In this document: one piece after another, positions 1 through 64,000 of the stretch
Numbering within the stretch: the first letter of the stretch is position 1
Layout: the number at the start of each line of letters is the position of its first letter
Origin: Allopontixanthobacter sediminis
GTDB lineage: Bacteria; Pseudomonadota; Alphaproteobacteria; Sphingomonadales; Sphingomonadaceae
Assembly (NCBI RefSeq): GCF_009828115.1
Contig: NZ_WTYL01000002.1
Span: 868,001-932,000 of the forward strand
Reading direction: 5' to 3'
DNA length: 64,000 nucleotides
The notes under the pieces: model-generated
The model's database searches: none
What the model saw: only the letters and a program-made list of their open reading frames with translations
What the model was told of the DNA's origin: nothing
Position numbers and translations under genes: made by a program

Positions 1-226
1 CGATCACCAGCGCGTCCAGCGGGTCGCCGTCGGGTGACAGCGTGTGCGGAATGAAGCCGTAATTGGCGGGATACCGCATCGGCGTGTGCAGAATCCGGTC
101 GACGAACAGCGCGCCGGAAGCCTTGTCGAATTCGTATTTCACCGGCTCGCCGCCTGACGGCACTTCGATGATGACGTTCAGGCTTTCGGGCGGGTTGTCG
201 CCGATCGGGATCATGTCGATGTTCAT
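1..226 (-). CDS. ppa: Inorganic pyrophosphatase, N-terminal part (runs off left edge)
   Basis: Family I soluble inorganic pyrophosphatase, which hydrolyses cytoplasmic PPi to two phosphates and pulls biosynthetic reactions forward. About 75 residues are visible from an ATG at 226 on the minus strand. They contain the family's early signature: VIIEVPSGG, then KYEFDK, then [12 protein letters not shown] and the start of the metal-binding segment GDPLDALV. The catalytic aspartates beyond this point are outside the window. It is divergent from hisS with about 120 bases between them. The identification is by clear family resemblance; the rest of the gene is not visible. Confidence 0.93.
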
Positions 227-348
227 GAGGCGGCTCTCTAGACTCCGGTTGGCGACCCGCCAAGACTATTTTTGTTGCACTGCAATAATCGTCAGCAGGG
301 GTCCCGGCCATTGCAGGAGGCGCGGCGACCATTTAAGCGCGCGGCATC

Positions 349-1611
349 ATGGCAAACAACACACCTCAAGCAATCCGCGGGACGCAGGACATCTTCGGCG
401 CCGAAGCGGAGGCGTTCGCCTTCGTGGTTGAGACTTTCGAACGGGTGCGCAAGCTGTACCGGTTCCGCCGCGCCGAGATGCCGGTGTTCGAAAAGACCGA
501 AGTGTTCGCCCGGTCCATCGGCGAGACTACCGACGTCGTATCAAAGGAAATGTATTCGTTCGAGGATCGAGGCGGCGAATCGCTGACCCTACGGCCCGAA
601 TTCACCGCCGGAATAGCGCGCGCCTACCTGACCAACGGCTGGCAGCAACACGCTCCGCTGAAGCTGGCGACGCACGGCCCGCTGTTTCGCTATGAGCGTC
701 CGCAGAAAGGCCGCTACCGCCAGTTCCATCAGCTTGACGCCGAAATCATCGGGGCGGGTGAGCCGCAGGCCGATGTCGAATTGCTGGCGATGGCCGACCA
801 GTTGCTCAAGGAGCTGGGCATTGCCGACGGGGTGACGCTGCAGCTCAACACGCTGGGCGATGCGGATAGCCGCGAGGCATGGCGCACTGCGCTGGTCGAA
901 TATTTCCGCGATGTTCGGGACGAGCTTTCGGAAGACAGCCAAGAACGGCTGGAGAAGAACCCGCTGCGCATCCTCGACAGCAAGGACGCGAGGGACCGCG
1001 CGTTCGTAGCGGACGCGCCGCAGATCGACGATTTCCTGGGTGCCGAAGCGCAGGATTTCTTCGCAGCGGTGACGAGCGGGTTGGATGCCGCCGGAGTGGC
1101 GTGGACACGCAACTCAGCGCTGGTCCGCGGCCTCGATTATTACCGCCACACCGCGTTCGAATTCGTCACCGACCGGCTTGGTGCCCAAGGTACTGTGCTC
1201 GGCGGCGGGCGCTATGACGGACTGATGGAAAGCCTCGGCGGACCTGCGACACCTGCTGTCGGTTGGGCGGCAGGGATTGAACGGCTCGCGATGTTGGTCG
1301 GGGAGTGTGGTGAAAGCCGTCTTGAGATTGCAGTCGCTGCCGAAAGCCGAGATCGTGAGGCCGACGCGGCTTCAGCGGTGACAATGTTCAGACGCATGGG
1401 GATCAGTGCAGAGCTTTTCGCCAGTGGGAGCCCTCGCAAGCGCTATGACAAGGCTCGCAAAACCGACCCAGGGGTCTTGATCTCCATGGATGTCCGAGAA
1501 GGCAATAATGTGCAAAACTGGCTTGCTACGCTGCCGGAGATTGACCGCCAGGACGAAGCATTTCGGGCATTTTTGTCGCGCTGGGACATCCCGGACGAAG
1601 ATCTCAAGTGA
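349..1611 (+). CDS. hisS: Histidyl-tRNA synthetase
   Basis: Class II aminoacyl-tRNA synthetase (420 aa, usual length) that charges tRNA-His in the cytoplasm. Motif 2 is seen as [19 protein letters not shown], the HisA histidine-binding loop as [15 protein letters not shown], and motif 3 as [14 protein letters not shown]. The C-terminal part is the anticodon-binding domain. The ATG at 349 begins the conserved IRGTQDI region; the purine-rich stretch near 316-321 is too far upstream to be an ideal ribosome site. The stop codon overlaps the GTG start of prfA by 4 bases (GTGA), which implies translational coupling. Confidence 0.96.
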
Positions 1612-2675
1612 CCATCTCCGCCGAACGCCTGCATCACATCACCAACCGCTTTGCGGAACTCGAGGCGCGGATGGCTTCGGGGACGCTGGAGGGTGAGGCG
1701 TTCGTGCAGGCGAGCCGCGATTATTCCGAACTCGAACCGATCGCGAAGATCGCGAACGAAATCCGCGATATGCGGCTCGAGATGGCGGAGCTTGGTGCGC
1801 TGTCCGAAGACCCCGAAATGAAGGCAATGGCGGACGAGGAACTGGCAGCCTTGCGTGCCGCTTTGCCCGACGCGGAACGGGCGCTGGCGATCGCCATGCT
1901 GCCGCGTGACAGCGCCGATGCACGGCCCGCGATGCTGGAAATCCGCGCCGGGACGGGCGGCGATGAAGCGGGATTGTTCGCGGCGGACCTGTTCCGGATG
2001 TATGAAAAGTACGCTGCCGAGCAGGGCTGGAAAGTCGAAACCGTCAGCCTCAGCGCGTCGGATGTCGGGGGCTTCAAGGAAGTGGTCGCCAATATTCGGG
2101 GCACCGGCGTGTTCGCCAAGCTTAAATTCGAAAGCGGCGTCCACCGTGTCCAGCGCGTTCCGGTGACCGAAAGCGGCGGGCGCATTCACACCTCGGCGGC
2201 CACCGTCGCGGTGCTGCCCGAACCGGACGAGGTCGATGTCCAGATCGACCCGAACGATCTCAAGATCGATATCTACCGGGCCAGCGGGGCTGGAGGCCAG
2301 CACGTCAACACCACCGACAGCGCCGTTCGGCTAACACATATTCCCACGGGATTGGTGGTGATCCAGCAGGACCAGCGCAGCCAGCACAAGAACAAGGACA
2401 AGGCGATGCAGGTGCTGCGGACACGCCTCTACGATCTCAAACGCGCCGAAGCCCACGGCGCGGAGGCCGAAGCGCGCAAGGCCATGGTCGGTTCAGGCGA
2501 CCGGTCCGAGCGCATCCGCACCTATAATTTTCCGCAGGGCCGCGTCACCGATCACCGGATCGGGCTGACGCTGCACAAGCTCGATGAAGTGCTGGCCGGC
2601 CCCGGCCTTGGCGAGTTGGTCGACGCGCTTAGCGCCGAGGATGAGGCGAAGCGCCTTGCCTCGCTCGACAGTTGA
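1608..2675 (+). CDS. prfA: Peptide chain release factor 1
   Basis: RF1 (355 aa) recognises UAA/UAG and triggers peptidyl-tRNA hydrolysis on the ribosome. The stop-codon-reading tripeptide is PVT at residues 185-187, in the context [18 protein letters not shown]. The catalytic GGQ is at residues 229-231 ([19 protein letters not shown]). The first residue comes from a GTG overlapping the hisS stop. It is followed directly by prmC, whose product methylates the GGQ glutamine, so substrate and modifier are encoded together. The PxT motif distinguishes it from RF2 (SPF). Confidence 0.97.
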
Positions 2676-2685
2676 GCGCGCGATA

Positions 2686-3513
2686 GTGGCGGAGACGGTC
2701 GCAGCTGCCATCCGGGAGGGTGCGGAACAATTGGCCAAAACCAGCGACACCGCGCGGCTCGATGCGGAACTGCTGATGGCCGAGGCGCTTGGCGTTTCGC
2801 GGTCCGAATTGCTGTTGCGTCATACTGGCGACCCCGTCCCGCCGTCGTTCTCGGACCTCGTCCGGCGCAGGGCGGGCCATGAACCCGTCGCGCAAATCCT
2901 CGGACATCAGGATTTTTTCGGGCGCAGCTTCATCGTGACGCCCGATGTCCTGATCCCTCGCGGTGACAGCGAAACCCTCATCGAGGTCACGCTCGGTATC
3001 GGTGGCGGTCCGGGCAAGGTGCTGGACTGCGGCACCGGTTCAGGCGCGTTGCTGCTGACGTTGCTGGCCGAACGGGAGGAACTGCAAGGGACGGGAATCG
3101 ACAATTCGCCCCGCGCACTACAGGTCGCGGCTGCCAACGCCGCCCGGCTTGGTGTGGCGGAACGTGCCAACCTGCTGCATCTCGACTGGCGGACGCCGGG
3201 ATGGAGCAGCGATCTCGGCCAGTTCGAGGTGGTGATCGCCAATCCGCCTTATGTCGAAAGCGGCGCGGAGCTGGCGCCGTCGGTGCGCGATTTTGAACCG
3301 GCGGCGGCACTGTTCGCTGGGAAGGACGGGCTGGATGATTACCGGATATTGATTCCGCAGCTACGCGATTTGCTCGTCCCGGGCGGTGCGGCGATCCTCG
3401 AGATTGGTGCGGGACAGGCTGGCCCCGTGTCCGATCTGGGGCGCGCTGCCGGCTTCGATGTTACCCTGCACCGCGATCTTGCCCACAGGCCGCGTGTGCT
3501 GGTGTTGCAATAA
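2686..3513 (+). CDS. prmC: Release factor glutamine methyltransferase
   Basis: SAM-dependent N5-glutamine methyltransferase acting on the GGQ motif of release factors. It has the SAM-binding motif VLDCGTGSGALLL and the family's catalytic NPPY box (VIANPPYVESG), after an N-terminal helical domain that binds release factors (HEPVAQILGHQDFFGR). The open frame reaches upstream into prfA. I chose the GTG at 2686, just after the prfA stop, giving about 275 aa, the usual family length. An ATG at 2641 inside prfA is an alternative. The neighbouring prfA supports the assignment. Confidence 0.93.
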   Translation: MAETVAAAIREGAEQLAKTSDTARLDAELLMAEALGVSRSELLLRHTGDPVPPSFSDLVRRRAGHEPVAQILGHQDFFGRSFIVTPDVLIPRGDSETLIEVTLGIGGGPGKVLDCGTGSGALLLTLLAEREELQGTGIDNSPRALQVAAANAARLGVAERANLLHLDWRTPGWSSDLGQFEVVIANPPYVESGAELAPSVRDFEPAAALFAGKDGLDDYRILIPQLRDLLVPGGAAILEIGAGQAGPVSDLGRAAGFDVTLHRDLAHRPRVLVLQ

Positions 3514-3747
3514 GGGCTTGGCAAAGCGGTCCGCAGTGTCTACCTCTATTTCAAGACCAGCGGTTTGCGGCGTGTTCGCCACCCGCTGGGTCTAGCTCCA
3601 AAATTTGTCAGGCAGCCCGGGCACAGTCGCTCGAGGTGAATGCAGATGGGGCACCGCGACCCGCGTTGGTGTGGGCGCGGCATGCAGTTCAAGCGACCGC
3701 GCCGGCAGTTTCGCCGCCGATGGCCACGAATGAGGGAATGCACTTCC

Positions 3748-4644
3748 TTGAACAACAATCGTAATAGTAACAGTAACCGCCGACGCGGACGCAATCCCAA
3801 TCGCCCACAAGGTGGCGGCGGTGGCGGCGGGGGTGGTGGAAACCAGCTTAACCGGATCGACAGCCGGGCGCGCGGAAACGCGCCGCAACTGCTCGATAAA
3901 TACAAGAAGCTGGCGCAGGATGCGCAACATAACGGCGACCGGGTCCAGGCAGAGTATTTCCTGCAGTTCGCCGATCACTATTTCCGCGTTCTCAACGACA
4001 ACAAGGCCCGCCAGGACGAAGCCCGAGCCCCGCGCGGCGACAAGGGCGGGCGTGATGACCAGAACGATGGCGATGGCCAGAACGACGGTCAGAACGACAG
4101 CCGCGGTGACGGGCGTAGTGACAGCCGCAACGATGGCCGGAACAACGCACGGTCCGGCAATCCGCGGTCGAACGAGTCCCAGGACCCGCGCGGCGATGAC
4201 GACAACCGTCGTCCCCGCCGCTCGCGCTACCGTCCCGATGACGACGATTCACGCGACGACGACAGCGATGATGATCGCGATGACAGCCGCGACCGGTCGA
4301 GCAATGACCGGGGCTCCAACGACCGGAACGATAACGACCGCGGCAACGGAGACAGGTCGGTTTCGGCTAACGGCCGCTCGCGTGGCGGATCGTCGTACCG
4401 CGATCAGGACGACGATGCATCGGACGATTTCGATGATGCGCCAGCTCCCAAGCTGCAGCCAAAGCCCGAACGGGCGCCGCGCAAGCGGGCTGCACCGAAG
4501 CCTGCTGCGGCAAGCAGCCAGGGCGAGATCGATATCGCCGTTTTGCCGCCAGCGATCGGTAAGAGTTCGGACGACACGCCAAGCCGAAAAGCTTCGCTCC
4601 GGCCCCGCCGCAAGCGTGCCGATGACAGCGAAACGCTTGTCTGA
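3748..4644 (+). CDS. DUF4167 domain protein, low-complexity C-terminus
   Basis: The N-terminal block resembles alphaproteobacterial DUF4167: an Asn/Arg-rich start (NNNRNSNSNRRRGR), a run of ten glycines, then the folded part RGNAPQLLDKYKKLAQDA through YFLQFADHYFRV. The following roughly 180 residues are highly charged and disordered (Asp/Arg/Asn/Ser repeats), ending with Lys/Arg-rich stretches. I set the start at the TTG at 3748, about ten bases after GAGGGA, because it gives the typical MNNNRN start; an ATG at 3730 is also in frame. Its function is unknown, and an RNA- or ribosome-related role is only a guess from composition. DUF4167 genes commonly follow prmC in this class. Confidence 0.85.
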   Translation: MNNNRNSNSNRRRGRNPNRPQGGGGGGGGGGNQLNRIDSRARGNAPQLLDKYKKLAQDAQHNGDRVQAEYFLQFADHYFRVLNDNKARQDEARAPRGDKGGRDDQNDGDGQNDGQNDSRGDGRSDSRNDGRNNARSGNPRSNESQDPRGDDDNRRPRRSRYRPDDDDSRDDDSDDDRDDSRDRSSNDRGSNDRNDNDRGNGDRSVSANGRSRGGSSYRDQDDDASDDFDDAPAPKLQPKPERAPRKRAAPKPAAASSQGEIDIAVLPPAIGKSSDDTPSRKASLRPRRKRADDSETLV

Positions 4645-4704
4645 CGCCGCTTTTGGCGCGGTTCTGGCCTGAAATGGCGGTCATCATGATGGATAACCGT
4701 CGGC

Positions 4705-6333
4705 ATGGATAGCGTTACCCGAGCGGACAACTTGCTGCCGCCGACCACCTCTGGTTTGGCGATGCAGAAAATACTGGCGCGACCACGCCTTGCGGCAATG
4801 GCTCTCGGCTTGCTGGCCGCACTCGGGTTTCCCCCGCTGGGGCTATGGCCGGTTTCACTGCTTGCAATCGGCGGGTTGACGTGGATGATCCGGTCCGCTC
4901 CGACGACCAAGGACGCAGCCCTGTATGGCTGGTTCTTCGGCATCGCGCATTTCACGCTCGCCAACAACTGGATCGCCACCGCATTCACCTATCAGGCCGA
5001 AATGCCGGCGCTGGTCGGATGGTTCGCGGTGCCGCTGCTTGCACTCTATCTCGCCGTGTACCCTGCCCTTGCCTGCGGCTTCGCTCACAGGCTCGGGCGA
5101 AATGCCGCGTTTTTGATCGGCGGCGCAGGTTTCGCGGGCTGCTGGACGATTACCGAATGGCTGCGGAGCTGGGTGTTCACCGGCTACGCCTGGGACCCAC
5201 TCGGTCTGATATTACTCGGACCTTTGGATCGCCCGGGCCTTGCGGCCTTGTTGCCGTGGATGGGAACCTACGCCCTGTCCGGCCTGACAGTTATTCTTGG
5301 CGCAGGCCTGCTGGCGTTGCTGATCGAGCGCCGCTGGCCGATGGTGGTTTTGCTGCCTGTGTTGCTCGCGGCGGGAATGTACTGGCCTGCCCCCAAAGGC
5401 GCGGAAGGAACCCTGCCCTTTACCCTCGTCCAACCCAATCTGGAGCAAGACGAACTTAACGACGGGACCAAATACGAAAGCCAGTTCCAGCGTATCGCCG
5501 GGCTGACGGTCAGGCGCGAGGAAACCGCCCGGCGGTTGGTCCTGTGGCCGGAATCGGGCATTCCCGATTACCTGCGCGATGGCTATCCGCAGCGCTATTA
5601 CGACAAGATGACTGTCGGGGGCGATCCTGCTTTTGCCCGCTACCGGATCGGACGTACGATTGGCGAGGGCGGCATGCTGCTTACCGGCGCGGTCGATCTC
5701 GAAATCGAGAATGGCCGAGCCGTCGGCGCCCGCAATGCCGTTACCGCCATTCGCAGTGATGGCGCTATCGTGGCCGGATACGACAAGGCGCACTTGGTGC
5801 CGGGCGGTGAGTATCTCCCGCTCCGTGCATTGCTCGAACCGCTGGGTGCCTCGCGCCTGGTGGCTGGCAGCCTTGATTTCTTTCCTGGTCCGGGGCCGCA
5901 GACGCTGCAACTGGGCCCTTGGGGCAGGGCGGGCGTGCAGATCTGTTACGAAATCGTGTTTTCGGGCCAGGTTGTCGACCGCGCGAATCGCCCGGATTAT
6001 ATTTTCAACCCGTCCAACGATGGCTGGTTCGGCAACTGGGGCCCGCCGCAGCATCTGGCGCAGGCAAGGATGCGCGGGATCGAGGAAGGGCTTCCCGTTC
6101 TGCGCTCTACGACTACCGGTATCAGTGCCGTGATCGACGCCAATGGTGTGGTCCGTTCGCATATCGCTACCGGCCGCGCCGCACGGCTTGACGGACTGGT
6201 TCCACCGGCAAATGCACCGACGTGGTTTTCTCGGATGGGCAACCTCCTGCCACTGATATGGGCGCTGGCCGCAATTGGCGCATCGCTGGTTGCCACGCGG
6301 TGGAGACGGCGCTACTACCGCCCAAGCACATAA
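4705..6333 (+). CDS. lnt: Apolipoprotein N-acyltransferase
   Basis: Integral inner-membrane enzyme adding the third acyl chain to the N-terminal cysteine of lipoproteins. Several hydrophobic segments fill the first 230 residues, followed by a periplasmic nitrilase-fold domain. The catalytic triad is visible as Glu283 ([12 protein letters not shown]), Lys361 ([14 protein letters not shown]) and Cys414 ([10 protein letters not shown]). A final membrane segment closes the protein. The length, 542 aa, is normal. An internal ATG at 4762 (MQKILARP) could be the true start, since neither has a strong ribosome site. The TAA stop at 6331-6333 lies inside a 16-bp palindrome that precedes metK. Confidence 0.95.
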
Positions 6334-6345
6334 AGATTTCTTTAT
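6330..6345. promoter_or_regulatory. Palindromic operator candidate ahead of metK
   Basis: ATAAAGATTTCTTTAT is a perfect 7-bp inverted repeat with a 2-bp spacer. It lies 29 bases before the metK ATG and contains the lnt stop codon. Similar AT-rich ATAAAG-N-CTTTAT palindromes are, as I recall, proposed sites of ArsR-family SAM/SAH-responsive regulators of methionine-cycle genes in alphaproteobacteria; assigning it to such a regulator is inference. No SAM riboswitch fold fits in the short spacer. Confidence 0.55.
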
Positions 6346-6374
6346 ATCCAGATTCCCCCATTTGCAGAGGTATC

Positions 6375-7598
6375 ATGCGCAACACCTATCTGTTTACGTC
6401 CGAGAGCGTTTCCGAAGGCCACCCGGACAAGGTTTCCGACCAGATTTCCGACGCAATCGTTGATTTGTTCCTTGCCAAGGATTCTGAAGCTCGCGTCGCT
6501 TGCGAAACCATGACCACCACGCAGCTGGTGGTTCTTGCAGGCGAAATTCGCGGCAAGGGGATCATGGATACAGACGGCAATTGGGCCGAGGGTGTTGCGG
6601 AAGAAGTCGAGGCAACCGTGCGCCAGACGGTCAAGGACATCGGTTACGAACAGAAAGGCTTCCACTGGGAAACCCTGCGATTCGAAAACAACCTTCATCC
6701 GCAATCGGCCCATATCGCCCAAGGCGTCGACGCCGGCGATGACAAGGACGAAGGCGCGGGCGACCAAGGGATCATGTTCGGATACGCATCGGACGAGACG
6801 CCCGACCTGATGCCGGCAACGCTGGATTACAGCCACAAGATCCTTGAACGCATGGCGACCGACCGGAAATCCGGCAAGGCACCGTTCCTCGAGCCTGACG
6901 CAAAAAGTCAGGTCACTTTACGCTACGCCAACGAACGGCCGGTAGAAGCAACCGCGATCGTGGTTTCGACCCAGCACGCTCCGGGCTACTTCTTCCACAA
7001 GGGCGAGGGCGACGCGGTGAAATACGGCGAGTTGCGCGACTACGTGAAGGGCGTGATTGCCGACATCCTGCCAGCAGAACTGCTGACCGAGAACACTGTT
7101 TATCACATCAATCCGACCGGCTGCTTCGAAATTGGCGGGCCTGACGGCGATGCCGGGCTGACCGGACGCAAGATCATCGTCGACACCTATGGCGGTGCAA
7201 GCCCGCATGGCGGCGGCGCTTTCAGCGGGAAGGACCCGACGAAGGTCGACCGCTCGGCGGCCTATGTTACCCGCTACTTGGCCAAGAACATCGTCGCAGC
7301 GGGCCTCGCGCGGCGCTGCACGATCCAGTTGAGCTATGCCATCGGCGTGGCGGAACCACTCTCGATCTATGTCGATCTGCACGGTACCGGCACGGTCGAG
7401 GAAAGCCGGCTGGAGGCTGTGATCCCCGAACTGGTGAAGCTGACACCGAAGGGCATCCGTACCCATCTCGGCCTGAACAAACCGATCTATCTGCACACGG
7501 CGGCCTACGGTCATTTCGGACGGGTTGCGGAGGGGGATTTGTTCCCTTGGGAACGCACCGATCTGGTCGACCAACTGAAAGCAGCGCTTACGGCCTGA
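6375..7598 (+). CDS. metK: S-adenosylmethionine synthetase
   Basis: Makes SAM from methionine and ATP in the cytoplasm. The start [20 protein letters not shown] carries the conserved N-terminal ATP/methionine-binding segment. The P-loop-like signature [16 protein letters not shown] and the hexapeptide region GHPDKV are present. The 407-aa length from the ATG at 6375 is typical; AGAGG at 6366-6370 is the ribosome site. The frame stays open upstream into lnt, but those residues are not part of the family. A perfect terminator follows. SAM supply is relevant to the radical SAM and methyltransferase genes at 20-24 kb, but no direct link is visible. Confidence 0.97.
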
Positions 7599-7621
7599 TT
7601 CCGCGGAGCCGACAGTACAAT

Positions 7622-7655
7622 AAAAAAGGGCCCGCTACACAGCGGGCCCTTTTTT
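7622..7655. terminator. Bidirectional intrinsic terminator, metK / scoB
   Basis: A perfect 15-bp stem with loop ACAC: A6 then GGGCCCGCT on the left, AGCGGGCCC then T6 on the right. It lies between the convergent genes metK and scoB and has poly-A and poly-U tracts suited to both strands. Confidence 0.95.
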
Positions 7656-7689
7656 GTGCGGCGTGTGGTTTCCCCGTCGTCGCGCCGGG

Positions 7690-8325
7690 TCAGCTTACGT
7701 AATGCGCGGTCGTTTTCTCGGCTACTTCCTCTGCCGTCACGCCGGGCGCGAGTTCGACGAGCTTGAAGGGGCTGTCATGGTCCGGCCGCTGGAACACCGC
7801 GATGTCGGTGATGATCATGTCCACAACACCGAGGCCGGTAAGGGGCAGGGTGCATTCGGGCATGAATTTCGGGCTCCCGTCCTTCGCGCAGTGATCCATC
7901 ACCACGATGATCTTCTTGACGCCCGCGACGAGGTCCATTGCGCCGCCCATTCCCTTGATCATCTTGCCGGGAATCATCCAATTGGCGATGTCGCCCTTCT
8001 CGCTGACTTCCATCGCGCCCAGCACCGTCAGGTCGATATGGCCACCACGGATCATTGCGAAGCTCGCGGCGCTGTCGAAATAGGCGGTGTTGGGTAATTC
8101 ACTGATTGTCTGCTTGCCGGCGTTGATGAGGTCGGGATCGACATCTTCGTCATAAGGAAACGGGCCAATTCCCAGCATGCCGTTTTCCGATTGCAACGTT
8201 ACATCCATGCCTTCGGGAATGTGGTTCGCGACCAGGGTCGGGATGCCGATGCCGAGGTTTACGTAGTAGCCGTCCTGCAGTTCGCGGGCCGCGCGGGCGG
8301 CCATATCGTCACGTGTCCAGGGCAT
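7690..8325 (-). CDS. scoB: 3-oxoacid CoA-transferase, beta subunit
   Basis: Subunit B of succinyl-CoA:3-ketoacid CoA-transferase, which moves CoA from succinyl-CoA to acetoacetate. The active-site glutamate is in [10 protein letters not shown]. Other family signatures are [13 protein letters not shown] near the N-terminus and [19 protein letters not shown]. Its 211 aa is usual for the subunit. It follows scoA on the same strand after 113 bases and ends toward the shared terminator. It points to use of ketone bodies or polyhydroxybutyrate-derived acetoacetate. Confidence 0.95.
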
Positions 8326-8438
8326 AATTCAGGGTCCTTCAGTAGAATGTTTGGGGCGCGCCGGGGCTGGCTGCAGAACTCAGTTGGCTGCGAACGACCG
8401 GCCGAGCGGTCGTGCCGCTGCAAATCGCTTTGGCCGCA

Positions 8439-9146
8439 TCAAGCCGCTTCGCGTTCGCGCACGGTGCGAAATTCGATTTTCTTGTCATAGGGTGCGCCCA
8501 CGATCATCCGCTGGACATACACTCCGGGCAAATGGATGCAGTCCGGGTCGAGGCTGCCGGTCGGAACGATTTCTTCTACTTCGACCACACAGGTCCGGCC
8601 GCAGGTGGCGGCGGGCAGGTTGAAGTTCCGCGCCGTCTTGCGGAACATGAGGTTGCCGGTTTCGTCAGCCTTCCACGCCTTCACGATCGCCAGGTCGGCA
8701 AAAATCCCTTCTTCGAGGATGTAGTCTTCGCCTCGGAAATTCTTTACTTCCTTGCCTTCGGCAACTTGTGTGCCCACTCCCGTCTTGGTGTAAAATCCGG
8801 GAATACCAGCACCGCCGGCGCGCATCCTTTCGGCTAAAGTACCCTGCGGGCAGAATTCGACTTCGAGTTCACCCGACAGGAATTGCCGTTCGAATTCCTT
8901 GTTCTCCCCTACGTAGGAAGAAATCATCTTCCGGACCTGGCGGGTCCGTAGCAGTTTGCCGATCCCTTCGTTATCAATCCCGGCGTTGTTGCTGGCGAAA
9001 GTCAGGTCCTTTACTCCGCTGTCGCGGATCGCATCCAGCAGCCGGTCGGGGATGCCGCACAATCCGAAGCCGCCTGACGCAATCAACATGTCATCGCGCA
9101 ACAGGCCTTCGAGCGCGGCCTTTGCGTCGGGAAATAGCTTTTTCAT
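8439..9146 (-). CDS. scoA: 3-oxoacid CoA-transferase, alpha subunit
   Basis: Subunit A of the CoA-transferase, partner of scoB. The N-terminal CoA-binding glycine-rich motif is ASGGFGLCGIPDRLL, followed by ASNNAGIDNEGIGKLL and the conserved EVEFCPQGTLAERMRAGGAG. The start is the ATG at 9146 (MKKLFPDAKAALEGLL), with AGGAG a few bases upstream. The frame continues further upstream, but the added Arg/Lys-rich residues do not belong to the family. The resulting 235 aa is the usual size. Confidence 0.95.
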   Translation of the reverse strand: MKKLFPDAKAALEGLLRDDMLIASGGFGLCGIPDRLLDAIRDSGVKDLTFASNNAGIDNEGIGKLLRTRQVRKMISSYVGENKEFERQFLSGELEVEFCPQGTLAERMRAGGAGIPGFYTKTGVGTQVAEGKEVKNFRGEDYILEEGIFADLAIVKAWKADETGNLMFRKTARNFNLPAATCGRTCVVEVEEIVPTGSLDPDCIHLPGVYVQRMIVGAPYDKKIEFRTVREREAA

Positions 9147-9384
9147 GGTGGCTCCTGATTGGACGATCAACTTCTTGCGGCGATTTCTAGGGCGGTGGCG
9201 CGCGCGTGTCACCCTATAGAGTCCAAGGAATATTGTGACAGGCCAGACGAATCGTCAGCCAGCCCCTTTGATGTCGTGGAAACCGAAGTCGGCGAGGGGT
9301 GATTAATGGCGCACTGCACCATAAGTTCGGGTGCACCTGCGTCCTTATGTCTCGTGAACGCTAATAACCTACCATAATACATTG

Positions 9385-9540
9385 ATTACAAAAGCTTCTA
9401 CCAACAGTTGCAAACTGTGCAACATTCGATGAGTTTTTCGCACTTGCACAATTTCTCGGTCTTGGACATAAAGAACGTGCCTTTTAGGCATCCTCTCCCA
9501 AAACTTTCAAAGCCCGGCTGGCAACAGCCGGGTTTTTTTT
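9385..9540 (+). ncRNA. Candidate small RNA with terminator
   Basis: Three local hairpins follow one another on the plus strand: GTTGCA-AACTG-TGCAAC at 9407-9423, TGCCT-TTT-AGGCA at 9478-9490, and the terminator at 9513-9540. Between the last two lies the pyrimidine-rich TCCTCTCCC, which could pair with Shine-Dalgarno sequences, a common layout in alphaproteobacterial trans-acting sRNAs. No gene lies upstream that would otherwise need this terminator, since scoA points away. The 5' end is not defined and no promoter is confidently visible. This is a proposal from structure alone. Confidence 0.35.
9513..9540 (+). terminator. Intrinsic terminator of an orphan transcript
   Basis: Perfect 8-bp GC-rich stem CCCGGCTG / CAGCCGGG with a GCAA tetraloop, followed directly by eight thymines. 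It is plus-strand oriented and lies 177 bases before the CDC48 gene. Confidence 0.9.
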
Positions 9541-9717
9541 GTCTTTCTCCCGGAAGCGCTTTCGCTCCGTGCGGTGAGTGGGCCCTATACCTCAATAAAA
9601 CCTTCGATGCGGACCAACTTGTCCCATTGGGCGTTTGCATCACGAGGGTACGCTTCCTAGCTATGACCCAGAGGGTTTCGCGGAAGCCCCGCCACAATTT
9701 CCAGGAGCATGCGTCCG

Positions 9718-12024
9718 ATGGCTGAAGCTGATGCAGCAAGCGAACTAACCAAGGTGCGGCTTCAGGTCGCGGCGGCACGGCAGGAAGAAAGCGGCCAAGG
9801 CATCGCACGTCTGCCGCGCTCCGCGTTCCAGGCCCTTGGAATTACCGAAGGTGACGTGATCGAAATTTCCGGCAAGCGGAGCACTCCGGCGATCGCGATG
9901 CCCGCGTATGACGAGGATCAGGCGCTCCAGATCGTCCGGCTAGATGGACTCCAGCGCGGCAACGCGGAGGTAGGTTCCGGTGAGCATGTGGTCATAACCG
10001 TCGCCGAATCGCGCCCCGCCACGCGCGTAGTGTTCGCCCCGGCCCAGCGTGAGATGCGGCTTCAGGGACCGACGCAGGCGCTGAAGCGCAATTTCTTTCG
10101 CAAACCCGTGGTAGCGGGTGACCTGGTCGCCACGACCGGGCAGCAGCCGGTACAGAACATGCCGCCCGAAGTGCGCCGGATGTTCAACACCCCCGCCTAT
10201 GCGCTGACGCAGATTCGCCTGACCGTGGTCTCGACTGCGCCCAAGGGCATCGTCCACATCGACGAGAATACCGAAGTCGAACTTCGCGCCGAGTTCGAGG
10301 AACCGCGCGACGGGCGCGCCGTGGTCAATTACGACGATGTCGGCGGTATGGGCGATACCATCGAACAATTGCGCGAGATGGTCGAACTCCCATTGCGCTA
10401 TCCTGAGCTGTTCACCCGGCTTGGCGTTGATCCGCCCAAAGGCGTCCTGCTGCATGGCCCGCCAGGGACCGGCAAGACCCGGCTGGCACAAGCCGTGGCG
10501 AACGAGAGCGACGCCGAGTTCTTCACCATCAACGGGCCGGAAATCATGGGTTCCGCCTATGGTGAGAGCGAAAAGAAGCTGCGCGAGGTGTTCGAGGAGG
10601 CGACCCGCGTCGCGCCTGCAATCATCTTCATCGACGAAATCGATTCGATCGCCCCGAAGCGCACCCAGGTTCATGGCGAAGCGGAAAAGCGGCTGGTTGC
10701 GCAGTTGCTGACGTTGATGGACGGGCTCGAAGCACGCAGCAATCTGGTGGTGATTGCAGCTACCAACCGACCGGACGCAATCGACGAGGCGCTCCGCCGC
10801 CCGGGCCGCTTCGACCGTGAAATCGTGATCGGGGTGCCAGACGAGAAGGGCCGCCGGGAGATCCTGTCGATCCATACTCGCGGTATGCCGCTGGGGGACA
10901 AGGTCGATCTCGACGAGTTGGCCCGGGTGACGCACGGCTTCGTCGGTGCCGATCTGGCCGCGCTAGCACGGGAGGCCGCGATCGATGCGGTCCGCGGGAT
11001 CATGCACAAGATCGATCTGGATGAGCGCACCATCCCGCCCGAAGTGCTGGAGGAATTGTGCGTCACGCGGGAGGATTTCCTCTCGGCGCTGAAACGGATC
11101 CAGCCCTCGGCCATGCGCGAAGTGATGGTCCAGGTGCCCAACGTTGGCTGGGACGATATCGGCGGGATCGACGAATCCATCGAAAAGCTGAAGGAAGGCA
11201 TCGAACTTCCGCTGAAGAACGGAGAGGCATTCCGGCGGCTTGGCATTCGCTCGGCCAAGGGCTTCCTGCTCTATGGCCCGCCCGGAACCGGCAAGACCCT
11301 GCTGGCCAAAGCGGTGGCGAAGGAAGCGGAAGCCAATTTCATCTCGATGAAAAGCTCCGACCTGCTGTCGAAATGGTACGGCGAGAGCGAGCAGCAGATC
11401 GCCAAGATGTTTGCCCGGGCAAGGGCGGTCGCGCCGTGCGTGATCTTCATCGACGAGATCGACAGCCTGGTGCCAGCGCGCGGTAGCGGGCAGGGCGAAC
11501 CGCAAGTTACCGGGCGGGTGGTCAACACCATCCTCGCGGAAATGGACGGACTTGAAGAACTTCAGTCGGTGGTGGTCATCGGAGCGACCAACCGTCCGAC
11601 GCTCGTCGACCCGGCGCTCCTCCGACCCGGAAGGTTCGATGAACTGGTTTATGTCGGCACCCCCGATCGTGCGGGCCGGGAGCATATTCTGAAGATCCAC
11701 ACGCGCAACATGCCGCTCGCGGATGATGTGAAGCTAGCGGACGTAGCCAGCGGCGCCGAACGGTTCACCGGCGCCGACCTCGAGGATGTGGTGCGGCGCG
11801 CAGGCCTGAACGCCCTACGCCGGGCGGGCGGCGAAGTGGAGACAGTGACCGCGGCCGATTTCACCGGTGCGCTCAAGGATTCGCGCGCCACGGTGACCGT
11901 CAAGATGGAGGACGAGTACAAGAAAATGCGCGGTGAACTGAAATCACGCGCCGCCGAAGTCCAGCCGATCGGCTTCCTGCACGAAGGCCAGGTCGAACCG
12001 AGCCGGAACCGCAAGCACGACTAG
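9718..12024 (+). CDS. CDC48/p97-type double AAA+ ATPase
   Basis: 768-aa homologue of Cdc48/p97/VAT unfoldases. An N-terminal double-psi beta-barrel substrate domain (VRLQVAAARQEESGQGIARL and GDVIEISG) is followed by two AAA+ modules. D1 has Walker A HGPPGTGKT (Lys253) and Walker B IIFIDEIDSI; D2 has Walker A YGPPGTGKT (Lys526) and Walker B VIFIDEIDSL. Both have arginine-finger regions (RRPGRFD, LRPGRFD). I chose the ATG at 9718 because AGGAG (9703-9707) is correctly spaced from it but only one base from the ATG at 9709. The likely role is cytoplasmic protein unfolding; substrates are unknown and no proteasome or adaptor gene is adjacent. Confidence 0.93.
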   Translation: MAEADAASELTKVRLQVAAARQEESGQGIARLPRSAFQALGITEGDVIEISGKRSTPAIAMPAYDEDQALQIVRLDGLQRGNAEVGSGEHVVITVAESRPATRVVFAPAQREMRLQGPTQALKRNFFRKPVVAGDLVATTGQQPVQNMPPEVRRMFNTPAYALTQIRLTVVSTAPKGIVHIDENTEVELRAEFEEPRDGRAVVNYDDVGGMGDTIEQLREMVELPLRYPELFTRLGVDPPKGVLLHGPPGTGKTRLAQAVANESDAEFFTINGPEIMGSAYGESEKKLREVFEEATRVAPAIIFIDEIDSIAPKRTQVHGEAEKRLVAQLLTLMDGLEARSNLVVIAATNRPDAIDEALRRPGRFDREIVIGVPDEKGRREILSIHTRGMPLGDKVDLDELARVTHGFVGADLAALAREAAIDAVRGIMHKIDLDERTIPPEVLEELCVTREDFLSALKRIQPSAMREVMVQVPNVGWDDIGGIDESIEKLKEGIELPLKNGEAFRRLGIRSAKGFLLYGPPGTGKTLLAKAVAKEAEANFISMKSSDLLSKWYGESEQQIAKMFARARAVAPCVIFIDEIDSLVPARGSGQGEPQVTGRVVNTILAEMDGLEELQSVVVIGATNRPTLVDPALLRPGRFDELVYVGTPDRAGREHILKIHTRNMPLADDVKLADVASGAERFTGADLEDVVRRAGLNALRRAGGEVETVTAADFTGALKDSRATVTVKMEDEYKKMRGELKSRAAEVQPIGFLHEGQVEPSRNRKHD

Positions 12025-12048
12025 CCGGCAGGGCCGACTTCTCGCCGC

Positions 12049-13131
12049 TTACGGGCTCTGCAGTACCCGCTGATTCGCCGCTTCCACTTCGAGGCGGTGG
12101 CGGATCAGCGCATCGGGCATTTCCTTCCGTAACCAGGCGACCATGTGCTCGCGTACGGCGCAGCGCAGGGCGAAAAGATCGCCGATGGTCCGCGAGCTGA
12201 CCGCAAGCCGTAACTCGATGCTTTCGGGGTGCGCCTCGGTCATCAAGATGGACCCGGTGCGCTCGTCCCACAATTCCTGTTCATGCAGATATCGTTCGAA
12301 CTCCTTGCGGATCGGCTCGACATCAGTCGCGGGATCGAGATGCAGGTAAACGGGCCCGGTCAGCATTTCGTTCGTGCGTGACCAGTTTTCGAAGCTTTGA
12401 TCGAGGAAGCTGGATGTGGGCACCACGATCGCCCGTTCATCCCACGTGCGCACTATGACGAAGCTCATCCGGATCTCCTCGACCCTTCCGGTATGCCCAT
12501 CGACCACCACGAGGTCGCCGAGCCTTAACGGTTCCGTGATGGCCATCTGCAGACCAGCGATAAGCGATTTGAGAGTCGGCTGCGCGGCTGCGCCAAGTGC
12601 CAGGGCCGCGAGGCCCGCCGAAGCCATCAGTGTCACGCCGACTTCCTTTACCGCAGGAATGCTGAACAGCATCAGCCCGGTAGTGATCAGCACAATCGCA
12701 AAAGTGGCGGTGCGCGAAAGGATCGAGATGCGGGTTCGGCGGCTGCGGGCGGCGACCGGGTCGACGGAAATTTCGGTGCGGTATTCCAGCGCGTCGGTAA
12801 ATGCCCTGGCGACCGAAAGAGTGACCCAGCCGAGCAAGGCCGGGACGACAAATCCGGATATCACGCCCCAAATTCTGGCAATGTCCTCGTTGCTCGCCGC
12901 GAGGACGGAGATGCCGATGGCGATGAACGACCATCGCAGCGGCTTGTACAACCGGTCGAACACCATGCCGTCGACGGGCGTGGAGGACATAGACGCGATG
13001 CGCCTGAGGATTGCGAACACGATCCAGTGCAGCAACAGTGCAACCACCAGGACAACGGCGAACGCAAGCGCGGTAATTGCCGCCTCTTCCCAAGAGAAAG
13101 AGAAATTTCTCGGCAGATATTCGTCAAACAT
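12049..13131 (-). CDS. MscS-family mechanosensitive channel
   Basis: Small-conductance mechanosensitive channel family protein, 360 aa. Four to five hydrophobic segments come first (e.g. ITALAFAVVLVVALLLHWIV). The pore helix and beta domain follow: GLAALALGAAAQPTLKSLIAG, then PLRLGDLVVVDGHTGRVEEI and VPTSSFLDQSFENWSR. It should sit in the inner membrane and open under hypo-osmotic stretch. The gene converges on the CDC48 gene with only 24 bases between them. Substrate selectivity cannot be read from sequence. Confidence 0.9.
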   Translation of the reverse strand: MFDEYLPRNFSFSWEEAAITALAFAVVLVVALLLHWIVFAILRRIASMSSTPVDGMVFDRLYKPLRWSFIAIGISVLAASNEDIARIWGVISGFVVPALLGWVTLSVARAFTDALEYRTEISVDPVAARSRRTRISILSRTATFAIVLITTGLMLFSIPAVKEVGVTLMASAGLAALALGAAAQPTLKSLIAGLQMAITEPLRLGDLVVVDGHTGRVEEIRMSFVIVRTWDERAIVVPTSSFLDQSFENWSRTNEMLTGPVYLHLDPATDVEPIRKEFERYLHEQELWDERTGSILMTEAHPESIELRLAVSSRTIGDLFALRCAVREHMVAWLRKEMPDALIRHRLEVEAANQRVLQSP

Positions 13132-13169
13132 GACGGCTGCACTATTGCCTCGCCGTCAGAGATACAAGG

Positions 13170-14405
13170 TTACCGTCCCTTATCCCCCAGCGGGATCACG
13201 ATCAGCACCGCCGCGCCGTCGGGAGTAAATTTACGGTCGATGGTCCCGCCCAGCTGGCGCGCGGCACTGTGCATCAACATGCTGCCGAAACCCTGCCGCT
13301 CCGGCTCGAGATCACTGATCGCGCAATCTTCATTCCAGTTAATGGTTAGATGCTCGTCCTCGACCTGCCACTTGACGGCTAGCAAACCGCCATTCGCCCA
13401 AGCGCCATATTTGACCGCGTTGGTTGTGAGTTCGTGCAGGACGAGGCCCAAAGGCGTGATGTGCTTGGACGGCAGCAGGGTTTCCGGGCCATCCACATCG
13501 GCCAGCAGCGATTCCGAACGGTAAGGCGCCAACGTAGTTTCAATCAGGTTCCGGAGCGAGGCGGGCGGTTCGTCTTCAGTGCCCTGGGTTACTTCATGCG
13601 CGGTCAGCAAGGCGCGGATCCGGTCGCTGATCCGTTCGATAACCGGCTTGGCCTCGGGCTCGTCGCGCGCGCTCATGCTCACGATTGCAAGAATGACGGC
13701 GAACAGGTTCTTGACGCGGTGATTTAGTTCGCTCGCCAGCAAGTCGGCCCGGTCGCGAGCCTCGGCGAGGGCAAAGGATTGTTCGGCGCGCGCTTCCGCT
13801 TGGGCGGTGCGGAAGATCAGCCGGTATCCCAGGATCAGGGTAACAAGTAGCAGGGCCATAACGGCGGAAAGCAGCGGCAAGACGCGCGCCTCTGCGCGGG
13901 CCGTTTCCGCCCCCGCATCCGCCAGCAGGTTGCCTTCGATCTGCTCCATCTCGCGGATTGCCTGCCGCAGACGGACCATCGCTTCCTGCCCCTCGTCGCT
14001 GAGCAGCTTGGTTCGGGCGTCGAGCAACGCACCGCTGCGCAGCAAGGCGACACTTTCGTCCATTTCGGAAAACTTAACCTGGGTTAGGTTTTCAATCCTG
14101 TCGAGCAGCTGAATCTGGCGCGCCGAAGCGTCCGGTCCGACCGACCGGCGCAACCGGTCAAGCGCCTGCTGGTATTGCTGGCGGCCGGTCTCGTATGGCT
14201 CCAGATATCGGCGGTCGAGCGTGATCAGATATCCCCGCTGGCCGGTCTCCGCGTTGAGCGCCGCATTGCCGACATTGCGCAGTTCGACCAGCACCTCGTT
14301 CGTATCACGGACCTGCTCGCGCTCCGCCCGCTCGGCCGCGATCGTCTGGAATACGAGCACCATCCCCGCGATCATCGCGAAGCCGATGACGCTGAGGAGC
14401 GCCAA
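13170..14405 (-). CDS. CHASE3-domain sensor histidine kinase (HWE/HisKA_2 type)
   Basis: Membrane sensor kinase. An N-terminal membrane helix (LLSVIGFAMIAGMVLVF) precedes a periplasmic CHASE3 domain with the hallmark ETGQRGYLITLDRRYLEPYE. A second helix near residue 180 leads to a cytoplasmic HisKA_2/HWE domain with phospho-acceptor histidine in LASELNHRVKNLFAVI, then the ATPase N-box VLHELTTNAVKYGAW. The annotated start is a TTG at 14405. The open frame reaches a CTG at 14471 that overlaps the polA stop (CTGA), so the true start may be upstream. No response regulator is adjacent, so the pathway is unknown; HWE kinases of this class often feed the general stress response. Confidence 0.88.
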   Translation of the reverse strand: MALLSVIGFAMIAGMVLVFQTIAAERAEREQVRDTNEVLVELRNVGNAALNAETGQRGYLITLDRRYLEPYETGRQQYQQALDRLRRSVGPDASARQIQLLDRIENLTQVKFSEMDESVALLRSGALLDARTKLLSDEGQEAMVRLRQAIREMEQIEGNLLADAGAETARAEARVLPLLSAVMALLLVTLILGYRLIFRTAQAEARAEQSFALAEARDRADLLASELNHRVKNLFAVILAIVSMSARDEPEAKPVIERISDRIRALLTAHEVTQGTEDEPPASLRNLIETTLAPYRSESLLADVDGPETLLPSKHITPLGLVLHELTTNAVKYGAWANGGLLAVKWQVEDEHLTINWNEDCAISDLEPERQGFGSMLMHSAARQLGGTIDRKFTPDGAAVLIVIPLGDKGR

Positions 14406-14467
14406 ATTGGTCCAACGCGCCGTGATCCTGTTGCCCGATCCCGGCGGGGAGGGTGCGGTCCCGGTAT

Positions 14468-17317
14468 TCAGTGCGCTGCTCCCCAGCTCGGACCGCTGCC
14501 AATCTCAATCCCCAGCGGGACATCCAGCTCGACAGCGGGCAACGCGGCACCAGCCATGACCGCTTCGATCACCGGTTTGGCTGCCTCCACGTCGCCTTCG
14601 GGAAGTTCGAACACCAGTTCATCGTGGACCTGCAGCAGCATCCGCACATTGCCAAGCCCTTCATCGCGAAGGGCCGGAAGCATCCGGACCATGGCGCGTT
14701 TGATGATATCCGCGCTGGTGCCCTGGATCGGCGCGTTGATCGCGGCCCGCTCGCTGCCCTGCCGTTCGTTCGGGTTTTTCGAATTGATCCGCGGAAACCA
14801 TGTCTTGCGCCCGAACAGCGTCTCGGAATAGCCGCGCTCCCGCACGCTCTCCAGTGTCGTGACGATGTAGCGCTGGATGCCGGGGAAACGCTGGAAATAG
14901 GTGTCGATCATCGCCTGGGCCTCGTCGGCCTCTACCCCCAGCCGGCCCGCGAGTCCCCAGCGCGAGATGCCGTAGAGGATCGCGAAGTTGATCGTCTTGG
15001 CTTGCGCCCGCGTATCCCGGTCGACGGTGCCGAACATTTCCTGAGCGGTGCGTGCGTGAATGTCCTGCCCCTCGGCAAACGCCTCCTTGAGGGTCGGCAC
15101 ATCGGCCATGTGCGCGGCGAGGCGCAGCTCGATCTGGCTGTAGTCGGCGGCCAGCAGGACATTGCCCAGTTCCGCTACGAAACTTTCGCGGATTTGCCGG
15201 CCGATGGCCGTGCGAATGGGGATGTTCTGCAGGTTTGGATCGGTCGAGGACAGCCGCCCGGTTTGCGCCCCGACCAGCGAATAACTTGTATGGACCCGCC
15301 CGGTTCGCGGGTTGATCGCCGCCTGCAGCGCGTCGGTGTAGGTCGATTTCAGCTTCGATAACTGGCGATATTCGAGCACCTTGTTGGCGATCGGTGCACC
15401 TTGGTCGGCAAGTTTTTCGAGGATCGCCTGATCGGTCGAATACTGGCCGGACTTGCCCTTGCGCCCGCCCTTGTAACCGAGAGTGTCGAACAGCACATCG
15501 CCCAGTTGCTTGGGGCTACCGATGGTAAACTCCCGGCCCGCCAGCGCATGGATATCCTGTTCCAGCTTGCTGATTTCGACCGCAAAACCTTCTGACAGTT
15601 TCGCAAGACTGGCGCGGTCGACCTTGACTCCTTCGCGCTCCATTCCGGCAACCACCTCGATGAGCGGACGGTCGACCCGCTCGTACACCCGGGTACCGCC
15701 TTCGATCGCCAGCCGCGGCTTCAGATGCTGGTACAGGCGCCAGGTGACATCCGCATCTTCCGCGGCATATTCGGTGGCCCGGTCCAGCGGCACCTGGCCG
15801 AATGGGATCAGCTTTTTCCCCGACCCGCAGATGTCCTTGAACGTGAGCGTGGTGTGGCCAAGGTGGCGCTGGGACAATTCGTCCATCCCGTGGCCGCCGC
15901 CGATCCCGTCCATCGAGCGCCCGGCGTCGAGATCGAAGCTGATCACCATCGTGTCGTCGACCGGAGATACCTTCGCGCCGTAGCGGGCGAGGATATTGAG
16001 ATCGTATTTGATGTTCTGACCAACCTTGATCACCGCATCGCTTTCCAGCAGCGGCTTCAGCGCAGCCAGCGCTTCCTCGCGGTCAACTTGCTGCGGGGTG
16101 TCGGACAGCAGGTCATGCCCGCCATGCGCGAAGGGGATATAGCAGGCATCGTTAGCCCCCAGGCCAAGGCTGATGCCGACCAGGTCGGCCTGCATCGCAT
16201 CCAGCGCGCTGGTTTCGGTATCGATGGCCACAACCCTCAAGGCCATCGCGCGGCCAATCCACTGCCGAAGCATGTCCATGTCCTGCACGCAAACATAGGC
16301 GCTGCGATCGATGGCGGGCAATTCCGGTAATTGCTGGCGGCTACCGCCTTCCGCATCGGAATTGGTACCCGCGGCGGCGTGAACCTGCTTCGCCGGGTTG
16401 AGGTCGTTGGCCCTGCCGGGGCTGCCCCGACCCGAATCGAGCCGCCGCAGGAGGCTGGTGAAACCATGGGTCTGGAGAAATTCGGTCAGCGGCTCGGGTG
16501 GGACCCCGTCGAGCGCGAAATCCTCGATCGGAATTGGCAGGTCGCAGTCTTCTTTCAAGGTCACGAGAACCCGGCTAAGCTCGGCCATGGCCCGATGTTC
16601 GAGCAGGCGTTCCTTGAGCTTGGAGGTTTTCATGGCCGCCGCCGCATCGAGCGCGCCGGTCAGGCTGCCATGTTCTTGGATCAGCTTCGTCGCGGTTTTC
16701 GGACCGACCCCGTAAACGCCCGGAATGTTGTCCACGGAATCGCCCATCAGCGCGAGAACGTCGCCGACCAGCGAGGGGAGGACACCGAATTTCTCCTCCA
16801 CCTCGGCCATCCCGATGCGGGAGTTCTTCATCGTGTCGAGCATGTCGATCGCGCCGGTGTCCCCGTCGCGGTCGCCGACCAGTTGCATCAGGTCCTTGTC
16901 GGAGGAAACGATCGTTACGTCCCACCCGCGTGACGCGGCGGACCGGGCATAGGACGCAATCAAATCGTCCGCCTCCAGTCCTTCTTCCTCGATGCAAGCG
17001 AGGCTGAACGCCCGGGTGGCATCGCGGATCAACGGGAATTGCGGAATGAGGTCTTCCGGCGGGGGCGGCCGGTTGGCCTTGTATTCCGGGTATATATCGT
17101 TGCGGAACGACTGGCTCGATTTGTCGAGGATGACGGCGAGGTGGGTAGGGCCCACGGCGGTGTCGAGATCGGTCGCCAGCTTCCACAGCATCGTGGTGTA
17201 CCCGTAGACCGCGCCGACCGGTATGCCAGTCGGATTGGTAAGCGGTGGCAGCCGGTGATAGGCGCGGAAAATATAGGCGGACCCATCGACCAGATAGAGA
17301 TGCTGTTTTTCGGACAT
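14468..17317 (-). CDS. polA: DNA polymerase I
   Basis: 949-aa replicative repair polymerase. The 5'-3' exonuclease domain comes first (LVDGSAYIFRAYH; EEEGLEADDLIASYAR; DSVDNIPGVYGVGPKTA). A 3'-5' exonuclease domain follows with VAIDTETSALD, KVGQNIKYDLNIL and YAAEDADVTWRLY, so proofreading residues look intact. The polymerase domain has motif A LLAADYSQIELRLAAHM, the O-helix RAQAKTINFAILYG and motif C QVHDELVFE. It acts in Okazaki fragment processing and excision repair. It lies directly upstream of the histidine kinase with overlapping open frames, possibly co-transcribed. Confidence 0.97.
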   Translation of the reverse strand: MSEKQHLYLVDGSAYIFRAYHRLPPLTNPTGIPVGAVYGYTTMLWKLATDLDTAVGPTHLAVILDKSSQSFRNDIYPEYKANRPPPPEDLIPQFPLIRDATRAFSLACIEEEGLEADDLIASYARSAASRGWDVTIVSSDKDLMQLVGDRDGDTGAIDMLDTMKNSRIGMAEVEEKFGVLPSLVGDVLALMGDSVDNIPGVYGVGPKTATKLIQEHGSLTGALDAAAAMKTSKLKERLLEHRAMAELSRVLVTLKEDCDLPIPIEDFALDGVPPEPLTEFLQTHGFTSLLRRLDSGRGSPGRANDLNPAKQVHAAAGTNSDAEGGSRQQLPELPAIDRSAYVCVQDMDMLRQWIGRAMALRVVAIDTETSALDAMQADLVGISLGLGANDACYIPFAHGGHDLLSDTPQQVDREEALAALKPLLESDAVIKVGQNIKYDLNILARYGAKVSPVDDTMVISFDLDAGRSMDGIGGGHGMDELSQRHLGHTTLTFKDICGSGKKLIPFGQVPLDRATEYAAEDADVTWRLYQHLKPRLAIEGGTRVYERVDRPLIEVVAGMEREGVKVDRASLAKLSEGFAVEISKLEQDIHALAGREFTIGSPKQLGDVLFDTLGYKGGRKGKSGQYSTDQAILEKLADQGAPIANKVLEYRQLSKLKSTYTDALQAAINPRTGRVHTSYSLVGAQTGRLSSTDPNLQNIPIRTAIGRQIRESFVAELGNVLLAADYSQIELRLAAHMADVPTLKEAFAEGQDIHARTAQEMFGTVDRDTRAQAKTINFAILYGISRWGLAGRLGVEADEAQAMIDTYFQRFPGIQRYIVTTLESVRERGYSETLFGRKTWFPRINSKNPNERQGSERAAINAPIQGTSADIIKRAMVRMLPALRDEGLGNVRMLLQVHDELVFELPEGDVEAAKPVIEAVMAGAALPAVELDVPLGIEIGSGPSWGAAH

Positions 17318-17429
17318 GGTGTCGCTGTTAGCAGCGGATTCGGGTAAGGTCAGCCTGCATAATCACCGGTTGATAGCGCTTCCCTGCGTGTTGCTCGCGA
17401 ATGTTTTCCACAGGTTGTTTGCCGAAATA

Positions 17430-17490
17430 TGGCGGATTTGAGCCAATCTTGGCGAAATTGAGGCAGAAAAGTGGCAGATTTGAGTAAATC
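17430..17490 (+). repeat. Two 19-bp imperfect direct repeats
   Basis: TGGCGGATTTGAGCCAATC (17430-17448) recurs as TGGCAGATTTGAGTAAATC (17472-17490), 16 of 19 bases identical and 42 bases apart, about four helical turns. They lie between divergent polA and the first acidic lipoprotein gene, so they could be binding sites for a regulator of either. No known site is recognised. Confidence 0.4.
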
Positions 17491-17608
17491 CGCTTGCGCC
17501 GTCACATTATCGCCATTATTCAGCACCTCGAAGTCGCCGACTTTGGCCGACCTCACGCATGACTCCGATGGGGCATGCGATATCACTCGCTGTTTAAGGA
17601 ATTTTAAC

Positions 17609-17878
17609 ATGCGTAAGTTCGTACTTGCTGCCGCAGCTGCCGGCGCCGCTCTGACCCTCGTAGCTTGTTCGGAAGCTGCTCCTGAAGCTGAAGCCGATTC
17701 CGCGATGGCCGATGCCGAAGCAAACATGGAAGCTGCTGGCGAAGCCGTTGATGCAGCTGCTACCGACGTTGAAGCTGCTGCTGACGCGACTGCCGAAACT
17801 GCCGAAGCGACTGCCGATACGGCTGCAGCTACCGCAGAAGACGCAATGGCTGAAGAAACTCCAGCTGCTGCTGAGTAA
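17609..17878 (+). CDS. Small acidic Ala/Glu-rich lipoprotein (paralogue 1)
   Basis: 89-aa predicted lipoprotein. The signal peptide MRKFVLAAAAAGAALTLVAC ends in the lipobox LVAC, so the mature protein starts at the lipidated Cys20. The mature part is almost entirely Ala, Glu, Asp and Thr (repeats of the AEAT/ADTA type) and probably helical. The ATG at 17609 has AAGGA eight bases upstream; the longer open frame before it is not credible. The next gene is a clear paralogue. The function is unknown; a periplasmic spacer or envelope-stress role is only a possibility. Confidence 0.85.
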   Translation: MRKFVLAAAAAGAALTLVACSEAAPEAEADSAMADAEANMEAAGEAVDAAATDVEAAADATAETAEATADTAAATAEDAMAEETPAAAE

Positions 17879-17913
17879 TTCTCAGACTACAATTTTGAAT
17901 TAGGAATTTTGTT

Positions 17914-18165
17914 ATGCGTAAGTTCGTAATTGCTGCAGCTGCTGCTGGCGCTGCCCTGACCCTCGCCGCTTGTTCGGAAGGCACTCAGGAAACCACCGAA
18001 GCTGCTGCTGATTCGGCCATGGCCGATGCAGAAGCAAATGTTGAAGCTGCCGGCGAAACCGTCGAAGGCGCTGCTGCCGACGTTGCTGTTGCAACTGACG
18101 AAACTGCTGCAGACGCAGAATCCGCCATGCAGAACGAAACCGAAGAAGAAGCTCAGGCTGACTAA
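17914..18165 (+). CDS. Small acidic Ala/Glu-rich lipoprotein (paralogue 2)
   Basis: 83-aa lipoprotein nearly identical to its upstream neighbour over the signal peptide (MRKFVIAAAAAGAALTLAAC, lipobox LAAC) and similar in the segment DSAMADAEANVEAAGETVE. The acidic C-terminus ends in a Glu-rich tail. TAGGA before the ATG is the ribosome site. The pair is a recent tandem duplication, 35 bases apart, probably one transcript ending at the hairpin that follows. The function is unknown. Confidence 0.85.
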   Translation: MRKFVIAAAAAGAALTLAACSEGTQETTEAAADSAMADAEANVEAAGETVEGAAADVAVATDETAADAESAMQNETEEEAQAD

Positions 18166-18193
18166 TCTTCGAATTTCATTCGAACATGAAAAG

Positions 18194-18226
18194 AGGGCGG
18201 TACCGCGAGGTGCCGCCCTTCTTTGT
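18194..18226. terminator. Intrinsic terminator after the lipoprotein pair
   Basis: Eleven-bp stem AGGGCGGTACC / GGTGCCGCCCT with one G-T pair and loop GCGA, followed by a T-rich tract on the plus strand. On the minus strand it is followed by CTCTTTTC, so it may also stop the convergent beta-lactamase-family gene. Confidence 0.8.
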
Positions 18227-18267
18227 TACGGAATTGACGCGGACGGACCCGACCGGTGACGAAGGAA

Positions 18268-19296
18268 TCAGCCGCCGTTATACGCCGCGTTGGCCCAGTT
18301 TTGCGGAGCGGACTTGGCATAACCTTCATACAGGGCACGGGCGATTTCGGCGATGCGCGCCTCGCGGGCACCGCGCGATCCCTGGCCGGTCACATAGATC
18401 GCCACGGCAATCGCCCGGCCATCCGGCGCTTCGATAATCCCGATGTCGCTGGAAGTGTTGTTGAGCGACCCTGTCTTGTGCGCCACCTGTGCATTTGACG
18501 GCAGCAGGGCGGGAATCCGCCGGGTGCCCGTGCGGCAGCGTTCCATCGCGCCAAGAATGACACGGCGGCTGGAATCGGACAAGAACTTGCCCTGATACAG
18601 GCCCGCTAGCAGGTCGATCATGGCTTGCGGGGACGCGCTGTCACGTTCGTCGATATGTGCCGCCGGATCGAATTCGCCATCGTCGCGCACCAGGGTAGCG
18701 ATATCCCGGTCCAGCTGGAACTCACGGATCCCGGCGCGGCGCGTCCAGTCGTTTACCGCCTTGGGGCCGCCGATCACGGCAAGCAGCGCATCCGTGGCCG
18801 GATTACTGCTGCGGGTGATCATCAATTCAACCAGTTCTGACGCCGGTAGATGGGCACCGCGTTTGACCGGAGCGACCCGGCTGGAATACTTTGCCGAACG
18901 GACGGGGACGAGCAGCGGAAATTCGCTGGACAACGACCAGCGGCCTTGCTCGACACCCTCCATGAAGGTTGCGGCTATCGCAATCTTGCTGGTGCTGGCC
19001 ATCGGGAAGCGCTGGTCCCCAAGGATCGAGACCTGCGCGCCGGTTGCGAGGTCAATCGCGGCCACACCAATGCGACCCTTCTCGCCGTTGGCGAGGAGAG
19101 CGATCTTCCGCTCCAGCTGGTTGTCGTAAACCGCCGCGAAGTCCTGCGGCGCCCGCGCCTTGGTGCCGAAGGTGCTGTCGAAAGCTGCCTCGAAATTCAC
19201 CCCTTGCGCATTTGCGGCGCCCACCGGCACGAGGGTCGCTCCCAAGAGAGCGACCGCAGCGCCGACGGATTTGAATAGTCCGGGTCGTAAGATCAT
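18268..19296 (-). CDS. Class A beta-lactamase-fold serine hydrolase
   Basis: 342-aa exported protein. The signal peptide ends at ANAQ (near residue 31). The SxxK motif is Ser101-Thr-Ser-Lys104 (FPMASTSKIAIAA) and KTG is in VAHKTGSLNNTSSDIG. The SDN motif is SSN (ITRSSNPATDALL). Counting back from the conserved ERD, the general-base position (Ambler 166) reads Asp and position 170 reads Asp, not Glu and Asn. It belongs to the beta-lactamase2 fold but may hydrolyse beta-lactams poorly or have another periplasmic substrate. No LysR-type ampR is adjacent. Confidence 0.85.
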   Translation of the reverse strand: MILRPGLFKSVGAAVALLGATLVPVGAANAQGVNFEAAFDSTFGTKARAPQDFAAVYDNQLERKIALLANGEKGRIGVAAIDLATGAQVSILGDQRFPMASTSKIAIAATFMEGVEQGRWSLSSEFPLLVPVRSAKYSSRVAPVKRGAHLPASELVELMITRSSNPATDALLAVIGGPKAVNDWTRRAGIREFQLDRDIATLVRDDGEFDPAAHIDERDSASPQAMIDLLAGLYQGKFLSDSSRRVILGAMERCRTGTRRIPALLPSNAQVAHKTGSLNNTSSDIGIIEAPDGRAIAVAIYVTGQGSRGAREARIAEIARALYEGYAKSAPQNWANAAYNGG

Positions 19297-19404
19297 GCCC
19301 GTCGAATTACCCCCATCAAGGTTAGTATTCCATTAATGGCCGATAAAACTAAGGCGACAAGCAAAACCTGTTCAAATGTGTCCCATCCGCGACCAAATAT
19401 GTCG

Positions 19405-19812
19405 TCAGGCTGCGGAAATGGCCTTTTCGATTCTGTCCGTCGGCTCGCCAGCAAGAGTCTTGTCGATCTCTCCGACTAACCGGCTCTTCAGTTCCGTGTG
19501 ATAATGTCGGCGCATTTCGCCAAGGATTTTGGGGTCCGAGATGATCGCGATATGTTCGAAGTCGCCCGCGATCGCCATTTCGTTGAGGCGCTCTGCGGCC
19601 GCGGCGCCATGGGCCAGTTCGTTGAGGTCGGTGTTTCCGCTCTGCTGCCCGGCATCGTCCTGATGGCGGACACCGGCACTGAAATTGGTCGAGTCAAGGC
19701 TAGGCTTGCTGATCAGTTCCAACGACGGTTCGAACGGTTGACCCTTGTTTTGCATGAGGATGAAGTTTTCGCCGTCGACGATTGCGACGTAGGAATTGTG
19801 AGGCAGTTTCAT
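19405..19812 (-). CDS. Host attachment family protein
   Basis: 135-aa cytoplasmic-looking protein of the family annotated as required for attachment to host cells (Pfam Host_attach). The start MKLPHNSYVAIVDGENFILM and the C-terminal HIAIISDPKILGEMRRHYHTEL with IDKTLAGEPTDRIEKAI resemble the family. The ATG at 19812 has AGGAG nine bases upstream (CAGGAGACAAAACTT), so it is preferred over an in-frame upstream ATG without a ribosome site. The family name comes from a plant-associated bacterium; the real biochemical role is unclear, and the fold resembles release-factor-like or Rossmann domains. Confidence 0.8.
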   Translation of the reverse strand: MKLPHNSYVAIVDGENFILMQNKGQPFEPSLELISKPSLDSTNFSAGVRHQDDAGQQSGNTDLNELAHGAAAAERLNEMAIAGDFEHIAIISDPKILGEMRRHYHTELKSRLVGEIDKTLAGEPTDRIEKAISAA

Positions 19813-19892
19813 AAGTTTTGTCTCCTGTCGTTTATCCAACTCCCGAACACGATATTTGTTGCAGGCAATCGGCCTTGGATTAGGAAGCGGGC

Positions 19893-20759
19893 ATGAAAAG
19901 CAATTGGACCATCGGGATCATCGGAGGCTCAGGTCTCTACCAGATCGACACCCTTGAAGACGCGCAGTGGATCCGGGTGGATACGCCGTGGGGCGATGCA
20001 TCCGATGAAATCCTGTGCGGCCGTATTGGATCGGTCCAGCTGCGTTTCCTGCCGCGCCACGGGCGGGGCCACCGGATACCCCCGTCCGAGGTCAACACCC
20101 GGGCCAATATCGACGCGCTGAAGCGGGCGGGCTGCACCGACCTGCTCGCAATCTCGTCCGTCGGATCGCTTCGGGAAGACCTGCCGCCCGGGCAATTCGT
20201 GGTTGTCGACCAGTTCATCGACCGGACGAGGAACAGGCCGTCGAGTTTTTTCGGTACCGGCATGGTCGCCCACGTGTCGATGGCCCAGCCGGTGTGCGAG
20301 CGGTTGTCCAACTATGCGGGGAAGGCGGTCCGGAAGGCGGGCGGTTCCATGACCCGGGGCGGGACCTATCTGGCGATGGAAGGGCCGCAGTTCTCCAGCC
20401 GGGCTGAAAGCGACCTCTACCGCCAGTGGGGCGCCCATGTGATCGGAATGACCGCCATGCCCGAAGCCAAACTCGCCCGCGAGGCGGAGCTGCCCTATGC
20501 GCTCATCGGCATGGTGACCGATTACGATTGCTGGCGTGACGATGCCGCCTTTGTCGAGGTGAGCGAGGTCATCGCGCAGATGAACGCCAATGGCACGGTT
20601 GCCCGGGCGGCGGTGGAAGCGTTCGTTCGCGGATTGCCGGAAAAGCGCAGCCCGTCACCGCTCGACACCGTTCTCGATCACGCGCTGATCACCGCCCCGG
20701 ATGCACGCGATCCTGCGATGCTCGCGAAGCTGGATGCCGTGGCGAGAAGGGTGCTCTAG
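19893..20759 (+). CDS. mtnP: S-methyl-5'-thioadenosine phosphorylase
   Basis: Purine nucleoside phosphorylase family 2. It phosphorolyses 5'-modified 5'-deoxyadenosines, classically MTA, to adenine and a 5-substituted ribose-1-phosphate. Seen are the N-terminal phosphate loop IGIIGGSGLY, FLPRHGRGHRIPPSEVNTRANI, the base-binding segment GTYLAMEGPQFSSRAE with IGMTAMPEAKLAREAEL, and MVTDYDCW. The length (288 aa) is typical. No other methionine-salvage genes (mtnA, mtnB) are adjacent. It converges on the radical SAM gene of the putative arsenical cluster, 11 bases away, and could process a 5'-arsinoyl-5'-deoxyadenosine as well as MTA; that is inference. Confidence 0.94.
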   Translation: MKSNWTIGIIGGSGLYQIDTLEDAQWIRVDTPWGDASDEILCGRIGSVQLRFLPRHGRGHRIPPSEVNTRANIDALKRAGCTDLLAISSVGSLREDLPPGQFVVVDQFIDRTRNRPSSFFGTGMVAHVSMAQPVCERLSNYAGKAVRKAGGSMTRGGTYLAMEGPQFSSRAESDLYRQWGAHVIGMTAMPEAKLAREAELPYALIGMVTDYDCWRDDAAFVEVSEVIAQMNANGTVARAAVEAFVRGLPEKRSPSPLDTVLDHALITAPDARDPAMLAKLDAVARRVL

Positions 20760-20770
20760 AACGTAGCTGC

Positions 20771-21766
20771 TCACGCTGAACAGCTTGCCCCGCCAAGGAC
20801 GCAGAATCGTGCGCAGTGGGGGTGATTAAGGGCAACCTCGCCCGACGCTTCAGCCAGTGTTTCGCCCATATCGAACCCCGGATCGAATGGGATGAGAGTG
20901 CAGGCGGCGACGCGCGGACCCGGTTCGCCTTTGCGGTGCACCACCATACGGCTAGTCGCGCACATGATGTCCGCGGGAGATTTGCTCAGTATGTCCCAGC
21001 AATCGGTCGTGATCTCCGGGATATCGGCTGCCTCATCCATTTCGGGGAACAGGACCAGCCGCGCGGGATCGCCAGCGTCGATCGCGATACCTTCACTGGC
21101 AAACAGCGCCGCGTAACCCACGCGGGCAGCTTCCATGCCTTCGCCGGGCAGCAGGCGGCCGGCCACCGCGACGGAGAAATCGTGGTCTGACAGCCATTTC
21201 AGGCCAGCAAGCCCGGGTTCCCAGCTGCGCGGGCCGCGTTCGGCTTCATGCGCAGCCTGGGTGTGATGGTCGAGACTGACGCGGATCGTCAACCGGCGGC
21301 CATGCTCCTCTAGCAAGGCCAGCAAGCGGGCTTCATGGCGGCGCATCGGCTTCATTGCGTTGCTGAGCACCAACGCATCAAAGCCGCGATCCAAGGTGTC
21401 TTCGAGCATCGCCAGGAACTGCGGGTTCATGAACGGTTCGCCGCCGGTAAAGCCGATTTCACTGGTCGGCAGGGCCGAATTTTCGAGCTCATCCAGATAG
21501 CCCGCTACGCTGTCGGCTGAGATATATACCAGCGCATCGTTCGTCGGGCTGCTCTCGATGTAGCAAGTGGCGCAGGCGAGGTTGCACAGGGTACCGGTGT
21601 TGAACCAGAGAGTCTCAAGCCGGGCCATCGGCACCGTTCCGCGCGCTTCGCCCTTGGCAGTCCAGCGCGGATCGGCGAACTTTTCGCGCGGTAACGCGGC
21701 TGCCTCGACCCGAAAGGGTGAGGGGCCGGAAGGCGCGTTGCGGGAATTGGTGCGCGCGCCGCTCAA
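20771..21766 (-). CDS. Radical SAM protein with SPASM-like C-terminal cysteines
   Basis: 331 aa. The radical SAM cluster motif is Cys61-X3-Cys65-X2-Cys68 (TGTLCNLACATCYIESSP), followed by the SAM-binding GGEP (EIGFTGGEPFMNP). The C-terminus has six further cysteines (DCW, MCATS, ACTL and HCARFCVLGGASC), suggesting an auxiliary iron-sulfur cluster. An N-terminal extension FRVEAAALPREKFADPRWTA precedes the barrel. I set the start at a TTG whose last two bases overlap the TGA of the upstream oxidoreductase (TTGA), keeping this extension. The cluster context (ArsM, TIGR04282/04283 glycosyltransferases) suggests a step in organoarsenical biosynthesis, but it lacks the architecture of described ArsS. 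The exact reaction is unknown. Confidence 0.82.
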   Translation of the reverse strand: MSGARTNSRNAPSGPSPFRVEAAALPREKFADPRWTAKGEARGTVPMARLETLWFNTGTLCNLACATCYIESSPTNDALVYISADSVAGYLDELENSALPTSEIGFTGGEPFMNPQFLAMLEDTLDRGFDALVLSNAMKPMRRHEARLLALLEEHGRRLTIRVSLDHHTQAAHEAERGPRSWEPGLAGLKWLSDHDFSVAVAGRLLPGEGMEAARVGYAALFASEGIAIDAGDPARLVLFPEMDEAADIPEITTDCWDILSKSPADIMCATSRMVVHRKGEPGPRVAACTLIPFDPGFDMGETLAEASGEVALNHPHCARFCVLGGASCSA

Positions 21767-23181
21767 TTCATGGCCCTGCGCAGTTTGGCGACCACCGCGA
21801 CATATTTCTTCGGCAATGATCCGAACACGGTCGGCTCCCATGCGGCAAAAGCTGCGGCCTTGGCGATTTCGCTGCGAGTGGGGTAGGAGATTATCGCGCT
21901 GCCCATGTCGAAAGTCCCACTCTTGCCGGTGATGCTCTGGCTCCACGGCAGCAACAATTCGCCCGCATTTTTGCCTACGATGGTGACGCCAAGGACCTTC
22001 TTGCCTTTGAGGACGAGCTTCAGGAAGCCGTCCGTCGCATCCTCCGCAATCGCGCGTTCGTTGTGGTCGAAGCCTTCCTTTACCACGGTTACCTTGTCGC
22101 CGAATTCCTTGCGGGCGTCCGCTTCGGTCATGCCGACCTGCGCCACTTCCGGGTCGGTATAGGTGCACCACGGCAGCGCTTTCCAATTTACCTTGGTGGG
22201 CAGGCCGGTCGTTATCTCGAGCGCGACATTGGAACCTTCATGGCCCGACAAATGGGTCAGCCGCGGTCCGTCGCGGCAGTCGCCGATGGCGTAAATCGAC
22301 TTCACCGAAGTGCGGCGGCGCGCATCGACGATAATGCCGTTATCGCCCGTCTCGATGCCTACATCCTCAAGCCCCAGGCCGGAGATATTGGCTGTCCGCC
22401 CGGCGGCGATCAGCAGATGCGTCCCGGAGATTGCCGGACCATCCGACACCTGCAGCGTAATCGCGCCGAAGGACCCGCTGACACTTTGGGCTTTCCCAAA
22501 TACGAACGCGGTGCTCTCGGCTTCCAACCGGGCCTGGACTACGGCGACCGCCTCGGGATCGTCGCGGCCCATCAACCGGCCCGGATTGATCACCGTAACC
22601 TGGCTGCCGAGCCGCCGGAAGCTCTGGGCCATCTCCATCCCGATTACGCCCCCGCCCACAATCACCAGATGGCCAGGAAGTTCGCGTAGCTCGAACAAAT
22701 TTTCGTTGGTCAGATAGGGTACGTTATCGAGGCCGCTGATCGGAGGAATGGTCGGCCTGGAACCCGTAGCGATCACGATGCGCGGCGCGGTCAGGGTGCG
22801 GCCGCCCACCGCGACCGAATGTCGCCCTGTGATGCGCGCCCGCTCGCGGATCACTTCGCAGCCCATTTCCTCGAACCGTTCCTGCGAATCGTGCGGTTCG
22901 ATATGCGCGATTGCATCGTGGATGTGCTTGTGGACACCGGCCCATGCAACCTGCGGCGGCGCGAGGGTGACGCCCATCCATTCCCCGCGGCGGGCTTCCT
23001 GGGCGCGCTTGGCGGCGGTGATGAGCGCTTTCGAAGGGACGCAGCCGTTGTTGAGGCATTCGCCGCCCATCTTGTGCGCCTCGATCAGGGCAACCTTCAA
23101 GCCGAACAGGGCGCATCCCCCGGCCGCGGTCAAACCGGCAGCACCGCCGCCGATCACGATTGCGTCGTGGGTAAATTTCAT
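21763..23181 (-). CDS. FAD-dependent pyridine nucleotide-disulfide oxidoreductase
   Basis: 472 aa, resembling dihydrolipoamide dehydrogenase and mercuric reductase. The FAD-binding motif IVIGGGAAGLTAA is N-terminal and the redox disulfide is Cys42-X4-Cys47 (GGECLNNGCVPSK). NAD(P) binding is in LVIVGGGVIGMEMAQSF, and the second FAD motif is SIYAIGDCRDGPRLTHLSGHEG. The C-terminal catalytic His-Glu of LPD (HxHPTxxE) is replaced by SYPTRSE, with Tyr for His. It lacks the paired C-terminal cysteines of MerA. The ATG at 23181 is the start; a longer open frame upstream is antisense to arsM and not real. It may reduce an arsenic intermediate or a thiol partner; inference from context. Confidence 0.88.
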   Translation of the reverse strand: MKFTHDAIVIGGGAAGLTAAGGCALFGLKVALIEAHKMGGECLNNGCVPSKALITAAKRAQEARRGEWMGVTLAPPQVAWAGVHKHIHDAIAHIEPHDSQERFEEMGCEVIRERARITGRHSVAVGGRTLTAPRIVIATGSRPTIPPISGLDNVPYLTNENLFELRELPGHLVIVGGGVIGMEMAQSFRRLGSQVTVINPGRLMGRDDPEAVAVVQARLEAESTAFVFGKAQSVSGSFGAITLQVSDGPAISGTHLLIAAGRTANISGLGLEDVGIETGDNGIIVDARRRTSVKSIYAIGDCRDGPRLTHLSGHEGSNVALEITTGLPTKVNWKALPWCTYTDPEVAQVGMTEADARKEFGDKVTVVKEGFDHNERAIAEDATDGFLKLVLKGKKVLGVTIVGKNAGELLLPWSQSITGKSGTFDMGSAIISYPTRSEIAKAAAFAAWEPTVFGSLPKKYVAVVAKLRRAMN

Positions 23182-23310
23182 GCCTGATCCCGAAGTTGGT
23201 GGTGAAGTGTAACGAAAAGGTGCTGCACAGCGAATGCGTTTATGCCAAGCCCTTGGCAGATTTTTGGCGCGCTCGCCTCCACCTTTCGCATTCCAGGGAC
23301 CGGAAGTTAC

Positions 23311-24366
23311 ATGAATATCGAAAACAGCCGTGATTATTACGGCAAGGTGCTCGAAGGCTCGGAGGACCTCAAGACCGACGCGTGCTGCACCGCCGAAGCA
23401 CCGCCGCCGCCGATCATGACCGCGATGATGAATGTTCACCCCGAAGTTCGCGCACGTTATTACGGCTGCGGCCTGGTGGTCCCGCAGGCGGTCGAAGGCG
23501 CGCATATCCTCGATCTGGGATCGGGAAGCGGGCAGGATGCCTATATTCTGAGCCAGCTGGTCGGCGAAACCGGTTCGGTTACCGGGGTGGACACCACTCC
23601 GGAGCAACTCGCGGTGGCGAACCAGCATCTCGAATGGCACCGCGAGAAATTCGGTTACGCCAGATCGAACGTGACCTTTGTGGAAGGCGACATCGAACAT
23701 CTCGACGCGCTGGGCCTGCCCGAGGGGCACTACGATGTCATCGTATCGAACTGCGTGATCAATCTGGTGGCAGACAAGGCCGCCGTATTCTCCGCGGCGC
23801 ACCGTCTGCTCAAGACCGGAGGGGAGCTGTATTTCTCCGATGTCTACGCCGACCGCCGGGTCCCCGCCGAATTGCTGGACGATCCCGTGCTGCACGGCGA
23901 ATGCCTGTCGGGCGCGCTGTACTGGGGCGATTTCCACGCGCTCGCGAAGGCGGCAGGGTTCGCCGATCCGCGCCTGGTTACCAGCCGGCCGCTGGCGATC
24001 GGCGATGCGACGATCGCGGAAAAGCTGGGCGGAATCACCTTCAATTCCGCCACCTACCGGCTGTTCAAGCTGGACGGACTGGAACCGGAATGCGAGGATT
24101 ACGGGCAGGCAGTCCGGTACAAGGGCACGGTTGCCGGTTCGGAGCGGGCGTTCGAACTCGACGGTCACCACAGCATCGAAGCGGGGCGGAGGTTCCCGAT
24201 CTGCGGCAACAGCTGGAAGATGCTGGCCGACACCCGCTTTGCTCCGCATTTCGAATTCTTCGGTGATTTTTCGAAGCATTACGGCGTGTTTCCCGGCTGC
24301 GGCAGCGACAGCCCCTTCGCCAGCATCACCATCGGTCCCGCCGACGCATCGACAAGCTGTTGCTGA
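23311..24366 (+). CDS. arsM: ArsM-type arsenite methyltransferase
   Basis: 351-aa SAM-dependent methyltransferase. SAM binding is in ILDLGSGSGQDAYILSQL and the acidic loop GVDTT. The four cysteines that bind trivalent arsenic in eukaryotic and bacterial ArsM are all present: Cys25 (TDACCTAE), Cys53 (YYGCG), Cys148 (VSNCVINL) and Cys198 (HGECLSGAL). Their spacings of 28 and 50 residues for the first and last pairs match those of the algal CmArsM. The tail ends in Cys-Cys. The ATG at 23311 starts the family homology; upstream codons are not conserved. It divergently faces the oxidoreductase (130 bases between) and overlaps the SDR gene by 7 bases. It should methylate As(III) in the cytoplasm. 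Confidence 0.92.
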   Translation: MNIENSRDYYGKVLEGSEDLKTDACCTAEAPPPPIMTAMMNVHPEVRARYYGCGLVVPQAVEGAHILDLGSGSGQDAYILSQLVGETGSVTGVDTTPEQLAVANQHLEWHREKFGYARSNVTFVEGDIEHLDALGLPEGHYDVIVSNCVINLVADKAAVFSAAHRLLKTGGELYFSDVYADRRVPAELLDDPVLHGECLSGALYWGDFHALAKAAGFADPRLVTSRPLAIGDATIAEKLGGITFNSATYRLFKLDGLEPECEDYGQAVRYKGTVAGSERAFELDGHHSIEAGRRFPICGNSWKMLADTRFAPHFEFFGDFSKHYGVFPGCGSDSPFASITIGPADASTSCC

Positions 24367-25415
24367 ACATCCTGCTGACCGGCGCCGCGGGATTGATCGG
24401 CGGGGAGCTAGCCGCGCGGTTGGTTGCGGCAGGCCACCGCGTCACGGCCATGGTGCACCGGACGCGAGAAATTCGCGCCAACGACGGCAGCTTGGTCACA
24501 CCACATGAAGTGATAACCGGCGATGTCTCCTTGCCGCTGTTCGGATGGGGCAAGGGCCAGTTCGATCGGCTTACCAAGACGTGCGACCTGCTGGTCCACT
24601 GCGCCGCCACCGTCCGCTTCGACCTCGGGGAGGAGGAATATTCCCGGGTGAACATCGGCGGAGCGGCCAATGCAGCGGAATTCGCCCGCGCCGGGAACAT
24701 GCCCCTGCTGCATGTCAGCACCGCCTATGTCTGCGGCACCAGGGATGGGCCAATTCTGGAAAAAGAACCGCTGCCGGATGCGGGCTTCGCGAATGGCTAT
24801 GAAAAATCCAAGGCGGCGGCCGAACGGCTGATCCGCGCAAGCGGGGCCCGCTTCGCCATCGCGCGTCCGAGCATAGTCGTGGGGGACAGTATCAGCGGGG
24901 TCATTCGGCAGTTCGATACCACCTATGCAGCGTTTAAGCTGATCGCCGAGGGCCATGTCCGCCATATGCCGGCACGCGAGGGGGCGACGCTGGATTTCGT
25001 GCCGGTGGATCATGTCGCAGGTTCGCTAGCCAACATTGCCGGCAAGATGAACAAGGCGGATGGCGGCACCTTTCACCTTGTTTCCGGCCAGCCGATCCCG
25101 GTGACCGAATTCACGGCTGCGATTGCCGCGTTCCCGCAGTTTCACCGACCGGAACTGGTCTCGTCGGATCTGTTCGACCCCACCAGCCTGCCGCCGCTGG
25201 AACGCCGCCTCTACCGCCGGGTGGCGGGCCTTTATGCGAGCTATTTCCAGCGCGACCCGCATTTTGATGACCGCCAAGCGCAGGCGCTCACAGGCCGGAC
25301 GTGTCCGCCAACCGGTGCGGAATACCTGCACCGTCTTATCACGCACTGCATCGACGTGGGTTTCCTGACCGGCGAACCAGTCAGCGAATATGCGGGTAAT
25401 GCCGTTCGAGCCTAG
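24360..25415 (+). CDS. Extended SDR / NAD-dependent epimerase-like protein
   Basis: 351-aa Rossmann protein. The cofactor loop is Gly8-X2-Gly11-X2-Gly14 (LLTGAAGLIGGELA), followed by LLVHCAATVRFD and LLHVSTAYVCGT. The catalytic pair is in NGYEKSKAAAE (YxxxK), and ARPSIVVGDS is typical of extended SDRs and of the male-sterility (acyl-CoA reductase) branch. The start is a TTG at 24360 overlapping the arsM stop by 7 bases, so the two are translationally coupled. It could reduce or epimerise a sugar or acyl intermediate of the arsenical; the substrate is unknown. The 3' end overlaps the convergent glycosyltransferase gene by 35 bases. Confidence 0.85.
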   Translation: MLNILLTGAAGLIGGELAARLVAAGHRVTAMVHRTREIRANDGSLVTPHEVITGDVSLPLFGWGKGQFDRLTKTCDLLVHCAATVRFDLGEEEYSRVNIGGAANAAEFARAGNMPLLHVSTAYVCGTRDGPILEKEPLPDAGFANGYEKSKAAAERLIRASGARFAIARPSIVVGDSISGVIRQFDTTYAAFKLIAEGHVRHMPAREGATLDFVPVDHVAGSLANIAGKMNKADGGTFHLVSGQPIPVTEFTAAIAAFPQFHRPELVSSDLFDPTSLPPLERRLYRRVAGLYASYFQRDPHFDDRQAQALTGRTCPPTGAEYLHRLITHCIDVGFLTGEPVSEYAGNAVRA

Positions 25416-26106
25416 CGCGCGCGCCAAATGCCCACATGATCCCGACCTTGAAGTAGATCCAGTTGGCCTTCAGCGGTCCCCAAGCGGCGATCCGCCGGTC
25501 CGAAGTCTCGATCCAGCGCGGGACCAGCCGGATCTTGCCGAGGCGCGCCAGCTTGATGCACAAATCCGCTTCCTCCATTACCGGCGTGCCCGGATCGCAT
25601 CCGCCCACCGCGAGATACTGGCTGCGGCGGAAGAACATCGCATGGTCGCCGAACAGTAGCCGCACTCCCTGGAAGAACAGATGCGGCCGGGTAATCAGCG
25701 GTGCGTACCAGGTCTTGATCCAGTTGTGGAACGTGGTGAACCATCGGATCTTGTCGGGCCCGCGGATTAGCGGCGTGAAACCTGCCAGAGCTAAATCCCG
25801 ATCGGCGAGCTGTGTCTGGATCACCGCGATCATGTCGTGCGGGGGCACCGTATCGGCATGGAGAACGCAGACCATTTCGGTCCTCGCCGCGGCCACGCCG
25901 GCGTTGATCTGGATGGCGCGGCCCCGCGAGGTGGTGATCACGCGCCAGCCGCTGGATTTGAGCAGTGCCGGGCTCGCATCGCTGCTTCCGCCGTCGACGG
26001 CGATCACTTCCGCTGGCTGCGGGTCCAGCGCCGCGATTACGACGAACAGCGCTGGCAGCGCGCGTTCCTCGTCCAGTACCGGGATGACCAGGGTAACACC
26101 GCTCAC
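25381..26106 (-). CDS. TIGR04283-type family 2 glycosyltransferase
   Basis: About 241 aa, GT2 fold: SGVTLVIPVLDEERALP, the nucleotide-binding VIAVDGGSSDAS, a DxD-like site in VCVLHADTVPP, and the late ED/EE motif VMEEADLCIKLARLG. The C-terminal hydrophobic stretch NWIYFKVGIMWAF may touch the membrane. This family is known as rSAM/selenodomain-associated transferase 2 and accompanies arsenosugar genes. I prefer the GTG at 26106, which overlaps the stop of the next gene as GTGA; another GTG at 26124 adds six residues. It is probably co-translated with the TIGR04282 gene. Confidence 0.86.
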   Translation of the reverse strand: MSGVTLVIPVLDEERALPALFVVIAALDPQPAEVIAVDGGSSDASPALLKSSGWRVITTSRGRAIQINAGVAAARTEMVCVLHADTVPPHDMIAVIQTQLADRDLALAGFTPLIRGPDKIRWFTTFHNWIKTWYAPLITRPHLFFQGVRLLFGDHAMFFRRSQYLAVGGCDPGTPVMEEADLCIKLARLGKIRLVPRWIETSDRRIAAWGPLKANWIYFKVGIMWAFGARARLERHYPHIR

Positions 26107-26681
26107 GGAAGGAATTCCGGCCACTGCGCCAAATCTTCCGGCGTATCGATGTCGCTCAGTTCGGGCAGAACCGCGGGTCGGATGCCACGCGCGGCAAACC
26201 GGCGCAGGGTTTCCTCGAACACGCGCTCAGTACTCCACTCCATGTCTTCGAATGCGAAACCTGCGTCCTCGCGGTAGCCAAGCAGATAATAGCCGCCGTC
26301 GCTCGCTGGACCGATCACCATCGGGTCGGTTTGCAGCGTATCGTGCGCGGCCCGCAGGATTGCTGGCGTCAATCCCGGGCAATCGCTGCCGATGACGATC
26401 GCGGGAGCTGGTACGCGGCCGAGACGGGCACTCAGGTCGCCGTCGCCCTGCTCTACGATATTTAAGTCCTCGCCAAGCCCCGCGCGAAAATCCTCCGGGG
26501 AGGCGCCGGTAACCCGCAGTTCGAAGGGAACGCCGCTGGCGCGGGCGACTTCCACCGTATGGGCCAACAGCTTGGTGTAGATCGCCGCTGCGCCGTCCGC
26601 CCCGAAAGCTGGGATCAGGCGAGTCTTGGCCTTGCCCGGTTCGGGCCAGCGGGCGAAAATCGAAATGAGCGGCTCGGCCAT
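26103..26681 (-). CDS. TIGR04282-type transferase
   Basis: 192-aa protein of the rSAM/selenodomain-associated transferase 1 family (GT-A like nucleotidyl/glycosyl transferase). It starts MAEPLISIFARWPEPGKAKT, has the acidic site VIGSDCPGLTPA, then GPASDGGYYLLGYRE and the end LSDIDTPEDLAQW. Members occur with arsenosugar radical SAM genes and are thought to transfer a sugar or nucleotidyl group. The start is the ATG at 26681, beginning the conserved block; no strong ribosome site is visible. It is divergent from the hydroxylase gene, with 52 bases for both promoters, and coupled to the TIGR04283 gene downstream. Confidence 0.87.
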   Translation of the reverse strand: MAEPLISIFARWPEPGKAKTRLIPAFGADGAAAIYTKLLAHTVEVARASGVPFELRVTGASPEDFRAGLGEDLNIVEQGDGDLSARLGRVPAPAIVIGSDCPGLTPAILRAAHDTLQTDPMVIGPASDGGYYLLGYREDAGFAFEDMEWSTERVFEETLRRFAARGIRPAVLPELSDIDTPEDLAQWPEFLP

Positions 26682-26733
26682 GCAGCGGCGATAGCGGCTC
26701 GACTGGCGCGGGGCCATAGGGCATGGATTGGTG

Positions 26734-27531
26734 ATGTCTCGAACGCGTCTTGTCATGGCCCTTGCTGCCGCTGCCGTCGTGGCTGCAATAGTGATTGGCG
26801 AGCGCAAGCGCCCGCTACGGGCGCGCGTCCGCAAGACGGGTCCGCGTACGATGCGCAACATTGCCATGGGGGCGAGCTGCGCGGCGGTAATTGCGGTTGT
26901 CGAGGAGCCGCTGACCAGACGCATCGCCCGTTCCAACTTGCAGAACGGCAGGGGTTTCGCCCGCCAGTTGCCCCGTCCGCTGCGAGTCATCGGCGGGATC
27001 GCGGCGATGGATTACGGATTTTACCTCTGGCACGTCGCCACCCACAAGGTGCCGTTTCTGTGGCGGTTCCACCGCGTGCACCACCTCGATCCGGACATGG
27101 ACGCGTCCACTGCGGTGCGGTTCCATGCGGCGGACATGCTGGTATCGCTGCCTTGGCGGCTGGTGCAGGTACGGCTGTCCGGGGCCAGCCCGAAGAGCCT
27201 CGCGCTATGGCGGCAATTCTTCAATTTCTCGATCCTGTTCCACCACGCCAACCTTCGGCTGCCAGGCAGGTGGGACGAACGGCTGTCGGCGGTGCTGACG
27301 ACCCCGAAGATGCACGGGATCCATCATTCCAACGTGCGAGACGAACGCGACAGTAACTGGACCAGCGGCTTCAGTTTCTGGGACCGGCTTCACGGCACGT
27401 TCCGGCAGGATATCCCGCAGGCCGATCTAGTGATCGGGGTGGACGATCCGGCGGCGGAACAGGACGAAGGGCTCGAAAGTTCGCTTGCCGCTCCGTTCCA
27501 GCCGTTCCCCTCGACCAAACGCACAATGTAA
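26734..27531 (+). CDS. Fatty acid hydroxylase / sterol desaturase superfamily protein
   Basis: 265-aa membrane di-iron oxygenase. N-terminal hydrophobic helices (MALAAAAVVAAIVIG; MGASCAAVIAVV) precede the histidine boxes HVATHK, HRVHHLD and HGIHHS, the ligand pattern of the superfamily. The ATG at 26734 is chosen over a TTG/GTG just before it. It would hydroxylate or desaturate a lipid in the membrane. It is divergent from the TIGR04282 gene. In this context a role in an arsenic-containing lipid is conceivable, but a general lipid role (for example carotenoid or hopanoid modification) is equally possible. Confidence 0.84.
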   Translation: MSRTRLVMALAAAAVVAAIVIGERKRPLRARVRKTGPRTMRNIAMGASCAAVIAVVEEPLTRRIARSNLQNGRGFARQLPRPLRVIGGIAAMDYGFYLWHVATHKVPFLWRFHRVHHLDPDMDASTAVRFHAADMLVSLPWRLVQVRLSGASPKSLALWRQFFNFSILFHHANLRLPGRWDERLSAVLTTPKMHGIHHSNVRDERDSNWTSGFSFWDRLHGTFRQDIPQADLVIGVDDPAAEQDEGLESSLAAPFQPFPSTKRTM

Positions 27532-27621
27532 TCGGCGGGGGTCGCACTACGCTATTGACGGACTTGCGCATTTCAGTGCCCATGCAGGACTGGGTGAATT
27601 TCAATACAGGGTCGATCTTAC

Positions 27622-29898
27622 ATGCACACACCATCGTTCACATCGCGCCGATTGGCGCGCCATTCAATCATGGCAGTCCTGCTGTCCTCCGCCACGATAA
27701 CCGCCGCGCAGGATGTGCAGATTGTCCAGCCCGGTGCGCCGGGGCAGGCGACGCGGCAGATCGACGTGGATCAGGCGGTTGCCCTGGCGGACACGAGCTT
27801 CTCGCCCGCTGATGTCCGTTTCATGCAACACATGATCGCCCATCATCGGCAGGCAGTGGAGATGGCAGCGCTGGTCAAGGACCGGACGAACCAGGAAGAA
27901 ATCGTCGCGGTGGCGGGCCGGATCGACGCTTCGCAGGCCGACGAAATGGAATTCATGACCACTTGGCTCGGCCAGCGTGGGCAGCCCGCAACCTCGCCGG
28001 GAATGGACCATTCCGCGATGGGGCATGGTACGCAGGCCATGGCCGGAATGGCGTCTGCCGAGGACATGGCCCGGCTGGCGGCGGCGAGTGGCGGCGAATT
28101 CGACCGATTGTTCCTCGAACTGATGATCAAACATCACGAGGGCGCCCTCGAAATGGTCAAGGTCCTGCTCGAGCAGCCGGGGGCAGCCTATGATCCGGTG
28201 ATGTTCGAGTTCACCAACGACGTGAACACCGACCAGAAGGCCGAGATCGAGCGGATGAACGCATTGCTCGCCAGCCTTTCGGACGATCCACGCGCGGGCC
28301 TCGCCGCCGGTTTCCGTGATGCGGGCGAAGCGATCAGCGGCATGCGCCTGCTGGCAGCGCTGCCCAAACCGGCTGGCTTTTTCGATCCCAAGAACCCGGC
28401 TGGTCTGGCTTTGCCAAAGCCAAAGAAGGATGCCGGCGAGAACGTCGTCAAGGATGGGGAAACGCCCGCGGAGCTCGCAGCCGATGCCGTAGTCGCCGAT
28501 GCGGCGGAAGGGGCCGAAAAGCCGGGCACTCGCGCAGCCGAGGAAACCAAGACCCAGTTCAGCGAACGGTCTCCGCTGTTGAATTTCGCCAACACCGACA
28601 TGGCATTTTCCGGCGATACGCTGGTGGCCGGCAATTATCACGGTTTCAACATCTACAAGTTGGGCGAAGACGGGGTGCCCGGATTGGTCAGTTCGGTAGT
28701 TTGCCCGGGAGGCCAGGGCGATGTGTCCGTGGTCGGCGATCTGCTGATCATGTCGGTCGAACAGACCCGCGGCCGCGTCGACTGCGGGTTGCAGGGAGTT
28801 ACTGGCGACGTCAGCGCGGAACGGTTCCGCGGTCTCCGGATCTTCGACATCAGCGACCTCGCACGCCCGGTCCAGGTCGGCCAGGTGCAGACGTGCCGCG
28901 GATCGCACACGCATTCGGTCGTGTCGCAAGACGCGAAATCGATCGTGGTCTATAATTCCGGCACCAGCCGTGTGCGCGACGAGGAAGAACTGGCCGGGTG
29001 CATTGGTGAAGTGCCGGGCGATGACCGCACCGCCTTGTTCCGGATCGACGTGATCGAAATTCCGGTGGCCAACCCGGCGGCAGCGCGGATCGTCGACAGT
29101 CCGACAGTGTTCGCCGATCCCGAAACGGGGCGCCTCGCCGGGCTGTGGCAGGGTGGAGATCACGGCGACGATACGCAGGATACCAACCGCACGGACCAGT
29201 GCCACGATATCACGGTCTTCCCTGCCTTGAAGATCGCCGCCGGCGCGTGTTCGGGCAACGGGATCGTCTTCGACATTTCCAATCCGCTCAAGCCCAAGCG
29301 AATCGACGAAGTCGTCGACAAGGGTTTCGCCTATTGGCACTCCGCGACCTTCAACAACGACGGCACCAAGGTCGTGTTCACCGACGAATGGGGCGGCGGG
29401 GGCCGTCCGCGCTGCCGGGCATCCGATCCGCGCAACTGGGGTGCGAACGCGATCTATGACATCAAGGACGGGGAGCTGACCTTCCGCAGCCTGTACAAAT
29501 TGCCCGCGCCGCAGTCGGACAAGGAAAATTGCGTCGCGCACAATGGCTCGATCATTCCGGTGCCGGGCCGCGATATCTTCCTGCAGGCGTGGTATCAGGG
29601 CGGCATTTCCGTGATGGATTTCACCGACAGCGCAAACCCGAAGGAAATCGCCTATTTCGACCGTGGCCCGATCAGCGACGAGCAGATGGCGATGGGCGGA
29701 TACTGGTCGGCCTATTATTACCGGGGCCGTATCTACGCCACGGAGATTGCACGCGGGCTGGATGTGTTCGCGCTGGAGCCGAGCGAGTTCCTGACCGCGG
29801 AGGAAATCGCTGCAGCCGAAGCGGCTGACCAAGGCAGCACCTTCAACCCGCAGACGCAGTATCCGGTAACATGGCCGGACATGGTGACTGCCCGATAG
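27622..29898 (+). CDS. Secreted DUF305 protein fused to a beta-propeller
   Basis: 758 aa. A basic N-terminus and hydrophobic stretch (MAVLLSSATITAAQ) suggest export. Two DUF305-type helical repeats carry His-His motifs: MIAHHRQAVEM (His74-75) and MIKHHEGALEM (His171-172), with a Met/His-rich linker (MDHSAMGHGTQAMAG) that suits copper or other metal binding. A Pro/Ala/Lys linker leads to a propeller resembling LVIVD-repeat proteins from about residue 300 to 740 (FRGLRIFDISDLARPVQV; GIVFDISNPLKPKRI; GISVMDFTDSANPKEI). Six or so cysteines lie there. The function is unknown; a periplasmic metal-binding or signalling role is plausible. A terminator follows. Confidence 0.82.
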   Translation: MHTPSFTSRRLARHSIMAVLLSSATITAAQDVQIVQPGAPGQATRQIDVDQAVALADTSFSPADVRFMQHMIAHHRQAVEMAALVKDRTNQEEIVAVAGRIDASQADEMEFMTTWLGQRGQPATSPGMDHSAMGHGTQAMAGMASAEDMARLAAASGGEFDRLFLELMIKHHEGALEMVKVLLEQPGAAYDPVMFEFTNDVNTDQKAEIERMNALLASLSDDPRAGLAAGFRDAGEAISGMRLLAALPKPAGFFDPKNPAGLALPKPKKDAGENVVKDGETPAELAADAVVADAAEGAEKPGTRAAEETKTQFSERSPLLNFANTDMAFSGDTLVAGNYHGFNIYKLGEDGVPGLVSSVVCPGGQGDVSVVGDLLIMSVEQTRGRVDCGLQGVTGDVSAERFRGLRIFDISDLARPVQVGQVQTCRGSHTHSVVSQDAKSIVVYNSGTSRVRDEEELAGCIGEVPGDDRTALFRIDVIEIPVANPAAARIVDSPTVFADPETGRLAGLWQGGDHGDDTQDTNRTDQCHDITVFPALKIAAGACSGNGIVFDISNPLKPKRIDEVVDKGFAYWHSATFNNDGTKVVFTDEWGGGGRPRCRASDPRNWGANAIYDIKDGELTFRSLYKLPAPQSDKENCVAHNGSIIPVPGRDIFLQAWYQGGISVMDFTDSANPKEIAYFDRGPISDEQMAMGGYWSAYYYRGRIYATEIARGLDVFALEPSEFLTAEEIAAAEAADQGSTFNPQTQYPVTWPDMVTAR

Positions 29899-29940
29899 GT
29901 TTTAGTCGCCGCGCCTTCAGGTGGCGGCACGCACAAAAGA

Positions 29941-29972
29941 AAAGGCCCGGCGGATCGCTCCGCCGGGCCTTT
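29941..29972. terminator. Bidirectional terminator, DUF305 gene / groEL
   Basis: Perfect 14-bp stem AAAGGCCCGGCGGA / TCCGCCGGGCCTTT with a TCGC tetraloop, between convergent genes. A and T tracts on both sides make it usable by both transcripts. Confidence 0.92.
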
Positions 29973-30003
29973 GTGTGTGTGCGCTACGGCGCGGGTGGGA
30001 AGC

Positions 30004-31680
<1,677 letters not shown>

Positions 31681-31710
31681 TTAGACGGGGAAAGCGAAGG
31701 GTCCGTCGGC

Positions 31711-31998
31711 TCAGCCGATGATCCCCATGATGTCGCTTTCCTTCATGATCAGCAGATCTTCGCCGTCGAGCTTGACCTCGGTGCCCGACCATTTGCCGAA
31801 CAACACGCGGTCGCCAGCTTTGACATCGAGCGGAGTGATCTTGCCATCTTCGGCCTTGGTGCCAGTGCCGACGGAGACGATTTCGCCTTCGCTGGGTTTT
31901 TCCTTGGCACTATCCGGGATGATGATGCCGCCAGCGGTCTTTTCTTCGGCTTCAATCCGACGAACAAGAACGCGGTCGTGCAGGGGGCGAAATGCCAT
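31711..31998 (-). CDS. groES: Co-chaperonin GroES (10 kDa)
   Basis: 95-aa heptameric lid of the GroEL chamber. [20 protein letters not shown] is the conserved N-terminus; the mobile loop [18 protein letters not shown] and the end [17 protein letters not shown] are intact. The start is the ATG at 31998; the longer frame upstream crosses the CIRCE element and is not translated. First gene of groESL. Confidence 0.98.
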
Positions 31999-32039
31999 AT
32001 CGTTGACCTCTTCTTTCAAGATGAGTGAATATTTGTCGA

Positions 32040-32066
32040 TTGGCACTCCCGGTATGAGAGTGCCAA
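32040..32066. promoter_or_regulatory. CIRCE element (HrcA operator)
   Basis: TTGGCACTC-N9-GAGTGCCAA, a perfect 9-bp inverted repeat with a 9-base spacer. It differs from the consensus TTAGCACTC-N9-GAGTGCTAA only by one symmetric change. It lies 42 bases upstream of groES in its 5' leader, the usual place for repression by HrcA. hrcA itself is not in the window. Confidence 0.94.
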
Positions 32067-32074
32067 CGAGAGCG

Positions 32075-32103
32075 CATATGTGGATGCCGCCAGTCGGAGT
32101 CAA
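32075..32103 (-). promoter_or_regulatory. Sigma70-type promoter of groESL
   Basis: On the minus strand TTGACT (-35, 32098-32103), a 17-base spacer and CATATG (-10, 32075-32080). Transcription would start just upstream of or within the CIRCE, consistent with HrcA blocking initiation. Confidence 0.7.
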
Positions 32104-32152
32104 CGGGCGCGCCGGATAATTTTTCCGGATCCGCGACCAAGCGCCGCTGCGC

Positions 32153-33538
32153 TCAGACCAGTCCGAAGCGGCCGCGCTGCGCCCAGCGCCATGTCAGCAG
32201 GATGGCCGCCACCAGCAGGCCCGCCGCAAGTCCGATCCACACCCCGACACCGGCGAGCGGGGAATTGAGACCCAGCCAGATCGAGATGCTGAAACCGGCA
32301 GCCCAGTAGCTGAACACCGCAATGACCATGGGCACCCGTGTATCCTGCAACCCGCGCAGATTGCCTGCGGACACCGCCTGAACCGCGTCGACCAGTTGGA
32401 AGATCGCCGCGAGCAGCAGGTATTGCACCGCAAAGCCGACCATCGCCGAATTCCCGGCAGCGTTGACGTCGACATAGATCGACAGGACGGTGAGCGGTGC
32501 GAAAAGCATGATCGACGCCGTGACCATGCTGAACGCGACCGCGATGGCGAGCGCGATCCAGCCGGCCCGCGCGATCGCCGCGGTATCGCCCGCACCGAAA
32601 TGATATCCGACCCGGATCGTAGCGGCTTGTCCGATGCCGAACGGTATCTGGAACGCCAGCGCGGCAACCTGCAGCGCGATCGTATGCCCGGCCAGTTCCG
32701 AAGGCCCGATCCGGCCCATCAGGAACGCGGCCCCACTGAACAGCCCGGCCTCCGCGAAAATGGTGAACATGATCGGCGTGCCAATGCGGATGATATCCTT
32801 CATCCGGCCCCATTCGGTGCGCCACCAATTACCCAAGATCCGGTAGCGCCGCAGCCTCCGGTCCCACCCGATCGCAGCGACATAAGCCGCGAGAATGAAC
32901 AGGGAGGTGAACACGCTGGCCAGCGCCGATCCTTCGAGCCCGAGCGCAGGCGCCCCCAGATTGCCGAACACCAGCACCCAGTTCGCGAGTACGCTGACCC
33001 CGATGGCCGAGGCGATGATCATCGTCGCGAAGATCGGCCGGTCGAGCGCCGAAACGAAGATCCGCAGCACGTTCGAGAGGACCATCGGGATCATCGCCCA
33101 GATGATGATCTGCAGAAAGTCGCCCGACATGGCGGCGATCTTCGGGTCCTGTCCGGTCAGCAGCATCAACCGCTCCCCGCCGAGGCAGGCGATCATGCCG
33201 AGAGCCCCGACCAGGACGGCGAGCCACAGGCCCATGCGCACGCTGCGGCGAACCTCCCGCACCGCATGGCGGCGGCGGCCGAGTTCTGCCGCGATCAGGG
33301 GTGCAACGGCCCCGGTCAGGCCGGACAGCCCCCACAGGATCAGGCCGAACAGCGCGATGGCGAGGCTCGAAGCTGCAAGTTCCTGCTCCCCCAGTCGCGC
33401 CACGAAAATGACATCGACCGCATGGACCAGCATCTGCAGCAAATTGGCCGCAGCCAGCGGCCAGGCAAGCTTCATCGTCGCCGAAAATTCGGTGCGCCAT
33501 GGGCCGGCGGGCGGCGAGAGAGTGGCTGTAGGCGGCAT
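32153..33538 (-). CDS. MATE family efflux transporter
   Basis: 461-aa polytopic inner-membrane protein of the NorM/DinF multidrug and toxic compound extrusion family, probably exporting substrates against Na+ or H+. About twelve hydrophobic segments are visible. Characteristic stretches include [27 protein letters not shown]-like N-terminal helices and, mid-protein, [22 protein letters not shown] and [21 protein letters not shown]. The start is the ATG at 33538; an in-frame upstream extension is Arg-rich and unlike the family. It is divergent from the Kef-type antiporter gene. The substrate is unknown. Confidence 0.92.
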
Positions 33539-33686
33539 AAAGCCGCTCCGGATAGGCGAGCCGGACGCGCGCGAAAAGCCGCCGCGTGATCTGCGGCAAC
33601 TTCCTCGCGGCAAGTGTTGCCCCTTTCACTCGCACCGTGCTGCGGCTAGGCCATCGGGCAGGAATACGGCAGGGACGAAGACGCTG

Positions 33687-35483
33687 ATGGAACATGAAGG
33701 CGCATCGATGCTGCGGGACGGGGTTCTGCTCCTGGGCTTCGCATTGGCTTTCGTACTTTTGTTCCGGCGCTTCGGCCTCGGCGCGACACTGGGTTACCTG
33801 GTGGCGGGCGCGGTTGTCGGTCCGCAGGTCCTTGGCTTGGTCGGCGATGCCGAACAGATGATCCACATAGCCGAACTGGGCATCGTGATGCTTTTGTTCG
33901 TGGTCGGGCTGGAGCTTGATCCCAGCCGGTTATGGCGAATGAAGACCGCGATTTTCGGACTGGGCTTCGCGCAGGTTGCAGCCTGCGGACTGGCAGTCTC
34001 GGCCGTGATCTATTTTGCGGCGAGTTATCCGCTGGCGGCGGCACTTGCGATCGGCCTGCCGCTGGGACTGTCCTCCACCGCGCAGGTGCTGCCGATGCTG
34101 CAAAGTTCCGGTCGGCTCCGCACTCCGTTCGGCGAACGCGCCTTCGCGATCCTGCTGTTCCAGGACCTGTCGATAATCCCGCTGATCACCATCGTGGCGG
34201 CCATGAGCGCCGACCAAGCCGGTGCGGGTGCGGAAGCGGGGATGCCGGGCTGGCAGCTGGCGCTGGTCACGCTGGCGACGATCGGCGGACTGATCGCCGC
34301 GGGCCGATTTGTGCTGCGGCCACTGTTCCGGCTCATCGGCCATCTCAACGAACGCGAGATGTTCGTCGTCGCCGGCCTGTTCACCGTGCTGGGGTCGGCA
34401 TGGGTCATGGAATGGCTGGGACTTTCGACCGCGCTTGGGGCGTTCATTGCCGGGGTCATGTTGGCGAGCACTCCCTATCGCCACGAACTGGAAGCCGATA
34501 TCGAGCCGTTCCGATCGATCCTTTTGGGGCTGTTCTTCCTGGCGGTGGGGATGATGCTCGATCTGAACGCGATTGCGGAAAATCCTTTGTTCGTCATCAT
34601 GATGGCGGTCGCCCTGATTGCCGTGAAGAGCGCAATCATTCTCGGCATCGGCTTGGCGGTGGGCATGGCATGGCGAAGCGCGCTGGCGCTGGGCCTGCTG
34701 CTCAGCCAGGGCGGTGAATTCGGTTTCGTACTGTTCACCCAGGCGCGGGAGGGCGGGCTGATCTCCAGCGAAGTCGCCAGCCTGTTCGGCGCCATCGTGA
34801 CCCTGTCGATGGCGACCACCCCGTTCCTGATGATGGCGGCGAGCCGGATGCGGCAACCCGCCAGCAAAGGCAGCAAGCGGGAAGGACCGAGTTCGCGCGG
34901 CCGCAATGACGGGGCCGGTGCGCTGGTGATCGGCTTCGGCCGGTTCGGACAGACGGTGGCGCAATTGCTGGTGGCTGCCGGGGTACGCGTGACGCTGGTC
35001 GACAGCGATGTCGAACAGATCGATGTGGCGCAGGAATTCGGCTCCAAAGTCTATTACGGCGACGGGACCCGGCTGGACTTGCTGCGACAGGCTGGGGCGG
35101 GCGAGGCTAATCTGATTGTCTTCGCTATCGACCGGGACCAGCTCGAGCCCGAATTGCTGCACGGCGTGAAGGAAGCGTTCCCCGGCGCAGGGATCTATGT
35201 CCGGGCGTTCGACCGGCGGACCCTGATCAAGCTGAGCGATGCGCCGATCGACCATTCCGTGCGTGAAGTGATGGAATCGGCGGTGGCAATGGGCCGCGCG
35301 GCGCTGGACGGCCTCGGGGTCAGCCTGACCGAGATCGACAGGGCGGAGAGCATTTACCGCGAGAGGGATCAGGAGCGCCTCAAAATGCAGACCGATGCCG
35401 GCGACCTTCGCGCCGCGAAGGACATGATCTTCACCCAGCAAGCCGCGGATTCCGAAGCGATGGGCCGCGACGAAGCCGGATAG
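33687..35483 (+). CDS. Kef-type K+/H+ antiporter with RCK (TrkA-N) domain
   Basis: 598-aa CPA2 transporter. About a dozen hydrophobic segments occupy residues 1-390, including the Na+/H+ exchanger signature GLELDPSRLW and ALAIGLPLGLSSTAQVLPML. A cytoplasmic Rossmann RCK domain follows (GALVIGFGRFGQTVAQLL, VTLVDSDVEQID, YYGDGTRLDLLRQAG). The arrangement matches KefB/KefC, which eject K+ under electrophile stress. The start is the ATG at 33687 with AGGGA upstream; the frame extends upstream but overlaps the divergent MATE gene. No kefF/kefG partner is adjacent, so glutathione gating is unproven. Confidence 0.9.
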   Translation: MEHEGASMLRDGVLLLGFALAFVLLFRRFGLGATLGYLVAGAVVGPQVLGLVGDAEQMIHIAELGIVMLLFVVGLELDPSRLWRMKTAIFGLGFAQVAACGLAVSAVIYFAASYPLAAALAIGLPLGLSSTAQVLPMLQSSGRLRTPFGERAFAILLFQDLSIIPLITIVAAMSADQAGAGAEAGMPGWQLALVTLATIGGLIAAGRFVLRPLFRLIGHLNEREMFVVAGLFTVLGSAWVMEWLGLSTALGAFIAGVMLASTPYRHELEADIEPFRSILLGLFFLAVGMMLDLNAIAENPLFVIMMAVALIAVKSAIILGIGLAVGMAWRSALALGLLLSQGGEFGFVLFTQAREGGLISSEVASLFGAIVTLSMATTPFLMMAASRMRQPASKGSKREGPSSRGRNDGAGALVIGFGRFGQTVAQLLVAAGVRVTLVDSDVEQIDVAQEFGSKVYYGDGTRLDLLRQAGAGEANLIVFAIDRDQLEPELLHGVKEAFPGAGIYVRAFDRRTLIKLSDAPIDHSVREVMESAVAMGRAALDGLGVSLTEIDRAESIYRERDQERLKMQTDAGDLRAAKDMIFTQQAADSEAMGRDEAG

Positions 35484-35502
35484 ACGCCCGCACCAGACAC
35501 GG

Positions 35503-35534
35503 AAAAGGGCGACACCCTTGCGAGTGCCGCCCTT
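35503..35534 (-). terminator. Terminator of the rplJ-rplL transcript
   Basis: Eleven-bp stem AAGGGCGGCAC / GTGTCGCCCTT (minus-strand reading) with one mismatch and an 8-base loop, followed by a short U tract. It lies about 45 bases beyond the rplL stop and 20 bases after the convergent antiporter gene. Confidence 0.7.
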
Positions 35535-35577
35535 CCATCTGCGAATGCTTCAAGACATCCGCAAAACTGTGTGAAGC

Positions 35578-35946
35578 TTACTTCAGTTCGACGGTGCCGC
35601 CGGCTGCTTCGATCTTGGCCTTGACGTCTTCGGCTTCTGCCTTGTTGACGCCTTCCTTGACAGCCTTCGGAGCGGCTTCGACCAGCGCCTTGGCTTCGGT
35701 CAGGCCGAGTCCGGTGATAGCACGGACTTCCTTGATGACCTGGATCTTCTTGCCGCCGTCGCCCGTCAGGATGACGTCGAATTCGGTCTGTTCTTCCACT
35801 GCTTCTGCAGCAGCGGCAGGGCCGGCAACTGCAACGGCAGCAGCGGCGCTGACGCCCCAGGTCTCTTCCAGTGCGGTAGCAAGTTCAGCTGCTTCGAGAA
35901 CGGTCAGCTTCGAGAGTTCTTCTACAAGTTTGGCGATATCGGCCAT
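35578..35946 (-). CDS. rplL: 50S ribosomal protein L7/L12
   Basis: 122-aa stalk protein, dimers of which recruit translation factors. The N-terminal L10-binding helix ([22 protein letters not shown]), an Ala-rich hinge ([17 protein letters not shown]) and the C-terminal factor-binding domain ([27 protein letters not shown] end) are all present. It follows rplJ on the minus strand by 77 bases. It is not adjacent to rpoBC, which lie on the other strand 2.5 kb away, unlike the common rplJL-rpoBC order. Confidence 0.98.
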
Positions 35947-36023
35947 GATTTAATACTCCAGATATAATGGTTTGGCCCGTGCCGGGGTTACCCCTGGCGC
36001 GGATAGATTCGATGAAAAACCGC

Positions 36024-36539
36024 TTACGCCGCTTCTTTGGTGCTGTAGGCACCAAATACACGGGCGAGCTTTGCTGCGGGTGCGTTGACGACCTGTGCGA
36101 TTTTCGTCGCAGGGGCCATAACCAGACCCACCAGCTTGCCGCGTAGCTCGTCGAGACTTGGCATCGAGGCCAGTGACCTCACGCCTTTTTCGTCGAGTAC
36201 CAGTTTGCCCATTGCGCCGCCGACGATTTCGAGCTTGTCGTTCGTCTTGGCGAATTCCACGGCAGCCTTGGCAGCAGCGACCGGATCGGTCGATGTGGCC
36301 AGGGCAGTCGGGCCGGTGAGCAATTCGCTCAGGCCTTCGTAATCCGTGTCTTTCAGGGCAAGCTTGGCAAGGCTGTTTTTCGCAACCTTATAGGATGCAC
36401 CCGCGTCCCGCATCTTTGCGCGCAGATCGGTGGACTGGGCCACCGTCAGGCCGAGATTGCGCGTGACAACAACCACGCCGCTCTCTGCAAAGGTCGAGTT
36501 CAGGGCTGCAACCGCGTCGGTTTTTTGCGAACGATCCAT
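36024..36539 (-). CDS. rplJ: 50S ribosomal protein L10
   Basis: 171-aa base of the L7/L12 stalk, binding 23S rRNA and the L12 dimers through its C-terminal helix. MDRSQKTDAVAALNSTFAES, VVTRNLGLTVAQSTDLR and YKVAKNSLAKLAL are family-typical. GGAG lies about six bases before the ATG. The upstream 100 bases contain hairpins resembling an L10 autoregulatory leader. Confidence 0.97.
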   Translation of the reverse strand: MDRSQKTDAVAALNSTFAESGVVVVTRNLGLTVAQSTDLRAKMRDAGASYKVAKNSLAKLALKDTDYEGLSELLTGPTALATSTDPVAAAKAAVEFAKTNDKLEIVGGAMGKLVLDEKGVRSLASMPSLDELRGKLVGLVMAPATKIAQVVNAPAAKLARVFGAYSTKEAA

Positions 36540-36640
36540 GCCTTACTCCTTCATTATGACCACGCGGGGCAAACCCCGCACGGCCGGCTACGGTGATCGC
36601 TCCAGCAAGCTGGAACGAGCGAGTCCATTGAGGGGGAAGG
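36540..36640 (-). promoter_or_regulatory. Candidate L10 autoregulatory leader
   Basis: In the leader before rplJ the minus-strand RNA can form GCGGGG / CCCCGC (36564-36579, 4-base loop) close to the ribosome site. Upstream of that lies a longer hairpin with an internal loop around TCCAGC / GCTGGA (36601-36614, flanked by CGCT / AGCG). L10-L12 autoregulation through such mRNA structures is established in several bacteria; the match here is structural, not sequence-verified. Upstream of it, to 36812, I see no gene. Confidence 0.4.
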
Positions 36641-36812
36641 AGGTGCGCAAACCAGCATTTGGAGTTGCGCGGTGCGGAGGCCTTGGCCTGCCGCGAATAA
36701 TCTCTGTCCCCGCCTAGGCTGGAAATTAAGATGACCCGATTGCCATCACCAACTGTCTCGGACGGATGTCCACTAGACCCGTCGGCCTAGTGAACGAGGG
36801 GGCAGATAGCAG

Positions 36813-36845
36813 AAAGGCCGGGCGGGTCAACCCCGTCCGGCCTTT
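36813..36845. terminator. Intrinsic terminator after the small lipoprotein gene
   Basis: Fourteen-bp stem AAAGGCCGGGCGGG / CCCGTCCGGCCTTT with one G-T pair and a 5-base loop, 26 bases beyond the stop of the minus-strand lipoprotein gene. The U tract is short. Confidence 0.75.
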
Positions 36846-36870
36846 CGGTGCTGTGGCATGTAGCGGACGG

Positions 36871-37104
36871 TTAGATGCCGTCGGCAGTGTCTTCAAGCGT
36901 CTCAGCCTGCGACTCGAGTTCCGCTGCTTCAGCTTCGGTCGGGGCTTGCTCAGCCATTTCCTCGAGCGCTTCCGCCCGCTCGTCGATCACTTCACCCTGG
37001 GCTTCGGCGACATCATCGATTTCCTCGCCGACTTCTTCGGCGGGGCCATCGCAGGCTGCGGCGAGCATGGCCAGTGGCAGGGCGGCAAAGGCGAACTTTT
37101 TCAT
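36871..37104 (-). CDS. Small acidic lipoprotein, coiled-coil-like
   Basis: 77 aa. The signal MKKFAFAALPLAMLAAAC ends in lipobox AAAC; the mature protein is Glu/Asp/Ala-rich (GEEIDDVAEAQGEVIDER...EALEEMAEQ) with heptad-like spacing. GGGA precedes the ATG at 37104; the upstream extension in frame is not protein-like. It resembles the tandem lipoproteins at 17.6-18.2 kb in size, acidity and lipobox, though sequence identity is low. The function is unknown. Confidence 0.82.
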   Translation of the reverse strand: MKKFAFAALPLAMLAAACDGPAEEVGEEIDDVAEAQGEVIDERAEALEEMAEQAPTEAEAAELESQAETLEDTADGI

Positions 37105-37200
37105 ATGGCTATCCCTTTCAGGTGGGTTGCACGCGAAACACGATCGTCCGGCGCTTGGGTTCTCAACGCCCGGCGCGGCGCATGTTTCCAAATTCGCCCG

Positions 37201-37407
37201 CTACCCCCCCTCGTAGCCTAGCAAATCCCCCGGCTGGCAATCGAGTTCGCGGCAGATCGCTTCCAGCGTGGAAAAGCGCATCGCCTTGGCCTTGCCGGTC
37301 TTGAGGATGGACAGATTGGCGAGCGTCAGATCGACCCGTTCGGCTAGCTCGGTCAGCGTCATGCGCCGCTCGTGAAGCAGGTCGTCAAGTTTGACATGGA
37401 TCGGCAT
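37201..37407 (-). CDS. XRE-family HTH regulator (YozG-like)
   Basis: 68-aa Cro/C1-type DNA-binding protein made of one helix-turn-helix domain: MTLTELAERVDLTLANLSIL is the HTH and FSTLEAICRELDCQPGDLL the C-terminal helix. Its ATG shares one base with the stop of the DUF2975 gene (TGATG), so they are translationally coupled. This pair (XRE plus DUF2975 membrane protein) is a recurring unit. It probably regulates its own operon through the repeats at 38118-38158. Confidence 0.9.
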   Translation of the reverse strand: MPIHVKLDDLLHERRMTLTELAERVDLTLANLSILKTGKAKAMRFSTLEAICRELDCQPGDLLGYEGG

Positions 37408-37946
37408 CAGACGGTTCCTTCCAGCTCTTCACGCATTTCGGTGCCCTTGCGAAACACTCGGGCGAGGATGAACAGGATCAACACCAGCAGCACGCCGGTA
37501 CCGGAAAAGCCGAAATCATTATCGACATGATCGTTTGGATCGGCGGCGATTCCTACCACCCAGACGAAGGCGATACCGATCGGTACGGCGGCGGCTTGCG
37601 CAATGATCGCGACCCAACCCATTCGCGATAGACGTTTGGCGTTGTCCGGAATGAACGGATCGCCTTCGCCGACGCTGTTGACGATCCGGCGCAGCAACAA
37701 GAGGAAGTATACGCCAAGTGCCATCAGGCCCGCCGCGCCAGCGAGGACAAAAGCTGCCGCAGGAATCACCCCCGGCACAATATCCTTTCCGTCAGCCGCC
37801 AATTCGGCCAGCAGCGCGGCCTGGTTAAACAGCATCAGCGGCAAGGCGATCACGAGCGCCGCTCCGGCGATTGCCAGGACTACAATAAAGAACATCAGCA
37901 CGAAGCGGGCAATGGCCAGCAGCGGATCTTTGGCAGCTTTGGTCAT
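37407..37946 (-). CDS. DUF2975 four-helix membrane protein
   Basis: 179 aa with four hydrophobic segments: FVLMFFIVVLAIAGAALVIA, AAAFVLAGAAGLMALGVYFLL, WVAIIAQAAAVPIGIAFVWVV and TGVLLVLILFILARVF. The loop IVNSVGEGDPFIPDNAKRL is the family signature. The start is the ATG at 37946; the frame before it overlaps the 39-aa peptide gene. It is coupled to the XRE regulator downstream. The family function is unknown; it might sense membrane state and control the partner regulator. Confidence 0.88.
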   Translation of the reverse strand: MTKAAKDPLLAIARFVLMFFIVVLAIAGAALVIALPLMLFNQAALLAELAADGKDIVPGVIPAAAFVLAGAAGLMALGVYFLLLLRRIVNSVGEGDPFIPDNAKRLSRMGWVAIIAQAAAVPIGIAFVWVVGIAADPNDHVDNDFGFSGTGVLLVLILFILARVFRKGTEMREELEGTV

Positions 37947-37968
37947 TGTGTAACTCCCTGTTGCCGGA

Positions 37969-38088
37969 TCAGGCGATTTCGGCGGTGATCGCATACTGGT
38001 CTGCAGGCACTATAACGGCCGGGGTCATCAGGGCGGTCGTCACCAGCATGGCAACGAGGATGGCGAATGCGTTGAATGTACGGGTCAT
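37969..38088 (-). CDS. 39-aa hydrophobic small protein, first gene of the DUF2975/XRE unit
   Basis: Too short for standard ORF calling. It reads MTRTFNAFAILVAMLVTTAL with a further hydrophobic stretch MTPAVIVPADQYAITAEIA, so it is a signal-like or single membrane helix followed by a short tail. GGAG lies eight bases before the ATG. The stop at 37969 is 22 bases before the DUF2975 ATG, and the 12-bp repeats lie just upstream. It may be a small membrane or exported peptide; the function is unknown. Confidence 0.65.
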   Translation of the reverse strand: MTRTFNAFAILVAMLVTTALMTPAVIVPADQYAITAEIA

Positions 38089-38117
38089 TTGTTGATCTCC
38101 AATATGGTTGATATCGA

Positions 38118-38158
38118 CAATCAATAATACCGAGTCGCCATATTGTCAATCAATAATA
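38118..38158 (-). repeat. 12-bp direct repeats, putative XRE operator
   Basis: CAATCAATAATA occurs at 38118-38129 and 38147-38158, 29 bases apart, directly upstream of the 39-aa gene of the XRE/DUF2975 unit. The stretch is unusually AT-rich for this genome and also contains TTGAT-ATCGACA-ATCAA. It would suit autoregulation by the XRE protein; no binding data. Confidence 0.5.
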
Positions 38159-38487
38159 TCGTAAAACAATATGTCCCTTGTTGATTAGCGATGATAGGCC
38201 GTCGCGGCGGACGGTATGTCAGGATGGTTGACCGGTGCCCGCCCCGCTCCTATATGAGCGTCACACCGACCGCTTCGAGACAGACGGGCCCTTGCGCGGG
38301 GGCTCGCCACGAAAGGAAGCGGCGGATTTCATGGCCGCGATGCAACAACTGCAGCAACTCCTTCAAATCGAAGGAGAAGCGCTGCGGTTTTTCTGCGTGT
38401 CCGGCCATGGCGAAATTCAGCGTGTGGCACGAATTTTCCGCCGGAATTTTGCGATTCCGGCCAAATTGAAAGAGGCGAATCACCTCC
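38159..38487 (+). other. rpoB upstream region, no gene recognised
   Basis: About 330 bases between the XRE-unit operator and rpoB. Open frames on both strands exist (for example 38235-38630 plus) but they overlap rpoB and show no protein family. It presumably holds the rpoB promoter and leader. A GAAAGAGGCG stretch about 12 bases before the rpoB ATG is its ribosome site. Confidence 0.6.
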
Positions 38488-42693
<4,206 letters not shown>

Positions 42694-42699
42694 GGGAAC

Positions 42700-42725
42700 G
42701 GGGCGGCGCGCCACAACGCCGCCCC
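42700..42725 (+). terminator. Hairpin between rpoB and rpoC (attenuator-like)
   Basis: Nine-bp GC stem GGGGCGGCG / CGCCGCCCC with an 8-base loop, followed by only three thymines. It lies in the 77-base rpoB-rpoC gap. It could cause partial termination or stabilise the rpoB 3' end; with so short a U tract full termination is unlikely. Confidence 0.45.
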
Positions 42726-42770
42726 TTTCCGGCTCCACCAAAAATTTTCACCCGACTAGGGATGACCAGA

Positions 42771-47087
<4,317 letters not shown>

Positions 47088-47106
47088 GTCTGGCGTCCGA
47101 TGCACA

Positions 47107-47142
47107 AAAAAGCCCCGCCGGAGCGATCCGGCGGGGCTTTTT
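47107..47142. terminator. rpoBC terminator
   Basis: Perfect 16-bp stem: A5 then GCCCCGCCGGA on the left, TCCGGCGGGGC then T5 on the right, with a GCGA tetraloop, 19 bases after the rpoC stop. Confidence 0.96.
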
Positions 47143-47193
47143 GTTTAGGGCCTGATGGTTGACTAGCCATGGTCGGTGCAACAAGAGACGGTC

Positions 47194-48363
47194 ATGAAAC
47201 GGATTTTGATCTGCTGCGGGCTGTTGGTCAGCAATTCCGCAAGTGCAGCTGAACCCGATGAATTCCGACAGGATGCCCAATTGCTGGAGCGATTGGTTGA
47301 CTATCAATATGCCTATCTGGACAGATTGCCCGATGGCGACTTCGAGCTCACTCCTACACTCAGGGCCGAGGCGGAGGAAGTTAACACACGCGGCGAATTG
47401 ATCCGGTTTGCGGAACGAGCGCTGACCCTGCTTGCTGATCATCATGTGATCACCGGCGCGTCACTTTCCGACAGCTGGGCGGTGTTCCCCAGCTACGGCG
47501 ATTTATGGATTGAGCGGCATGGAGACGGCTATGTGGTTGAGCAGGTGCGCGAAAATAGCCCTGCATCACAAGCAGGCATCAAAGCCGGAGACCGCATCAT
47601 TGGCATTGGCGGCCTGCCAACTCAAAGCGCGGTAGACGCTTTTTGGAAAGATCTGGGGCGTCTGGATGGGGCCACCGATGAAGGCTTTGCTGCTCGCATC
47701 CTCGCGGCGGGCAGGCGCGACAGAACAAGGAAACTCACCGTACGGCACGCATCGGATAAGCCGCGCGACCTGGAATTGGCCAACCTGTACGCATTGGCCG
47801 AGACTGACCAGCCGCCGCTTTCTGTGAGCCAAGAGGATGAAAGCCTCATCATCAAGTTCCACGATTCATTGGGCCGCGATGATACAATCGCGGCGTTTGA
47901 TCAGACCATGGCCGCAGCGGCAACCAACCAACCGATCATTCTCGATCTGACGGATACGGCCAGCGGAGGAAACACGAACGTCGCTCGCGGAATCATGGGC
48001 TGGTTCGTCGAGCAGCCGACCGCCTATCAAATTCACGACCTGCCCGCTGAAATGCGCCGCACGGGGATTGCCCGCCAATGGATCGAACAGGTCCTCCCCC
48101 GGGAAGGAAAGTATCATTCAGGCACTGTCACCGTTCGCGTTGGGCGCTGGACGGGCAGCATGGGAGAAGGTCTGGCAATAGGCTTCCACGCAATGGGCGC
48201 GGCGGTCGAGGGGGCCCGCATGGCAGGGTTGCTGGGTGCAGTTTATGACGAGCGTTTGCCCAATTCTGGTCTGCTTGTGAAGCTACCGGTCGAGCGCCTT
48301 TACGCTGTCGATGGAACGCCCCGGGAGGAGTTTGAACCCACACCGAAGGCCGGGCCGCGCTGA
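47194..48363 (+). CDS. Exported PDZ / S41-like peptidase
   Basis: 389 aa from the ATG at 47194; the signal peptide MKRILICCGLLVSNSASAAE precedes an alpha-helical region. A PDZ domain follows (YVVEQVRENSPASQAGIKAGDRIIGIGG), then a tail-specific protease fold with IILDLTDTASGGNTNVAR and a nucleophile-like serine in RWTGSMGEGLAIGF. The Lys of the classic CtpA Ser-Lys dyad is not apparent about 25 residues later, so it may use another base or be inactive. It is periplasmic or surface-located. It is likely a separate unit, as it follows a terminator. Confidence 0.78.
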   Translation: MKRILICCGLLVSNSASAAEPDEFRQDAQLLERLVDYQYAYLDRLPDGDFELTPTLRAEAEEVNTRGELIRFAERALTLLADHHVITGASLSDSWAVFPSYGDLWIERHGDGYVVEQVRENSPASQAGIKAGDRIIGIGGLPTQSAVDAFWKDLGRLDGATDEGFAARILAAGRRDRTRKLTVRHASDKPRDLELANLYALAETDQPPLSVSQEDESLIIKFHDSLGRDDTIAAFDQTMAAAATNQPIILDLTDTASGGNTNVARGIMGWFVEQPTAYQIHDLPAEMRRTGIARQWIEQVLPREGKYHSGTVTVRVGRWTGSMGEGLAIGFHAMGAAVEGARMAGLLGAVYDERLPNSGLLVKLPVERLYAVDGTPREEFEPTPKAGPR

Positions 48364-48420
48364 GCGTTGACAGGCGTGGTTATTACCAGCGTGAATTGAT
48401 GCAGGGTAGGGCATGGCGCG

Positions 48421-49554
48421 CTACGAATACGCCATCCGCTCCAACTCGCCGAATGCCGCCAGCGCCCCCGGATCGCCAAATGGTGCGAGCTGGCTCATAA
48501 ATACGCCCGCTATTCCGGCAGTTGGGTCGATCCAGTAATAGGAATTGAAGATGCCCGCCCAGCACATGCTGCCTGCCGATCGGCCGCCGGCGACGGGTTC
48601 CGGGTTGATCAGGAAGCCAAGGCCCCAGCCGGTGTGCTGATCGGGGAAAGTGTCGAAGGGGGCGGCGAAATCCGGCATGGCGGTGGGCATGGCGCCGGCG
48701 CGGATGGACCCGATCTGGTTGCGCGACATTGCCGCGACGGTCTCCGCCTGCAGCAACCGGTTTCCGTCCAGTTCGCCGCCGCGCAGCATCATCTGCAGGA
48801 AGCGGGCATAATCTTCGGCGGTCGAGGTCAGGCCGCCGCCGCCGCCGTGGAATTCGCCGCCGCCAAGGTACAACGGGCTGAGCGCAAGACCGCCGTCCTT
48901 GGCGCGCGTGTGGACCTTCGCCGCACCGGCGGGCAGTGTGTCACAAAAGGCAGTGTTTCTAAGGCCAAGCGGCACGAAAACATGGCGGTCCAGATAGGTC
49001 TGCAGATCGGTACCGGTGACCGCCTCTATCGCCAACCCCGCCCAGTCGGTCGAGACACCGTAAGCCCAATCATCGCCCGGATCGAACAACAGCGGCATCG
49101 TGATCCCCGCCTTCGATCCCGGTGCCGGGATGCCTACCGCACGGTAATAGCGCAGGACTTCCGGCTGGACGAAAGCGTAGCCAAGTCCCGAGGTGTGGGT
49201 GAGCAGATGCCGCAAAGTGATCGGCCGCGCGGCGGGGCGAAGGATCGGAGCGCCGTCTTCGTCGAAACCGGCCAGCACCTGCGGATCGGCCAGTTCGGGA
49301 AGGACTTCGCCGATGGGTGCATCAAGCTCGATATGTCCGGCTTCCACCAACTGCATCGCGCCGACCGACACCAGTGCCTTGGTCATCGACGCGACCTGGC
49401 AGATCGTGTCCATTTCCATCGGCGTCCCGGTAAGGGCATCCGCAAAACCATAGCTGCGGCTATACCGGACCCCGTCGCGGTCCACGATCATGCAGGCTGC
49501 GCCCGGCAGCCGGGCTTCGGTGATGGCCCGCGAGAGCTCTGTATCATCTATCAT
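48421..49554 (-). CDS. Serine beta-lactamase-family hydrolase / esterase (class C type)
   Basis: 377 aa. The catalytic SxxK is CQVASMTKALVSVGAMQL and the YxN-like Tyr is DDWAYGVSTDWAGLAIEA. The third motif is HTGWGLGF (HxG rather than KTG), typical of EstB-like esterases and D-aminopeptidase-type members, which usually act on small esters. No signal peptide is visible, so it is probably cytoplasmic. The ATG at 49554 is preferred over a GTG nine bases upstream. The substrate is unknown. It is divergent from the META-like lipoprotein gene. Confidence 0.85.
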   Translation of the reverse strand: MIDDTELSRAITEARLPGAACMIVDRDGVRYSRSYGFADALTGTPMEMDTICQVASMTKALVSVGAMQLVEAGHIELDAPIGEVLPELADPQVLAGFDEDGAPILRPAARPITLRHLLTHTSGLGYAFVQPEVLRYYRAVGIPAPGSKAGITMPLLFDPGDDWAYGVSTDWAGLAIEAVTGTDLQTYLDRHVFVPLGLRNTAFCDTLPAGAAKVHTRAKDGGLALSPLYLGGGEFHGGGGGLTSTAEDYARFLQMMLRGGELDGNRLLQAETVAAMSRNQIGSIRAGAMPTAMPDFAAPFDTFPDQHTGWGLGFLINPEPVAGGRSAGSMCWAGIFNSYYWIDPTAGIAGVFMSQLAPFGDPGALAAFGELERMAYS

Positions 49555-49676
49555 GATCGGCACGTTAGCTGGCCGGACAGGGCAATCCAGCGGAATTCGC
49601 TACCCTTATTTCCGATGGGGACGAACAAGTGTATGCCGGGCATCGTCCGGAAACTTGCAAAAAGGATACCGCAATC

Positions 49677-50111
49677 ATGCGCATCATTCCTGTCATCATC
49701 CTCGCAACGCTTGCTGCCTGTGCGCCGGTGGACAACGACCCTCTTGCGCCGGGCAGCGACCCGGTGGTTGCGGACGGCGTAATCATAGATCCTGCGGCAC
49801 TGACCGGTGAGTACCGTCTCGCGGGAGTCGACGGGCGGGACATCAACCTGTCTCACGGGATTTCCGCATCAATTTCGGAACAGGAAATCGAGGTTCTCTC
49901 GCAATGTATCCGGTTCAAATGGAGCTATGCGTTGGCCGATGGCGTGCTAGCGACAGAGCGCACTCCTTCGATGAGCTGCAGGCGCGCGCTGCTTCCGGAA
50001 GAGGAGGCGATTTCCCGTGCCTTCGATGATGCGGTCCAGGTCCGGCGGACACCGGCCAACGGGATCGAGTTTTCAGGCGAAGGGCATACGGTCACACTCT
50101 TCTCGCAATAA
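49677..50111 (+). CDS. META-domain-like lipoprotein
   Basis: 144 aa. The signal MRIIPVIILATLAAC carries lipobox LAAC. The mature domain begins LTGEYRLAGVDGRDIN and contains SISEQEIEVLSQCIRFKWSYAL, a pattern like META/HslJ proteins that act in the envelope under heat or antibiotic stress. A Cys pair (QCIR and SMSC) may form a disulfide. AAAGGA precedes the ATG at 49677. It is followed after 27 bases by the glutamyl-tRNA synthetase gene. The exact role is unknown. Confidence 0.75.
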   Translation: MRIIPVIILATLAACAPVDNDPLAPGSDPVVADGVIIDPAALTGEYRLAGVDGRDINLSHGISASISEQEIEVLSQCIRFKWSYALADGVLATERTPSMSCRRALLPEEEAISRAFDDAVQVRRTPANGIEFSGEGHTVTLFSQ

Positions 50112-50138
50112 TCCGCGCGGGGCGCTAAGTGGCGGGGC

Positions 50139-51470
50139 ATGACCGCAATCACCCGTTTCGCCCCTTCGCCGACCGGCAATCTCCATGTCGGCAACATCCG
50201 CACGGCGCTGCACAATTGGTTCCTGGCGCGCAAGGCAGGCGGCAAGTTCATGTTGCGGATAGACGATACCGACGCGGAGCGCAGCCGCGAGGAATATGTC
50301 GAGGGCATTCGCGCCGACCTGGCATGGCTTGGACTGGATTTCGACGGGGAAGAACGGCAGTCCGCCCGTCTTGGCCATTACGAAGCCGCCTTCGAAACCC
50401 TTAAGGCCAGCGGGCGCGTTTACCGGGCCTACGAAACCGCGCAGGAACTTGACCTCAAACGCAAGGTCCAGCTCGGCCGCGGCCTGCCGCCGATTTATGA
50501 TCGCTCGGCCTTGCGACTGACCGAGGATGATCACGCGGCGAAAGCCGCCGATGGTACCGCGCCGCATTGGCGGTTCCTGCTCGATCACGACAGCCCGATT
50601 GCGTGGGACGACGGAGTTCGCGGACCGCAGAAATTCGACGCCGCCAGCCTATCCGATCCGGTGATCCGCCGGGCCGACGGATCGTGGCTGTATATGCTGC
50701 CCAGCGCGGTAGACGATATCGAGATGGGCATTACCGACGTGCTGCGCGGCGAAGATCACGTATCCAACACCGCAGTGCAGGTGCAGATGTTCGAAGCGCT
50801 GGATGCCGCGCCGCCGCGGTTCGCGCATGAAGCGCTGCTGATGGGCAAGGAAGGCAAATTGTCCAAGCGGCTCGGATCTCTGGGCTGCGAGAGTTTCAGG
50901 GAACGCGGGATCGAACCGGAAGCCATCGCCGCGTTGCTGGCGCGGCTCGGAACATCCCAGCCGGTAGAACCGATTGCCGATCGCCAAGCGCTTGTGGCCA
51001 GTTTCGACCTTGGCAGCTTTGGACGCGCGCCGGCCAAGTTCGACGACGCCGATCTCGACCGGCTGAACACTGCCATCGTGCACCAGATGGACTACGCTGC
51101 GGTGAAGCACCGCCTGCCGGACGGGATGGATGAAGCGGCCTGGCACGCGGTCCGGCCCAATTTGATGGTCGTGGCGGATGCCGCGGAATGGTGGCGGATC
51201 GTCACGGGCCCGATCGACTTGCCGGAATTTTCAGACGAGGACCGCGGCTATCTGGCGCAGGCGGCTGGGGTGCTGGATTTCTCTGCCGGCGACCCGTGGC
51301 ATGCGTTGACTGGCACCCTCAAGAAGACCACCGGCCGGAAAGGCAAGCCGCTTTTCCTTCCGCTCCGCCAGGCGCTAACAGGTATGGACCACGGACCTGA
51401 TATGGCCGAATTGCTGCTGGTGCTCGGCGAGGAAACTGCCCGCCGGAGGCTCGAACGAGCGGCGAGCTGA
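50139..51470 (+). CDS. gltX: Glutamyl-tRNA synthetase (GluRS2-type)
   Basis: 443-aa class I synthetase charging glutamate. The HIGH-like motif is FAPSPTGNLHVGN and KMSKS-like GKLSKRLGS; catalytic-domain RGEDHVSNTAVQVQMF also matches. The helical anticodon-binding domain is C-terminal. Alphaproteobacteria often carry two GluRS genes, one of which may serve tRNA-Gln; which this is cannot be told from sequence alone. It is followed by a terminator shared with the small-protein gene. Confidence 0.92.
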   Translation: MTAITRFAPSPTGNLHVGNIRTALHNWFLARKAGGKFMLRIDDTDAERSREEYVEGIRADLAWLGLDFDGEERQSARLGHYEAAFETLKASGRVYRAYETAQELDLKRKVQLGRGLPPIYDRSALRLTEDDHAAKAADGTAPHWRFLLDHDSPIAWDDGVRGPQKFDAASLSDPVIRRADGSWLYMLPSAVDDIEMGITDVLRGEDHVSNTAVQVQMFEALDAAPPRFAHEALLMGKEGKLSKRLGSLGCESFRERGIEPEAIAALLARLGTSQPVEPIADRQALVASFDLGSFGRAPAKFDDADLDRLNTAIVHQMDYAAVKHRLPDGMDEAAWHAVRPNLMVVADAAEWWRIVTGPIDLPEFSDEDRGYLAQAAGVLDFSAGDPWHALTGTLKKTTGRKGKPLFLPLRQALTGMDHGPDMAELLLVLGEETARRRLERAAS

Positions 51471-51500
51471 ACCAGCATCTTGGTTGCCGCGGACAATAAA

Positions 51501-51522
51501 AAACGGGGCCGAAGCCCCGTTT
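51501..51522. terminator. Bidirectional terminator, gltX / small protein
   Basis: Perfect 9-bp stem AAACGGGGC / GCCCCGTTT with a CGAA tetraloop. On the minus strand the T tract after it is six long, so it mainly serves the small-protein gene; on the plus strand the U tract is shorter. Confidence 0.88.
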
Positions 51523-51548
51523 CTCATTCAACCATTTTGGATCGGCAA

Positions 51549-51770
51549 TTAAGCGCTGATCGCCTCATCGTCATCGTTGTCGATCACGGTAAGGGCAATA
51601 AATGCAGCCAGAACACCAGCGGCCAGAAGACCGAGGATGCCGTCGCCGCCGCCAAGTTCGCTTTCGCTGGTTGCCGGCGCGGAAGCGCGGGCAGTATCCG
51701 CTGCCGAAACGGCAGGTGCAGCTGCGAGCGAAACGGCCGCTGCGGCAATGAAGAGGTTACGAATTTTCAT
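51549..51770 (-). CDS. Small signal-peptide membrane protein, acidic tail
   Basis: 73 aa. A signal MKIRNLFIAAAAVSLAAAPAV is followed by a Ser/Thr/Gly-rich spacer (SESELGGGDG), a membrane helix ILGLLAAGVLAAFIALTVI and the acidic end DNDDDEAISA. It should sit as a single-span protein with the acidic end in the cytoplasm. No family recognised; such short proteins recur in sphingomonads. A strong terminator follows. Confidence 0.75.
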   Translation of the reverse strand: MKIRNLFIAAAAVSLAAAPAVSAADTARASAPATSESELGGGDGILGLLAAGVLAAFIALTVIDNDDDEAISA

Positions 51771-51929
51771 ATTTGCGACTCATGAAGCTTTAAAGGGACG
51801 CTCGGGCTACCGCACTAATCGAACAATAGCAATGCAGTAACACGCAAAGTTGGAAAAAACAGAGCCGATGGCCGTGATTAGCAGGGAATTGGACCGCTAA
51901 CGGCGCTCGGGGCGGAATAACGCGCCGCG

Positions 51930-52481
51930 CTACAACTGGTGCTCGACAAAGATTTTTATGCCCAAGCCAATCAGGATGAGCCCGCCCAGAATTTCGGCCC
52001 GTTTGCCCAGCTTCGCGCCCGCGAGTGCGCCAAGATACACCCCGGGGTACGTCAGCACAGCGGTAGTCAATCCGATCACGGCGCACGCCGCGAGAATGGG
52101 AACCCCGAATGTCGGCAAGGTGATACCGGCGACGGCGGCGTCGATGCTGGTCGCCACCGCTGCCACCAGCAAAGGCCAGATTGTCAGCGGCCGGACAGTC
52201 TCTTCCGGATCTCGCTCCAGGCCTTCGCCGATCATGCGGACGCCGAGGATGCCAAGCAAGACCAGGGCGATCCAGTGGTCGACCGCTTCAATAATGCTGC
52301 CGAATGCGACGCCAAGGCCCCAGCCAAACAGCGGCATGATCGCTTGGGCAAGCCCGAAGGCGAGGCTCATCCGCAAGGCCGCCAAGTGGTTCGGGCGGCT
52401 GGACGCACCATGTGCGACCGCCGCAGCAAAGGCGTCCATGGCAAGCGCCAGGGAAAGCAGGAAGAGGGAAATCGAAATCAT
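51930..52481 (-). CDS. mntP: MntP-type manganese efflux pump
   Basis: 183-aa six-helix membrane protein exporting Mn2+. LALAMDAFAAAVAHGA near the N-terminus and VAAVATSIDAAVAGITLP in the second half carry the aspartate motifs (MDA and SIDA) that bind the metal. Helices are spread across the whole length. The gene is 65 bases downstream of pyk on the same strand. No Mn-riboswitch of the yybP-ykoY type fits the spacer. Confidence 0.94.
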   Translation of the reverse strand: MISISLFLLSLALAMDAFAAAVAHGASSRPNHLAALRMSLAFGLAQAIMPLFGWGLGVAFGSIIEAVDHWIALVLLGILGVRMIGEGLERDPEETVRPLTIWPLLVAAVATSIDAAVAGITLPTFGVPILAACAVIGLTTAVLTYPGVYLGALAGAKLGKRAEILGGLILIGLGIKIFVEHQL

Positions 52482-52546
52482 GACTGTCTGTGAATATTGT
52501 CCGGAAACCTGAGCCCAAGTTTAAGGGCACATACGGGATTACCCCG

Positions 52547-54016
52547 TTATCCGCCGTGGCGTTCCAGCTCGTCACCCGCAAGGGTCACGACATGCAGCAG
52601 GTTGGTGCTGCCCGGAGTCCCGAACGGCACCCCGGCAAGCGCGATCATCTTGCTGCCCGCCTTGCCGAAACCGTGCCGCAGGGCCATCCGCTTGCCCTTG
52701 GCGATCATCTCTTCGAAACTTCCGATATCCTTAGTGATTACCGGATGTGCGCCCCATAGCAGGGCGACGCGGCGCGCGGTCCGGTTGGACGGGGTCAGCA
52801 CCAGCATCGGCACCGAAGGCCGTTCGCGCGCCACCCGGCGAGCGGTCGAACCGGAGCCGGTGAACACGGTAATGGCCGACACCAGCACGGTGTCGGCGAT
52901 GGTCATGCAGGCGTGGCTGAGCGCGTCAGCCGTCGTTGCATCGGGCGGGGTATCGAGGAAGCGCACGCGCGCGAGATAGCTGTCGTCGCGTTCCACCTGC
53001 ACCGCGATCCGGTCCATGATGGTGACCGCTTCTTCCGGCCATTCGCCAGCAGCAGTTTCGGCGGACAGCATCACCGCATCGGCCCCGTCATAGACTGCGT
53101 TGGCCACATCCGAAACCTCGGCGCGGGTCGGCGCGGGGCTTTCGATCATGCTTTCCAGCATCTGCGTTGCGACGATCACCGGCTTGCCCAGCATCCGCGC
53201 CTTGTTGACGATCTTCTTCTGCAACGGCGGCACTTCTTCGGGCAGCAACTCGACCCCGAGATCGCCGCGCGCGACCATCACCCCGTCACACATCTCGAGA
53301 ATTTCATCGAGGCGGCGGACAGCCATCGGCTTTTCGATCTTGGCGCACAGCGCACCGTAACCGCCCATCAGCTTGCGCGCTTCGGCGAGGTCTTCCGGGC
53401 GCTGGACGAAGCTGAGGCCGATCCAGTCGGCTCCCTGCTGCACGGCGAAAGCGAGGTCGCGCCGATCCTTTTCCGTAAGCGCAGGAATGGGGATCTCCGC
53501 ATCGGGCACATTCACGCCCTTGCGGTCGGAGATTACGCCGCCCACGACGGCGGAGCATAGGATCTCGTTTTCGTCCGCGCGGATCACTTTCAACTGGATC
53601 TTGCCGTCGTTGATCAGCAGGCGCTGGCCTTTCTCAAGCAGGCCGAACAATTCGGGATGCGGCAGTTCCACGCGCGTTTCGTCGCCGGGTTCCGGGTTCC
53701 GGTCGAGCGTGAAGTGACCCGAATGGCGGATCACAGCGCGGCCATCCTTGAACTTGCCGACCCGCAGTTTGGGCCCCTGCAGATCGCAGAAAATCGCGAT
53801 TGGACGGCTGAATTCCTTTTCCATCTCGCGGATCGCGGCAATCGTCCCGGCGTGAACCGCATGTTCGCCGTGGCTCATGTTTACACGGAAGGCATCGACC
53901 CCCGCCTTGAACAGTTTACGGAGCATTTCGGGGGAGCTGCTGGCCGGTCCGACCGTTGCGAGGATCTTGACCTTGCGTCCGCGGGGGGCGAGTTTGTGCG
54001 ATGGAGATTTTGCCAT
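52547..54016 (-). CDS. pyk: Pyruvate kinase
   Basis: 489 aa; converts PEP and ADP to pyruvate and ATP. KVKILATVGPASSSPEMLRKL starts the barrel, and CDLQGPKLRVGKF, the catalytic Lys in LCAKIEKPMAVRR, and MVARGDLGVELLPEEVP are conserved; the metal-binding Glu and Asp are within KIEKP and RGDLG. The C-terminal allosteric domain is present. It is divergent from the DUF1244 gene with 47 bases between. Confidence 0.97.
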   Translation of the reverse strand: MAKSPSHKLAPRGRKVKILATVGPASSSPEMLRKLFKAGVDAFRVNMSHGEHAVHAGTIAAIREMEKEFSRPIAIFCDLQGPKLRVGKFKDGRAVIRHSGHFTLDRNPEPGDETRVELPHPELFGLLEKGQRLLINDGKIQLKVIRADENEILCSAVVGGVISDRKGVNVPDAEIPIPALTEKDRRDLAFAVQQGADWIGLSFVQRPEDLAEARKLMGGYGALCAKIEKPMAVRRLDEILEMCDGVMVARGDLGVELLPEEVPPLQKKIVNKARMLGKPVIVATQMLESMIESPAPTRAEVSDVANAVYDGADAVMLSAETAAGEWPEEAVTIMDRIAVQVERDDSYLARVRFLDTPPDATTADALSHACMTIADTVLVSAITVFTGSGSTARRVARERPSVPMLVLTPSNRTARRVALLWGAHPVITKDIGSFEEMIAKGKRMALRHGFGKAGSKMIALAGVPFGTPGSTNLLHVVTLAGDELERHGG

Positions 54017-54063
54017 GGCTACCGCCTATGCCAAAGCCGCATGACAGCACAAGGACGATGATG

Positions 54064-54375
54064 ATGGATACGAATTCAAACAGCCCGCTGGACGATCTCC
54101 CCGACGCCGTGGCGGCCGCGGCTTTCCGGCGATTGGTGCGCCATCTGCAGCACCGCCACGATGCACAGAATATCGACCTGATGGGCCTGTCGGGATTTTG
54201 CCGTAACTGCCTGGCGGACTGGATCGTGGACGCCGGTTTCGAAGGTGACAAGGCATCTGCACGGGAGGTGATCCACGGAATGCCCGCGGCCGAATGGAAG
54301 GCGAAGCACCAGTCGCCGGCTACCGACGAGCAGCTCGCCCGGATGGCCCAAAGCGTCGCGAAGAACAGCGGATAG
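54064..54375 (+). CDS. DUF1244 protein
   Basis: 103 aa. The core AAAFRRLVRHLQHRHDAQNIDLM then GLSGFCRNCLADWI with the CxxC-like pair and VIHGMPAAEWKAKHQ match the alphaproteobacterial DUF1244 family, whose function is unknown. Cysteines and histidines in FCRNC and HLQHRHD suggest metal binding. I chose the third of three in-frame ATGs because AGGA lies eight bases before it. It precedes DUF2312 and the YbjQ-family gene on the same strand. Confidence 0.85.
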   Translation: MDTNSNSPLDDLPDAVAAAAFRRLVRHLQHRHDAQNIDLMGLSGFCRNCLADWIVDAGFEGDKASAREVIHGMPAAEWKAKHQSPATDEQLARMAQSVAKNSG

Positions 54376-54462
54376 GGAAAACCTCGCCTGGCCGCTTCAC
54401 CGCGCGGTCTGGTCCCGCTACTAGGCGCCTCGACTGATTCTCACACCATCTGGAGCTACACC

Positions 54463-54699
54463 ATGGCTGAAGCCACCGACGACCGCCTGCGCCTGCTGAT
54501 CGAGCGCATCGAGCGCCTTGAAGAAGAAAAGAAGGGCATCGCCGACGATATCCGCGATGTCTACGGCGAAGCGAAAGCGGTTGGCTATGACCCCAAGATC
54601 ATGCGCCAGGTCGTGCGGCTGCGGAAAATGAAGCCGGATGATCGCAGCGAAATGGAAACGATTCTCGACGTCTACAAATCGGCGCTTGGCCTCGCTTGA
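54463..54699 (+). CDS. DUF2312 protein
   Basis: 78 aa, predicted mostly helical: [51 protein letters not shown] and a C-terminal helix. It matches the short DUF2312 (GapR-like) family; the Caulobacter member GapR is a nucleoid-associated protein that binds overtwisted DNA ahead of replication forks and transcription. The identification is by length and pattern. Confidence 0.9.
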
Positions 54700-54742
54700 T
54701 CGGGCGCTATTCTGGCGGCGGAACCAGACAGGAGTGTAATCT

Positions 54743-55090
54743 ATGGCCGGACCCTGGAAAGATGCCCGCGGCATCACCGTCACCACCACGCCCACGCTGG
54801 AAGGGCAGCCGATCAAGGAATATCTCGGGATCGTGACCGGTGAGGTGATCGTCGGCGCGAACCTGTTCCGCGATCTGTTCGCCAACATCCGCGACATCGT
54901 GGGCGGGCGGTCCGGATCGTACGAGCGTATCCTGCGGGACGCGCGAGAACAGGCGATCCAGGAACTTCAGGCCGAATGCGGGGCAATGGGCGGCAACGCG
55001 GTGGTCGGGATCGATCTCGATTACGAGGTCATCGGCGACAAGGGCTCGATGCTGATGGTCAGCGCCAGCGGGACCGCGGTCAAGGTCTGA
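54743..55090 (+). CDS. YbjQ/UPF0145 family protein
   Basis: 115-aa protein of the YbjQ family, often labelled putative heavy-metal-binding. [20 protein letters not shown] with [32 protein letters not shown] and [16 protein letters not shown] fit. No cysteine pair obviously binds metal, so the metal-binding label is weak. It ends four bases before the AAC-like acetyltransferase gene. Confidence 0.88.
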
Positions 55091-55094
55091 ACCG

Positions 55095-55550
55095 ATGATT
55101 TCCGTCCGACGGCTCGGGGGGAATGATGTTGCGGGCTTTCGATCGATGAACGCCCTGTTCGCCCAGGTCTTCGGGATGCCCGATGATTATCTCGGTGCAG
55201 TTCCGCCAGAGGATTACTGCCGCCGCTGGCTGGCGGACGACCGGAATATTGCGCTGTTGGCTGACAGTGGCAATGAGGTCGTAGGCGCACTGGCGGGATA
55301 TCGCCTCGACAAATTTGAACAGGTCCGGAGCGAAGTCCATATTTACGATCTCGCAGTAATTGAGACCCACCGCCGACGTGGTGCGGCCAGCGCGCTGATC
55401 GATGCCGTGAGGGCGATCGCCCGCGATGCTGGCACGTGGACCATTTTCGTCCAAGCAGACACCGCGCCGGAGGATGAACCGGCAATCGCGCTGTATCGCA
55501 AGTTCGCCAGCGAGGAGATTACCGCGCTGCATTTCGATATCGTACCTTAG
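55095..55550 (+). CDS. AAC(3)-I-like aminoglycoside N-acetyltransferase (GNAT)
   Basis: 151-aa GNAT. The acetyl-CoA loop is IETHRRRGAASALID, and the segments EVHIYDLAV and FVQADTAPEDEPAIALYRKF with the end LHFDIVP closely follow the layout of the gentamicin acetyltransferases AacC1/AAC(3)-I. It would acetylate the 3-amino group of 2-deoxystreptamine drugs using acetyl-CoA. Whether it gives resistance is unproven; chromosomal homologues may have another substrate. No integron, attC site or mobile element surrounds it; it is downstream of YbjQ. Confidence 0.8.
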   Translation: MISVRRLGGNDVAGFRSMNALFAQVFGMPDDYLGAVPPEDYCRRWLADDRNIALLADSGNEVVGALAGYRLDKFEQVRSEVHIYDLAVIETHRRRGAASALIDAVRAIARDAGTWTIFVQADTAPEDEPAIALYRKFASEEITALHFDIVP

Positions 55551-55622
55551 CCGATTGTCTCCCTGCCTTGGCTTCGCTAGGGGCATGGCACAACCAACCC
55601 AGCGTTAGTCAGAAGAGTCACG

Positions 55623-56372
55623 ATGGCAGGCCATTCCAAATTCAAGAACATCATGCACCGCAAGGGCGCGCAGGATAAAAAGCGCTCGGCGATGTTTTCC
55701 AAGCTCAGCCGCGAAATTACCGTAGCAGCGAAGATGGGCGCACCCGATGTCGACATGAACCCCCGGCTTCGGCTGGCGGTGAACAGCGCCAAGGCGCAGT
55801 CGATGCCCAAGGACAATATCCAGCGCGCGATCGACAAGGCGTCCGCCAACGAGGGCGATGATTACGAGGAAGTCCGCTACGAAGGCTACGGCCCCGGCGG
55901 CAGCGCGATCATTGTCGAGGCGCTGACCGACAACCGCAACCGCACTGCCACCAATGTGCGCACCGCGTTTTCCAAGCACGGCGGCAATCTGGGTGCCACC
56001 GGATCCGTTTCGCACGGCTTCGAACGGCTTGGACTGATCGTTTACCCCGCCACCGCGGGCAGCGAAGACAAGATGCTGGAAGCCGCAATGGAGGCCGGCG
56101 CGGAAGACATCCAGTCGGGCGCGGAGGAACACGAGATCTGGACTGCGGCGGACGACCTGCACGAAGTCGCCGGTGCGCTGGAAAAACTGCTGGGCGAGGC
56201 GGAAACGGTCAAGCTGGCGTGGAAACCGAACATCACCGTGGACATGGACGAAGCGGGCGCGGGCACGCTGTTCAAGCTGCTCGACGTGCTCGACGACGAT
56301 GACGATGTCCAGACGGTGTGGGGCAATTACGAAGTGTCCGACGAGATCATGGCCAAGCTGGACCAGGACTGA
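55623..56372 (+). CDS. yebC: YebC/PmpR family protein
   Basis: 249 aa. [20 protein letters not shown] and [20 protein letters not shown] start the family; [20 protein letters not shown] and [17 protein letters not shown] are core motifs; the acidic C-terminus [17 protein letters not shown] is typical. These proteins act as transcription regulators or, as TACO1-like members, translation activators at proline stretches. The stop shares one base with the ATG of the next gene (TGATG). Confidence 0.95.
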
Positions 56373-56722
56373 TGTTTGCACTCGTCGCCAAGGCCATGGT
56401 CGCCGGGGCGATGATCGTTGCAATTGCGGAGATCGGCAAGCGGCTCCCGGCCACTGCTGCCTTGGTTGCGTCGCTGCCGCTGGTGTCGGTCCTGGGCATG
56501 ATCCTGCTGTGGCACGAACGGCCCGACCCGGAGAATATGGCGGTCCACGCGGGGGCGACTTTCTGGTACGTGCTGCCCTCGCTACCGATGTTCCTGGTGA
56601 TGCCAATTATGCTGCGGGCGGGCATCCCATTCTGGATAAGCCTGACAGCAGGCTGCGCGCTCACCGTGACATTATACACCCTGATGGCGGCTTTCGAACC
56701 GCGCTTCGGCCTCCGGCTTTGA
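56372..56722 (+). CDS. DUF3147-like small membrane protein
   Basis: 116 aa with about four hydrophobic segments: ALVAKAMVAGAMIVAIAEIG, ATAALVASLPLVSVLGMILL, FWYVLPSLPMFLVMPIML and FWISLTAGCALTVTLYTLM. It resembles the DUF3147 family of unknown function. The ATG at 56372 overlaps the yebC stop by one base (TGATG). It sits 13 bases before ruvC in the same direction, so it is probably co-transcribed with both. Confidence 0.82.
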   Translation: MFALVAKAMVAGAMIVAIAEIGKRLPATAALVASLPLVSVLGMILLWHERPDPENMAVHAGATFWYVLPSLPMFLVMPIMLRAGIPFWISLTAGCALTVTLYTLMAAFEPRFGLRL

Positions 56723-56735
56723 AGCGGGTGCAACC

Positions 56736-57209
56736 ATGCTGATACTGGGCCTCGACCCCTCGCTGTCCTGTACCGGCTGGGGCGTGGTGCGCAGCGAGGG
56801 TAGCCGCTTGATTCACATCGCCAACGGTCAGATCGCCACCAGCGCAAAAGCACCAATGGCGCAGCGGTTGGCCGCACTTCAGCAGGGGCTGGCGCAGGTG
56901 ATCGCCGACTATCAGCCAGACCGCGCGGCGGCTGAAGAAATCTTCGTCAACAAGAACCCGCAGTCCACGCTCAAGCTGGCGCAGGCTCGCGGTGCGGTGC
57001 TTGCAGCGTGCGGTACCGCGCGGCTGGACGTGACGGAACACGCCGCACGGCTAGTGAAGAAAGCGATCGTCGGCACCGGCGCGGCGGACAAAGTCCAGGT
57101 GCAGGCCATGCTCAGGGTCCTGCTTCCCGGAGCGGTGATTGCGGGAGCCGACGCGGCCGACGCATTGGCAGTAGCCATCGCCGACGCGCATTTGACACGC
57201 GGCGTTTAG
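56736..57209 (+). CDS. ruvC: Crossover junction endodeoxyribonuclease RuvC
   Basis: 157-aa Holliday junction resolvase. The first catalytic residue is Asp7 in LILGLDPSLSCTGWGVV, then Glu67/68 in AAAEEIFVNKNPQSTLKLAQARG, and the last aspartates in GADAADALAVAIADAH. It acts as a dimer to cut four-way junctions. The yebC-ruvC neighbourhood is common, but ruvA and ruvB do not follow here. Confidence 0.96.
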   Translation: MLILGLDPSLSCTGWGVVRSEGSRLIHIANGQIATSAKAPMAQRLAALQQGLAQVIADYQPDRAAAEEIFVNKNPQSTLKLAQARGAVLAACGTARLDVTEHAARLVKKAIVGTGAADKVQVQAMLRVLLPGAVIAGADAADALAVAIADAHLTRGV

Positions 57210-57249
57210 CTGGACCGAAAGACCAATGAGGCTAGGCGGAGCGTAGCTC

Positions 57250-57324
57250 CTACAGGACGCCCAAGACCCGAAGTACGATTACGATAATAACAACGGTGAC
57301 GATGAGTCCGAGGATGCCTCGCAT
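57250..57324 (-). CDS. 24-aa hydrophobic membrane micropeptide
   Basis: Too short for ordinary ORF calling. MRGILGLIVTVVIIVIVLRV then LGVL is one hydrophobic helix with two arginines near its ends. AAAGGA lies eight bases before the ATG (AAAGGAATTATTCA). The strand-specific ribosome site and the fully hydrophobic composition support translation, but there is no homology to confirm it. Confidence 0.5.
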   Translation of the reverse strand: MRGILGLIVTVVIIVIVLRVLGVL

Positions 57325-57479
57325 TGAATAATTCCTTTCGGCCGCCAAGGTTCGGCGGTTACCAGGTCACAACCGCACTTAGGGTCATATGTTCCCGACG
57401 CGCGGGGAACTGTGGTTCTGGAACTGCCCTGAAGCAACGGGTTAAAAGCCGAATTGTCGTGGTTAGTGGGCCGGCCAGT

Positions 57480-57644
57480 CTATCGGGTGTCGGCGCTTTC
57501 TTCGCTCACAAGCCGGGCATCCAACCTATTCAGAGTGCGAACAATGTCGCGCAGATAGATTGCACAATAGATCACCGCTGCGAAGGCGACGAGCTGGGCA
57601 ACAGCCAGGATCATCACTACCAACTGCATCATCACATCCGACAT
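57480..57644 (-). CDS. 54-aa single-span membrane protein
   Basis: Below usual ORF length. MSDVMMQLVVMILAVAQLVA continues to FAAVIYCAIYLRDIVRTLNR and ends in a charged tail with SEESADTR. A strong ribosome site GGAGG lies eight bases before the ATG (TTGGAGGGCTGAGTT). It should be a single membrane helix with a cytoplasmic charged tail. No family recognised. Together with the 24-aa peptide it fills the otherwise empty 57.2-57.8 kb stretch. Confidence 0.6.
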   Translation of the reverse strand: MSDVMMQLVVMILAVAQLVAFAAVIYCAIYLRDIVRTLNRLDARLVSEESADTR

Positions 57645-57818
57645 AACTCAGCCCTCCAAACTATCGTATGGACACATTGAGCATGTTTCCGCAGATCTCC
57701 GCAATGGTGCCGTTTGTCGGAAGGCAGCTTCTTTCCGCAATTTTCGTTTAGCGGTCCTAATTCCATGGCATAGTGAAGAGGGCGATAGAATTGGCGAAAG
57801 TGAGGGTCCAGGAAATCC

Positions 57819-58169
57819 ATGAATAAGATCGAAATCTACGGCATTCCCAATTGCGACACTGTCAAGAAGGCACGCCGCTGGCTTGATGCGCGGGGGATCG
57901 CGTATGATTTCCATGACTACAAGAAGGTCGGCGTAGACCCGGTCCGGCTGAAGGGCTGGGTGCGGGACAAGGGCTGGGAAGCGCTGCTCAACCAGCGCGG
58001 CACCACTTTCCGCAAACTGGACGACGCGGACAAGGCCGATCTCGACAGCAACAAGGCCGTCACATTGATGGTGCAGAACCCCTCTATGATCAAACGCCCA
58101 GTGGCAGAATATCCCGGCGGACTTCTTGTCGGGTTCAAGGAGGATGAATGGGACGCGGCGTTTACCTGA
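57819..58169 (+). CDS. ArsC/Spx family protein (YffB-like)
   Basis: 116-aa thioredoxin-fold protein. IEIYGIPNCDTVKKARRWLD has the N-terminal Cys and helix of the ArsC/Spx/MgsR family, with YDFHDYKKVGVDPVRLKGWV and NPSMIKRPVAEYPGGLLVGF conserved. The single N-terminal Cys without the C-terminal pair suggests a glutathione-linked reductase rather than a thioredoxin-coupled arsenate reductase. Although members are called ArsC, this branch often has unknown substrates. Its 3' end overlaps the GDPD gene by 22 bases. Confidence 0.85.
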   Translation: MNKIEIYGIPNCDTVKKARRWLDARGIAYDFHDYKKVGVDPVRLKGWVRDKGWEALLNQRGTTFRKLDDADKADLDSNKAVTLMVQNPSMIKRPVAEYPGGLLVGFKEDEWDAAFT

Positions 58170-59209
58170 TAGTGCTGGCGCTGGTTGCGGCGGTCATGCC
58201 CACTTTGGCCCATGCGCAGTCAGACGGTCCGCTGATCATCGCGCATCGCGGCGCGAGCGGGGAACGGCCCGAACACACACTGGCGGCCTATGACCTCGCC
58301 ATCGATCAGGGTGCGGATTACATCGAGCCCGACCTGGTGATTACCAAAGACGGGGTGCTGGTGGCGCGGCACGAGAACGAGATTTCCGGAACCACCGATG
58401 TCGCGGCAATGCCCGATTTCACGGACCGCAAACGGACCAAGACCATCGACGGGGAAGCGGTCACCGGTTGGTTCACAGAGGACTTCACGCTGGCTGAACT
58501 CCGCACCCTGCGTGCTCGGGAACGCTTACCCGAACTCCGGCCAGCCAATGCACGGTTCGACGGATTGTACCAGGTGCCGACATTCGCCGAGATCATCGCA
58601 CTGGTCAAAGCCCGGGAAGCTGAGACAGGAAAACGGATTGGCCTGTATCCTGAACTCAAACATCCATCCTTCCTGATGCAGGAAACCGGCATCGACACGG
58701 CCGCTGTGTTGCTGCGCGAACTGGACCGCGCCGGGTCGGTGCCGTCCGATCCGGTGTTCATCCAGAGCTTCGAAGCTGCGCCGCTCCGGCAATTGAACTC
58801 TGCCAGTGAGTGGAAGCTGGTCCAGCTGATTGCGCCGGAAGGCGGCCCGGCGGATTCGCCCGGGATGCGCTATTTCGACATGGCGAGACCGGCTGGCCTT
58901 GCCGAAGTGGCGCAATATGCCGACGCAATTGGCGTCGCAATTCCGATGGTGCTGAACGCCGATGGCTCGCCGACTTCATTGGTGGCAGACGCCCATGCAG
59001 CCAGGCTTCAGGTCCATGCGTGGACATTGCGCAAGGAAAACGCCTTCCTGCCGCCTGCTCTGCGATTTGGGGATGACCCGTCAGCCGCCGGAAATCTGCC
59101 TGCGTTGTGGGCCTTGTTGAAAGGGGCGCAGGTGGATGGGGTGTTTACGGACGATCCCTTGCCGGCCATTCGTGCCAGCCGCGGCCTATCTGTCCAGCCA
59201 CGCGAATAA
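58148..59209 (+). CDS. Exported glycerophosphodiester phosphodiesterase
   Basis: 353 aa. The signal peptide VYLIVLALVAAVMPTLAHAQ leads to the catalytic motif LIIAHRGASGERPEHTLAAY (His-Arg-Gly with Glu), then YIEPDLVITKDGVLVARHE and the end GVFTDDPLP, all GDPD family. It hydrolyses glycerophosphodiesters to glycerol-3-phosphate in the periplasm. A strong AAGGAGG ribosome site inside the preceding gene precedes the ATG at 58148, which overlaps that gene. It converges on ubiG five bases away. Confidence 0.93.
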   Translation: MGRGVYLIVLALVAAVMPTLAHAQSDGPLIIAHRGASGERPEHTLAAYDLAIDQGADYIEPDLVITKDGVLVARHENEISGTTDVAAMPDFTDRKRTKTIDGEAVTGWFTEDFTLAELRTLRARERLPELRPANARFDGLYQVPTFAEIIALVKAREAETGKRIGLYPELKHPSFLMQETGIDTAAVLLRELDRAGSVPSDPVFIQSFEAAPLRQLNSASEWKLVQLIAPEGGPADSPGMRYFDMARPAGLAEVAQYADAIGVAIPMVLNADGSPTSLVADAHAARLQVHAWTLRKENAFLPPALRFGDDPSAAGNLPALWALLKGAQVDGVFTDDPLPAIRASRGLSVQPRE

Positions 59210-59214
59210 AGCCA

Positions 59215-59985
59215 TCACTGCCGGCGCCGGGCCGTGAGGATGTAATTCAGCGCCATATCGTCCGACAGATGCAGACCCTTTAGCGGGCCGAAAGCAATCC
59301 CGCGCATCTCGGTGATCTCCAGCCCGGCGGCGTGGAGCAGATCTGACAATTCGTCCGGCGTGATGAAATCGTCCCAGTGATGGGTGCCCTTGGGGACAAG
59401 GCCCACGGCTTCCGCGCCTTCGACCAGCAGCAGGCGAGAGGCGGCGGTGCGGTTTGGGGTGGACAGGGTCATCAACCCGCCGGGCGCGAGATGCCGGACC
59501 AGTTGCGCCACGAAGCGCGGCTTTTCGGCAACATGTTCGATCACTTCCATGCAGGTCACAAGGTCGAACTGGCCAAGGCCGAGGTCGCCGAGTTCGCCGT
59601 GACGGTAATCGATCGCCAGTTCCGATCCCGAAGCATGCGCCGAAGCCACCGCGATGTTTTCCGCCGCGGCATCGACGCCGGTCACCTCCGCGCCAAGCCG
59701 CGAAAAGGGTTCGCACAGCAAGCCCGCGCCGCAGCCGACATCCAGTGCGGACTTGCCCGCCAACGGGCGCACGCTCTCGATATCACCGGCCCAATGCAGG
59801 TCGACCGCATGCCGGATAAAGCCCAGCCGGACCGGGTTCAGCCGGTGGAGCATGGCGGAGGAGCCCTTGGGATCCCACCACTCCCGCGCCAGCGCGCCGA
59901 AATGTGCGGCTTCGTCCGGCCGGATGGTTGCGGGGCCGATAGTTGCCGGAGAAACCGGTTCAACACTTACAGTTGCATCGCTCAT
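59215..59985 (-). CDS. ubiG: Ubiquinone biosynthesis O-methyltransferase
   Basis: 256-aa SAM-dependent methyltransferase performing both O-methylations of ubiquinone precursors. EAAHFGALAREWWDPKGSSA with LHRLNPVRLGFI is the diagnostic UbiG start. SAM binding is in SALDVGCGAGLLCEPFSRLG, and TCMEVIEHVAEKP and THHWDDFITPDEL follow. It is divergent from lysC, with 55 bases between. Confidence 0.95.
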   Translation of the reverse strand: MSDATVSVEPVSPATIGPATIRPDEAAHFGALAREWWDPKGSSAMLHRLNPVRLGFIRHAVDLHWAGDIESVRPLAGKSALDVGCGAGLLCEPFSRLGAEVTGVDAAAENIAVASAHASGSELAIDYRHGELGDLGLGQFDLVTCMEVIEHVAEKPRFVAQLVRHLAPGGLMTLSTPNRTAASRLLLVEGAEAVGLVPKGTHHWDDFITPDELSDLLHAAGLEITEMRGIAFGPLKGLHLSDDMALNYILTARRRQ

Positions 59986-60040
59986 GCTGCACCCTTAACA
60001 GCCACCTGCAATTGGTTCCAGCAGAGAGGCACAGCAGACT

Positions 60041-61333
60041 TTGGCGCGGATCGTGATGAAATTCGGCGGCACGTCGATGGCCGGCACCGAGCGTATTCGC
60101 CGGGTCGCGGGGATTGTACGCCGCCAGCAGGCCGCCGGGCATTCGGTTGCGGTAGTGGTCAGCGCCATGGCCGGCGAGACCGACCGGCTGGTCAATTTCT
60201 GCCGCGAGGCGAACCCGCTGTTCGATCCAGCGGAATACGACGTGGTGGTGGCCAGCGGCGAACAGGTTACCTCGGGCCTGTTGGCGCTCACACTTCAATC
60301 GCTCGGCTGCAAGGCGCGCAGCTGGCTCGGCTGGCAGATGCCGATCAGCACGATCGAAGCCCATGCCAAGGCGCGTGTCGCCAATATCGACGCCGCGGAA
60401 CTGATCGCGTCGATGGACGCGGGCGAGATCGCGGTCATTCCCGGTTTCCAGGGCGTCTCGGACTCGGGCCGGATCACTACGCTGGGGCGCGGCGGATCGG
60501 ATACCTCCGCAGTTGCCGTGGCGGCGGCCATCGGCGCGGATCGCTGCGACATCTACACCGATGTCGACGGGGTTTACACCACCGACCCGCGGATCGTCGC
60601 CAAGGCGCGCAAGCTGAAAGCGGTAACTTACGAGGAAATGCTCGAACTGGCGTCGGTCGGAGCGAAGGTACTTCAGACCCGCTCGGTCGGGCTGGCGATG
60701 AAGAGCGGTGTGCGGGTGCAGGTCCTGTCGTCCTTCATCGACGATGACGCCACGCCGGCAGACGATCTGCCCGGCACAATGATCGTCTCCGAAGCGGAGA
60801 TGGAACAACTTCTGGAGAATGGTGAAATGGAACGCCAGCACGTTACCGGCATCGCGCATGACAAGAACGAGGCGAAGATCATCCTGACCCGCGTTCCCGA
60901 CAAGCCCGGCGCGGTGGCGCATATTTTCGAACCGCTTGCGGCCGCGTCGATCAACGTCGACATGATCATCCAGAACGTGGGCCGCGACAAGGGCGAGACC
61001 GACGTGACCTTCACCGTGCCGCAAACCGACCTCGCGCGCGCGCAGGCCCTGCTGGAAGACCAGCGCGGCACCATCGGCTTCAACCGGATCATCACCGACA
61101 GCAAGATCGCCAAGATCAGCGTCGTCGGTGTGGGCATGAAAAGCCATGCCGGTGTCGCCAGCACCATGTTCCGCGCGCTCGCCGACCGGGGGATCAACAT
61201 CCAGGCAATCACGACCTCGGAAATCAAGGTCAGCGTGATGATCGACGAGGACGAAACCGAACTCGCAGTCCGCGTGCTGCACACCGCTTACGGTCTGGAC
61301 GCACCGGACATTGTCGGGGACGAAGCGGCGTAG
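60041..61333 (+). CDS. lysC: Aspartate kinase
   Basis: 430 aa; first step from aspartate to lysine, threonine and methionine. ARIVMKFGGTSMAGTERIRR is the kinase start and VSAMAGETDRLVNF the second loop. DTSAVAVAAAIGADRCDIYTDVDGVYTTDPRI is the conserved catalytic region, cited here as segments GGSDTSAVAVAA and DIYTDVDGVYTTDPR. Two ACT domains at the C-terminus (MKSHAGVASTMFRALADRGI) allow feedback inhibition. The start is a TTG at 60041; an ATG at 60056 would cut off conserved residues. Confidence 0.95.
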   Translation: MARIVMKFGGTSMAGTERIRRVAGIVRRQQAAGHSVAVVVSAMAGETDRLVNFCREANPLFDPAEYDVVVASGEQVTSGLLALTLQSLGCKARSWLGWQMPISTIEAHAKARVANIDAAELIASMDAGEIAVIPGFQGVSDSGRITTLGRGGSDTSAVAVAAAIGADRCDIYTDVDGVYTTDPRIVAKARKLKAVTYEEMLELASVGAKVLQTRSVGLAMKSGVRVQVLSSFIDDDATPADDLPGTMIVSEAEMEQLLENGEMERQHVTGIAHDKNEAKIILTRVPDKPGAVAHIFEPLAAASINVDMIIQNVGRDKGETDVTFTVPQTDLARAQALLEDQRGTIGFNRIITDSKIAKISVVGVGMKSHAGVASTMFRALADRGINIQAITTSEIKVSVMIDEDETELAVRVLHTAYGLDAPDIVGDEAA

Positions 61334-61341
61334 GGCGGGGC

Positions 61342-62511
61342 ATGTCCTACACCCACAAGATCCTGCTGCTCGGTTCGGGCGAGCTAGGGCGGGAGTTCAC
61401 CATTTCTGCCAAGCGGCTCGGCTGCCATGTGACGGCGTGCGACAGCTATGCCGGCGCGCCCGCGATGCAGGTGGCGGATGCGTTCGAGGAGTTCTCCATG
61501 CTCGATGGCGATGCACTGCGCGCGGTCATTGCCCAGCACGCACCGGATTTCGTAGTGCCCGAAGTGGAAGCGATCCGCACCGAAGTGCTGGCCGAACTGG
61601 AGACGGAAGGGGTTAACATCGTGCCGTCCGCCCGCGCGGCGCAGCTGACCATGAACCGTGATGCGATCCGCGATGTCGCGGCGCAGGAGCTGGGGCTCAC
61701 CACCTCGCGCTACAAATATGCCGAGAGCCTCGAGGAAGTGCGGGCGGGCGCCGAATTCACCGGGCTGCCCTGCGTGATCAAGCCGGTCATGTCCTCCAGC
61801 GGCAAGGGCCAGAGCACCGTTCGAAGCACCGAAGAACTGGAAGCGGCGTGGGACTATGCCCGCGCCAACATGCGGGGCGACCGGGCACGGGTGATTGTCG
61901 AACAATTCGTCGATTTCGATTACGAGATCACTCTGCTGACCGTGCGCACTCGCGAGGGGGTAATCTTCTGTCCGCCGATCGGTCACCGGCAGGAACGCGG
62001 TGATTACCAGGAAAGCTGGCAGCCCGCCGCGATGTCGGACGCAGCGATTGCCGCAGCGCAGGAAATGGCAGCAAAGGTGGTCGATAACCTTGCGGGAGAC
62101 GGCGCAGGCTACGGCCTGTTCGGGGTCGAGTTCTTCGTCAGGGGCGACGAGGTGATCTTCTCGGAACTGTCACCCCGGCCGCACGACACCGGGATGGTCA
62201 CGCTGATCTCCCAGAATTTGAGTGAGTTCGACCTGCACGCCCGCGCGATCCTTGGTCTGCCGATCCCGGCCCCGATCCGCGCGCGCCCCGCCGCGTCGGC
62301 CGTGATCCTGGCGGATCGGGACAGCGACACCCTGTCGTACGGCGGTCTGGCGGAGGCGATGGCGGGCGGCGCGGACATCCGCATCTTTGGCAAACCGACC
62401 GCGCGGCCTTACCGCCGGATGGGCGTTGCGCTGGCCGCGGCGGGGACTACCGACGACGCCAGGCAGACCGCAGCGGATGCGGCGGGCAAGGTTCGCCTGA
62501 TATATGACTGA
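61342..62511 (+). CDS. purT: Formate-dependent GAR transformylase
   Basis: 389-aa ATP-grasp enzyme of purine synthesis using formate. ILLLGSGELGREFTISAKRLG is the N-terminal loop; PCVIKPVMSSSGKGQSTV is the ATP-grasp Lys-rich segment; GLFGVEFFVRGDEVIFSELS with PRPHDTGMVTLISQNLSEF are metal and substrate segments characteristic of PurT. It lies eight bases after lysC, probably the same transcript. Confidence 0.96.
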   Translation: MSYTHKILLLGSGELGREFTISAKRLGCHVTACDSYAGAPAMQVADAFEEFSMLDGDALRAVIAQHAPDFVVPEVEAIRTEVLAELETEGVNIVPSARAAQLTMNRDAIRDVAAQELGLTTSRYKYAESLEEVRAGAEFTGLPCVIKPVMSSSGKGQSTVRSTEELEAAWDYARANMRGDRARVIVEQFVDFDYEITLLTVRTREGVIFCPPIGHRQERGDYQESWQPAAMSDAAIAAAQEMAAKVVDNLAGDGAGYGLFGVEFFVRGDEVIFSELSPRPHDTGMVTLISQNLSEFDLHARAILGLPIPAPIRARPAASAVILADRDSDTLSYGGLAEAMAGGADIRIFGKPTARPYRRMGVALAAAGTTDDARQTAADAAGKVRLIYD

Positions 62512-62605
62512 ACCGACACCCGCGTATGACCAGCCTGTCACCGGCAGGACCTAATCGTTTCACATAGAACGGATAGCGGCGCTGCAACCTTTCAGGGAGC
62601 ATCCA

Positions 62606-64000
62606 ATGTCCAGGTTCACTTCACTTCACGCCGCTTTGCTGTGTTCGGCTATTTTCATACCTGGCGCGGCTCAAGCCCAGCCGGTCGATGAGAGGGGTTC
62701 CGCCGCGGATGACACCACCATTGTCGTCACCGCACAAAAGATCGAACAGCGCGCCGTCGATGTGCCGATCACCATCTCGGCAGTCAGCGGCGAACGGATC
62801 AAGGAGCTGGGGGTCAGCGATCTCGACGAATTGTCGAACTATATTCCCGGCCTCAATATCCAGGAGCAGAGCGCCAACAATCCCGGCATCGTGATCCGCG
62901 GCATCACGTCGGACAGCGGGTCCGCGCAGCAAGGACCACGGGTCACGCTGTATTACAACGGCGTCGATATCTCTCGCTCGCGCGGTTCCTACCAGTCGAT
63001 TTACGATTTGGAGCGGGTCGAGGTGATCAAGGGACCGCAGGCGACCCTCTTCGGCACTGCTTCGGCGGTCGGCGCGATCAGTCTGGTATCGGCGAAGCCC
63101 CGCCCCGGTCTCTCGGCCGAAGTGACTGGAGGGTACGGCAATTTCGACCAGACATTGGTTGGCGGCTATATCAATGCCGGATCGGACGTGGTGGCAGGCC
63201 GGATCGCGTTCGAATGGCGAACGCGCGACGGCTATGTCGAAAATTTGGCCGCCTCGCAGGAGGAAGAGCTTTATGCGCAGGACCAGCTTGGCGTCCGGGC
63301 TTCGCTACGCTTCACGCCGATCGACGCGCTGACGATCGACCTCACCGGCACGTATGACCGCCAGCGCAACGGCGGCACCCCGTTCATTTCCGGCACCTTC
63401 CCGACGGAGGCCGGCCCCGCCAATCCGTTTGGCCCGGCCAATCTGGGCGGCTCCCCGTTTTCGGCAGACCCATTGGGCGATGCGCAATTGGGCCTGGTCC
63501 GCGATGTCTATGATGCAAATTTCACGCTGGCTTATGAATTTGCGGACGGGTGGACCTTTACCACCGTCAACGGATACCGCGAATTCGACAGCGCCGAGGT
63601 GTTCGATGCCGACGGCAGCGCCGCTCCGTTCCTTGAATTTGCCGAGATCGCGGTTGGTTCGCAATTCAGCCATGAGGCCCGCTTCAGCTACAACGATCCT
63701 TCATGGCGAGCGTCCTTCGGGTGGAATTATTTCACCGAGGATGGTCGCCAGAACGTGCCGTTCTCGACCGAGGAAGGCGTGTTCCTGCAATGCCTGACCA
63801 CTATTTTCGGCGCGCCGCTGATCCCCGGGATACCGTGTGTCGACAGCAACGGCGTGGTGACCGCAGCGCAAGTGACGGCGCTAGCTACCGGCGGGTTGGC
63901 GACAGCGATTCCCTACCGGTCGGAGTTCGAGAACCAGGGCGACAACCAGAGCTATTCGGTGTTTGCCGATGCGACGTGGATCCCCGTTCCTTCGCTGGAG
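62606..64000 (+). CDS. TonB-dependent receptor, N-terminal part (runs off right edge)
   Basis: 465 codons visible and open to the edge. The signal peptide MSRFTSLHAALLCSAIFIPG ends in AQAQ; a short TonB-box-like stretch TTIVVTAQKIEQ is followed by the plug domain (VDVPITISAVSGERIKELGV; LSNYIPGLNIQEQS; YNGVDISRSRGSYQSIYDLE; RVEVIKGPQATLFGTASAVG). Beta-strand repeats of the barrel then begin. Such receptors import siderophores, glycans or other large nutrients; the substrate is unknown here. AGGGA precedes the ATG at 62606. Confidence 0.93.
   Translation, partial: MSRFTSLHAALLCSAIFIPGAAQAQPVDERGSAADDTTIVVTAQKIEQRAVDVPITISAVSGERIKELGVSDLDELSNYIPGLNIQEQSANNPGIVIRGITSDSGSAQQGPRVTLYYNGVDISRSRGSYQSIYDLERVEVIKGPQATLFGTASAVGAISLVSAKPRPGLSAEVTGGYGNFDQTLVGGYINAGSDVVAGRIAFEWRTRDGYVENLAASQEEELYAQDQLGVRASLRFTPIDALTIDLTGTYDRQRNGGTPFISGTFPTEAGPANPFGPANLGGSPFSADPLGDAQLGLVRDVYDANFTLAYEFADGWTFTTVNGYREFDSAEVFDADGSAAPFLEFAEIAVGSQFSHEARFSYNDPSWRASFGWNYFTEDGRQNVPFSTEEGVFLQCLTTIFGAPLIPGIPCVDSNGVVTAAQVTALATGGLATAIPYRSEFENQGDNQSYSVFADATWIPVPSLE

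Follow-up and report, generated by a model that had tools for sequence, protein, structure and literature searches.

In the present study, we analyzed a 64,000-nucleotide stretch of the Allopontixanthobacter sediminis genome (hereafter the window), in which a gene for a radical SAM protein (rSAM) lies among genes for an MTAP homologue, an FAD-dependent oxidoreductase, ArsM, an SDR, two transferases and a hydroxylase (Table 1). The first-pass annotation of this DNA had listed seven of these genes with several overlapping junctions. All seven open frames were recovered, each with the expected family, and the overlaps were 7 nt between ArsM and the SDR, 35 nt between the convergent SDR and TIGR04283 genes, and 22 nt between the TIGR04283 and TIGR04282 genes. 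The MTAP gene, which that annotation did not contain, ends 11 nt from the stop of rSAM. A 471-aa frame was also found for rSAM; its N-terminal part was spurious, and the protein comprises about 285 aa. A single operon for the whole block was ruled out because the strands alternate in four blocks.

Table 1. Genes of the rSAM locus, with positions in the window.
Gene product	Position	Strand	Evidence
MTAP homologue (S-methyl-5'-thioadenosine phosphorylase), 288 aa	19893-20759	+	TIGR01694 287.2 bits; solved MTA phosphorylases match
rSAM, radical SAM protein, 285 aa	20771-21628	-	PF04055 48 bits
FAD-dependent pyridine nucleotide-disulphide oxidoreductase, MerA/lipoamide-dehydrogenase-like, 472 aa	21763-23181	-	Beside rSAM in 14/18 own-family loci
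ArsM arsenite methyltransferase, 351 aa	23311-24366	+	5evj 358.7 bits
Extended SDR, NAD_binding_4 type, 351 aa, TTG start	24360-25415	+	PF07993 138.8 bits
TIGR04283-type glycosyltransferase (GT2), GTG start	25381-26124	-	TIGR04283 161.7 bits; PF00535 58.8 bits
TIGR04282 transferase, CofC / NDP-sugar-transferase-like	26103-26681	-	TIGR04282 179.7 bits
Fatty-acid hydroxylase superfamily protein, 267 aa, TTG start	26728-27531	+	PF04116 85.9 bits

rSAM and its relation to ArsS

To place rSAM among the radical SAM proteins, its motifs and profile scores were compared with those of known families. The CX3CX2C motif was present, with C15, C19 and C22 invariant in an alignment of 16 members; six further cysteines were likewise invariant, giving nine in total. 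The predicted structure showed a radical SAM fold (pLDDT 84.6). The best NCBIfam match was the Rv1681 model NF049973, matched by all 16 A1 members, on which the window protein scored 76.5 bits over residues 7-167 only, far under the cut-off of 380. On the ArsS model TIGR04167, it scored 57 bits against a cut-off of 300, and the match covered the N-terminal half only. The HMM comparison that had been suggested earlier thus placed rSAM outside TIGR04167, and by profile score closer to Rv1681 than to ArsS. On its sequence, rSAM is assigned to a radical SAM family without an NCBIfam model of its own.

The two families had a C-terminal cysteine pattern in common (MC ... C[DT] ... H..C..C....C). It was observed in 40/40 rSAM sequences and in 20/20 ArsS sequences (18 distinct, two being repeats) and was absent from 12 further radical SAM proteins taken from the same genome, the pattern having been written only after both families had been seen. 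It was also present in all 77 named rSAM loci, out of 80, in which the core frame was found. The rSAM-ArsS match was firm over the N-terminal core only. For the C-terminal part, the profile score was 26.8 compared with at most 20.0 in 30 shuffles, with one of the 40 rSAM proteins left out by the cutting rule, and global mode gave no alignment. The profile of the window's own rSAM clade alone scored 16.5, inside the shuffle range. With the C-terminal half of a single ArsS, the score was 17.3, barely higher than that of the best control half (16.1); one of the 12 controls (L227) was in the wrong frame in this scoring and in the right frame in the pattern check. These results provided modest sequence evidence for common descent of the C-terminal parts. 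The first-pass annotation had called the enzyme unrelated to ArsS, which is too strong because rSAM fits the ArsS C-terminal cysteine pattern.

Co-occurrence of rSAM with the transferases

Across 147 genomes of the order, rSAM was found in 54, TIGR04283 in 58 and TIGR04282 in 56. For rSAM and TIGR04283, 51 genomes had both, three rSAM only, seven TIGR04283 only and 86 neither; for rSAM and TIGR04282, the corresponding numbers were 52, two, four and 89. The three presence patterns are nearly equal and agree more than by chance (p-values uncorrected for relatedness), also in genomes in which the genes are unlinked. In the window's own family, all 19 rSAM genomes carried both transferases. The first-pass annotation had suggested a search for co-occurrence of its seven genes. 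It had named a lack of co-occurrence across genomes as the outcome that would refute its reading, and this outcome was not obtained: rSAM and the two transferases tracked each other. These three form the conserved core, ArsM, the FAD oxidoreductase, the SDR and the hydroxylase being optional.

Physical linkage was variable. In Reyranella (L153, L158), TIGR04283 and TIGR04282 come, in that order, immediately after rSAM, as they do after ArsS in the ArsS loci L206, L207 and L208. Of the culturable carriers, Caulobacter sp. SLTY (L203) had rSAM and both transferases at one place, and Ruegeria pomeroyi (L198) carried rSAM. The FAD, ArsM, SDR and transferase genes recurred beside rSAM in relatives, and 15 of the 40 rSAM loci of relatives had none of the partner genes. 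Neither transferase was seen in the available flank of 44 of the 80 named rSAM loci; among those with at least 18 kb of flank, 20/41 showed a transferase. In the outlying families, rSAM was separate from the transferases, and the genes around them had a housekeeping appearance. The named-locus and genome samples overlap, L126, L128, L131, L138 and L183 being G123, G112, G136, G074 and G020, respectively. A search of plasmids returned two records. One, from Roseomonas, carries TIGR04282, DUF547 and FAD genes together with genes of a phosphonate-type transporter; the other is a match on a Marinobacter plasmid, whose incomplete gene table listed no partners.

Absence of ArsS

No true ArsS (TIGR04167) scored above the cut-off in the 147 order genomes, and a copy elsewhere in the window's own genome was ruled out, the best other match being 28.5 bits. 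The earlier proposal that ArsS is replaced at this locus was supported in two respects: ArsS is absent, and in its position beside the TIGR04283/TIGR04282 pair lies a radical SAM protein that falls outside TIGR04167. Among 319 genomes of the phylum, rSAM was found in 25 and ArsS in 115, never together. Strong TIGR04283 matches occurred in 143 genomes, comprising 103 with ArsS, 24 with rSAM and 16 with neither (127/143 with one of them); nine weak genomes of 152 had been dropped, and the fragmentary G222 and G339 were counted by hand as strong. In the window's own class, 20 of 23 strong-TIGR04283 genomes carried rSAM, all 20 rSAM genomes carried TIGR04283, and no ArsS was detected at E<=1e-40 in any sampled genome, whether TIGR04283 was present or not. 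This class held 20 of the 25 rSAM genomes of the phylum and no ArsS genome; the exclusion largely parallels taxonomy.

ArsM, MTAP and the other partner genes

The window ArsM aligned with the solved ArsM 5evj (Table 1), including four cysteines, which we take to be the conserved cysteines of ArsM. It scored below the NCBIfam cut-offs of PRK11873 (158 of 263) and AsSugarArsM (82.5 of 400). By family, the gene is an ArsM, and its product would be expected to methylate arsenite. ArsM adjoined rSAM in two rSAM clades, 30 of 31 ArsM genomes carried rSAM, and the ArsS loci L205 and L213 had an ArsM with 59% identity. Conversely, 24 of the 54 rSAM genomes had no close ArsM (E<=1e-40). When 21 of these were rechecked (the incomplete G078, G111 and G113 being left out), another ArsM-like protein was found in nine and none was recognisable in 12; the rSAM genomes without a recognisable ArsM included 8/19 of the window's own family. 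The second ArsM type is defined by PRK11873 matches split in two and by two sequences that were read (L102, L103); in G023 and G092, it is represented by one half of the split match only.

The MTAP homologue exceeded the TIGR01694 cut-off of 274.85 and scored 26.4 bits of 187 on the HpnG model. It is a frequent neighbour of rSAM, lying within 181 bp in 10/40 loci of relatives, and was near ArsS in two of 12 ArsS loci (L212, L213). The window's own genome has one MTAP at E<=1e-15, and this single copy may serve methionine salvage only.

The TIGR04282 protein exceeded its family cut-off of 134 and matched 3cgx, a 'putative nucleotide-diphospho-sugar transferase' (76.4 bits). The TIGR04283 protein fell under its cut-off of 182, and this was still its best family, the next one scoring 52.8 bits. 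The term 'arsenosugar' in both family names is a database name for a putative function. The FAD oxidoreductase adjoined rSAM in 14/18 own-family loci and had homologues in 7/12 ArsS loci. The SDR was found in 16/18 own-family rSAM loci and 0/22 others, and the hydroxylase in 4/40 rSAM loci, one of them weak; a weak hydroxylase homologue also directly preceded ArsS in 2/12 ArsS loci (L206, L207). Both are lineage-specific and were rejected as core genes because their distribution was too restricted. The partner counts in the 12 ArsS loci are not frequencies, because these loci were partly picked for TIGR04283 on the same contig; the ArsS proteins of four of the 12 were missed by extraction.

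Discussion

We consider it rather likely that these genes form a locus for arsenosugar-type biosynthesis, with a radical SAM family that has no NCBIfam model standing in for ArsS; judged from its sequences, the probable role of the cluster is to convert arsenic to an arsenic-containing sugar. In the proposed route, ArsM would convert arsenite to dimethylarsenite, and rSAM, like ArsS, would generate a 5'-deoxyadenosyl radical from SAM and attach it to the methylated arsenic, a role assigned because of its gene position and partner genes. Adenosylation of arsenic by radical SAM enzymes has been described for oxo-arsenosugar synthesis (PMC12159101). MTAP would then phosphorolyse the MTA-like nucleoside to adenine and 5-dimethylarsinoyl-ribose-1-phosphate. 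The TIGR04282 protein, which is CofC/nucleotidyltransferase-like, may activate the arsenoribose, and the TIGR04283 GT2 enzyme may transfer it onto glycerol or the head group of a lipid. The FAD disulfide oxidoreductase might conceivably hold arsenic or thiols in the reduced state; tailoring of the aglycone or lipid might conceivably fall to the SDR and hydroxylase in this lineage.

The core trio could instead make a 5'-deoxyadenosyl-derived sugar compound without arsenic, with ArsM an accidental or later addition. The trio persists without a recognisable ArsM in 12/21 rechecked genomes, and outlying families keep rSAM and the transferases apart amid housekeeping-like genes; this explanation nevertheless appears unlikely to us, given the association and adjacency of rSAM with ArsM and the same transferase pair beside ArsS, whose arsenic chemistry is published (PMC12159101). 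If methylthioadenosine were a co-product of the rSAM reaction, the neighbouring MTAP would salvage it; MTAP adjoins rSAM, and ArsL acts with ArsM on arsenic (PMC8552651). This is quite improbable, since MTAP homologues also occur near true ArsS, whose reaction should yield no MTA, the constant partners of rSAM are sugar-transferase families, and ArsL has 428 aa and three conserved cysteines (PMC8552651), against about 285 aa and nine invariant ones in rSAM. Very improbable, in our judgment, is a chance neighbourhood of genes with unrelated functions, in which above all MTAP, the SDR and the hydroxylase would be neighbours with no common pathway: the mixed strands and the confinement of the SDR and hydroxylase would fit it, but the core trio co-occurs whether linked or unlinked. 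For the SDR and the hydroxylase themselves, such a chance neighbourhood may hold.

Among known systems, the arsenosugar-type locus resembles the ArsM-ArsS pathway of Synechocystis (ArsS being TIGR04167), since ArsS loci have ArsM, TIGR04283, TIGR04282 and FAD oxidoreductase partners, with MTAP in some of them. ArsS has the CX3CX2C core and the C-terminal cysteine pattern in common with rSAM, whereas it is longer (about 320 aa), lacks the invariant C210 of rSAM, and differs in model score and genome distribution. In HpnH-HpnG hopanoid synthesis, a radical SAM enzyme adds 5'-deoxyadenosyl and a phosphorylase-family enzyme then removes adenine; the proposed rSAM-MTAP pair follows the same logic but differs in that the HpnH-HpnG substrate is carbon and in the low HpnG score of MTAP. 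The arsinothricin cluster arsQML also combines ArsM with a radical SAM enzyme that forms a C-As bond (ArsL), but rSAM lies outside ArsL in length and invariant cysteines, and no sugar-transferase partners are described in the available text (PMC8552651). We found no description of the rSAM family or of this gene set in the open-licence literature searched.

Arsenosugars are important organic arsenic forms in marine food webs. ArsS-based surveys would miss rSAM-carrying bacteria because the sampled genomes of the window's class contain no ArsS (E<=1e-40). The locus also offers MTAP as a candidate for adenine removal, a step without an assigned enzyme in the portions of the literature covered, and points to culturable groups for work on it. 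We tentatively put forward as quite possible that a second, hitherto undescribed C-As bond-forming radical SAM family displaced ArsS across Alphaproteobacteria, with scattered members outside, so that these bacteria would be unrecognised producers of arsenosugars or arsenolipids, and that the MTA-phosphorylase family removes adenine in both ArsS and non-ArsS pathways.

Gene Block and Surroundings

The seven-gene block that the first-pass annotation had read as an arsenosugar-like cluster was present with every frame intact, and a methylthioadenosine-phosphorylase (MTAP) homologue, likewise intact, brought the cluster to eight genes. Farther out in the window, Pfam identified RpoB, RpoC, SAM synthetase, pyruvate kinase and tRNA synthetases.

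Features of the cluster and its flanks
Feature	Coordinates	Strand	Remarks
Eight-gene cluster	19893-27531		MTAP homologue, rSAM, FAD disulfide oxidoreductase, ArsM, extended SDR, TIGR04283-type and TIGR04282 transferases, fatty-acid hydroxylase
Radical SAM gene (rSAM)	20771-21628	-	~285 aa
Class A beta-lactamase homologue	18268-19296	-	198.7 bits (cut-off 200); MTAP two genes away; homologue at the equivalent position in one relative (L033)
Two adjacent short Ala/Glu-rich frames	17471-18165	+	common lipoprotein-like stretch MRKFV.AAAAAGAALTL.AC
DUF305/CopM-like protein	27622-29898	+	758 aa, with choice-of-anchor-B-like part; adjoins hydroxylase; no homologue in the rSAM loci of 40 relatives

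Relationship of rSAM to ArsS

The Pfam Radical_SAM model matched rSAM at 48 bits (cut-off 29.5), and the predicted structure was a radical SAM fold (pLDDT 84.6, weak at the final residues), with BlsE, SkfB and SuiB as the closest PDB structures; a PDB sequence search turned up no ArsS structure. None of the NCBIfam equivalogs passed: the Rv1681 family reached 76.5 of 380 bits and ArsS 57 of 300, both confined to the N-terminal part, and both models were matched by all 16 members of a diverse rSAM alignment. In the profile comparison, the cores of rSAM and ArsS matched strongly (E 2.9e-15, columns 4-184). For the C-terminal parts, the local score was 26.8 with cysteines in register, whereas 30 column shuffles reached no more than 20.0; no alignment came from global mode. 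By clade, the distant rSAM clade scored 24.1 and the window's clade 16.5, inside the shuffle range. The C-terminal half of one ArsS protein reached 17.3, compared with 9.2-16.1 for 12 control halves, one of them in a wrong frame. Besides the CX3CX2C motif, six cysteines of rSAM were invariant (C210, C223, C243, C272, C276 and C283). A C-terminal cysteine pattern, composed only after both families had been viewed, fitted 40/40 rSAM and 20/20 ArsS sequences (18 distinct), the 77 of 80 named rSAM loci in which the core frame was found (77/77), and 0/12 other radical SAM proteins of the same genome. On this evidence, rSAM is outside the ArsS family as curated. The earlier description of the enzyme as unrelated to ArsS nevertheless went too far, since both families fit the cysteine pattern; distant kinship with a common auxiliary cysteine motif is likely, although short of proof.

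Co-Occurrence across Genomes

Among 147 genomes of the order Sphingomonadales, rSAM was found in 54, TIGR04283 in 58, TIGR04282 in 56, ArsM in 31 and MTAP in 81, and ArsS exceeded its cut-off in none. The co-occurrence check proposed in the first-pass annotation gave near coincidence of rSAM with TIGR04283 (both 51, rSAM only 3, partner only 7, neither 86) and TIGR04282 (52/2/4/89); the overlaps with ArsM and MTAP were 30/24/1/92 and 48/6/33/60. The transferases and rSAM were separated from each other in several outlying genera, each amid genes read as housekeeping, so physical linkage by itself does not account for their joint presence.

Across the phylum (319 genomes), rSAM occurred in 25 genomes and ArsS in 115 (113 over cut-off), never together. 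Strong TIGR04283 matches were observed in 143 genomes, 103 with ArsS, 24 with rSAM and 16 with neither; G153 was the one rSAM genome without TIGR04283. This mutual exclusion is confounded with taxonomy: the Alphaproteobacteria held 20 of the 25 rSAM genomes and no ArsS genome. The five rSAM genomes outside the class also lacked ArsS, and three class members (G162, G332 and G415) had strong TIGR04283 without rSAM.

Like these three genomes, the absence of ArsM at E<=1e-40 from 24 of the 54 rSAM genomes counts against the arsenosugar reading. Rechecking 21 of these revealed a second ArsM-like protein in 9 (PRK11873 pieces of 94.7-114.3 bits at best) and no recognisable ArsM in 12 (<=67.2 bits, over the methyltransferase core); these 12 would need external methylated arsenic, an unseen methylase or another substrate. 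The second type, occurring in rSAM genomes without the window's ArsM, carries an insertion between the PRK11873 match halves and a Cys-Cys end (central ORF of loci L102 and L103).

Neighbourhoods of rSAM and ArsS

Loci carrying each gene
Gene	rSAM, 40 of 53 other rSAM-carrying order genomes, one locus each, queried with the window's proteins	rSAM, 7 loci of a distant clade (34-40% identity)	rSAM, best 80 of 568 candidates; unequal flanks, genomes partly overlapping the other sample	ArsS, 12 loci partly picked for linkage
TIGR04283	21	5	34	8
TIGR04282	22	6	34	9
FAD oxidoreductase	22	7	22	7
ArsM	15	6	9	2
MTAP	10	3	6	2
SDR	16		15	
Hydroxylase	4		11	2
GroEL (control)	1		0	
Beta-lactamase (control)	1		0	
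Host-attachment-like (control)	1			
CopM (control)	0			

All ten MTAP genes in the 40 loci lay <=181 bp from rSAM. Fifteen of the 40, all outside the Sphingomonadaceae, and also L044, inside it, had rSAM alone of the eight cluster genes. Among the best 80 loci, 36 had either transferase and 32 both. The distant clade also had such partners outside the class (L216 and L219). The gene order in Reyranella was rSAM-TIGR04283-TIGR04282 on a single strand, and Caulobacter (L203) had the same trio but with TIGR04282 on the opposite strand. In three ArsS loci (L206, L207 and L208), ArsS occupied the same slot before TIGR04283-TIGR04282 as rSAM does; another, L214, had an additional 33% match to the second-type ArsM. 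On Roseomonas plasmid p546-1 (L226), the rSAM homologue comes after another radical SAM gene, DUF547 and TIGR04282 and before a phosphonate-type ABC transporter, which perhaps imports an arsonate or phosphonate.

Proposed Pathway

ArsM, ArsS, ArsL and both transferase family names are already known. An Aromatoleum island with a TIGR04282 gene and a gene annotated moaA has been described (PMC8801600). Searches of an open-licence library, which lacks most subscription papers, yielded no description of the rSAM family or of its mutual exclusion with ArsS. Arsenic is adenosylated by a radical SAM enzyme in oxo-arsenosugar synthesis (PMC12159101), and SsArsS and SsArsM catalyse the initial steps (PMC8552651).

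By its shape, an MTA-like nucleoside would be a natural substrate for a phosphorylase of the MTAP family. ArsL-type transfer by rSAM, with MTA as by-product, would account for MTAP beside rSAM but leaves MTAP near ArsS unexplained. MTAP lies beside rSAM and also near ArsS, which therefore suggests that it removes adenine from an adenosylated arsenical. HpnH-HpnG is a precedent for adenosylation followed by adenine removal. Several rSAM genomes (G021, G060, G066 and relatives) also encode a second MTAP-like protein (~255 aa, 33-37% identical). Roles for the FAD oxidoreductase, SDR and hydroxylase are guesses. The TIGR04282 protein resembled CofC and an NDP-sugar transferase, and the TIGR04283-type protein a GT2 enzyme; following adenine removal, their simplest use would be the activation and transfer of arsenoribose.
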